Origin: Vicingaceae bacterium
GTDB lineage: Bacteria > Bacteroidota > Bacteroidia > Flavobacteriales_E > Vicingaceae
NCBI GenBank assembly: GCA_026003395.1
Contig: BPHE01000018.1
Coordinates: 1 to 38,126 of the forward strand
Direction: 5' to 3'
DNA: 38,126 nucleotides
The notes under the pieces were generated by a model. That model ran no database searches, was not told where the DNA came from, and saw only the letters and a list, made by a program, of their open reading frames with translations. Position numbers and translations under genes: made by a program. Position 1 is the first letter of the stretch; the number at the start of each line of letters is the position of its first letter. Shown one piece after another: positions 1-38,126 of this stretch.

Positions 1-456
1 ACCCACAATGGCCACATCTTGCCCTTTAAAGAAAAACCCATCGCAAACTGCACATGCAGAAACACCAAAGCCATTTAATCTTTGCTCCGATTCCAATCCC
101 AACCATTTGGCAGAAGCACCGGTAGATACGATTACGGCATGTGCGTGTAATTCGGTTTCATCGTCTATCCATACTTTGTGAACCGGACCGGTGAAATCTA
201 CCTTCGTAGCCAAACCGAATCTTACATCAGTACCAAAACGTTCGGCTTGTTTTTTAAACAATTCCATCATTTCCGGTCCTTGAATCCCATCAGGAAAACC
301 CGGATAGTTTTCCACCTCGGTTGTAATTGTCAACTGCCCTCCGGGTTGCATTCCGGTATATAACAAAGGTTTTAATGCCGCTCTCGATGCATAAATTGCT
401 GCGGTGTAGCCCGCAGGACCCGAACCTAAAATCAATAATTTGACTTCTTCTGCCAT
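1..456 (-). CDS. trxB: Thioredoxin reductase, 3' part cut off by the window edge
   Basis: The first 152 codons are visible; the gene runs off the left edge in frame. The enzyme passes electrons from NADPH through FAD to thioredoxin in the cytoplasm. The N-terminus has the FAD dinucleotide-binding motif GSGPAG (about residues 11-16), the family signatures GGQLTITTEVENYPGFP (about 42-58) and STGA, and the redox-active pair in CAVCDG near residue 136 (Cys-x-x-Cys; CATCDG is more usual). The NADPH-binding domain and C-terminus are missing. ATG at 454-456 is the natural start because the FAD motif begins a few residues later. It lies 72 nt downstream of the patatin gene on the same strand, so read-through is possible. 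Family assignment is secure. Confidence 0.95.
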   Translation of the reverse strand, partial: MAEEVKLLILGSGPAGYTAAIYASRAALKPLLYTGMQPGGQLTITTEVENYPGFPDGIQGPEMMELFKKQAERFGTDVRFGLATKVDFTGPVHKVWIDDETELHAHAVIVSTGASAKWLGLESEQRLNGFGVSACAVCDGFFFKGQDVAIVG

Positions 457-528
457 AATCTTTTTTTGGTGCAAAGCAATGAATTTTTTTATTTAATCTC
501 TCAGGAAAAATTTTAAAATATCACAAAT

Positions 529-1569
529 TCAAGAATCCTTTTTATCCAACAACATATCGGCCCAGTTTTTCAAATTGTTTTTTTCTTTTTCCACTGTCTG
601 CAATGCCAGGTCATACAATGCGCTGATGTTTTTTTCATGACAATCGTCCATATCCGGATTGATGTCCGGGTTGAGTACCGGATTTATTCTATAATATTTT
701 CCCCGGATAATGTTTTGTTGGAAAAGTTGTTTCAAATGTTCGTGAACCAAATCATCCACTCCGTTCATCATCATATCCATCAATGGCCTTGTCCAGGAGT
801 GCAGTCCCCAATTTTTCACATCTTTATATTCATATTGCTTTCTGACCTCTCCTGTTCCAAGCGACAACAAATTAATTTCTATTGTTTCGAGGCCGTTTCC
901 GTCATGCAAATTTTCTTTCAAGATTTGTGTCAACAAATAGAGAGAAGGATTATTTGCAAAGACGCCACCATCAATCAAATGATATTCATTTCCCGAAGAA
1001 GATTGAATTTTAGCACATTCAAAATAGGTAGGCATGGCGGAAGTGGCTCTTATGACTTGCCAAACAAAAAAATCGTTTTCCGGCTGATCTATAGCCATTT
1101 TTTTAGAGAAAACAAAAGGTTTTGAATGTTTGATATCGTATGCCAGAATCATTACATCCTTCTTAAGGTTGCTCAATTTTGCATCGCCAAAAATTTGTTG
1201 CATGACATGATTCATTCCCTTGCTGTCGTATTTTTCGTCGATGATGCCACCCAAAGATCGTACAAACTGTTTTGGTGATTTTTTAAAAATAGATTTGCCA
1301 TGCGTCAAATAAAAATCAAGCAGGTCAGAGGCCGTGTAAAGTGTCTTGCCGGGGTTTCCGGGTTGGGCAACGGTCAAACCCAAGGCGAGAATGCCGCCGG
1401 TGCTTGTCCCTGCCAATTTGTCGAAACAATCGCACAGGTCTAAATCATGAGTATTTTTTTTTCTCAAAATTGCTTCCAATTCGCTCAAAATTGCAGCCGG
1501 TATGATGCCTCTTATACCACCGCCATCTAAGCTTATGAGGTTTATTTTTCGAATTTGCTTATTGTTCAT
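529..1569 (-). CDS. Patatin-like phospholipase
   Basis: Predicted serine lipase or acyl hydrolase of the patatin family (346 aa). Visible motifs are the oxyanion-hole glycine loop DGGGIRG (residues 15-21), the nucleophile elbow GTSTG with Ser56, and the catalytic dyad Asp200 in DGGVFANNP. I chose the internal ATG at 1567-1569 because the glycine loop normally sits 10-20 residues from the N-terminus; a start at 1620 would add 17 hydrophobic residues lying inside the upstream gene. The chosen start overlaps the end of the upstream aspartoacylase-like gene by 11 nt, which suggests translational coupling. No signal peptide is seen, so it is probably cytoplasmic or membrane-associated. The substrate is unknown. 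Patatins also serve as anti-phage effectors (CapV), but no cyclic-nucleotide synthase is nearby, so a lipid-metabolism role is more likely. Confidence 0.9.
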   Translation of the reverse strand: MNNKQIRKINLISLDGGGIRGIIPAAILSELEAILRKKNTHDLDLCDCFDKLAGTSTGGILALGLTVAQPGNPGKTLYTASDLLDFYLTHGKSIFKKSPKQFVRSLGGIIDEKYDSKGMNHVMQQIFGDAKLSNLKKDVMILAYDIKHSKPFVFSKKMAIDQPENDFFVWQVIRATSAMPTYFECAKIQSSSGNEYHLIDGGVFANNPSLYLLTQILKENLHDGNGLETIEINLLSLGTGEVRKQYEYKDVKNWGLHSWTRPLMDMMMNGVDDLVHEHLKQLFQQNIIRGKYYRINPVLNPDINPDMDDCHEKNISALYDLALQTVEKEKNNLKNWADMLLDKKDS

Positions 1570-2512
1570 TTTCGTGCTTGTTAAAACCAATGTGAAATAC
1601 AGGGTCACCCTGATATACAATGGGAGAGTTATTCAACCCTATAATATATCCGTTATACGGAGAATACAGTTTGATGTTATAATTGTTATATGGATCATGA
1701 ATCACTGCCAATAATTGTTTTTTATAGACCTGATGCCCCAATTCAACAAAAAGTTTGACTATTCCCGAACGTTTGGCCCTTATCCAGGAAGAATGTTCAA
1801 GAACTAAAGATTGATAAAAATATTCCGGTTGGCCGTGCAACATTTTGAGGGATTTTAGAAAATTTAAAATGCCGTCGTACGCTTTGATTACCGCATCGGC
1901 ATCTAACCGGCCGGCTTCACCACCTTCATATACGAGTATTGTCTTGCCCATCAAATGAGCTTGATGCCGCAATGATTTTCTGATCATTTTTGAATAAACG
2001 GTAAACGGAGCCTGGAAATATGAAGCCAATTCCAACGCATTTTTTTGCATCGGATCAATCCTTATTTGGGGATAATTGGATCGATTTCCACCCCCGGTGT
2101 GAAAATCCAAGCCGACATCAATTTCCGGTAAAATATGTTTGGTGATTAACCATGCAATTCTTGCCGCCAACGAACCTTTTTGACTGCCGGGAAAACTTCT
2201 GTTAAGGTCCTTATTTGCGGTGACATTTCTCATTAAATTTATGAAACCAAAAATGTTCACAATTGGAATCACCACCACCGATCCTTTTATCAATTGGTTC
2301 AGCATGCCGCTTTCAAGCAACATTCTTATGGCTTCTATACCAATGATTTCGTCTCCATGCACGCCTGCTGTCAATAACACAACAGGACCTTTCTCTGTAG
2401 ACCGGAAAACATACACAGGCAAATGAATGATTGTGCCGGATGTCAATCTGGCAACTTCTATCGACAATGTTCTATTTTCTCCGGGAAATATAGTTTGATC
2501 ATAAATATGCAT
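1559..2512 (-). CDS. Succinylglutamate desuccinylase / aspartoacylase family zinc hydrolase
   Basis: M14-type zinc amidohydrolase related to AstE and aspartoacylase (317 aa). Zinc ligands are visible as His52 and Glu55 in GVHGDE and His138 in DFHTG; Glu196 in VYEGGE fits the catalytic glutamate. DLNRSFPGS (about 102-110) is the family substrate-binding stretch. The last 80 or so residues look like the small beta-rich hammerhead domain typical of this family. The ATG at 2510-2512 is preferred: the upstream in-frame ATG at 2623 would run across the divergent gene and its promoter. A TAnnTTTG box on this strand lies at 2536-2543. The true substrate is unknown; the other arginine-degradation (ast) genes are absent, so this is probably not AstE itself. 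Confidence 0.88.
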   Translation of the reverse strand: MHIYDQTIFPGENRTLSIEVARLTSGTIIHLPVYVFRSTEKGPVVLLTAGVHGDEIIGIEAIRMLLESGMLNQLIKGSVVVIPIVNIFGFINLMRNVTANKDLNRSFPGSQKGSLAARIAWLITKHILPEIDVGLDFHTGGGNRSNYPQIRIDPMQKNALELASYFQAPFTVYSKMIRKSLRHQAHLMGKTILVYEGGEAGRLDADAVIKAYDGILNFLKSLKMLHGQPEYFYQSLVLEHSSWIRAKRSGIVKLFVELGHQVYKKQLLAVIHDPYNNYNIKLYSPYNGYIIGLNNSPIVYQGDPVFHIGFNKHENEQ

Positions 2513-2535
2513 AATTTTTATTCGAAAAAATTTTT

Positions 2536-2543
2536 CAAAAATA
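2536..2543 (-). promoter_or_regulatory. Predicted promoter -7 box for the aspartoacylase-patatin operon
   Basis: On the minus strand this reads TATTTTTG, an exact TAnnTTTG match, 23 nt upstream of the chosen ATG. It interleaves with the divergent SET-gene promoter at 2552-2559. AT-rich DNA gives chance matches; position relative to the start is the main support. Confidence 0.5.
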
Positions 2544-2551
2544 AAAGATTT

Positions 2552-2559
2552 TATATTTG
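2552..2559 (+). promoter_or_regulatory. Predicted promoter -7 box for the SET-domain gene
   Basis: TATATTTG matches TAnnTTTG exactly and ends 22 nt before the ATG at 2582. The predicted leader is about 15 nt and shows no clear Shine-Dalgarno sequence. Confidence 0.5.
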
Positions 2560-2581
2560 GCAAAAATTTTAATAAATCTGC

Positions 2582-3202
2582 ATGATACATCCGGACCTTG
2601 AAATTCGTAAAATTTCTGATCAAATAGGTTATGGTTTGTTTGCCACCAAATTGATCCCCAAAGGAACAATTACTTACATACGCGATGAACTTGAAATAAT
2701 CATTCCTGCCAATGACCGCCGTTTAAAAGACAGCCGCTACCGTCCGATTATAGAGAAATATGCATTTGTCAATTCCAAAGGCGAACACGTATTGAGCTGG
2801 GATTTTGCCAAATATGTCAACCACTCATGCACGCCCAATTCGCTTACAACCGGTTATGATTTTGAAATTGCCATAAAAGATATCTTACCCGGCGAGCAAC
2901 TTACCGATGATTACGGCCTATTCAATATGGATGAAACAATGGTCTGCCTTTGCGGTTCTCCTCAATGCAGAGGAAGTATCAATAAGAAAGATTTTGTCAA
3001 ACTTATTTCTTCTTGGGACAGTGCCATTTTGAGCGCTCTGAAATGTTATAGTTCCGTTGCTCAACCATTGGCTATTTTTATGGATGCTGAAACAGCCCGA
3101 CAGCTAGATGATTTTTTTAAAGATCCTCTTCAATATAAAAGTGTAAAAAATGTGAAACGCATCAAACATCCCAAAAGGATAAAAAACATCAAACAAGTAT
3201 AA
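2582..3202 (+). CDS. SET-domain protein-lysine methyltransferase with post-SET zinc motif
   Basis: A 206-aa protein predicted to transfer methyl groups from S-adenosylmethionine to lysines. Residues 1-135 form a complete SET domain: GYGLFAT (17-22 region), NHSCTPNS (80-87) forming the SAM pocket, and GEQLTDDYG (104-112) with Tyr111 as the likely catalytic tyrosine. It is followed by the post-SET motif C122-x-C124-x4-C129, which together with Cys83 can form the structural zinc site known from eukaryotic enzymes. The tail (about 187-206) is rich in Lys, Arg and His and could contact nucleic acid or be itself a substrate. The gene is divergent from the aspartoacylase gene. The target protein is unknown; ribosomal proteins and DNA-binding proteins are guesses only. 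Confidence 0.88.
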   Translation: MIHPDLEIRKISDQIGYGLFATKLIPKGTITYIRDELEIIIPANDRRLKDSRYRPIIEKYAFVNSKGEHVLSWDFAKYVNHSCTPNSLTTGYDFEIAIKDILPGEQLTDDYGLFNMDETMVCLCGSPQCRGSINKKDFVKLISSWDSAILSALKCYSSVAQPLAIFMDAETARQLDDFFKDPLQYKSVKNVKRIKHPKRIKNIKQV

Positions 3203-3344
3203 TATTTCTATCAGCATGTGACAGTACTATTGGTTTTGTATCAATACCGAAAGTATGATTCTATCAACATAATCGCGTTAATAAATGTGTGATTGTGATT
3301 GTTCCAAAACAAAACTATTTCACTAATTTCACCTCAAAAAATTT

Positions 3345-4649
3345 ATGAGCACATTTATTATTAACGGAGGTTGTAAATTAAAAGGAGAAATTCACCCACA
3401 AGGAGCCAAAAATGAAGCATTGCAGGTTATCTCAGCCGTATTGTTAACTGAAGAAGAGGTAGTCATCAAAAATGTGCCTAGCATTGTCGATGTCAATAAA
3501 TTGATCGAATTGTTGAGCGATTTGGGTGTGGAAGTTCATAAAGAAGGAACGGGTACTTTTTCTTTCAAAGCATCGAATATCAATCTTGATTATTTGAAAA
3601 CCGAAACTTTCAAGAAAAAAGCTTCTGCATTGAGAGGATCCGTCATGATTATGGGCCCATTGCTTGCAAGATTCGGACTCGCCCATATGCCCAAACCCGG
3701 TGGAGATAAAATTGGCAGACGTAGATTGGATACACATTTCCAAGGATTTATAGATTTAGGCGCAACTTTGGACTTTCAACCGGGAGAACACTTTTTTTCC
3801 ATTCGAGCAGAAAAATTAACCGGCACATACATGCTTCTTGATGAAGCATCGGTAACTGGAACGGCCAACATTATCATGGCAGCCGTAATGGCCGAAGGTA
3901 CAACCACAATTTATCATGCTGCTTGCGAGCCCTACATTCAACAATTATGCAAAATGCTCAACTCGATGGGCGCCAAAATTTCGGGCATCGGATCAAACCT
4001 TTTGACAATCGAAGGAGTGAAATCGTTGAAAGGAACCACTCATACCATCCTGCCCGATATGATTGAAATAGGCAGTTTTATCGGGTTGGCCGCAATGACT
4101 CAATCGGAATTGACCATAAAAAATTGTTCGGTCGATAATCTGGGAATTATACCCCGTACATTCAAACGTTTGGGCATTCAATTAGAAATCAGAGGAGACG
4201 ATATCTACATACCTGAGCAAGAATTATACGAAATTGAAAATTTCATGGACGGTTCCATCCTCACTGTCTCAGACGCTCCCTGGCCGGGATTCACACCCGA
4301 TTTGATCAGTATTGTATTGGTGGTGGCAACACAAGCCAAAGGCAGCGTATTGATACATCAAAAGATGTTTGAAAGCCGTTTGTTTTTTGTAGACAAACTG
4401 ATCGACATGGGAGCACAGATTATTTTATGCGACCCACACCGTGCTACTGTGATTGGTCTTGCCCGGCAAACACCTTTGAGAGGCATTGAAATGTCTTCTC
4501 CCGATATTCGAGCCGGCGTTGCATTGCTGATAGCTGCTCTTTCGGCCAAAGGGAAAAGCAAAATACATAATGTAGAACAGATCGACAGGGGATATGAAAA
4601 CATAGAAGATCGCTTGAATGCTCTTGGTGCAGACATTATCAGAGTGTAA
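3345..4649 (+). CDS. murA: UDP-N-acetylglucosamine 1-carboxyvinyltransferase (MurA), Asp active-site type
   Basis: Catalyses the first committed step of peptidoglycan synthesis, adding enolpyruvate from PEP to UDP-GlcNAc in the cytoplasm. The protein is full length (434 aa, about 420 in E. coli). The N-terminal catalytic Lys22-Asn23 is in GAKNEAL. The loop that in E. coli reads PGGCxIGxRPxD is here PGGDKIGRRRLD, so the fosfomycin-target cysteine (E. coli Cys115) is Asp121. Asp at this site is known to keep activity and abolish fosfomycin alkylation in other bacteria. The C-terminal half has the expected repeat fold signatures (FESRLFFVDKL, DIRAGVALLIAAL). It appears monocistronic: 142 nt of non-coding DNA lies before it and a convergent gene after it. 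Confidence 0.97.
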   Translation: MSTFIINGGCKLKGEIHPQGAKNEALQVISAVLLTEEEVVIKNVPSIVDVNKLIELLSDLGVEVHKEGTGTFSFKASNINLDYLKTETFKKKASALRGSVMIMGPLLARFGLAHMPKPGGDKIGRRRLDTHFQGFIDLGATLDFQPGEHFFSIRAEKLTGTYMLLDEASVTGTANIIMAAVMAEGTTTIYHAACEPYIQQLCKMLNSMGAKISGIGSNLLTIEGVKSLKGTTHTILPDMIEIGSFIGLAAMTQSELTIKNCSVDNLGIIPRTFKRLGIQLEIRGDDIYIPEQELYEIENFMDGSILTVSDAPWPGFTPDLISIVLVVATQAKGSVLIHQKMFESRLFFVDKLIDMGAQIILCDPHRATVIGLARQTPLRGIEMSSPDIRAGVALLIAALSAKGKSKIHNVEQIDRGYENIEDRLNALGADIIRV

Positions 4650-4766
4650 CCCATCCTTTGTTGATGAAAGCCAGCTTTAATGCTAGGTCAAATTTTAAAA
4701 ATCATTTTCTCTATCTTTGACATATTTGATTGACCGGAAAATCATTTATGATTTCTCATTTCTTGA

Positions 4767-7151
4767 TCAAAATTTAATTCTGATTCCTATTGTCGGCAAA
4801 ACAGTTCCTGAAAAATTAGGAATGGTTTTCAGGACATACTGCTGACCACCGTTTATTGTCTTGTATGTTCCGTCGGGATTTTTTTCCCTGATAACAAAAT
4901 CTTGTCCACGGTTTTGGAAATTATACAAGTTTTGAATATCCAGATACAACAACAAAGTCCATCGTTCAAAAAAGTAGGATTTATCGATTCTTATATCCAA
5001 TTGATGAAAAGCATTGAATCTTTGACTGTTGATCTGATTGTAATCAAGCACAGGTCCACCATTGACAGTCCACACATCCACTCTTGATGAAACATTTAAG
5101 TCATAAGGAGTATAAGGCAAACCTCCGACAAACCTCCATTTTAAACCGGCTTTCCAACGTTTTTTAAATTCTTTGGTGCCTGTGATCGTTACCAAATGTC
5201 TGCTATCCCATGATGAAGGAATATATTTTCCGTTCAGACCTGTAAATGAGCTTCTTACCCAGGTATAGGTTGCCAATAAACTGAACTTATTCAAACTCCA
5301 ACGGTTGAGAACTTCAATACCATAGGCATATCCTTTTCCAATCGATGCAGCAGGCACAGCTCCCACCACTCCATAACCGGCACCTTGATTGGCTAAACTA
5401 ATGCCGGTAATTAAATCTATGGGATATTGAAAATAATCTTTGTAAAAACCTTCGACAGAAGCCATCACACCTTCTTTGATCGAACGTTCGATACCAAGAT
5501 TATACTGAATCATCCCGATAAATTTCAAATTGTCTTTGTTGACAAATTCACCCCGATTATTTTTAAAACCAAGCGTTGTATAGGCAGGATGTTGAAAATA
5601 CCGGCCTATACCGGCATTCAATTTATATTTTTCATTGATTACGTATGAAGCAGCCCATCTTGGTGAAAATTGATTGAGCAAATTGGCCATTTCCGGATTA
5701 TAGTCCATTCCATCCATTCTCAAACCAAAAGTCATTTGAAGACGATTTGATAAATAAGATTTGGCTAATTGTCCAAACATTCCGTATTTCCATAAAAAAA
5801 TGTCCGTTTCATAAGATAAATTTTCTACATTGTTGTTGATCAATAATGCTTGGTTTGTAACGTTTTGATAATGGGCATATTCGGCATTAAAGCCAAAACT
5901 GATTTTATATTCACCCGACCTAGTAATGTTTTCATAACGAAACTTGTTCTCACTTTCAAATGAGTTGTAATCCAACACTTTTGGTTTTGATTCGTCATTT
6001 TCGGGATACTTGTATAAAGAATTGAATAGCATGTTGCGACTGACAATAAAGTTTTGATAACCTTTACCGGTAAATCTTTTATACACGGCCCCGATGGTGT
6101 AGCTCCATTGATTGTTGACAGGAATGTTGTTTAAAATATACTCTTGCGATTCTGAAGGATTTTTAATACCCGTGTTGAGTTTTAAAAAATCTAAAGATCC
6201 CAAGCTGATGATGGTAAGGTTGCTTTTGGCATTCAAATCTGTTTTGATTTTAAATTGATAATCGTTGAATGTAGGCAAGAATGGCAAACCAAGAGCCGAA
6301 AACAAAAGTTGTAAGTATGAACGTCTCACAGAAACAATATAGCTAGTTTTTTTTCCTATCGGACCATCTAAAGTTATGGCGGTCTCACTTGCCCCAAGAG
6401 TGAATTGAAGATTGGTTTTGTCTTTGCTGCCTTCCTTAAGTTTAAAATCAAGCACACCGCTGAGTGCATTGTATCGTTTGGCCGGAAAGTTCGATGAATA
6501 AAAATTTACTTCTCTGACAAAATCCGCATTGATGATGCCGACCGGACCACCGGAAGCACCTTGTGTTGAAAAATGATTGAGTACAGGGATTTCAATATCA
6601 TCCAAATAGAAACGGTTTTCCGATGGTCCTCCCCCACGAATAATTACATCGTTTCTAAAAGCCGGAGTAGAACCCACACCCGGAAAGGACTGAATGACCC
6701 GTGATATGTCTCTATTGCTTCCCGGATTGCTTTCAATTTCCTTGACACCAATCGATTGCATACTTATGAGCGCCTCCTCGCTCTTTTGAAAAGGATCTGC
6801 TTTCACTTCAAATGCTTCAAGTTGCAGCGAGGACTCCTCCATCTCAATAGTTACAAAAGGAGAATTATTTTTGCTCACAAAAATTTCCTCCGTCAATTTT
6901 TCTTTAAATCCTATAAAAGAAACTCTCAAACGAACGAAACCGACCGGAACATCATCCAATGTGAAATTACCTTCTATGTCTGTAGTTGTCCCTTTATTGG
7001 TTCCGTCTATTAAAATATTGGCAAAAGGAACCGGTTCTCCGGTCAGTTTATTGATAACCTTGCCCTTGATTTTTCCGGTTTGTGCCATTATGGATTGGCT
7101 CAATAAAACAGCGATGATCAATTGAGTTAGAATTTTTAAAACTTTGCTCAT
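4767..7151 (-). CDS. TonB-dependent outer-membrane receptor
   Basis: Full-length TonB-dependent receptor (794 aa). Residues 1-23 are a signal peptide ending in MAQ. Residues 25-110 are a carboxypeptidase-regulatory-like beta domain (GKIKGKVINKLTGEPVPFAN), usual for Bacteroidota. The plug follows (about 125-230, with the DVIIRGGGPSENRFYLDDIE stretch), then a long beta-barrel ending in the terminal phenylalanine of GIRIKF. No SusD partner is adjacent, so a polysaccharide-utilisation role is unlikely; the substrate cannot be read from sequence. The ATG lies only 5 nt after the photolyase stop, so it is probably the last gene of the operon 9876-4767. That is an unusual partner for a DNA-repair gene. 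Confidence 0.93.
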   Translation of the reverse strand: MSKVLKILTQLIIAVLLSQSIMAQTGKIKGKVINKLTGEPVPFANILIDGTNKGTTTDIEGNFTLDDVPVGFVRLRVSFIGFKEKLTEEIFVSKNNSPFVTIEMEESSLQLEAFEVKADPFQKSEEALISMQSIGVKEIESNPGSNRDISRVIQSFPGVGSTPAFRNDVIIRGGGPSENRFYLDDIEIPVLNHFSTQGASGGPVGIINADFVREVNFYSSNFPAKRYNALSGVLDFKLKEGSKDKTNLQFTLGASETAITLDGPIGKKTSYIVSVRRSYLQLLFSALGLPFLPTFNDYQFKIKTDLNAKSNLTIISLGSLDFLKLNTGIKNPSESQEYILNNIPVNNQWSYTIGAVYKRFTGKGYQNFIVSRNMLFNSLYKYPENDESKPKVLDYNSFESENKFRYENITRSGEYKISFGFNAEYAHYQNVTNQALLINNNVENLSYETDIFLWKYGMFGQLAKSYLSNRLQMTFGLRMDGMDYNPEMANLLNQFSPRWAASYVINEKYKLNAGIGRYFQHPAYTTLGFKNNRGEFVNKDNLKFIGMIQYNLGIERSIKEGVMASVEGFYKDYFQYPIDLITGISLANQGAGYGVVGAVPAASIGKGYAYGIEVLNRWSLNKFSLLATYTWVRSSFTGLNGKYIPSSWDSRHLVTITGTKEFKKRWKAGLKWRFVGGLPYTPYDLNVSSRVDVWTVNGGPVLDYNQINSQRFNAFHQLDIRIDKSYFFERWTLLLYLDIQNLYNFQNRGQDFVIREKNPDGTYKTINGGQQYVLKTIPNFSGTVLPTIGIRIKF

Positions 7152-7156
7152 TTCTT

Positions 7157-8455
7157 TTACTTTTTCATCATTTTTAAATATAAATTTCTTCTTTCACTAA
7201 AATCAACTATCGGTTTTGGTGCATCTTCAAGGTCATATGGCAACCATTTTTTTAAATACACAAGGTTTGGATCGAACTTTTGTTGTTGCAACCAAGGATT
7301 AAATATTCTGAAATAAGGCGCAGCATCGGCACCGGTGCCGGCAGCCCACTGCCAATTACCAACATTTGAGGCCAATTCGAAATCAAATAGTTTTTCCGCA
7401 AAATATCGCTCGCCCCAACGCCAATCAATCCATAAGATTTTGGTCAAATAGTTGGCCACTACCATTCTGAGACGATTGTGCATATAACCGGTAGAGTTGA
7501 GCTGATGCATGGCTGCATCAATAATTGGAACACCGGTGGATGCATTTTTCCATTTTTCAAAATATGCTTCGTTATTTTCTTGCGGGATGTCAATTTGCCT
7601 AAAATCATCTTTGACAGTAAAAGGAAAATGATAAATCAAATATTGAAAAAATTCCCTCCAAATCAATTCATTGAAATACTTTTGATTGTTGAGTGCCATT
7701 TTGAATAGTTTTCTGATGCTTATCAACCCAAATCTCAAAGCGGTTGAAACGTTTGTTGTGCCTTTTTCAAAAGAAAAATTATCCCTTGTTTGATGGTAGT
7801 TTGAAATGATTTTTTTCATTTCCTGAAAATCAAAGAGATGATATTGAATAGTGGATGGCTTGAAACCAATCTCTTGCAATGATGGAAAATGCCAATCGGC
7901 AGGCAATTTCATCAGATTTTCCAACAATTTTTCCGAAGGATAATGTTTTAAATGGGTTGCAGGTTCAAAAATAGACTTCCATTTCTTGGAAAAGGGTGTA
8001 TATACACGGTATATCTCTTCGGAGTCAGATTTTATTTCATCAAGAGATAATATGATATGGTCCCTCACTAGTATCAGTTCAATTTCTTTTCTGTCGAGCA
8101 ATTGTTGTATTTCGCCGTCTCTTTGAGCGGCATATGGTTCATAATCTTCATTGGCAAAGACCTTGTTGATATGGTATTTTTGTGTGAGAAATTCAAATGC
8201 CTCGGCCGGTTTGCCTTTAAATATGAATATGCCGGAGGAATGTTGGTTTGCCACAAGTAAATTCAAATCTGACAAACGATCGTAAATCAGAGAAACTCTA
8301 TGATCGTTCTCCGGCAATTCGTCAAGTATGTTTCGGTCATAAATAAACACAGGCAAGACAGGTATTTTTTCTGATAGGGCAAGATACAGGGCATGGTTAT
8401 CATCCCATCTTAAATCCCTTCTGAACCAGAAGACATTAATTTTGTTAACGTTCAT
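7157..8455 (-). CDS. phrB: Deoxyribodipyrimidine (CPD) photolyase
   Basis: Light-driven flavoenzyme that splits UV-induced pyrimidine dimers (432 aa). The N-terminal antenna-cofactor Rossmann domain opens with VFWFRRDLRWDDNHAL (about 8-23). The C-terminal FAD domain has the motifs ELIWREFFQY, GVPIIDAAM, GYMHNRLRM, and the DNA/FAD signature LASNVGNWQWAAGTGADAAP with the Trp residues expected for electron transfer. The ATG at 8453-8455 is chosen because it places the RRDLR motif at residues 12-16, the normal spacing; the longer ORF overlaps the upstream gene by 47 nt. It sits 4 nt after the SRPBCC gene and 5 nt before the TonB receptor. Class I CPD photolyase is favoured over cryptochrome because there is no C-terminal extension. 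Confidence 0.95.
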   Translation of the reverse strand: MNVNKINVFWFRRDLRWDDNHALYLALSEKIPVLPVFIYDRNILDELPENDHRVSLIYDRLSDLNLLVANQHSSGIFIFKGKPAEAFEFLTQKYHINKVFANEDYEPYAAQRDGEIQQLLDRKEIELILVRDHIILSLDEIKSDSEEIYRVYTPFSKKWKSIFEPATHLKHYPSEKLLENLMKLPADWHFPSLQEIGFKPSTIQYHLFDFQEMKKIISNYHQTRDNFSFEKGTTNVSTALRFGLISIRKLFKMALNNQKYFNELIWREFFQYLIYHFPFTVKDDFRQIDIPQENNEAYFEKWKNASTGVPIIDAAMHQLNSTGYMHNRLRMVVANYLTKILWIDWRWGERYFAEKLFDFELASNVGNWQWAAGTGADAAPYFRIFNPWLQQQKFDPNLVYLKKWLPYDLEDAPKPIVDFSERRNLYLKMMKK

Positions 8456-8459
8456 GGAT

Positions 8460-8921
8460 TCAGCATTTATTAAAGATTTCCATAAGTTTCTGATGACGGA
8501 AGTCAAAAATTTGTCTCAACCTCTTTTTGACAATTAAAGCATTAGCAATATCTCCCAAAATACCTAAAGGAATCTTGTAATGTACGATGTCTTCGGCTAA
8601 CACGCCGTTTTCGGTTTCTTTGAATAGATGCTGATGATGCCAAAAACTGTAGGGGCCGAAACGTTGTTCGTCCACAAACATCTCTTTTTCTTTTACATGA
8701 GTAATTTCCGTAACCCAGGTGCTTTTGTAGAACGGGAAGGGACTAACCTTGTATGTGATTATTTGCCCCGGATACATTTTTCGGTCTGCTCCCCACAAAA
8801 TTTCAAATGACAAATCTTTCGGAGTAATTTCGTTCAAATTGTGTGGGTCTGAGAAAAAATCCCATGCTTGATCGATAGTCGTTTTCAACAATATTTTATC
8901 ATGCAACCGATATATCATCAT
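8460..8921 (-). CDS. SRPBCC-fold (START/Bet v1-like) protein
   Basis: A 153-aa protein of the SRPBCC superfamily, which forms a deep hydrophobic ligand pocket. Support comes from the opening strand and helix (DKILLKTTIDQAWDFFSDP, about 8-26), the helix LNEITP, and the YKVSPFPFYKSTWVTEITH strand pair. The same kind of small protein often lies beside TIGR01777 epimerases and photolyases in light-controlled loci. The ligand is unknown; a hydrophobic molecule is an inference from the fold. The start could be either of the two adjacent ATGs at 8916-8921. It is 37 nt downstream of the epimerase gene and 4 nt upstream of the photolyase, so co-transcription is very likely. Confidence 0.85.
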   Translation of the reverse strand: MMIYRLHDKILLKTTIDQAWDFFSDPHNLNEITPKDLSFEILWGADRKMYPGQIITYKVSPFPFYKSTWVTEITHVKEKEMFVDEQRFGPYSFWHHQHLFKETENGVLAEDIVHYKIPLGILGDIANALIVKKRLRQIFDFRHQKLMEIFNKC

Positions 8922-8958
8922 TCCATTAAATTTTTAAGTTAATTTCTATCAATTTCAA

Positions 8959-9876
8959 TCACAGTTTAAATGATTTTAATGATTCTTGAAAATCGTTAAA
9001 CAAAAGTTCAAAACCTGCTTTTTTTAATTTTTCGTTGCTGACTCTTACACCTGTGGTAAGCATTTTGTGTTGTTCTCCAAAAATCAATTTGAGAACGAAC
9101 TCAGGCACTCTGAAAGACCACAATGGGCGGCGAAAATGTTTGGCTAAGATTCTGACCATTTCATCATAGGTAAGTTGCATATCGCCGACGGCATTGTAGA
9201 GACCGGCTTTTTGAGTATTTTCAATCAAAAACTCAAAGATCCTGCATAAATCATCGATATGAATCATGGGAAGAATCTGACAACCGGGCGAAATGGACAT
9301 TCCCAACCCCCATTTTACCGGTATGGCTGCTTTTGGAAGAAAACCTCCTTTGTCGGACAATACCAATCCGATACGCAAGACAGCCACTTGATTGCACAAT
9401 TTGTCAAACGGCCGATAGCTCCTCTCCCATTCACTGCATGTTTTGCCGAAAAAATCATTGGCAGGCGGATCGGTTTCATAAAATATCTTGTCGCTGATCA
9501 ACATTCCGTAAAAACCTACTGCACTTGCTCCAATAAACAATTCTGGTTTGACCTTTTGCTTTTCAATGGCGTATGCAAGCGTATGACTACTTTGCACTCT
9601 CGAAGCCAAAATTTTCATTTTGTAATCATCTGTCCACCTGTGTCCTGCAATATTTTGCCCGGCGAGGTTAATTACGACATCCACATTTTCAAGAGCAGAT
9701 TTGTCAATAAAATTTTTCCCGGGTTCCCACAAAAAAACTTGTAAGTTATCGTTTTTCCGGATATTTCTAACATTTCTTGACAACCATCTTATCCGATATT
9801 TTTTTCTTAACAAATGTTCAGTTAAATGTCGTCCCACAAGACCCGAACCTCCGGCTATTAATATAGTTTTACTCAT
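8959..9876 (-). CDS. TIGR01777 family NAD(P)-dependent epimerase/oxidoreductase
   Basis: Extended short-chain dehydrogenase-like protein of the YfcH/SulA type (305 aa, the usual length). The nucleotide-binding motif GGSGLVG is at residues 9-15, followed by the family signatures VINLAGQNIAG (about 67-77), GASAVGFYG and SFRVPEFVLKLIFGE near the C-terminus (domain DUF1731-like). The reaction is unknown for this family. It is the first gene of the minus-strand operon with the SRPBCC protein, photolyase and TonB receptor, and is divergent from the CarH-like regulator across 115 bp. Control by that regulator is therefore plausible. Confidence 0.9.
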   Translation of the reverse strand: MSKTILIAGGSGLVGRHLTEHLLRKKYRIRWLSRNVRNIRKNDNLQVFLWEPGKNFIDKSALENVDVVINLAGQNIAGHRWTDDYKMKILASRVQSSHTLAYAIEKQKVKPELFIGASAVGFYGMLISDKIFYETDPPANDFFGKTCSEWERSYRPFDKLCNQVAVLRIGLVLSDKGGFLPKAAIPVKWGLGMSISPGCQILPMIHIDDLCRIFEFLIENTQKAGLYNAVGDMQLTYDEMVRILAKHFRRPLWSFRVPEFVLKLIFGEQHKMLTTGVRVSNEKLKKAGFELLFNDFQESLKSFKL

Positions 9877-9892
9877 TATGTTAAAATATTAC

Positions 9893-9921
9893 TTTACAAA
9901 GTTATACATAAATTACATACA
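9893..9921. promoter_or_regulatory. Candidate regulator binding cluster of ACA/TGT repeats
   Basis: Four TACA tetramers start at 9895, 9905, 9914 and 9918, overlapping the minus-strand promoter box. CarH/LitR regulators of the MerR family bind short direct repeats containing ACA, so this could be the operator. The spacing (10, 9, 4) is not the regular 11 bp known for Thermus CarH, and the DNA is AT-rich, so this is tentative. Confidence 0.3.
9897..9904 (-). promoter_or_regulatory. Predicted -7 box for the epimerase-photolyase operon
   Basis: Minus-strand TAACTTTG matches TAnnTTTG, 20 nt upstream of the ATG at 9876. A TTG lies 15 nt further upstream, slightly closer than usual. Confidence 0.5.
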
Positions 9922-9976
9922 ACCTCTATATTAACATTTTTTTTTTAACTTTTGTGTAAATTATTTAAACATTTAT

Positions 9977-9984
9977 TAATTTTG
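9977..9984 (+). promoter_or_regulatory. Predicted -7 box for the carotenoid operon, very close to the start codon
   Basis: TAATTTTG matches TAnnTTTG exactly and ends only 7 nt before the ATG at 9992. A TTG at 9952-9954 lies 22 nt upstream. Transcription should begin within a few bases of the ATG, so the mRNA is probably leaderless. Confidence 0.55.
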
Positions 9985-9991
9985 CTTCACT

Positions 9992-10897
9992 ATGTCATTA
10001 GAATTAGATATTGGTACTTTGTCCGGATTGACGGGAGTTAAGCCCCACAACCTCAGAATGTGGGAAAAAAGATACTCTATTTTTGAGCCACAAAGGACAC
10101 CCGGAGGCACAAGAATTTATACCGACAAAGATTTAAAGAAACTTCTTACCATTCAGGAACTTATCAATCTTGGTTATAAAATATCGGAAGCCATCAACCT
10201 TTCGGAGAATGAACGCAAAAAAGTAATCTTGCAAACATTGGACAATGCCCTCTCAAATGACACTTATGCCATTTTTATCAATGAAATGCTTAAATGTGCG
10301 GTAGATTTGGATGAAACTCATTTTGAACTATATTTTCGAAAATCTGTAGAACGTTTTGGAAAAGTATATACCATCACCAATATCATTTATCCTTTGCTCA
10401 ACAAATTAGGCGCTTTATGGAAGATAGACAACATAAGCCCGCTGGAAGAACACTTTGCTTCACAAATCATCACCCGAATGATCCAAGAGTGGATTTCTTT
10501 GCTTCCCATTAGAAACATACATTCAAGAAAATTCGTATTGTTTTTACCACCCAATCATTATCACCAAATTCCTTTATTATTTGCCAACTACCTCTTGAGA
10601 AAAAAGGGATTTAAAACTTATTACCTCGGAGAAGATGTCCCCTTGGAAAATTTGAAACGGTTCACCGAAATGTTTAAAGAAGATGTTGTCTATCTTACCT
10701 TTTTATTATATAGAAATGAGAAAGAAAGCGTAAAAATTGCCGGAAATTTGTTTGAAATATTGGGAAATAACGCGTCTGTATGGATTTCAGGAGAAAAAAA
10801 CAATTTAACTTCAATAAAAAAAACTTTTAACGATAATAAAAACTTAGCTATAGTGAAAGATTTAAATGAATTTTATCTAAAAATTAAAAAAATCTGA
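9992..10897 (+). CDS. MerR-family regulator with degenerate B12-binding domain (CarH/LitR-like)
   Basis: Transcription factor (301 aa) with three parts. An N-terminal MerR winged helix covers residues 1-75 (SGLTGVKPHNLRMWEKRY and TPGGTRIYTDKDL). A four-helix-bundle cobalamin-binding region (about 85-175) carries the W-x9-EH motif as Trp143, Glu153, His154. A Rossmann-like B12-binding domain covers about 180-300. In light-sensing CarH the last domain holds ExHxxG, SxL and GG boxes. Here they read HxHxxP (His189, His191, Pro194), TxL (Thr236, Leu238) and SG (266-267): the axial His is kept, most of the rest is changed. It probably controls both its own carotenoid operon and the divergent photolyase operon. 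Whether it still binds cobalamin is open. Confidence 0.9.
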   Translation: MSLELDIGTLSGLTGVKPHNLRMWEKRYSIFEPQRTPGGTRIYTDKDLKKLLTIQELINLGYKISEAINLSENERKKVILQTLDNALSNDTYAIFINEMLKCAVDLDETHFELYFRKSVERFGKVYTITNIIYPLLNKLGALWKIDNISPLEEHFASQIITRMIQEWISLLPIRNIHSRKFVLFLPPNHYHQIPLLFANYLLRKKGFKTYYLGEDVPLENLKRFTEMFKEDVVYLTFLLYRNEKESVKIAGNLFEILGNNASVWISGEKNNLTSIKKTFNDNKNLAIVKDLNEFYLKIKKI

Positions 10898-10906
10898 AAA
10901 TAATCG

Positions 10907-12394
10907 ATGAATCATAAACCTCGCATAGTCATCATTGGTGCCGGCATTTCGGGAATGTCGGCTGCTTGTCATTTGTCCCGGATGGGATTTGAAGTGACGG
11001 TGTTCGAAAAAAATGAACAACCGGGCGGAAGAATAGATTTTTTTGAATCCTCCGGATTCGCTTTCGACATGGGGCCCAGTTGGTATTGGATGCCCAATGT
11101 TTTTGACCGGTTTTACGAATCTTTCGGCTATAAAACATCTGATTTTTATCAACTGATTCCCCTGGATCCGGGTTTTGAGATTGTTTTTGAAGAAAACAAA
11201 AGTTTTCCTGTTTGGAAAAATTTAGAACAACTTTACGAAGAGTTTGAAAAAACAGAACCGGGAAGTGCCGAAAAATTCGAGCACTACCTCAAAAAAAGCA
11301 AAAAAATTTATGAAGTGGCAATGGGCGATATGGTCTATAAGCCATATCTTTCTTTACTGGACTTTATCGATCCCCAAGCATTCAATCCGGTGTTGATTAA
11401 ATCAGTTTTTACTACTGTCAGCAAGGAAGTGAGAAAACTTTTTAAACATCCCCATCTTCGTCAATTGCTTGAATTTCCGGTGATATTTTTGGGTTCGACA
11501 GCCGATAAAATACCTGCATTGTATCACCTGATGAATTATGCCGCTTTTGTAGAAGGAACATGGTATCCGGAAGGCGGAATGTACCAAATTGCCAAAGCTT
11601 TTGAAACCATTGCCAAGGATTTGGGTGTTCAATTTTATTACAATACCCCTGTAAAGAAATTGGTTTTAGAAGGAAATCTGGTTAAAGGAGTTCACATTGA
11701 CAATGATTACATTCAGGCCGATGCTGTATTGTCCTCGGCTGATTATGTTTTTACGGAAAAATTATTACCCGAGTCATACCGCAATTACGATGAATCCTAT
11801 TGGGAAAAAAGAACATTTGCTCCTTCTGCCTTGCTGTTTTATCTCGGAATTGACAAACCTCTGCCAAAACTACGGCATCACACATTGTTTTTTGACGCGG
11901 ATTTTGAATCTCACATTGCTAAGGTTTATAATACTCATCAATGGCCCGAAAACCCTTTGTTTTACGTTTCGGCAACTTCTAAAACAGACAAAAGCGTGGC
12001 ACCTCCGGGCAAAGAAAATTTGGTCATATTGGTTCCTGTTTCGGTAGAGATTCAAGAAAATAAGGAAAGTATTGATGCCATCTACAATAACATCATTTCA
12101 CGTTTGGAAAAATTCTCCGGTGAAAGTATAGCTCCTTATGTTGTATTCAAAAAACATGTCGCCAAAAAACATTTTATAGACCGATATAATTCATTTAAAG
12201 GAAATGCCTATGGTTTAGCCAATACCTTAATGCAAACCGCGATTTTTAAACCGAAAATGAAAAATTACAAAATAAAAAATTTATTTTACACAGGACAGCT
12301 TACCGTGCCGGGTCCGGGATTACCTCCCTGTATTATTTCTGGTGAAATAGCAGCCGGTTTAATTCAAAATTTTTTAAATTTACAATATGAATAA
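10907..12394 (+). CDS. crtI: Phytoene desaturase
   Basis: FAD-dependent CrtI-type desaturase (495 aa) converting phytoene to lycopene at the membrane. The N-terminal FAD motif is VIIGAGISGMSAA (about 8-20), followed by GGRIDFFESSGFAFDMGPSW, a hallmark of the CrtI family. The C-terminal signature TGQLTVPGPGLPPCIISGE is intact. It starts 9 nt after the regulator stop and overlaps crtB by 8 nt through the sequence ATGAATAA, where the crtB start and crtI stop are interleaved. CrtO-type or carotene isomerase functions are less likely given the crtB partner and length. Confidence 0.95.
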   Translation: MNHKPRIVIIGAGISGMSAACHLSRMGFEVTVFEKNEQPGGRIDFFESSGFAFDMGPSWYWMPNVFDRFYESFGYKTSDFYQLIPLDPGFEIVFEENKSFPVWKNLEQLYEEFEKTEPGSAEKFEHYLKKSKKIYEVAMGDMVYKPYLSLLDFIDPQAFNPVLIKSVFTTVSKEVRKLFKHPHLRQLLEFPVIFLGSTADKIPALYHLMNYAAFVEGTWYPEGGMYQIAKAFETIAKDLGVQFYYNTPVKKLVLEGNLVKGVHIDNDYIQADAVLSSADYVFTEKLLPESYRNYDESYWEKRTFAPSALLFYLGIDKPLPKLRHHTLFFDADFESHIAKVYNTHQWPENPLFYVSATSKTDKSVAPPGKENLVILVPVSVEIQENKESIDAIYNNIISRLEKFSGESIAPYVVFKKHVAKKHFIDRYNSFKGNAYGLANTLMQTAIFKPKMKNYKIKNLFYTGQLTVPGPGLPPCIISGEIAAGLIQNFLNLQYE

Positions 12395-13238
12395 TTATGA
12401 TTTATACAAAAACACGTCATTTGAGTTGTCAAAGCAAATCACCAACCGTTATAGCACGAGTTTTTCCATCGGAACGCAACTATTGGATAAGAACATTAGG
12501 CCACATATTTACGCTATTTACGGTTTTGTCAGATTAGCCGACGAAATTGTGGATACATTCCACCAACACGATAAAAAAAAGCTTTTAGACGAATTTGTCG
12601 AAGATACTTACCTTGCCATCGAACGCAAAATATCCACCAACCCTGTCTTGCATGCCTTTCAACATACGGTCAATCAATTTCACATTGACAAATCATTGAT
12701 CGACGCTTTTTTAAACAGTATGTACATGGATTTAGAAAAAAATGTACATGACGAGAAATCTTTTAAACAATATATTTATGGCTCAGCGGAAGTAGTAGGA
12801 CTTATGTGCTTAAAAGTTTTTGTTAACGGAGATCAACAAACTTATGAAAAGCTTTTGGCACCTGCCCGTGCTTTGGGATCGGCATTTCAAAAAGTAAATT
12901 TCCTTAGGGATGTGGGACATGACTTCTACGACCTTGGACGTATCTATTTTCCCGACGTCGATTTCAACAGGTTGAGCTCTGCCGATATCGATTTTATTTT
13001 CGACAATATTCAAAAAGATTTTGATTTGGCCTTGAAGGGTATCAAAACGCTTCCTGCAGGTTGCAAAACCGGTGTATATGTCGCCTATGTTTATTACTAT
13101 AATTTGTTTAAGAAACTAAAAATGAACAAAGAACAACTTTTGAAGAAACGAATAAGAATCAATAACCTGCGAAAGTTTGCACTAATGGTGAAGGCCTGGT
13201 TGGAATGTAACTTTATGAAAACAGTTACACATGAATAA
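12387..13238 (+). CDS. crtB: Phytoene synthase
   Basis: Head-to-head condensation of two geranylgeranyl diphosphates to phytoene (283 aa). The two aspartate-rich Mg-binding motifs are present: DEIVD (52-56) and DVGHD (175-179) in the signature FLRDVGHDFYDLGRIYFP. The early motif RYSTSFSIG (21-29) also matches the family. No GGPP synthase gene lies in the window, so its substrate must come from elsewhere in the genome. It overlaps crtI upstream and the unknown secreted gene downstream by 8 nt each, at identical ATGAATAA junctions, pointing to translational coupling. Squalene synthase paralogues are excluded by the crtI neighbour. Confidence 0.96.
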   Translation: MNNYDLYKNTSFELSKQITNRYSTSFSIGTQLLDKNIRPHIYAIYGFVRLADEIVDTFHQHDKKKLLDEFVEDTYLAIERKISTNPVLHAFQHTVNQFHIDKSLIDAFLNSMYMDLEKNVHDEKSFKQYIYGSAEVVGLMCLKVFVNGDQQTYEKLLAPARALGSAFQKVNFLRDVGHDFYDLGRIYFPDVDFNRLSSADIDFIFDNIQKDFDLALKGIKTLPAGCKTGVYVAYVYYYNLFKKLKMNKEQLLKKRIRINNLRKFALMVKAWLECNFMKTVTHE

Positions 13239-13698
13239 AATATTTCTGACAATGACTTTTTTCATTCTCATATTTTTGACAGGTATAAGCACATTTGGTC
13301 AAAGTGTGGAAGAAGCCCGTTTGCTTTTGAACAAAGCCAAAACGAAAAAAGATAGTTGCCTCTACTATGCCGCTTATCTGAATCAATCGACAAATCCTGT
13401 TGTAAAAGGATATGGAGCCATGATGCTTTTTCTTGAAGCAGACAATGTGTTCAATCCATTTTCAAAATTGCATTTTTTCAATTCCGGTAAAGCTATATTA
13501 GATTCTTGCATTCAACAGCATCCCGGTTTGTTGGAATTACGCCTGTTGAGATATGCCGTGCAAAATGAAATACCCTCTATATTGGGATATGACAACAGAA
13601 ATGAAGACAAAAAAATCTTACTTCAATCTATCCATTTAATTGAAAAAAAAGATGAATATTTATATAAACGTATAAAAGAAACTGTTTATGAAAATTAG
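13231..13698 (+). CDS. Unknown secreted protein inside the carotenoid operon
   Basis: I do not recognise this 155-aa protein. It begins with a clear signal peptide (about 1-23, hydrophobic IFLTMTFFILIFLTG, ending in TFGQ), so it should be exported to the periplasm. The mature part is predicted mostly helical, with patterns like ARLLLNKAKTKKDSCLYYAAYL that resemble tetratricopeptide-type helices, and two cysteines (near 43 and 92) that could form a disulfide. It overlaps crtB by 8 nt and idi by 11 nt, so it must be made together with the pigment enzymes. A role in carotenoid handling or membrane assembly is inference from position only. Confidence 0.75.
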   Translation: MNKIFLTMTFFILIFLTGISTFGQSVEEARLLLNKAKTKKDSCLYYAAYLNQSTNPVVKGYGAMMLFLEADNVFNPFSKLHFFNSGKAILDSCIQQHPGLLELRLLRYAVQNEIPSILGYDNRNEDKKILLQSIHLIEKKDEYLYKRIKETVYEN

Positions 13699-14251
13699 TC
13701 CTGACACACATCCAAAAGACATGTTGATTCTTGTCGATAAAAACGACAAACCCATTGGCACAAAAGACAAATTAACTGTCCACAAAGAAGGATTGTTACA
13801 CAGAGCTGTGTCAGTGATTTTAATCACCTCAGATCATAAAGTGTTGCTTCAACGGCGTGCCATGACCAAATATCACTCACCGGGTAAATGGGCCAACACA
13901 TGTTGCACACATCCCATGTGGAACGAAGACAACATCGAAGCATGCAAAAGGCGGTTGAAGGAAGAATTGGGCATCGAAAGCAATCAATGGTTTTACTGGA
14001 AAACCATACATTATGTTGAAAATGTAGGCAATGGCATGATTGAAAATGAAATCGACCACGTATATCTCACATTTTCTGATGAACATCCCGCCCCCAACCC
14101 GAGAGAAGTCATGCAATATACTTACATTCCCATAGAAGAATTGAAAGATTGGATAAAAAACAACAAAAGTATTTGCACATTTTGGTCCACTTTAGTTTTA
14201 AAAGATTTAAATTTGCATTTACTCAATTCAATAACTGATAGAATATGTTAA
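13688..14251 (+). CDS. idi: Isopentenyl-diphosphate delta-isomerase, type I
   Basis: Interconverts isopentenyl and dimethylallyl diphosphate, supplying precursors for carotenoids (187 aa, like E. coli Idi). It is a Nudix-fold enzyme: the active-site cysteine is Cys73 in NTCCTHP (68-76 region), metal ligands are expected at His38 and His75, and the Nudix-like helix is RRLKEELGIES. The second acid/base region is ENEIDHVY (about 119-126). It overlaps the upstream unknown by 11 nt and crtZ by 7 nt. Its place in the operon boosts precursor flow in step with pigment synthesis. Confidence 0.96.
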   Translation: MKISPDTHPKDMLILVDKNDKPIGTKDKLTVHKEGLLHRAVSVILITSDHKVLLQRRAMTKYHSPGKWANTCCTHPMWNEDNIEACKRRLKEELGIESNQWFYWKTIHYVENVGNGMIENEIDHVYLTFSDEHPAPNPREVMQYTYIPIEELKDWIKNNKSICTFWSTLVLKDLNLHLLNSITDRIC

Positions 14252-14703
14252 AATTTGCCATTATCACACTCATTACCTATGGCATCATGGAAGGCGTCAC
14301 CTGGATGACCCATAAATATGTCATGCATGGTTTTATGTGGTATTTTCATGAAGATCATCACGATCCACGTAAAAAACCTCATCCATTTTTTGAAAAAAAC
14401 GATGTTTTCTTTTTAATTTTTGCCCTACCATCCATGTTAATGTTTCTTATCGGGACTTTTTTTCCGCAGTATTCATACCTCAATGCAATAGCATCAGGAA
14501 TTACCCTGTATGGTTTGACATACTTTCTCATCCATGAAGTATTAATTCACAGAAGATTTAAATTTATGGACAGGTTTCGAAACATTCCGTATTTCAAAGC
14601 CCTTATACGTGCTCACAAAGCTCATCACAAACACATAGGCAAAGAAGATGGAGAATGTTTCGGATTGCTCTTGGTGCCCCGTAAATTTTTCAAAAACAGC
14701 TGA
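14245..14703 (+). CDS. crtZ: Beta-carotene 3-hydroxylase
   Basis: Membrane di-iron hydroxylase converting beta-carotene to zeaxanthin (152 aa). It belongs to the fatty-acid hydroxylase superfamily. The histidine clusters are all present: HKYVMHG (His23, His28), HEDHHD (His35, 38, 39), HRRFK and HKAHHKH near the C-terminus. Hydrophobic helices occur at about 1-18, 55-72 and 78-95. It overlaps idi by 7 nt and shares one base with the next gene (TGATG). With no ketolase (crtW) in the window, zeaxanthin is the predicted end product of this operon. Confidence 0.95.
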   Translation: MLKFAIITLITYGIMEGVTWMTHKYVMHGFMWYFHEDHHDPRKKPHPFFEKNDVFFLIFALPSMLMFLIGTFFPQYSYLNAIASGITLYGLTYFLIHEVLIHRRFKFMDRFRNIPYFKALIRAHKAHHKHIGKEDGECFGLLLVPRKFFKNS

Positions 14704-15392
14704 TGAAAATCAATGATGCACATTTTGTATATTTTCTGGTTCTTGCCGGCGTAATAATTTTTCCATTGTTGTTTTCTTTTACACGCAAATTTTATTTTAT
14801 TCGGCATTTAAAAAAATTTGTCCTGGCATCTATACCGGTAGCACTTTTTTTTATTGTATGGGATATTTTCTTTACTTCTCAGAATGTTTGGTGGTTTAAT
14901 GAAGATTATATTACCGGTATTAAGATATTTAACTTACCCGTGGAAGAAATATTGTTTTTTTTCGTCATTCCATATGCCTGTGTTTTCACTTTTTTCAATA
15001 TCGTTCAGTTTGATAAATACATACCGGTCAATTCTATACCGGCAAGAGTTTTTTTCACATTGATTTTTGTCTTGTCCATCATCCTGGCAGTGATTTATAG
15101 CCAACAATGGTATACATTTTCTACTTTTTTGATACTATCCTACAGCTTGTTTTTCTTTTTGTTTCTCTATTACGACCAAAAATTTTTAAAATACTTTCTG
15201 ATAGAATATGTATTGATCTTGCCATTTTTTCTGTTGTCAAACGGCATTCTCACCGGCAGTTTCTGGGTTGAAAACCCTGTGGTATATTACAATGATAACC
15301 ATCATTTGGGTATCAGAATTTTTAATATCCCCATTTGTGGATTTTTTTTATGGCATGCTTATGCTTTTATGGATTTCATATATTTTTTATGA
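14703..15392 (+). CDS. crtYcd: Lycopene cyclase, CrtYcd type, frameshifted near the C-terminus
   Basis: Small integral-membrane lycopene cyclase formed of two repeats, forming beta-ionone rings on lycopene. The first repeat is complete with the catalytic PxEE motif (Pro79-Val-Glu81-Glu82) in IFNLPVEEILFF. The second repeat begins the same way (IRIFNIPI, to residue 211) but then reads CGFFLWHAY and stops at 229. In the next frame, from 15349, the DNA encodes YGMLMLLWISYIFYEQ and continues to a stop at 15427-15429, which is what the family should have. One extra T near 15334-15336 explains it. As written the second active-site motif is lost. It could be a sequencing error, a real null mutation, or programmed frameshifting. 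Confidence 0.85.
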   Translation: MKINDAHFVYFLVLAGVIIFPLLFSFTRKFYFIRHLKKFVLASIPVALFFIVWDIFFTSQNVWWFNEDYITGIKIFNLPVEEILFFFVIPYACVFTFFNIVQFDKYIPVNSIPARVFFTLIFVLSIILAVIYSQQWYTFSTFLILSYSLFFFLFLYYDQKFLKYFLIEYVLILPFFLLSNGILTGSFWVENPVVYYNDNHHLGIRIFNIPICGFFLWHAYAFMDFIYFL

Positions 15393-15451
15393 ACAATTGA
15401 AAAAAGAAAATTTGATGAAAAATCTTTAATTTTATCCCATTAAGACATTGT

Positions 15452-16441
15452 ATGAAACCTTTTTCTATACTACTCATTTTTGGATCATTGTTTATTATTG
15501 CCTTCAATGGTTCTACATACCGTTGGGGTTTTTACGGACACAAACGTATCAACAGAATGGCTGTTTTCACATTGCCTCCCGAACTTTTCCCTTTATACAA
15601 GAAACATATTGAATACATTACCGATCATGCACCCGATCCGGATAAAAGACGCTATGCCGTGGAAGGCGAAGCCGAAAATCATTACATTGATCTGGATCGC
15701 TATTACAACGGTCAAGGAGATGTTTTTGAAATTGTTCCCAAACATTGGGAAGATGCGGTTGCCAAGTATACCGAAGACACATTAAGGGCTCATGGCATTT
15801 TGCCTTGGAATCTTGATAAAATGTTTGTCAAACTAATGTTTGCTTTTAGAGAAAAAAACCTGAACAAAATATTGAAATATTCCGCCGATATTGGGCATTA
15901 TGTCGGGGATGCTCACGTGCCCTTGCATACTACCAAAAATTACAATGGACAATTCACCAATCAATACGGCATACACGGCTTTTGGGAATCAAGATTACCT
16001 GAATTGTTTGCCGAGGACTATGATTACTTTGCCGGAAAAGCAACCTTTATCAAAGATCCTTTGGATATGGCATGGCAGGCCGTGCTGGAAAGCTTCCGAC
16101 TTAAAGATACGGTTTTAATGATTGAAGCCGAATTGTCGAATCAATTTCCTCCCGACAAAAAATATTCAATCGAAACAAGAGGCCGGACGACCATAAAAGT
16201 TTACTCCTATGAATTTTCTAAGGCCTATCACGAAGCATTGCAAGGAATGGTGGAAGACCGTATGAGAAAAAGTATCATTCGATTGGGAAGTATCTGGTAC
16301 ACTGCGTGGGTTAAGGCAGGCAAACCCGATGTGGAAGATATCTTAAGGCAAAATCTCGATATCAAAGAACTCGAAGAAGAATACCGCCGTCTGCAGGCCG
16401 AATATGAACAAGGCAAAGCCAAAGGCCGGGTGTGTGATTAA
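15452..16441 (+). CDS. Zinc-dependent phospholipase C / S1-P1 nuclease superfamily protein
   Basis: Secreted zinc hydrolase (329 aa). A signal peptide covers about residues 1-20. The trinuclear-zinc ligand pattern of bacterial PLC is clear: Trp25 and His30 in WGFYGH, Asp62/64 in HAPDPD, His77 in ENHYIDLD, His149, Asp153 and His159 in GHYVGDAHVPLH, and His175 with Glu179 in HGFWE; the spacings 149-153-159 and 175-179 equal those of Bacillus PLC. Whether it cleaves phospholipids or nucleic acids is not decided by these residues. Trp25 is a few residues past the likely cleavage site, whereas in PLC it is the N-terminal residue. The last 45 residues are charged and helical. It lies 59 nt after the cyclase stop, possibly in the same transcript. 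Confidence 0.82.
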   Translation: MKPFSILLIFGSLFIIAFNGSTYRWGFYGHKRINRMAVFTLPPELFPLYKKHIEYITDHAPDPDKRRYAVEGEAENHYIDLDRYYNGQGDVFEIVPKHWEDAVAKYTEDTLRAHGILPWNLDKMFVKLMFAFREKNLNKILKYSADIGHYVGDAHVPLHTTKNYNGQFTNQYGIHGFWESRLPELFAEDYDYFAGKATFIKDPLDMAWQAVLESFRLKDTVLMIEAELSNQFPPDKKYSIETRGRTTIKVYSYEFSKAYHEALQGMVEDRMRKSIIRLGSIWYTAWVKAGKPDVEDILRQNLDIKELEEEYRRLQAEYEQGKAKGRVCD

Positions 16442-16669
16442 TTTATCCAATCCCTCCAAAAATCAAAGATAAATTTCTCACAAATCATTCTTTAAAATTC
16501 TATTTATCATTTCCGCAACTCAACACTTGTATCAACAACTAACATATTTTCAACATAATTTGAAAGTAATCTTATTGATAAACAATTGAAAAATTATTGT
16601 GAGTGTTGAAAAATTGAAGTTATTAACAGATTGTTAATTTCGTGAAATAGAGGATTAGCTTCATAAGCT

Positions 16670-16677
16670 TAATTTTG
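16670..16677 (+). promoter_or_regulatory. Predicted -7 box for the 16698 gene
   Basis: TAATTTTG matches TAnnTTTG and ends 20 nt before the ATG at 16698. The 256-bp gap upstream (16442-16697) holds no gene; an 8-bp inverted repeat (16520-16527 with 16602-16609) is too short to interpret. Confidence 0.5.
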
Positions 16678-16697
16678 TTCTGTAAAAATTTTAAAAT

Positions 16698-17069
16698 ATG
16701 TTGACAGATCATCAAAAACCATCTGTGATCGTTAAGAAAAAGACATTGCCTTTATTGATTGAATATTGTGTGGAAAACAAAATCAAATTTACTGTTGATC
16801 CCAAAATTACCGGTGACGAGTACGAGGTAAGTTTTGATCTGACTGACTATATAACAGCCATTGGATTAGGAATGGCATTAAAAGAATTAAAGCTGGAACC
16901 ACAAGGATTGCAAATGATCAGCATCAACGCCATTAAATCTAATAAAACTGTGGTGAAAGCAAGAAATAATGGCAAAGCAAGCGAGGAGGAAACCTCCAAT
17001 GAACAAGAAACTTTGCAAGAATCTAAAAATAACCCATCAACCGAAGAAGAAATTAATCTTTTCAATTAA
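16698..17069 (+). CDS. Small protein of unknown function with acidic tail
   Basis: I do not recognise this 123-aa protein. It has no signal peptide or membrane segment. Residues 8-85 look like a compact alpha/beta domain (alternating VIVKKKTLPLLIEYCVEN helix, then the strand YEVSFDLTDY and helix ITAIGLGMALKELKL). Residues 93-123 are a low-complexity, Glu/Asn/Ser-rich, probably disordered tail. It is a real gene candidate: it has its own promoter box, codon use like its neighbours, and a strong terminator 32 nt after the stop. It seems monocistronic. No function is proposed. Confidence 0.7.
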   Translation: MLTDHQKPSVIVKKKTLPLLIEYCVENKIKFTVDPKITGDEYEVSFDLTDYITAIGLGMALKELKLEPQGLQMISINAIKSNKTVVKARNNGKASEEETSNEQETLQESKNNPSTEEEINLFN

Positions 17070-17101
17070 AAAAGGCGGTTAAACTGCTTTGTTCATAGCT
17101 G

Positions 17102-17133
17102 AAAAGCCACATTGAAAAGTCAATGTGGCTTTT
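17102..17133 (+). terminator. Intrinsic terminator after the 16698 gene
   Basis: Perfect 14-bp inverted repeat: 17102-17115 pairs with 17120-17133, loop AAAG at 17116-17119, followed by T. The GC core is GCCACATTGA. It is the clearest hairpin of this region. Confidence 0.85.
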
Positions 17134-17134
17134 T

Positions 17135-17465
17135 CATTTAAATTTGATAAAAAGATTTTTCATAATCAGTGAATAAGATAATTTTTGATAAAAATACTTT
17201 TGCAAAATGGTATAGCACTACCTTAAATCATTCAGGCAATCAAAACATTCACCAATAACAAATATCTAAACCTATTACAAGAAACTATTCAAAACCACCG
17301 ATTGACTCGGAAAAAAATTGATAATCTGGGAAATCAAAAAAACTGTCTGCAGATTTAATTTGTTTTTGCGATTATTTTGAAGATTCTAAAAATTTTCAAC
17401 AATAATATTCGAAAAGAAAGAAAGGTCCTAAACTATATAATGTTTAATTAAAAGTTTCGAAAAAT
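17135..17465. other. Gene-free gap between two terminators
   Basis: About 330 bp with no supportable ORF, tRNA or repeat. One promoter-like box TACTTTTG is at 17195-17202 on the plus strand, but the next ATG is followed at once by a stop. A small RNA is possible but not shown; otherwise I see only AT-rich spacer. Confidence 0.5.
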
Positions 17466-17491
17466 AAAAAGGGCTGAAAACAGCCCTTTTT
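17466..17491 (-). terminator. Intrinsic terminator after the TPR gene
   Basis: Stem 17466-17476 pairs with 17481-17491 around an AAAA loop, with GC core GGGCTG. A- and T-tracts on both sides allow it to work in both directions. It begins 20 nt beyond the stop of the minus-strand TPR gene. Confidence 0.85.
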
Positions 17492-17511
17492 ACTTTGCAT
17501 ATTCCGGTTTA

Positions 17512-18795
17512 TTATTTGCTATATTTAGCCTTCAATGCATTGTATTTTTCACGGTCTCCTGTCAAAGCATAAATTTTTTGCAATGATTGCACCACCGTCA
17601 TATCGTCGGGTTGTAATTGATTGGCTTTTTCAAGGTAAGGCAATGCTTTTTTGAATTCGGCATTTGCTTTATCCTGAAGTTCTTTTGCTTGTTTAACTTG
17701 CGACGGGGGTAAATCATTGGCTTTATTGTTATATTCAACGCCATTGTTGTAATAAAGAGCACCAAGGTTATAAATAGCATCGAAATAATCGTATTTTAAT
17801 TCAATGGCTTTTAGGTAATCTTTTTCGGCTTTGGCAATGTCCCCTTGTTTATCGTAAATAGTCCCGCGGGCAAAATAGAGAACATGATTTTGTGGATCCT
17901 TTTCAATGGCTAGATTCAAATTGTTGAGTGCTTGCTGGTTTTCACCTTTTTGAAGGTAATAATCCAATTCCTCCAGAATTAAAGCTTTGTCGTTGGGATA
18001 TGCTTTTCTTCCTCGTTGAATAGTTTCAATGTATTTTTCTTGATTTCCTTCCTCTTTATAAATTTGAGCCAGAAATGAATATATTTTTGGGCCTTCACCG
18101 CCTCCATCATATTTTAATTGGGTAAGTGCTTCGAAAATCGTTTTTGCTTCTTCATTTTTTCCGGCTTTTTGAGCTGCAATGGCAGCATAATATAAAGCAA
18201 GAGTATCGGTTTTACCTGTCAACTGAGCCACTGAAGCACCTTTGGCAAACATTTCATAGGCCTTATTATAATCTTGCTTTTGTTGGAATTGATTTACGCC
18301 TTCATTGATAAAGGCATTGGATAAAACAGGAAATTTAGCGCCGATAATTTCTGCCGTATAAGAAGGATCTTCAAATTTATTGTTTTTATCCATCAAAGCC
18401 ATCATAAATTTCATCAGATCTTCTTTATTATTCTCAATGTCCAATTGACGTAATTCCGGATTGTCAAAATTTAATTTTAGTGCTTTTATGTATGACTCAT
18501 AAGCTTTATCTAAAGCATCCGGTGCTAATTGCTTACATTGGTTGTCCTGGCTTACAATAATATTAAAATAAAGATCCCCTCTGTATTTCCATGTTTTGGC
18601 CATGTTCATAGTTTGTTCGTGTTGAGTGGCCGGTTCAATTTCTTGAATGCCCTTAGCCAAATCCGAACATTTTCCCGATTTTTCATACGAGCGATTGTAA
18701 TTGTATGCATTCAACACTTTGTTTTTTTGTGCCCATAAAGTTGGAGTTGCGACCAACGAAGCCACAACCAACAATGATCCCAATGTTTTTTTCAT
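17512..18795 (-). CDS. Secreted tetratricopeptide-repeat protein
   Basis: Periplasmic or outer-membrane-attached TPR protein (427 aa). The signal peptide is KKTLGSLLVVASLVATPTL then WAQ (about 1-23). Many degenerate TPR units follow; the clearest are around residues 280-350, for example ALNNLNLAIEKDPQNHVLYF and AEKDYLKAIELKYDYFDAIY. I use the ATG at 18793-18795, which puts the hydrophobic core directly after two lysines. An earlier ATG at 18831 overlaps the gyrA end by 11 nt and adds a very basic stretch; it cannot be excluded. The gene follows gyrA closely, so it is probably in the gyrA transcript. Its partner proteins are unknown. Confidence 0.85.
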   Translation of the reverse strand: MKKTLGSLLVVASLVATPTLWAQKNKVLNAYNYNRSYEKSGKCSDLAKGIQEIEPATQHEQTMNMAKTWKYRGDLYFNIIVSQDNQCKQLAPDALDKAYESYIKALKLNFDNPELRQLDIENNKEDLMKFMMALMDKNNKFEDPSYTAEIIGAKFPVLSNAFINEGVNQFQQKQDYNKAYEMFAKGASVAQLTGKTDTLALYYAAIAAQKAGKNEEAKTIFEALTQLKYDGGGEGPKIYSFLAQIYKEEGNQEKYIETIQRGRKAYPNDKALILEELDYYLQKGENQQALNNLNLAIEKDPQNHVLYFARGTIYDKQGDIAKAEKDYLKAIELKYDYFDAIYNLGALYYNNGVEYNNKANDLPPSQVKQAKELQDKANAEFKKALPYLEKANQLQPDDMTVVQSLQKIYALTGDREKYNALKAKYSK

Positions 18796-18820
18796 AATCT
18801 TCTTTTTTTGATTTGACTTT

Positions 18821-21400
18821 TTATTCTTCATGATTTAGATTTTCGTTGTTAGTATCAATATCCATACCATTCATTCCTTCGTCGGGCGATTGAATGATAT
18901 TTTCCATATCTTTTACTTCATTATTTTCAAAATCATCTTCGTTTTCAACCTTAGCCACGGCTGCTATTTCATCGTTATTTTTTAAATTGATCAATTTTAC
19001 TCCTTGTGCGGCTCTTCCCATTACCCGTATTTCTTTTACCGGCATTCTGATTAACAGTCCGTTGCGGGTAATGATCATCAAATCATCTTTATCGGTTACT
19101 GCTTTGATGGCTATCAACTTGCCGGTTTTTTTGGTAATGTTTATGGTTTTTACACCTTTTCCACCTCGATTGGTAATTCTGTAAATTTCTTCACCGGTTG
19201 CAGGATCTTTTAAGAATGATCTTTTTCCGTATCCTTTTTCAGATACCACCAACACAGTTTCTTCCAAAGGATTGGAAATGGTAATCATTCCCACCACTTC
19301 ATCTTGTTCGTCAGACAGTGTAACTCCTTTCACACCGATAGCATTTCTTCCTACCGGTCTTACCTTTGACTCGGGGAATCTTATGGCTTTACCCGATTTA
19401 AGGGCTATCATAATCTCATCCTTACCTCCGGTCAGCTTCACTTCAATCAATTCGTCTCCTTCCCTTACGTTCACGGCAATAATTCCATTTGATCTCGGAC
19501 GGGAGAATTGTTCCAACGGAGTTTTTTTGATGATTCCTTTTTTGGTGCACATCACCAGGTAGTTATTCTCGATGTATTCCTTATCTTTAATGTCTTTTAC
19601 GTTGATATAGGCCATTACCTTATCATCCTGATCAATTTGTATCAAATTTTGGATGGCTCTTCCTTTGGTATTTTTTTGTCCTTCGGGTATTTCAAAAACT
19701 CGCATCCAATAACATTTGCCTTTTTGGGTGAAAATTAAGAGATAATTGTGGGCCGATGCCACAAAAAGATGTTCGAGAAAATCTTCGTCGCGTGTTGCCG
19801 ATGCTTTCGATCCTACCCCACCTCTTGATTGTCTGCGGTATTCTGCCAAAGGAGTGCGTTTAATATATCCGAGATGAGAGATGGTGATGACCATATCGTC
19901 GTCTGGGATCATATCTTCAATGCTAAACTCGTCGGAATTGTATTCTATCACCGAACGTCGTTCATCTCCATATTTATTTTTAATCTCTATGAGTTCATCT
20001 TTGATGATTTGCATTCTTTTCTCCTTGCTGGCCAGTATCGATTCCAATTCGGCAATCAATTTTCTGAGGTTTTCCAGTTCTTTGATAAGATCTTCTATTT
20101 GCAGACCTGTCAATTTTTGCAGGCGCATATCAAGAATAGCATTGGCTTGAATTTCGGTCAGTTCAAATCTTTCCATCAAGCCCTGGCGTGCTTCGGATAC
20201 TTCGTAACTGGAACGAATGATTTTAATTACCTCATCGATGTTTTCGACAGCAATTTTCAGTCCTTCAAGGATATGTGCCCTTTCTTGAGCTTTTTTCAAT
20301 TCATATTTTGTTCGTCTTTCAACTACCTCATGACGGAAATCAACAAATTCCCTGATTAAGTCCTTGAGGTTTAGTTGCACCGGCCTGCCTTTTGACAATG
20401 CGATGTTATTGATATTGAAAGCACTTTGCAGTTGAGAGTGTTTGTAAAGATTATTTAATACCACTTTGGCGTTTGCATCACGTTTCAATTCAAACACAAC
20501 CCTGAGCCCGTTTCGGTCGGATTCGTCACGGATATCCGATATGCCTTCGATTTTTTTATCATTTACCAGATCGGCAATTTTTTTGATCATTTCGGCCTTA
20601 TTGACCATATAGGGAATCTCGGTGACGATGATTTGTTCGCGGCCGTTTTCATCCACCTCAATTTCTGCTTTTCCTCGAATTATCACTCGACCACGCCCTT
20701 CATGAAATGCTTGTTTTACGCCTTCATAACCATAAATAATACCGCCGGTAGGGAAATCCGGGGCTTTAATGTATTGCATCAATTCATCAATCGTAATATC
20801 ATTATTATCAATATATTGAACAATTCCATCTATAAGTTCGCTGAGATTATGAGGGGCCATATTCGTAGCCATACCAACGGCGATGCCCGACGCTCCGTTC
20901 ATCAACAGATTGGGTATTCTGGATGGTAAAACTGTGGGCTCTTTCAATGTATCATCAAAATTGTTGGTAAAATCGACTGTTTCTTTGTCTATATCCATCA
21001 ACATTTCTTCGGCAATCTTTTGGAGGCGGGCTTCCGTATAACGCATTGCGGCAGGACTGTCTCCGTCAATTGAACCGAAGTTTCCCTGTCCGTCTACAAG
21101 CAGATAACGCATACTCCATTCTTGAGCCATACGTACCATGGCATCATAAACAGCAGAATCGCCATGAGGATGGTATTTACCTAAGACCTCCCCTACAATT
21201 CTGGCCGATTTTTTATAGGGCTTGTCATGGCGCAAGCCAAGTTCATTCATGGCATATAAAATACGTCTGTGTACCGGTTTCAAACCATCTCGTACATCCG
21301 GGAGCGCCCTCGAAACAATCACCGACATCGAATAATCGATGTAGGCCTGTTTCATTTCGTTTTCGATATTAACCGAAATAATTTTTTCCTTATCTGACAT
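18821..21400 (-). CDS. gyrA: DNA gyrase subunit A
   Basis: Catalytic subunit of the type II topoisomerase that introduces negative supercoils (859 aa, normal length). The DNA-cleaving tyrosine is Tyr121 in [10 protein letters not shown]. The quinolone-resistance region reads [10 protein letters not shown] with Ser82 and Asp86, the drug-sensitive residues (E. coli Ser83 and Asp87). The C-terminal beta-pinwheel begins at about residue 500; its GyrA box is QSRGGVG rather than the canonical QRRGGKG. The tail (about 815-859) is acidic. A promoter box is found upstream at 21430-21437. The gene is divergent from clpC and followed by the TPR gene. Confidence 0.97.
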
Positions 21401-21429
21401 AATTTCAGTTTAAATTAAAATTTTAATGG

Positions 21430-21437
21430 CAAAAATA
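21430..21437 (-). promoter_or_regulatory. Predicted -7 box for gyrA
   Basis: Minus-strand TATTTTTG matches TAnnTTTG, 29 nt upstream of the gyrA ATG. No convincing -33 TTG is seen. Confidence 0.45.
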
Positions 21438-21544
21438 CATTATTTTTTTGGTTAGCGAAGTTAAGCATCATATCGCATTATTAAAAAAGCCAAATTGTCG
21501 GTTTACTAACATTTTTTTGTTTAAAAAATAACTACGGCATAATT

Positions 21545-21564
21545 TTTTCTTTTTAAAAAGAAAA
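21545..21564. repeat. Perfect 20-bp palindrome upstream of the clpC promoter
   Basis: TTTTCTTTTT is followed directly by its complement, with no spacer. It ends 5 bp before the TTTG at 21569-21572. It could be an operator, but it is almost all A and T, so chance is a real alternative. Confidence 0.35.
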
Positions 21565-21588
21565 TACATTTGAAGTAGATTTATTGTT

Positions 21589-21596
21589 TAATTTTG
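21589..21596 (+). promoter_or_regulatory. Predicted -7 box for clpC
   Basis: TAATTTTG matches TAnnTTTG, 16 nt upstream of the ATG at 21613, with a TTTG element at 21569-21572 sixteen nt further upstream. Confidence 0.55.
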
Positions 21597-21612
21597 TAAA
21601 AATTGCCATATT

Positions 21613-24150
21613 ATGAGTTTGAAAAATGAAAATTTCACAAATCGCGTCAATGATGTGATACAGTTTAGCAGAGAGGAGGCCTTGCGTTTGGGGCACGACT
21701 TCATAGGCATAGAGCATTTGATGCTCGGATTATTAAGATTAACCGACAGCAAAGCAGTGCAAATACTCCAGAAACTTGGAGTTTCGCCATTAGAATTAAA
21801 AAATGAAATTGAGAAAAAATTACCCGAGGGTTCATATCATCTTCATCATTCGGCTACCATTCCCTTGACCAAACAAGCAGCACGCATGCTTAAATTTTCT
21901 CAATTGGTAGCCATAGAATTACGCTCGCCCAAAGTGGACACCGAACATCTTTTGCTTGCCATTTTGCATGATGATGAAAATTTAGTGTCACGTGCATTGG
22001 AAAAATTCTCAGTTTACTACGATGATGTCAAAGATGAAATCATCGGTAAACCTACGCAAAAGGATATTTTGTCTGAGCTTTCGGGTAGCGAGGATGATGA
22101 TGATGAACCATCTTTTGGGTCGTCTTCCTCACGTCAAGGTCCGGAGTCAAAAAGCAAAACCCCGGTTTTGGACAATTTCGGACGTGATTTGACTAAACTG
22201 GCTGCCGAAAATAAACTTGACCCCATAGTAGGACGTGAAAAAGAAATTGAAAGAGTGTCGCAAATATTATCCCGCCGCAAAAAAAACAATCCGATTTTGA
22301 TTGGTGAACCCGGAGTTGGAAAATCTGCAATTGCCGAAGGGTTGGCTATGAGAATCATACAAAAAAAAGTGCCTCGTGTATTGTTTAATAAAAGAATTGT
22401 TACCCTGGATCTGGCTTCATTGGTTGCCGGTACCAAATACCGTGGACAGTTTGAAGAACGAATGAAAGCTTTGATGAACGAACTTGAAAAAAACCCTGAT
22501 GTCATCTTGTTTATTGATGAAATTCACACCATCATTGGTGCCGGTGGGGCTTCAGGTTCGCTTGATGCATCCAATATGTTTAAACCGGCCCTTGCAAGAG
22601 GCGACATTCAGGTTATCGGTGCGACCACCCTCGACGAATACCGTCAATATATCGAAAAAGACGGAGCATTGGAACGCCGTTTTCAAAAAGTACTTATAGA
22701 ACCCACTTCACCCGAAGAAACAATCATTATTTTAAACAACATCAAATCAAAATATGAGGAACATCATAATGTTACATACACCCCTGAGGCAATTGAAGCT
22801 TGTGTAAAACTAACAGAAAGATACATTACCGACCGATTTTTGCCCGATAAAGCCATAGATGCCTTGGATGAAGCCGGTGCAAGAGTTCACATAAAAAATG
22901 TAAAAGTGCCCAAAAATATCACACAACTCGAAGAAGAAATAGAAAAAGTAAGACAACAAAAAAACAATGCCATATCTGCAAGCAAATTTGAAGAAGCTGC
23001 CAAATGGAGAGATGAAGAGAAAAAACTTTTGAACGAGCTTGAAGCAGCAAAAGCAAAATGGGAAGAAGAAATTAAAATTCATCGCGAAGTAGTTACCGAT
23101 GAAAATGTTGCGGAAGTGGTAGCCATGATGACCGGTATTCCCGTTCAACGTATTGCTCAACAAGAAAGTGAACGTTTGGTGAAAATGGCCGAGGAACTAA
23201 GTGGCAAAGTAATTGGACAAGAAGAAGCCGTTCAAAAAGTGGTCAAAGCCATACAACGCAATCGTGCCGGTTTAAAAGATCCGAATCGTCCTATTGGTTC
23301 CTTTATTTTCTTAGGTCCTACAGGTGTCGGAAAAACTCAATTGGCCAAAGTTCTTGCCCGTTATTTGTTTGATTCTGACGATGCATTGATAAGAATTGAC
23401 ATGAGTGAGTATATGGAAAAATTTGCTGTTTCCCGATTAATTGGTGCTCCTCCCGGATATGTTGGTTATGAAGAAGGTGGTCAATTGACAGAAAAAGTGA
23501 GAAGACGCCCATATTCTGTGGTGTTATTAGACGAAATAGAAAAAGCCCATCCGGATGTTTTCAATATTTTATTGCAAATTTTGGATGACGGTCATATTAC
23601 CGATAGTTTGGGCAGGAAAATCGATTTTCGCAATACCATCATCATCATGACTTCCAACATAGGTGTCAGACAATTAAAGGATTTTGGGCAAGGTGTGGGC
23701 TTTACTACCAAAGCCAAGCAAGAACAAATGGACGAATATGCCCGCAGTGTGATCGAAAAAGCATTAAAAAAAGCATTTGCTCCTGAGTTTCTCAACAGGA
23801 TTGACGATGTGATAATATTTAACTCCTTGAAACGCGAAGATATCCATCGTATTATCGACATTGAATTGGCCGGATTATATAAACGTATAGAAGACCTCGG
23901 CTACAAGCTGGTGTTGAATGAAGATGCAAAGGATTTTATTGCCGAAAAAGGTTTTGATCCCGAATATGGAGCACGTCCATTGAAACGTGCCATTCAGAAA
24001 TATCTCGAAGACCCATTGGCTGAAGAAATCATCAAATCCAAGATACAGGAAGGTGATACGATAAAAGTAAGCCTGGATAAAGAGAAGAATGAATTAGTAT
24101 TGAAAGTAAGCAAACAAAAACAGAAAAAAGCCGAAACGGGAGAAGAATAA
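21613..24150 (+). CDS. clpC: ATP-dependent Clp protease ATP-binding subunit ClpC
   Basis: Hsp100 unfoldase that feeds proteins to ClpP (845 aa). Order of domains: two Clp-N repeats (about 1-145), a charged linker with an acidic EDDDDE patch, AAA+ module 1 with Walker A GEPGVGKS (about 231-238) and Walker B LFIDEIH, a middle region with a UVR-like helix (SKFEEAAKWRDEEKKL, near 455), AAA+ module 2 with Walker A GPTGVGKT (about 568-575), and the C-terminal ClpB-D2 small domain (PEYGARPLKRAIQKYLEDPLAEEII). The UVR-type middle region marks it as ClpC rather than ClpA or ClpB. It has its own promoter and a terminator, so it is probably monocistronic. Confidence 0.96.
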   Translation: MSLKNENFTNRVNDVIQFSREEALRLGHDFIGIEHLMLGLLRLTDSKAVQILQKLGVSPLELKNEIEKKLPEGSYHLHHSATIPLTKQAARMLKFSQLVAIELRSPKVDTEHLLLAILHDDENLVSRALEKFSVYYDDVKDEIIGKPTQKDILSELSGSEDDDDEPSFGSSSSRQGPESKSKTPVLDNFGRDLTKLAAENKLDPIVGREKEIERVSQILSRRKKNNPILIGEPGVGKSAIAEGLAMRIIQKKVPRVLFNKRIVTLDLASLVAGTKYRGQFEERMKALMNELEKNPDVILFIDEIHTIIGAGGASGSLDASNMFKPALARGDIQVIGATTLDEYRQYIEKDGALERRFQKVLIEPTSPEETIIILNNIKSKYEEHHNVTYTPEAIEACVKLTERYITDRFLPDKAIDALDEAGARVHIKNVKVPKNITQLEEEIEKVRQQKNNAISASKFEEAAKWRDEEKKLLNELEAAKAKWEEEIKIHREVVTDENVAEVVAMMTGIPVQRIAQQESERLVKMAEELSGKVIGQEEAVQKVVKAIQRNRAGLKDPNRPIGSFIFLGPTGVGKTQLAKVLARYLFDSDDALIRIDMSEYMEKFAVSRLIGAPPGYVGYEEGGQLTEKVRRRPYSVVLLDEIEKAHPDVFNILLQILDDGHITDSLGRKIDFRNTIIIMTSNIGVRQLKDFGQGVGFTTKAKQEQMDEYARSVIEKALKKAFAPEFLNRIDDVIIFNSLKREDIHRIIDIELAGLYKRIEDLGYKLVLNEDAKDFIAEKGFDPEYGARPLKRAIQKYLEDPLAEEIIKSKIQEGDTIKVSLDKEKNELVLKVSKQKQKKAETGEE

Positions 24151-24171
24151 AATTTTGATTGGCCGTGTCTG

Positions 24172-24196
24172 AAAAGGCAGGAAATTCCTGCCTTTT
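24172..24196 (+). terminator. Intrinsic terminator after clpC
   Basis: Stem 24172-24181 pairs with 24187-24196 (core GGCAG with CTGCC), loop AAATT, then a T run and GTTTT. It lies between clpC and rarA, 20 nt before the rarA start, so rarA would need a promoter nearby or read-through. Confidence 0.8.
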
Positions 24197-24216
24197 TGTT
24201 TTAGTGTAAAACTATT

Positions 24217-25509
24217 ATGAAAAATCTACCCGAAATACCTTTGGCAGAGAGAGTAAGACCAAAAACTATCAGTGAATTTACCGGACAGAGACATCTTATT
24301 GGGGAAAATGGACCATTATACAAATGTGTTGAAAATGGTTATTTGCCTTCAATGATTCTTTGGGGACCACCGGGTACAGGTAAAACCACATTGGCTTATA
24401 TACTCAGCCGGTCTTTGGATTTAAAATTTCAAAGCATCAGTGCGATTGAAGCCGGAGTGAAAGAAATAAAAGAAGTTATCAAATCTTCAAAAGAAAAAGG
24501 TTTGTTTGATCAAGGAAAAACAGTTTTGTTTGTGGATGAAATTCATCGGTTTTCAAAATCACAACAAGATTATTTATTGGGTGCTGTTGAACGTGGTGAA
24601 ATACTATTGATAGGTGCCACCACGGAGAACCCTTCTTTTGAGGTTATTCCCGCCTTATTGTCCCGTTGCCAGGTTTATGTATTGAATCCATTAAGTAAAG
24701 AAGAGCTTGAACAAATTTTAACATCGGCACTTGAAAAAGACGAATTTTTAAAGGGTCTTAACATCATTGTTGAATCTACAGATTTGTTGTTTTTATATTC
24801 CGGTGGTGATGCACGCAAGATGTTAAATTTGTTGGAACTGTCTGTCAATGCCCAGTTGGATAAAACTGAAATTATCATAAATGATGACAATATTCGTTCT
24901 GTAGCCCAACAATTCATTCAAAAATACGACAAACAAGGTGAGAATCATTATGATACAATAAGTGCTTTTATCAAGTCCATCAGAGGTTCGGATCCCAATG
25001 CCGCAATATATTGGCTGGCGAGAATGATTGATTCCGGTGAAGATCCGTTATTTATAGCCCGAAGGTTGATAATTTCAGCTGCAGAAGATATAGGATTGGC
25101 CAACCCGACTGCATTGGTGATTGCCAATAATGCATTTCAGGCTGTGAACCAAATCGGTATGCCCGAAGGACGTATTATACTTGCAGAAGCGACCATTTAC
25201 CTTGCATGCAGTCCAAAAAGCAATTCTGCCTATCTTGCCATTGACTATGCATTACAAAAAGTAAAAGAAACCGGCCAGTTGCCCGTTCCCCTTCATCTCA
25301 GGAATGCACCAACACAATTGATGAAAGAATTGGGTTATGGACAGGAATATAAATATGATCATAATTATGAAGGAAACTTTGCCCATCAGGAATTTATGCC
25401 CGTTCATTTGCAAAATACTACCTTTTATAAACCCGGAAACAATTTAAGGGAAAAAGAATATCAGAAATTTTTATTTTCGCGTTGGGGTGATAAATATTAT
25501 AAAGAATGA
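24217..25509 (+). CDS. rarA: Replication-associated recombination protein A (MgsA/WRNIP1 family)
   Basis: AAA+ ATPase acting at stalled replication forks with SSB (430 aa). Walker A is GPPGTGKTT (50-58) and Walker B VDEIHRF (106-112). Sensor motif GATTENPSFEVIPALLSR is fully conserved. The C-terminal tetramerisation part is recognised by KSIRGSDPNAAIYWLARM and the terminal signature YKYDHNYEGNFAHQEFMP. Distinguished from RuvB and DnaX by these motifs. Its stop overlaps the start of the next lipoprotein gene by 4 nt (ATGA), a functionally unexpected coupling. Confidence 0.95.
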   Translation: MKNLPEIPLAERVRPKTISEFTGQRHLIGENGPLYKCVENGYLPSMILWGPPGTGKTTLAYILSRSLDLKFQSISAIEAGVKEIKEVIKSSKEKGLFDQGKTVLFVDEIHRFSKSQQDYLLGAVERGEILLIGATTENPSFEVIPALLSRCQVYVLNPLSKEELEQILTSALEKDEFLKGLNIIVESTDLLFLYSGGDARKMLNLLELSVNAQLDKTEIIINDDNIRSVAQQFIQKYDKQGENHYDTISAFIKSIRGSDPNAAIYWLARMIDSGEDPLFIARRLIISAAEDIGLANPTALVIANNAFQAVNQIGMPEGRIILAEATIYLACSPKSNSAYLAIDYALQKVKETGQLPVPLHLRNAPTQLMKELGYGQEYKYDHNYEGNFAHQEFMPVHLQNTTFYKPGNNLREKEYQKFLFSRWGDKYYKE

Positions 25510-27098
25510 AATGTAATTTCTCAATTTTGATAATTCCTCTTTTTTTCTTGTTTTACACTTGTAAAAAAGAAAAAAAGCCCACTTCATGGCAAAGCGATAT
25601 TGTTACTCCTTTGGCAAATGCAAAATTTACGCTTAATAACTTTTTAAACGATGAATATTTGACAGGAGACAGCAATGGTGTTGTGCATGTTGTATTTAAA
25701 CACGATTTCTATGATTTGCCTTTGGACTCTCTTGGAAAAATTCCTGACACCACACTTATAGAAAGTTTATCTATTCCTTTTAGTATAAATGCGCCACCTG
25801 GATACATTTTTTATTCCAACGCACAAACCATAAAATTAAATGCATCACCACTTGAGTTGTCATATGCCGAAATAGAGAAAGGTTTTATTGACATTACCAT
25901 AGAAAGTAATGTACCTGAAAAAATTATAGTCACTTATAATGTACCCGGTGCCAAAAAAAACAATCAATCTTTGAATTTGGTCGATACGGTTCCGGCTGCT
26001 CAGGGTGCAAAAGCTATATTCAAAAAAACTTTAAATATCCAAGGATACACACTCGATTTGACAGGCCCCAATCAAAATTCTTACAACAAACTGGCTGTTA
26101 ATTTTTATGCCCAGTTAAATCCCCAGGCATCTCAAAACATTCCCTTGTCATCCAGCACCTTGTTTAAAATTACAACAAATTACAGGGATATATCCCCATC
26201 TTATATTAAAGGTTATTTTGGCAAGGAAACTTTTAAACTCGGACCCGATACGGCTATTTTCGATCAATTTTCATCTTATGTATCCGGTGCCTTAAATCTA
26301 GAAAAAGTCAAAATGTTGCTCAGGTTTAACAATCAATTTGGCGTGGATGCCGTGCTGAAAATCAATGGATTGACTGCCATCAACACAAAAAATGGGCAGA
26401 CGGTCAATCTTTCAAACAACATTATTGGTCAAGCCATACAATTAACAAGAGCCATCGAAACAGGTCAAACACCCCCTGTATATTCTGTTCCCAAAGAATA
26501 CATTCTAGATCAAAACAATTCGAACATTGATCAATTTTTTGAAATTATGCCCAATCGCCTGGTATATGATCTGGAATTGAAAGTAAATCCCATGGGGAAT
26601 ATTTCTTCGGGCAATGATTTTTTGTATAAAAACTATCCTTTTCAAAGTTATTTTGAATTGGACATACCTATGTCATTGACTGCCCAGGACCTTGTGTTAA
26701 GCGACACCATCGATCTGAAAATCAATGAAAACATTGAATGGATAGATTGGTTAAATGGTAAAATTTATCTGTATGCCGAGAATTTTTTTCCCTCAGATTT
26801 CGAGGTGTCCATCCAATTGTTTGACACAAACAAAACAGCCACTTCCCTTATAAATAATCAAGGAAAAATCAATGCTGCCGTTACCGATGGCTCAGGATTG
26901 GCTCAAACGCCCGTAAAGTCCGTAATGGTGCTTTCGTTGGATGATAAACAAATGCAAGATTTTTATCATGCCGGCTATCTTGCCTTTGTTTTGAAGTTAA
27001 ATACCGCCAATTATAGTAGTTTTGTCAAGTTTACTCAAAATAATTATTTGGATTTAAAACTGATTCATGAAGCCCAAGTCAAATATTTTATCCGTTAA
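25506..27098 (+). CDS. Predicted lipoprotein of unknown function
   Basis: A 530-aa envelope protein. The N-terminus has a type II signal peptide with lipobox-like FLFYTC and Cys19 as the lipidation site, followed by KKEKK. The rest is rich in beta strands, with stretches such as SIPFSINAPPGYIFYSNA and YNVPGAKKNNQS suggesting repeated beta-sandwich domains. I recognise no named family. It overlaps rarA by 4 nt and the downstream outer-membrane-like gene by 32 nt, so the latter two probably work together at the outer membrane. It is not a transporter as far as can be seen. Confidence 0.75.
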   Translation: MKCNFSILIIPLFFLFYTCKKEKKPTSWQSDIVTPLANAKFTLNNFLNDEYLTGDSNGVVHVVFKHDFYDLPLDSLGKIPDTTLIESLSIPFSINAPPGYIFYSNAQTIKLNASPLELSYAEIEKGFIDITIESNVPEKIIVTYNVPGAKKNNQSLNLVDTVPAAQGAKAIFKKTLNIQGYTLDLTGPNQNSYNKLAVNFYAQLNPQASQNIPLSSSTLFKITTNYRDISPSYIKGYFGKETFKLGPDTAIFDQFSSYVSGALNLEKVKMLLRFNNQFGVDAVLKINGLTAINTKNGQTVNLSNNIIGQAIQLTRAIETGQTPPVYSVPKEYILDQNNSNIDQFFEIMPNRLVYDLELKVNPMGNISSGNDFLYKNYPFQSYFELDIPMSLTAQDLVLSDTIDLKINENIEWIDWLNGKIYLYAENFFPSDFEVSIQLFDTNKTATSLINNQGKINAAVTDGSGLAQTPVKSVMVLSLDDKQMQDFYHAGYLAFVLKLNTANYSSFVKFTQNNYLDLKLIHEAQVKYFIR

Positions 27099-28341
27099 AT
27101 TTTTTTTGTTATCTTTTTACGGATTGATATTTATCAATCTTTCTGCACAAATTCCAACGACCTCATTTGACTATCCTTATACAATGGCAGGTATACATTC
27201 TTATTTAAATTTTAATTCAAATGTCATCAACAAACCCATATATTTAAAATTTTTGAACGGTGGTGAAATAAGCCGTCAGGCGATAGATAATTCATTGGAT
27301 CAATTAATCGGTCAAAACCGTGCAGGGTATGATTTTATTAATTTGATGTATTTTAAAGAATCAGTCGATTCAATGTTCGGTAAATACAATGGTAGCCGTT
27401 GGATAGGTGTTCGTACTTTTGACCATCTTGATATAGGATTTTCAGACGATTTATATAAATTATTATTTCTTGGTAATCAGCCGTTTAAAGGAAAAGAACT
27501 GAAATTGTCGCCTCTTTCGGTAACTCAATTGACGTTCAAAGAGCTAATTTTTGGTATCGAACAGGAAATTATCCGGAATGAACGTTTGGTCAAGCAAGGA
27601 ATTTCTTTTTCGGTCATCAGCGGAAACAGATATTGGGATTTATGGTCTGATGACCTGTCCTTTTATACTTCTTCAACAGGCGACAGTTTGGTGTTAAAGG
27701 GTCGTATCATGCATTCGGAAAGCGATTCTCTTGCAAGGAAATATTTTTCTTTGAATGGATGGGGAATAGGTACCTCTTTTTTCACGGAGATTCCGTTGAC
27801 CGATTGTGATATTATACGTATTGGGATGGATGGATTTGGTTATGTATTTTGGAATAAAAATTCACTAAATTATCAATGGGATTCTACTTTGACTTTTACG
27901 GGTTTTCATTTGGGCAAATTTAGTTCGATTGAAGATTCTGTGAGCAATCAAATTCGTCAATATGAAGACAATGCCAAATTTTTGTCATCAAAAAACTTAT
28001 TTGGTACTTTATTGCCGGCATTTTTTAATTTTTCATATAATCGTTACGTAGCACGTAATTTTGAAATTACTGCCGGATTACAGCTAAGGATAATGGCCAA
28101 TTACAAACCGTTCATCTATTTAAGGCCTTCTTATTTTATCAAACAAGATTTTGTGGCACACTTCAATATCTCTCACGGAGGATATGGTGGATGGATTTTT
28201 GGAATAAACTTGGAGAAAAAATTTAAAAACAGATGGATTGTCACGTTGGGAAGCCAAAACCTACCCGGGATATTTTCTCCAAATGGATACGGATTTCACT
28301 ATCAGGCCGGAATACGTTGGATGGTGGCCTCTAAAAATTAA
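27067..28341 (+). CDS. Predicted outer-membrane protein (DUF5723-like)
   Basis: A 424-aa exported protein. Signal peptide about residues 1-28 (hydrophobic core FFLLSFYGLIFINL, ending in SAQ). The N-terminal part resembles the Bacteroidota DUF5723 outer-membrane family (LNFNSNVINKPIYLKFLNGG near 48-67); the C-terminal 130 residues show alternating amphipathic strands of a beta-barrel and end with GIRWMVASKN. The start overlaps the lipoprotein gene by 32 nt, but the signal peptide begins just there, so the first ATG is likely right. Function unknown. Its stop codon overlaps the stop of the convergent pseudogene (shared bases 28338-28341). Confidence 0.72.
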   Translation: MKPKSNILSVKFFLLSFYGLIFINLSAQIPTTSFDYPYTMAGIHSYLNFNSNVINKPIYLKFLNGGEISRQAIDNSLDQLIGQNRAGYDFINLMYFKESVDSMFGKYNGSRWIGVRTFDHLDIGFSDDLYKLLFLGNQPFKGKELKLSPLSVTQLTFKELIFGIEQEIIRNERLVKQGISFSVISGNRYWDLWSDDLSFYTSSTGDSLVLKGRIMHSESDSLARKYFSLNGWGIGTSFFTEIPLTDCDIIRIGMDGFGYVFWNKNSLNYQWDSTLTFTGFHLGKFSSIEDSVSNQIRQYEDNAKFLSSKNLFGTLLPAFFNFSYNRYVARNFEITAGLQLRIMANYKPFIYLRPSYFIKQDFVAHFNISHGGYGGWIFGINLEKKFKNRWIVTLGSQNLPGIFSPNGYGFHYQAGIRWMVASKN

Positions 28342-28965
28342 AATCTTCCACTGATACCAACCATAAGCAATGGGCCACCGAGGGATAATTCAAAATTTAA
28401 ACCTAAAGAAGGTATAACAAAATATCTCAATCCGAAGCCGGTTTTAAACGCAATATTAAAGATGGAATAATCGAGTGTGGTATTTTGATAATAATTTGAG
28501 GAATATTGAAAGGTGGAGAAATTATATCCCAAACCAATGAAACCGTAAGGATCAAAATCATCATCCGCATCGGTAAAATGAAAATTAAACCTACCAATCA
28601 CACGGGGTCTTGATATTTCCAATTTTTCATATAACATTCCTCCCGGTGCTGAAGAATTGGGTTCAACATATTCCACGAATATTTGTCGCATAATACGCTT
28701 CTAACAATACCCCCACAACTTTATGTTTTCGGTATTCAAGACGAATGCCCATGGGGCCAAATGATTTATGAGTCAGTGAACCGTTGGAAGTTGAACTATT
28801 GATGGCACTTTCAAGTATACCTTTCCATAAATTGGGGAAACCGTAATAAACATCAGCATAAAATTTTGTGTAATAAAAATTATCTTCAGCATAATCGTTT
28901 TGCGATTTAATCCGGTTGGAAAAAAATAGCAAAAGAGCCAATGGAAACAATAATTTTCTTTTCAT
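28338..28965 (-). pseudogene. Outer-membrane beta-barrel protein broken by a frameshift
   Basis: Two adjacent minus-strand frames make one protein. 28965-28663 encodes a signal peptide (LLFPLALLLFFSN then RIKSQ) and the first barrel strands, up to VVGVLLEAYYATNI. The second frame, open from 28700 to 28338, continues with EYVEPNSSAPGG, then a typical barrel: PYGFIGLGYNFSTF, FGLRYFVIPSLGLNFEL and final Phe of GISGRF. The two are offset by one base. The break must lie between 28663 (stop of frame 1) and 28700 (after the upstream TAG of frame 2), and dropping one base would give a protein of about 208 aa. No long homopolymer is present there. Error and true decay cannot be separated from sequence alone. 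Confidence 0.8.
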
Positions 28966-29019
28966 AGGAAAAAATTTTTTACAAATTTATTTTTTTCAAT
29001 CAATAATTATACCTAAAAT

Positions 29020-29049
29020 AAAAAACACGTGAAATTTCACGTGTTTTTT
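29020..29049 (-). terminator. Strong bidirectional terminator beyond sucC
   Basis: Perfect 30-bp palindrome centred at 29034/29035 with core CACGTGAAA, flanked by A- and T-tracts on both sides. It begins 24 nt after the sucC stop on the minus strand. Confidence 0.85.
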
Positions 29050-29072
29050 TATCCAAATAGGTTTGATGAAAC

Positions 29073-30266
29073 TCAGTTTTGCAAAACTTCTTGGACTTTT
29101 TGAGCCGCTTCTTCCAGTTCTACAACCGAATGTACTTTTAATCCGGATTGTTCAATAAGTTTTTTTGCTTCTTCTGCGTTGGTTCCTTGCAATCTAACTA
29201 TGATCGGAACAGGAATTTCTCCAATTTTTTTGTAAGCATCTATAATTCCCTGCGCCACTCTGTCGCATCTGACAATACCTCCAAAAATGTTAACCAAAAT
29301 GGCTTTCACATTGGGATCTTTCAAAATAATTCTAAATCCTTTTTCTACTCTTTCGGCATTGGCTGTCCCTCCCACATCCAAAAAGTTTGCAGGTTCTCCA
29401 CCGGATAATTTGATCATATCCATGGTAGCCATAGCAAGACCGGCTCCATTTACCATACATCCCACATTGCCATCAAGTTTAACATAATTCAATCCGGCTT
29501 CACCGGCTTCAACTTCAATGGGATCTTCTTCTTGAATATCTCTTAATTGTGCAAGATCGGGGTGTCTGAAAAGTGCATTTTCATCGAGGTTGACTTTTGC
29601 ATCCACAGCAATAATTTTATCGTCGGATGTTTTTAACACAGGGTTGATTTCGAAAAGCGATGCATCAGATTCGATATATGCTCGATAAAGCGCTTGAACA
29701 AATTTGGTCATTTGTTTGAAAGCTTCACCACTAAGACCAAGGTTAAACGCAATTTTTCTTGCCTGAAAAGGCATGAGGCCTGTACCCGGATCAATTTCTT
29801 CTTTAAATATAAGATGAGGGGTTTTTTCGGCAACTTCTTCAATATCCATCCCTCCTTCGGTAGAATACATAATGATATTTTTTCCTGAAGTGCGGTTTAA
29901 TAAAACACTCATATAAAACTCTTTGGGTTCGGATGGGCCGGGATAATATACATCTTGTGCAATTAAAACTTTCCTTACCAGTTTGCCTTCAGGACCGGTT
30001 TGAGGTGTGACCAAGGTCATACCTATGATTTTTCCGGCCAATTCTTTAACTTCATCTAACGATTTAGCCAATTTTATACCTCCCCCCTTGCCTCTTCCAC
30101 CGGCATGCACCTGAGCTTTGACAACCCACCAGTTTGTACCGGTTTGTTCGCTTAATTTTTTGGCAGCTTCAACAGCTTCTTCAGGCGTATGGGCCAAAAT
30201 TCCCTCTTGAATCCCAACACCATACTTTTTCAATAAATCTTTTGCTTGATATTCATGTATGTTCAT
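29073..30266 (-). CDS. sucC: Succinyl-CoA ligase (ADP-forming), beta subunit
   Basis: TCA-cycle enzyme subunit that makes ATP or GTP from succinyl-CoA (397 aa). The N-terminal ATP-grasp domain starts with [16 protein letters not shown] and contains [19 protein letters not shown] (about 46-64). The C-terminal ligase domain has [27 protein letters not shown] and [15 protein letters not shown]. The ATG at 30264-30266 matches the conserved family N-terminus; the longer ORF would cross the promoter. The alpha subunit (sucD) is not in the window, so the two are encoded apart. A terminator follows and a promoter is at 30284-30291, so it is monocistronic. Confidence 0.97.
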
Positions 30267-30272
30267 ATTCCT

Positions 30273-30280
30273 TAAATTTG
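30273..30280 (+). promoter_or_regulatory. Predicted -7 box for the propeller lipoprotein-queE operon
   Basis: TAAATTTG matches TAnnTTTG, 27 nt upstream of the ATG at 30308. Only 3 bp separate it from the divergent sucC box, so the two promoters cannot easily be occupied together. Confidence 0.5.
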
Positions 30281-30283
30281 CCC

Positions 30284-30291
30284 CAAAAGTA
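30284..30291 (-). promoter_or_regulatory. Predicted promoter box for sucC
   Basis: Minus-strand TACTTTTG matches TAnnTTTG, with a TTG (CAA at 30312-30314) exactly 20 nt upstream, the best-spaced promoter pair seen in this window. It is 17 nt from the ATG. Confidence 0.6.
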
Positions 30292-30307
30292 AATTTTTTC
30301 ACGTCAA

Positions 30308-31363
30308 ATGTCAAAATCATTTTTTCATTTTTTTCAAAAAATAGTTTTTTATACTATTGCAATAGGTAATGTTTTTTTGTTCAATTCGTGTTTGAGTGAC
30401 AAGCCCGAACAACTCCCAAAACCACAGGTAATTTCAGGAGGAAAGGGAGTTTTTATCACTTGCGAGGGAAATTTCATGGCAGGCAATGCATCTTTAAGTT
30501 ATTATGATAAAGAAAAGCGTATCGTAATTGAAGATATTTACCGGGATATAAACAACGAAGCAGTGGGAGATGTTTTGCAATCGATGGCTATGGATGCTTC
30601 TCAATTTTGGTTGATTGTCAATAATTCCGGAAAAGCCATAGCCATAGACAAACAGTCATTAAAAAAACAAGGAGAAATCACCGGTTTGACTTCACCCAGA
30701 TATATGATTTTTTTGTCGAAAAATAAGGCCTACATCAGCGATTTATATCAAAACTCCATCTCGATAGTCAATCCTCTCTCATGGCAAAAAACCGGACAAA
30801 TCGAATTGCCGGGTTGGAGTGAAGCCATGATTTATTCCAATGGATGGGTATATGTATGTAACTACTACCGGAGCTATTTGTATAAAATCGATCCTTTGAA
30901 TGATCTAATAACCGACAGCATTCCTGTGTCTTATGGTGCCAATTCGATTGCCGAAGATTACAATGGTCGTTTATGGGTGGCCTGTTCCGGCAATAATCAA
31001 ATTCCCGGTAAAATCTTTTGTATCAATCCATTCAATAAAAATGTGGAAAAAACACTTGTCTTCCCCGCGAATAAAAGACCTCATCACATTATGACGGATC
31101 CATCCGGCAAATTTGTATTTTATTTAAGTGAAGATTTGTGGAAAATGGCGGTTGATGACAACAATCTGCCGGCACAACCGTTTATTACTTCAGATGGAAG
31201 AAATTTTTACACTTTTTCCGTTGACCCTTACACAGATGAAATCTATTTAGGTGATGCAGGCAACTATGTGGAAAAAGGCAAGGTATTCCGTTATGACAAA
31301 ACAGGATTGCCCATTGATACATTTCAGACCGGTGTAATTCCGGGAAATATTTATTTTGAATGA
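30308..31363 (+). CDS. Lipoprotein with YncE/DUF5074-like beta-propeller
   Basis: A 351-aa predicted lipoprotein. A type II signal peptide ends at FLFNSC with Cys28 as lipid anchor. The rest forms a WD/NHL-like propeller of repeated units, visible as SISIVNPLSWQKTGQIELPG, YLYKIDPLNDLITDSIPV, and KIFCINPFNKNVEKTLVFP, matching YncE and DUF5074 proteins of Bacteroidota. Such proteins often accompany TonB receptors, but here none is adjacent. It overlaps queE by 4 nt (ATGA). The start lies inside the sucC promoter region, with its own box at 30273-30280. Ligand unknown. Confidence 0.82.
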   Translation: MSKSFFHFFQKIVFYTIAIGNVFLFNSCLSDKPEQLPKPQVISGGKGVFITCEGNFMAGNASLSYYDKEKRIVIEDIYRDINNEAVGDVLQSMAMDASQFWLIVNNSGKAIAIDKQSLKKQGEITGLTSPRYMIFLSKNKAYISDLYQNSISIVNPLSWQKTGQIELPGWSEAMIYSNGWVYVCNYYRSYLYKIDPLNDLITDSIPVSYGANSIAEDYNGRLWVACSGNNQIPGKIFCINPFNKNVEKTLVFPANKRPHHIMTDPSGKFVFYLSEDLWKMAVDDNNLPAQPFITSDGRNFYTFSVDPYTDEIYLGDAGNYVEKGKVFRYDKTGLPIDTFQTGVIPGNIYFE

Positions 31364-31998
31364 AAAAAATTAATGAATTAACTACCAATGTAAATGCCGG
31401 TGAGCACTTACCGGTCATGGAACACTTTTATACCATTCAAGGCGAAGGGTTTCATTCCGGCAAAGCAGCTTATTTTGTCAGATTGGGCGGATGCTCCGTA
31501 GGATGTCATTGGTGTGATGTCAAAGAAAGTTGGGATGCATCAAAGCATCCTACTATGGATGTTGAAAGTATAGTAGAACAAGTTGTGAAAACTCCGGCAA
31601 AAATTTTGGTCATAACCGGCGGCGAACCTCTTGAACATCCATTAGATAAGCTTACGTTGTTGGCAAAACAACACAAGTTGCAAACTCACCTGGAAACATC
31701 CGGGTCATCGCCATTGAGCGGTCAGTGGGATTGGATCTGTTTGTCACCTAAAAAATTCAAACCACCGCTTGATGAAGTGATTAAGGCAGCCAATGAACTA
31801 AAAATTGTCATTTATAACCATCACGATTTTAAATGGGCCGAACATTATGCCAATAAGGTCAAAAACGGTACAAAATTGTTTTTACAACCGGAATGGTCGG
31901 TCCGCGAAAAAGTGATGCCATTGATAGTGGCATATGTTTTGCAAAATCCTCAATGGCAAATTTGTTTACAAATTCATAAATATTTAAATATTCCATGA
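31360..31998 (+). CDS. queE: 7-carboxy-7-deazaguanine synthase
   Basis: Radical SAM enzyme of the queuosine/preQ0 pathway, converting 6-carboxy-tetrahydropterin to 7-carboxy-7-deazaguanine (212 aa). The iron-sulfur cluster motif is C45-x3-C49-x2-C52 (CSVGCHWC), preceded by the family motif FYTIQGEGFHSGKAA (23-37) and followed by the SAM-binding VITGGEPLEHP (near 86-97). No queC, queD or queF lies nearby, so the pathway is scattered. It is joined by ATGA overlaps to a lipoprotein upstream and an OmpA protein downstream, which looks like a shared transcript and not a shared function. Confidence 0.95.
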   Translation: MKKINELTTNVNAGEHLPVMEHFYTIQGEGFHSGKAAYFVRLGGCSVGCHWCDVKESWDASKHPTMDVESIVEQVVKTPAKILVITGGEPLEHPLDKLTLLAKQHKLQTHLETSGSSPLSGQWDWICLSPKKFKPPLDEVIKAANELKIVIYNHHDFKWAEHYANKVKNGTKLFLQPEWSVREKVMPLIVAYVLQNPQWQICLQIHKYLNIP

Positions 31999-33965
31999 AA
32001 AAGAAACGATTTTTTACTTTATTGTTGTTATTATTATGTGCTTTCCCGCCAATTCTTGCACAACAATATTCAACCACCAACAAAAAGGCCATAGCGTTGT
32101 ATGAAGAAGGCATTAAAGCATTTCAAATGAATGAATGGGAAAAAGCAGAAGTAAATTTTCTGATGGCGCTTAAAAAAGATCCTTCTATGGTAGAGCCGTA
32201 TATTTATCTTGGCGATATGTATACTTTGAAAAGTGACAAAAAAAAATCTTTTGAATATTATAAAAAGGCATTATCGGTCAATCCGGATTTTTATCCTCCT
32301 TTGTATGTGTGGGTTGGAGAATTGTATGTCAACCATGGTTTGTATGATTCAGCCGAATATTTTCTCAATATATTTTTAAAAAATTACAAACAAAAGTATT
32401 CTTCTTTTGAGCAACAAGCAATGAAAGAATTGGCCAATTGTGCATTTGCTAGAAAAGCCATGCAAAATCCCGTACCATTTAATCCCATCAATCTGGGACC
32501 GGCCATCAACTCTCCGTTGAGCGAGTATTTTCCGGCCATTACAGCCGATAATACATATTTTCTTTTTACCCGAAGATTGATTGACAAAAATACTCCTACC
32601 GGATACAATGAAGATTTTTATGTGGCAAGAAAAAAACAAAATAATCCTGATGCTTCTTGGGAGAAAGCGGTAAATTTAGGTCCTCCGGTCAACTCATTCA
32701 TGAATGAAGGCGCTCCGAGTCTGTCTGCCGACGGGCAATATTTGTTTTTTACTGCATGCGAAATTTATGGAGATTATGGCGAAGGTCGTAAAGGTTTTGG
32801 CAGTTGTGATATATTTTTTACACGCAATCTTGGTACCCGTTGGTCTCGTCCCGTCAACCTGGGCAGTAAAATAAATTCACCTCATTGGGAATCGCAACCT
32901 TCGTTTTCTGCCGACGGCAAAACACTTTATTTTGTCCGTGGTGTAAAAAACCGTGACGGAAGCAAACAACAAGACATATACTACAGCAGGTTGCTGGAAA
33001 ATGGCACATGGACCGAAGCCAAACCTATTCCCGGTAAAGTAAACACCCCATTTACCGAAGAATCGGTTTATATTCATCCCGATGGTAAAACGCTTTATTT
33101 TTCTTCCAATGGTCATCCCGGCATGGGTGGAGTAGATATTTTCTATTCACGCTTGCAAGATGATGGCACATGGGGCGAACCGGTCAATCTTGGTTATCCT
33201 GTCAATACACACGCCGATGAAAACAGTGTGTTGGTCTCGTCTGACGGTAAACTTGCATTTTTTGCCAGCGACAGAAGTGGAGGACTGGGTGAACTCGATC
33301 TTTATGCTTTTGAAATGCCCGAGCATGCAAAACCATTACCGGTTTCGTATTTTAAAGGAAAAATTTTTGATGCAGACACAAAACGCCCACTAGAAGCAAG
33401 GTTTCAACTTATCGATCTGAAAGCCGATTCTGTGATCGCCGAATCATACTCCTATCCTGAAACCGGCGAGTTTTTGCTTGTACTGCCCTTAGGTAGGGAA
33501 TATGCTTTGAATGTATCTAAGAAAGGATACATGTTTTATTCCGATCACTTTGAATTGATTGCAGGGCAAGATGGCAAACCCGTTGAAAAAGATGTACCCT
33601 TACAACCGATCAAACCCGGAAACACCATTATTCTCAAAAATATTTTTTACGAAACTGCTAAATTTGATTTAGAGGAAAAATCTCGTGTAGAATTAAACAA
33701 ATTGGCAGAATTTTTAAAAGAGAACCCGCGGGTAAAAATTGAAATATCGGGCCATACTGACAATGTTGGTAAATACCGAGACAACTTGTTGTTGTCGGAA
33801 CGAAGAGCCCAAAAAGTATATGAATATTTGATTCGCAATGGCATTGATGCCTCAAGGTTAAGTTTTAAGGGGTATGCCGATACGAAGCCCATTGCAACAA
33901 ATGAAACTGAAGAAGGACGTGCTCTCAACCGGAGAACAGAAATTACCATATTGTCGGTTGATTAA
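31995..33965 (+). CDS. TPR-PD40-CRD-OmpA envelope protein (PorE-like architecture)
   Basis: A 656-aa exported protein. Domains in order: signal peptide (about 1-22), TPR repeats (27-130; AEVNFLMALKKDPSMVEPYI), a PD40/WD40-like propeller (about 165-430; SADGKTLYFVRG, HPDGKTLYFSSNG, SSDGKLAFFASD), a carboxypeptidase-regulatory-like beta domain (about 450-530) and a C-terminal OmpA peptidoglycan-binding domain (545-656; ISGHTDNVGKYRDNLLLSER, NRRTEI). This is the order found in PorE, a type IX secretion component, but many Bacteroidota have several paralogues, so the role is unproven. It overlaps queE by 4 nt. Confidence 0.9.
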   Translation: MKKKRFFTLLLLLLCAFPPILAQQYSTTNKKAIALYEEGIKAFQMNEWEKAEVNFLMALKKDPSMVEPYIYLGDMYTLKSDKKKSFEYYKKALSVNPDFYPPLYVWVGELYVNHGLYDSAEYFLNIFLKNYKQKYSSFEQQAMKELANCAFARKAMQNPVPFNPINLGPAINSPLSEYFPAITADNTYFLFTRRLIDKNTPTGYNEDFYVARKKQNNPDASWEKAVNLGPPVNSFMNEGAPSLSADGQYLFFTACEIYGDYGEGRKGFGSCDIFFTRNLGTRWSRPVNLGSKINSPHWESQPSFSADGKTLYFVRGVKNRDGSKQQDIYYSRLLENGTWTEAKPIPGKVNTPFTEESVYIHPDGKTLYFSSNGHPGMGGVDIFYSRLQDDGTWGEPVNLGYPVNTHADENSVLVSSDGKLAFFASDRSGGLGELDLYAFEMPEHAKPLPVSYFKGKIFDADTKRPLEARFQLIDLKADSVIAESYSYPETGEFLLVLPLGREYALNVSKKGYMFYSDHFELIAGQDGKPVEKDVPLQPIKPGNTIILKNIFYETAKFDLEEKSRVELNKLAEFLKENPRVKIEISGHTDNVGKYRDNLLLSERRAQKVYEYLIRNGIDASRLSFKGYADTKPIATNETEEGRALNRRTEITILSVD

Positions 33966-34023
33966 GCATAAATTATGATGAAATCTTTGATTTTTTCATT
34001 TCTTTGTAAAATAAATTTTCGTT

Positions 34024-34548
34024 ATGAATGAATGGGTTCTTTTGGCCGTATATGTCATAAGTTTGGGTGGCATTGGTATTTTGATTTACGTTTTGTTTCA
34101 AAATTTCTTTAATGACCAGGAAAAACGCTATCAACGTTCGATTCAAATCAAAAACTACGAAGTTATCACTCCATTAAGAATTCAGGCATACGAAAGAATG
34201 ATATTGTTTTTGGAAAGAAACAGTATCGATCAATTGGTGATGCGATATCATCAACCCGGACTAACTGTCAGACAACTGCAACAATATATGGTCAAAGGCA
34301 TGAATGCCGAATTTGAACATAATCTGACACAACAACTTTATTTGTCTTCTACAGTTTGGAAAGCTATCAAAACCTACAAGGACGAAACCATTGCACTAAT
34401 CAATAACCTGGCCGAAAAAACCGGTCCTGAAAAACCTGCTCTTGATCTTGCCGGCAAACTTCTTGAACTTAATTTGGGTCAAAAGAAAAGTATGCATGAG
34501 ATTGTGGTGGATGCCCTAAAAGAAGAGTTAAGGCAATTGTATTTTTAA
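34024..34548 (+). CDS. Small membrane-anchored protein, Bacteroidota conserved type
   Basis: A 174-aa protein with one N-terminal transmembrane helix (about 5-27, WVLLAVYVISLGGIGILIYVLF region) and a helical cytoplasmic part, predicted coiled: KNYEVITPLRIQAYERMILFL and LKEELRQLYF. It resembles conserved hypothetical proteins of Bacteroidota (DUF7935-type), which I recall only by general pattern. No catalytic motif is visible. It is 58 nt after the OmpA gene on the same strand and may be co-transcribed. Function unknown. Confidence 0.75.
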   Translation: MNEWVLLAVYVISLGGIGILIYVLFQNFFNDQEKRYQRSIQIKNYEVITPLRIQAYERMILFLERNSIDQLVMRYHQPGLTVRQLQQYMVKGMNAEFEHNLTQQLYLSSTVWKAIKTYKDETIALINNLAEKTGPEKPALDLAGKLLELNLGQKKSMHEIVVDALKEELRQLYF

Positions 34549-34748
34549 AGCCGGTGAGTCAATTCATTATGCCTACCGGAAAAATTTTAATCTAATTTTT
34601 ACCATTTATAATTTTATTAATCAAAAAATGGAATTCTCCGTGAATAATAACGTTTCTAAACAAGTCAATTACATTAAATCTTTTGATTTGATATGCAAAT
34701 TCTTTTTCTAATGTGTAATTTTACGGCAAATTATTTTTATCATTTATA

Positions 34749-34859
34749 ATGCAAGAAATTATTTTGATCATATTGTTGGTTTTGTCTGTAATCTACCTCG
34801 GTAATTATTTTCTGAAAAAGAATAAGAAAAATTCTTGTGAAAAATGTGATTTTAATTAA
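34749..34859 (+). CDS. Tiny Cys-x-x-Cys membrane peptide (FeoB-associated type)
   Basis: A 36-codon ORF starting at ATG 34749. Residues 3-22 form one hydrophobic helix (IILIILLVLSVIYLGNYF), then KKNKKN, then the pair C30-x-x-C33 near the end. This is the layout of the FeoB-associated Cys-rich membrane protein family, but no feoB is in the window, so the link to iron uptake is unproven. A near-consensus promoter box (TAATTTTA) lies just upstream, and the next gene begins 11 nt after the stop, supporting a real, co-transcribed gene. Confidence 0.6.
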   Translation: MQEIILIILLVLSVIYLGNYFLKKNKKNSCEKCDFN

Positions 34860-34870
34860 GCCAAAGTAAA

Positions 34871-36757
34871 ATGTCCGGGTATTGGAGTCAATGGTTAAGT
34901 TTGAATAAACGGAATTTTATTCGTTTGTTTTTTTTGTTGACCATTTTTCTTTATTGCCGTGTCGTTTTTATGATATTTAATCCTCCGGTTGCTTCTGTCG
35001 TTGAGATGCTTAGAATTTGGTTAGGTGGTATCAGGTTTGATTTATCTGCTTTGATGATGGTTTTTGGGATTTATTTTTTATTGGTTCACATGCCTGTCAA
35101 AAAAATGTGGTTTATCCGGTTTACATTATCTTTGGCTTTAATAGGTATAGTATTTGTATTGATAAGCAATTTGTTGGATGTGGCCTGGTATGAGTTTACC
35201 CACAAACGCACATCAAAAAGCTCTTTATCCATTATTGCGGCCAACAAAAATATGGGCGATCAAATGATGGTTTATTTCAAGGATTATTGGGCGATCATTG
35301 TATTGCTGATAGTTTCTCTATATTATTTCAGTAAAAAGTTGACCGGATTGGAATTAAATTGGCAAAAATATGATCCGGTTAAAAGTAAAGTAAAATTATT
35401 GAATTTATTATTTTGGATACCACTCAGCATCATTATTTTGAGAGGAGGCATACAACTGAAGCCGATATCCTCGGCAAATGCGGCCATATATGCAAGACCG
35501 CAATTGACGGTATATGTATTAAACACTCCGTTTGTTTTGTTGAAATCATTGTTTGAGCCCGAAATATTTTTACCCGGGGATGTGAAAAATTTAGACGAGG
35601 CCGAAAGATTTTTTCATCCCATATCAGTTTTTAGCAATAATCAACCCCGTCAGAAAAACATTGTTTTCTTTATATTGGAAAGCTTTTCCAAAGAATACAT
35701 TGGTTTTTTCAACAAAGAATCCAAATATACGCCATTTCTCGATAGCTTGATCAGACACAGCATCGTATTTGACAATTTTTATGCCAACAGTTTGCATTCT
35801 CTTGACGGAGTGACGACTCTATTGACCGGCATTCCGCCATGGCTTGATGATTCATATGTTACTTCACCATTTTCTGTAAATAAAATTAATAGTTTGGTTG
35901 CGTCTGCACGTAAAAACGGATATAGCAGTATGTTTTTTCATGGTGCAAAAAACGGTAGTATGAGCTTTGATTTGCTCGCTCAAATTGTTGGATTTGATAA
36001 TGCTTATTTTATGAATGAATACCCTGAAAAATCACATTACGACGGCACCTGGGGTATATATGACCATTATTTCTTGGATTTTATGCTGGATAAAATAACG
36101 AAACAAAAAGAACCTTTTCTTTGTGTATTTTTCAGTTTGTCATCGCATCATCCTTTTAAGATTCCTCAAGAATTAGAAAAAAAATTTCCCGAAGGACAAA
36201 TCCCTATTTTGAAAACAATTGCATATACCGATTGGTCGATTCGGAAATTTTTTGAAAAATACAAACAACATCCAAAGTTTAAAAACACTTTATTTGTGTT
36301 TACGGCCGATCATACTTCGGTAGCCATGCACGATATATATGAAACACCCACCGGAATCTATTCTGTGCCATTTTTTATTTATGATCCTGAAACAGATCAC
36401 TTTGAAAAGATTGATACCTTAATGCAACAATCCGATGTTTATCCTTCATTGGTCGATTATATGGGTTGGCAAGATACATTGCTTGCTTGGGGGAAAAGTT
36501 ATCGTGATTCTACGATAAAACAACGTTTTTTTATGGCATATAAAAATCAAACATTTTTGTTGTATGATGGAAAATATTATTTTTACCAATCAAAAGACAG
36601 TCCTGTGGGGCTTTATCAATCAAACGACATACATTTGAAACACAATCTATTAGATACTCGTGAAGATTTGGTAAAAAAATACCATTCAATGGCAAGTGCA
36701 TTGATTTATTCATTCAATTACCGGGTTTTATACAATCAAATGACTCCTGCTAAGTGA
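34871..36757 (+). CDS. LTA synthase / MdoB family membrane sulfatase
   Basis: A 628-aa membrane protein with about five helices in residues 14-225 and a periplasmic alkaline-phosphatase-fold domain (about 260-570). Metal-binding and catalytic positions: Glu270 in FILESFSKE, probable nucleophile Ser310 in the HSLDGVTT stretch (where LtaS has Thr300), and Asp-His in FTADHTS. Related enzymes move phosphoglycerol or phosphoethanolamine from phospholipids to surface glycans, releasing diacylglycerol. Its stop overlaps the next lipid-kinase gene by 4 nt. Acceptor and head group are unknown; Gram-negative members do not make true lipoteichoic acid. Confidence 0.9.
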   Translation: MSGYWSQWLSLNKRNFIRLFFLLTIFLYCRVVFMIFNPPVASVVEMLRIWLGGIRFDLSALMMVFGIYFLLVHMPVKKMWFIRFTLSLALIGIVFVLISNLLDVAWYEFTHKRTSKSSLSIIAANKNMGDQMMVYFKDYWAIIVLLIVSLYYFSKKLTGLELNWQKYDPVKSKVKLLNLLFWIPLSIIILRGGIQLKPISSANAAIYARPQLTVYVLNTPFVLLKSLFEPEIFLPGDVKNLDEAERFFHPISVFSNNQPRQKNIVFFILESFSKEYIGFFNKESKYTPFLDSLIRHSIVFDNFYANSLHSLDGVTTLLTGIPPWLDDSYVTSPFSVNKINSLVASARKNGYSSMFFHGAKNGSMSFDLLAQIVGFDNAYFMNEYPEKSHYDGTWGIYDHYFLDFMLDKITKQKEPFLCVFFSLSSHHPFKIPQELEKKFPEGQIPILKTIAYTDWSIRKFFEKYKQHPKFKNTLFVFTADHTSVAMHDIYETPTGIYSVPFFIYDPETDHFEKIDTLMQQSDVYPSLVDYMGWQDTLLAWGKSYRDSTIKQRFFMAYKNQTFLLYDGKYYFYQSKDSPVGLYQSNDIHLKHNLLDTREDLVKKYHSMASALIYSFNYRVLYNQMTPAK

Positions 36758-37656
36758 ATAAAGAAAAAAAAATATGGATTCTTTTTAATCCCCGTTCGGG
36801 AAATAGATTCACAACCTCTCGAATTTTAAAAAAAATTAAACACTTTACGAGTACAAAAAAGAATGATCGTTTCAAGTTATTTATTCTCGAAGACCAAACG
36901 ACAACACAGGATTTGATCAAATTAGCCCGTTCATCCGGAATCAAAAAGTTGTTGGTCTGTGGTGGTGACGGAACAGTCAGATCCGTTGCCGGAGAAATTT
37001 TGCACAGTGATATGGCAATGTGTATTTTTCCTATAGGATCGGGTAATGGAGTGGCAAAAGAAATTGGAACGACCGACAATATTCTGTATTTGCTCAATCA
37101 TTTTGACGAAGGTGAATGGCTGACTGTTGATGCCGGGTGGTGCAACAATCAAATATTTCTGTCAACCTGTGGTCTTGGATTCGATGCATTGGTTGCCGAC
37201 ACTTTTGATCGTTTACCTATTAGAGGCATACCCGGATATGTTTGGTCAGTTTCACGGATGATGCCAAGAATTGAAAATTATGAATTTTGGGTCTATTTTA
37301 ATGGTGTCAAATTAAAAAAATATGGCCTTTTTCTTACCATTGCCAATTTCAATCATTTTGGCAACGGTTTTTATATTTCCAAAGATGCTTTGCCGGATGA
37401 CGGTTTTTTAAACCTGGTCAATATTAAATACCTGCCTTTTTATCAATGGTATAAACTTTTCCGCATTATGCAAAACAGACAATTTGAACTTTTGCAAGAC
37501 AATTACAGTGAGTTAAAAATCAAGGAAGTAGAAATAAAGAGTCAGTTTGATTTTGTTCATTTAGACGGAGAACCTTATCATACCGGCAAAGAAATACAAA
37601 TTAAAGTAATTCCGAAATGTTTAAATCTATGGGTCGTAAGAAAAAAAAGCAAATAG
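36754..37656 (+). CDS. Diacylglycerol kinase-like lipid kinase (DgkB/YegS family), GTG start
   Basis: Cytoplasmic lipid kinase (300 aa) predicted to phosphorylate diacylglycerol or a similar lipid with ATP. The family motifs are the nucleotide loop FNPRSGN (11-17), GGDGT (70-74) and GSGNG (95-99); the C-terminal beta domain ends in VHLDGEPY, also typical. The start is GTG in the overlap GTGA with the upstream sulfatase stop, the only tight start available. DgkB in Gram-positives recycles the diacylglycerol released by LtaS, so the pairing here suggests the same cycle. It overlaps the next gene by 40 nt. Confidence 0.9.
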   Translation: MNKEKKIWILFNPRSGNRFTTSRILKKIKHFTSTKKNDRFKLFILEDQTTTQDLIKLARSSGIKKLLVCGGDGTVRSVAGEILHSDMAMCIFPIGSGNGVAKEIGTTDNILYLLNHFDEGEWLTVDAGWCNNQIFLSTCGLGFDALVADTFDRLPIRGIPGYVWSVSRMMPRIENYEFWVYFNGVKLKKYGLFLTIANFNHFGNGFYISKDALPDDGFLNLVNIKYLPFYQWYKLFRIMQNRQFELLQDNYSELKIKEVEIKSQFDFVHLDGEPYHTGKEIQIKVIPKCLNLWVVRKKSK

Positions 37657-37994
37657 AAGACGAAAACGACGGTTTGGTTTATTCCACATCCTCCGGTTGG
37701 TTTTCTTATGAAGAGGAAGAAGATGAAGAAAATCTTGAGGATATACCGCCACAGGAACAAACATTGGTCGTTAAACTCGAAAAAAATCACAGAGGAGGAA
37801 AAACTGTAGTGATTGTGTCCGGATTTATGGGTAGTACTTCAAAATTAAACGAATTGGCTGCGTATATCAAAAAGAAATGTTCTACCGGAGGCAGCGTGAA
37901 AGACGGAGATATCATTATTCAAGGGGATAAAAGGGATGTAGTGATAAAGATTCTTCAAGATTTGGGATACAAAACGAAAAGATCGGGTGCCTGA
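37617..37994 (+). CDS. SUI1/YciH family translation initiation factor-like protein
   Basis: A 125-aa protein of the eIF1/SUI1 family, present in some bacteria as YciH. The C-terminal SUI1 domain (about 48-125) has LEKNHRGGKTVVIVSGF and CSTGGSVKDGDIIIQGD, the conserved core. The N-terminus is charged: basic MGRKKKKQ, then an acidic EEEEDEEN patch. The first ATG at 37617 overlaps the kinase gene by 40 nt; a second ATG at 37629 (MGRKKKK) overlaps by 28 nt and may be the true one. In E. coli the homologue influences start-codon fidelity under stress; that role here is inference. Confidence 0.9.
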   Translation: MFKSMGRKKKKQIEDENDGLVYSTSSGWFSYEEEEDEENLEDIPPQEQTLVVKLEKNHRGGKTVVIVSGFMGSTSKLNELAAYIKKKCSTGGSVKDGDIIIQGDKRDVVIKILQDLGYKTKRSGA

Positions 37995-37996
37995 AG

Positions 37997-38126
37997 ATGA
38001 AACGCAAGGTTTTGTTCATTCAAACCGCTTTTATTGGAGATGCCATTCTCATTTCATCTGCTCTGGAAACCTGGCATAAGCATTTCCCTGATGATAATAT
38101 CTACCTTTTGGTGAAAAAAGGCAATG
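37997..38126 (+). CDS. Glycosyltransferase family 9 (heptosyltransferase), 3' part cut off
   Basis: The first 43 codons are in the window and the frame stays open at the edge. The opening VLFIQTAFIGDAILISSAL is the hallmark of ADP-heptose:lipopolysaccharide heptosyltransferases (GT9), which build the LPS inner core on the cytoplasmic face of the membrane. It starts 2 nt after the SUI1 gene, so it is probably the last seen member of the operon beginning at 34749 or 34871. Donor and acceptor specificity cannot be judged from this fragment. Confidence 0.85.
   Translation, partial: MKRKVLFIQTAFIGDAILISSALETWHKHFPDDNIYLLVKKGN

Follow-up and report, generated by a model that had tools for sequence, protein, structure and literature searches.

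In the stretch of Vicingaceae DNA analyzed here (the window, 38,126 nucleotides), a gene at 9992-10897 on the forward strand encodes a CarH-like MerR regulator of 301 residues, in which the acidic residue two positions before the axial histidine of the cobalamin site is replaced by a neutral one, His189. A second regulator without this acidic residue was found in Flavobacteriales bacterium UBA852 (L005/L066), which belongs to the same family of genomes. As judged from the sequences, this is a natural variant in which one key residue is cleanly changed, and only two genomes are known to have it. Few features of base-off/His-on cobalamin proteins are as constant as the acidic residue beside the cobalt-binding histidine. 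Two natural CarH-like proteins that do without it, each within an intact light-response cluster, make it possible to test directly whether photosensing requires the carboxylate relay or is only tuned by it; they could also yield green-light switches with other kinetics. We lean towards the view that the protein is a cobalamin-dependent, light-relieved repressor of a carotenoid and photorepair regulon, in which a neutral residue has taken the place of the carboxylate relay.

Domain organization and predicted fold

The gene was defined from its open reading frame and translation, Pfam matches and an AlphaFold2 model; the frame is intact and the residues quoted in the sequence-only reading are all present. 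A winged-helix DNA-binding domain (residues about 1-72) matches Pfam MerR_1 (PF13411, 8.4e-16) and is followed by a four-helix bundle (residues about 90-173), which matches Pfam B12-binding_2 (2.4e-6), and by a Rossmann domain (residues about 178-301), which scores 11.5 bits against Pfam B12-binding, under the cut-off of 32.1. The best family for the protein is the NCBIfam CarH equivalog NF052513, at 111 bits against a cut-off of 400. These low Pfam B12-binding and NCBIfam scores count against a cobalamin-dependent repressor.

The AlphaFold2 model, for which 65 homologues served as input, has a mean pLDDT of 93.3 and a pTM of 0.80. The best solved relative is TtCarH, and the modelled ligand domain superimposes on the TtCarH cobalamin-binding domain with a Z score of about 18 and an rmsd of about 2.4 Å over about 194 residues, a likeness which counts for a cobalamin-dependent repressor. 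The SCHIC domain of AppA, which binds heme, is also among the structural matches of the modelled ligand domain.

In the DNA-binding wing, residues 39-40 (10106-10111) lie in a GG-T stretch like the PGGH of Thermus CarH. This GG is common to the window regulator and the UBA852 protein while other Bacteroidota have TN, with Asn at position 39 in 144 of 148 other Bacteroidota homologues, and the DNA specificity of the window regulator may differ from that of its relatives.

Conservation of the cobalamin-site residues

For the column counts, 150 Bacteroidota homologues were aligned, and the alignment was redone with Thermus CarH added; five sequences (Thermus, Azoarcus, Caballeronia, Eleftheria and Allorhizobium) served for comparison outside the phylum. 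The lower-ligand loop, His189-Tyr190-His191-Gln192-Ile193-Pro194 (10556-10573, forward strand), was recognized as altered from these counts, the codons and the UBA852 sequence. At column 189 the alignment has E in 147 sequences, D in one, H in the window (codon CAT, 10556-10558) and N in the UBA852 sister, and Glu also occupies this position in all five non-Bacteroidota relatives. The departure at His189 is thus real and nearly unique, and it is small. Just after the axial histidine, where 144 of the 150 homologues carry Glu or Asp, the window has Gln192 and the sister Ala, a shared change that the sequence-only reading had missed. In His-on cobalamin proteins an acidic residue is hydrogen-bonded to the axial histidine and adjusts both how imidazolate-like that histidine is and the redox potential of the cobalt; MetH loses most of its activity when either its His or its Asp is replaced (PMC6013808). 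The MetH effect, together with the disappearance of both flanking glutamates in both sisters, counts against a cobalamin-dependent repressor.

The axial His191 itself, which CarH carries in a Rossmann cobalamin-binding fold, is present in 150 of 150 homologues. The W-x9-EH motif (10418-10453, forward strand; located by conservation and codons), which caps the adenosyl group in TtCarH, is likewise intact, with Trp143, Glu153 and His154 each kept in 149 of 150. Both features had been reported as retained by the sequence-only reading, correctly, and they count for a cobalamin-dependent repressor.

Three further departures, each given by that reading as an alteration of the site, have to be judged differently. 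It described HxHxxP in place of ExHxxG, of which the loss of Glu stands (E or D in 148 of 150) while the proline is an accepted variant. Column 194 has G in 113 sequences, S in 27, A in 5, P in 4 and V in 1; Pro194 is rare, yet two relatives (L108 and L165) combine it with a normal ExH, and G or P at this place is allowed by the published CarH motif, D/ExHx2G/Px41SxT/Vx22-27GG (PMC9304148). Set against that motif, the regulator has the proline three residues after the axial histidine, and its His189 departs from D/E. The TxL element, Thr236-Phe237-Leu238 (10697-10705, forward strand), was placed as the counterpart of SxL/SxT-V by alignment with Thermus and proteobacterial relatives, and is ordinary. 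Column 236 is mostly F, Y, V or I in Bacteroidota, and in most of these sequences the preceding column holds Thr or Ser; Ser aligns with Thr236 in all five non-Bacteroidota sequences, and Thr236 would seem nearer to the canonical Ser than the residue of most relatives, under an uncertain strand register. Finally, Ser266-Gly267 (10787-10792, forward strand), the counterpart of GG, is the usual Bacteroidota state in the homologue alignment: S is the commonest residue at column 266 (59 of 150), G occupies column 267 in 120 of 150, and GG most often takes the form SG. The window protein does deviate from SxT/V and GG, as do most Bacteroidota homologues. If the site were a normal variant, the homologues should show the same residues, and this largely holds for SG and Thr, and fails for Glu. 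The four motif changes were also considered as a single coordinated loss of the B12 site; this was rejected because two of them, SG and Thr, are ordinary and the proline is found with a normal ExH. The position of the upper-ligand His132 of TtCarH is Lys144 in the window and is generally unconserved in Bacteroidota; the lysine counts against a cobalamin-dependent repressor.

A sister lineage without the acidic residue

The UBA852 regulator is about 50% identical to that of the window and has Asn-His-His-Ala-Ile-Pro as its lower-ligand loop. Trees built without the motif columns pair the two proteins (SH-aLRT 86 and 92), and when rooted on the Thermus and proteobacterial sequences they place the pair outside 78 other Bacteroidota sequences, with support that is not strong. 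Because Glu is found on both sides of the window/UBA852 branch, its loss is derived, and these comparisons identify it as a lineage trait, not the general Bacteroidota state. No third altered member was found among 46 genomes of the order and about 400 each in the class and the phylum, nor in a collection of 84,980 species searched with peptide patterns that could miss divergent ones.

The second genome bears on two other explanations. A sequencing error or early gene decay might be suspected in a genome of 33 contigs and 97.7% completeness, and we give it hardly any credence, for the frame is intact, the domain conservation is normal, and in the separate UBA852 assembly this acidic residue is also gone, replaced by another residue than in the window, with Pro194 common to both. 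Another cofactor, for example heme held through His189 and His191, or a different corrinoid, would fit the existence of B12-like folds with other uses and the AppA SCHIC match; this we regard as improbable, since the adenosyl-capping residues are kept, positive evidence is nil, and the Asn of the sister means that the extra histidine is no conserved ligand. His189 as a new conserved ligand was rejected on the same ground.

Conservation between the sisters was then compared with 1,551 canonical homologue pairs of like divergence. The four-helix bundle is 58% identical and stands at the 92nd percentile of those pairs; the N-terminal half of the Rossmann domain, at 51%, stands at the 48th percentile, and the DNA-binding domain, at 59%, at the 18th percentile. 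The sisters' ligand domain is conserved to the same degree as that of ordinary CarH pairs. A ligand-free domain would be expected to drift, and the sisters show no sign of it, which counts towards a retained constraint on the ligand domain and in turn for a cobalamin-dependent repressor.

The carotenoid and photolyase gene cluster

Directly downstream of the regulator lies a carotenoid operon (10907-15392, forward strand), assigned by Pfam and by the same order in UBA852. It consists of crtI (10907-12394), crtB (12387-13238), a hypothetical gene of 155 residues (13231-13698), idi/NUDIX (13688-14251), a crtZ-like gene (14245-14703) and the lycopene cyclase gene crtY (14703-15392); the hypothetical and crtZ-like genes have no Pfam match and were named from sequence and synteny, the other four by Pfam. 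On the reverse strand a divergent group (7157-9876; Pfam, kept in UBA852) holds genes for a photolyase/cryptochrome-family protein (7157-8506) and an SDR epimerase with DUF1731 (8959-9876), both identified by Pfam, and between them an SRPBCC-like gene (8460-8921), which has no Pfam match and was named from its sequence. The description of a CarH/LitR-like regulator adjoining photolyase and pigment genes is correct. All ten genes of the window cluster recur in UBA852 with their order unchanged, which counts for a cobalamin-dependent repressor. Canonical relatives also adjoin crtI/crtB, often with photolyase, and photolyase and SDR genes are near several of them.

Several differences in gene content were observed. 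In UBA852 the divergent operon (L066:7071-8952) has RudS-like (TudS-DUF1722) and TspO genes inserted among the photolyase, SRPBCC and SDR genes, and both are missing from the window cluster. In two canonical loci examined, an ECF-type sigma gene stands between the CarH-like gene and crtI (L182:10348-10851, L192:8580-9080); the window and the sister are without it, as are a few canonical relatives. A tie between the missing sigma gene and the altered site was rejected, as the canonical regulators of L183 and L190 also stand directly before crtI. The 155-residue hypothetical between crtB and idi is kept in the sister (42%) and in L183 (35%), and may have an unrecognised role in the carotenoid pathway.

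Host cobalamin metabolism and a possible mechanism

The window genome encodes a PduO-type adenosyltransferase, methylmalonyl-CoA mutase, MetH and an IcmF-like protein, and has a cobalamin riboswitch before a BtuB-like gene. With these genes the host is equipped to use adenosylcobalamin, which counts for a cobalamin-dependent repressor. No CarH homologue other than the regulator was found in the genome. A search for BLUF genes found none in this genome, and the PAS proteins that were found, in a search that was not exhaustive, have no LOV cysteine motif.

What was established directly is the sequence, the predicted fold, the conservation, the gene context and the host cobalamin metabolism, and from these we infer cobalamin binding, light response, oligomer change, repression and the effect of the substitution. 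The regulator would control its own carotenoid operon and probably also the divergent photolyase/SDR genes. In the dark, cobalamin, probably adenosylcobalamin, would be held between the four-helix bundle and the Rossmann domain, with Trp143, Glu153 and His154 capping the adenosyl group and His191 as the lower ligand, and the cobalamin-bound regulator would oligomerise and repress. Light would break the Co-C bond, relieve the repression and turn on the carotenoid and DNA-repair genes. The unusual part lies in the second shell around the cobalt ligand: where relatives have Glu, the window protein has His189 (Asn in the sister), which is neutral and able to hydrogen-bond and would stand in for the carboxylate relay. 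The axial imidazole would then be less imidazolate-like, and the redox potential of cobalt, the affinity or the switching rate would be shifted, with the site not abolished. The simplest interpretation is a retuned site that still binds cobalamin. Tentatively, and with clearly less confidence, the window and UBA852 proteins could be seen as a subfamily of CarH-like sensors that hold cobalamin on a His without an acidic partner and whose photoswitch would differ in its redox, kinetic or ligand properties, or that work free of cobalamin while retaining the full architecture.

The main competitor is a cobalamin-independent repressor in the style of Myxococcus xanthus CarA, whose Rossmann domain would only hold the oligomer together and whose signal would come from a partner protein or photo-oxidative stress. 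The loss of both acidic residues adjoining the axial histidine in both sisters speaks for it, as does the existence of B12-independent family members, namely CarA (PMC9304148, PMC8156234) and class II LitR (PMC9758184). However, the axial histidine, W-x9-EH and the conservation of the ligand domain are all retained, and neither a BLUF gene nor, within the limited set of PAS proteins, a LOV cysteine motif came to light as a source of the signal, so we judge it rather unlikely. The suggestion of the sequence-only reading that the sensor binds another chromophore or has lost light sensing likewise gained no positive support, given the retained fold, axial histidine, W-x9-EH, domain conservation, host cobalamin metabolism and cluster.

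Comparison with known systems

By descent, the sequence places the protein in the CarH/LitR family of MerR regulators. With TtCarH (PDB 5c8d; class I LitR), to which it is about 30% identical, it shares the domain order, fold, W-x9-EH, axial histidine, an RTPGG-type wing and neighbouring carotenoid genes. It differs in that the Glu two before and the Glu after the axial histidine are His and Gln, Gly is Pro, the second Ser is Thr, GG is SG and the upper-ligand His132 is Lys. In the literature other than the Jost et al. 2015 structure study of TtCarH, we found no TtCarH mutant at the acidic position. Canonical Bacteroidota CarH-like proteins (E/DxHxxG/S) resemble it in SG, in Thr/Ser near 236 and in adjoining crtI-crtB, often with photolyase; unlike it, they have a TN wing and an axial histidine still flanked by Glu before it and Glu/Asp after it, and in many of them the ECF sigma gene separates the regulator from crtI.

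CarA of M. xanthus belongs to the same family and regulates carotenoid genes, as the window protein probably does, and in each of the two proteins one signature motif out of two is incomplete. In CarA, however, the B12 motif is preserved and the Trp of W-x9-EH is gone (PMC9304148), whereas here Trp143 is present and the cobalamin motif is altered; the intact W-x9-EH argues against a CarA-type conversion (PMC9304148, PMC8156234). With class II LitR (PplR/PmlR of Pseudomonas) it shares the MerR domain, the four-helix bundle and nearby light-response genes such as photolyase. In class II LitR no Rossmann B12 domain can be recognised, and a short LOV protein acts as its partner (PMC9758184), whereas the C-terminal domain of the window protein matches the Rossmann domain of TtCarH and the PAS proteins found show no LOV motif. 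We file the protein as CarH-like and not as CarH, because it fails the strict two-motif definition at the acidic position.

Upstream region of the regulator

Tandem TnnACA operator repeats upstream of the regulator are weak in the window and absent in the sister; no clear operator repeats were found there, which counts against a cobalamin-dependent repressor. An Rfam scan of the window gave no match, and a sigma-70 promoter scan gave hits at chance level only. By eye, and without statistics, a possible Bacteroidota-type promoter was noted at 9952-9991 (forward strand), with TTG at 9952-9954 and TAATTTTG at 9977-9984, judged against the general Bacteroidota promoter consensus. This TTG-N22-TAATTTTG element ends 7 bases 5' of the ATG and would give a nearly leaderless mRNA, and within its spacer AAACATTTA is common to the window and the sister.
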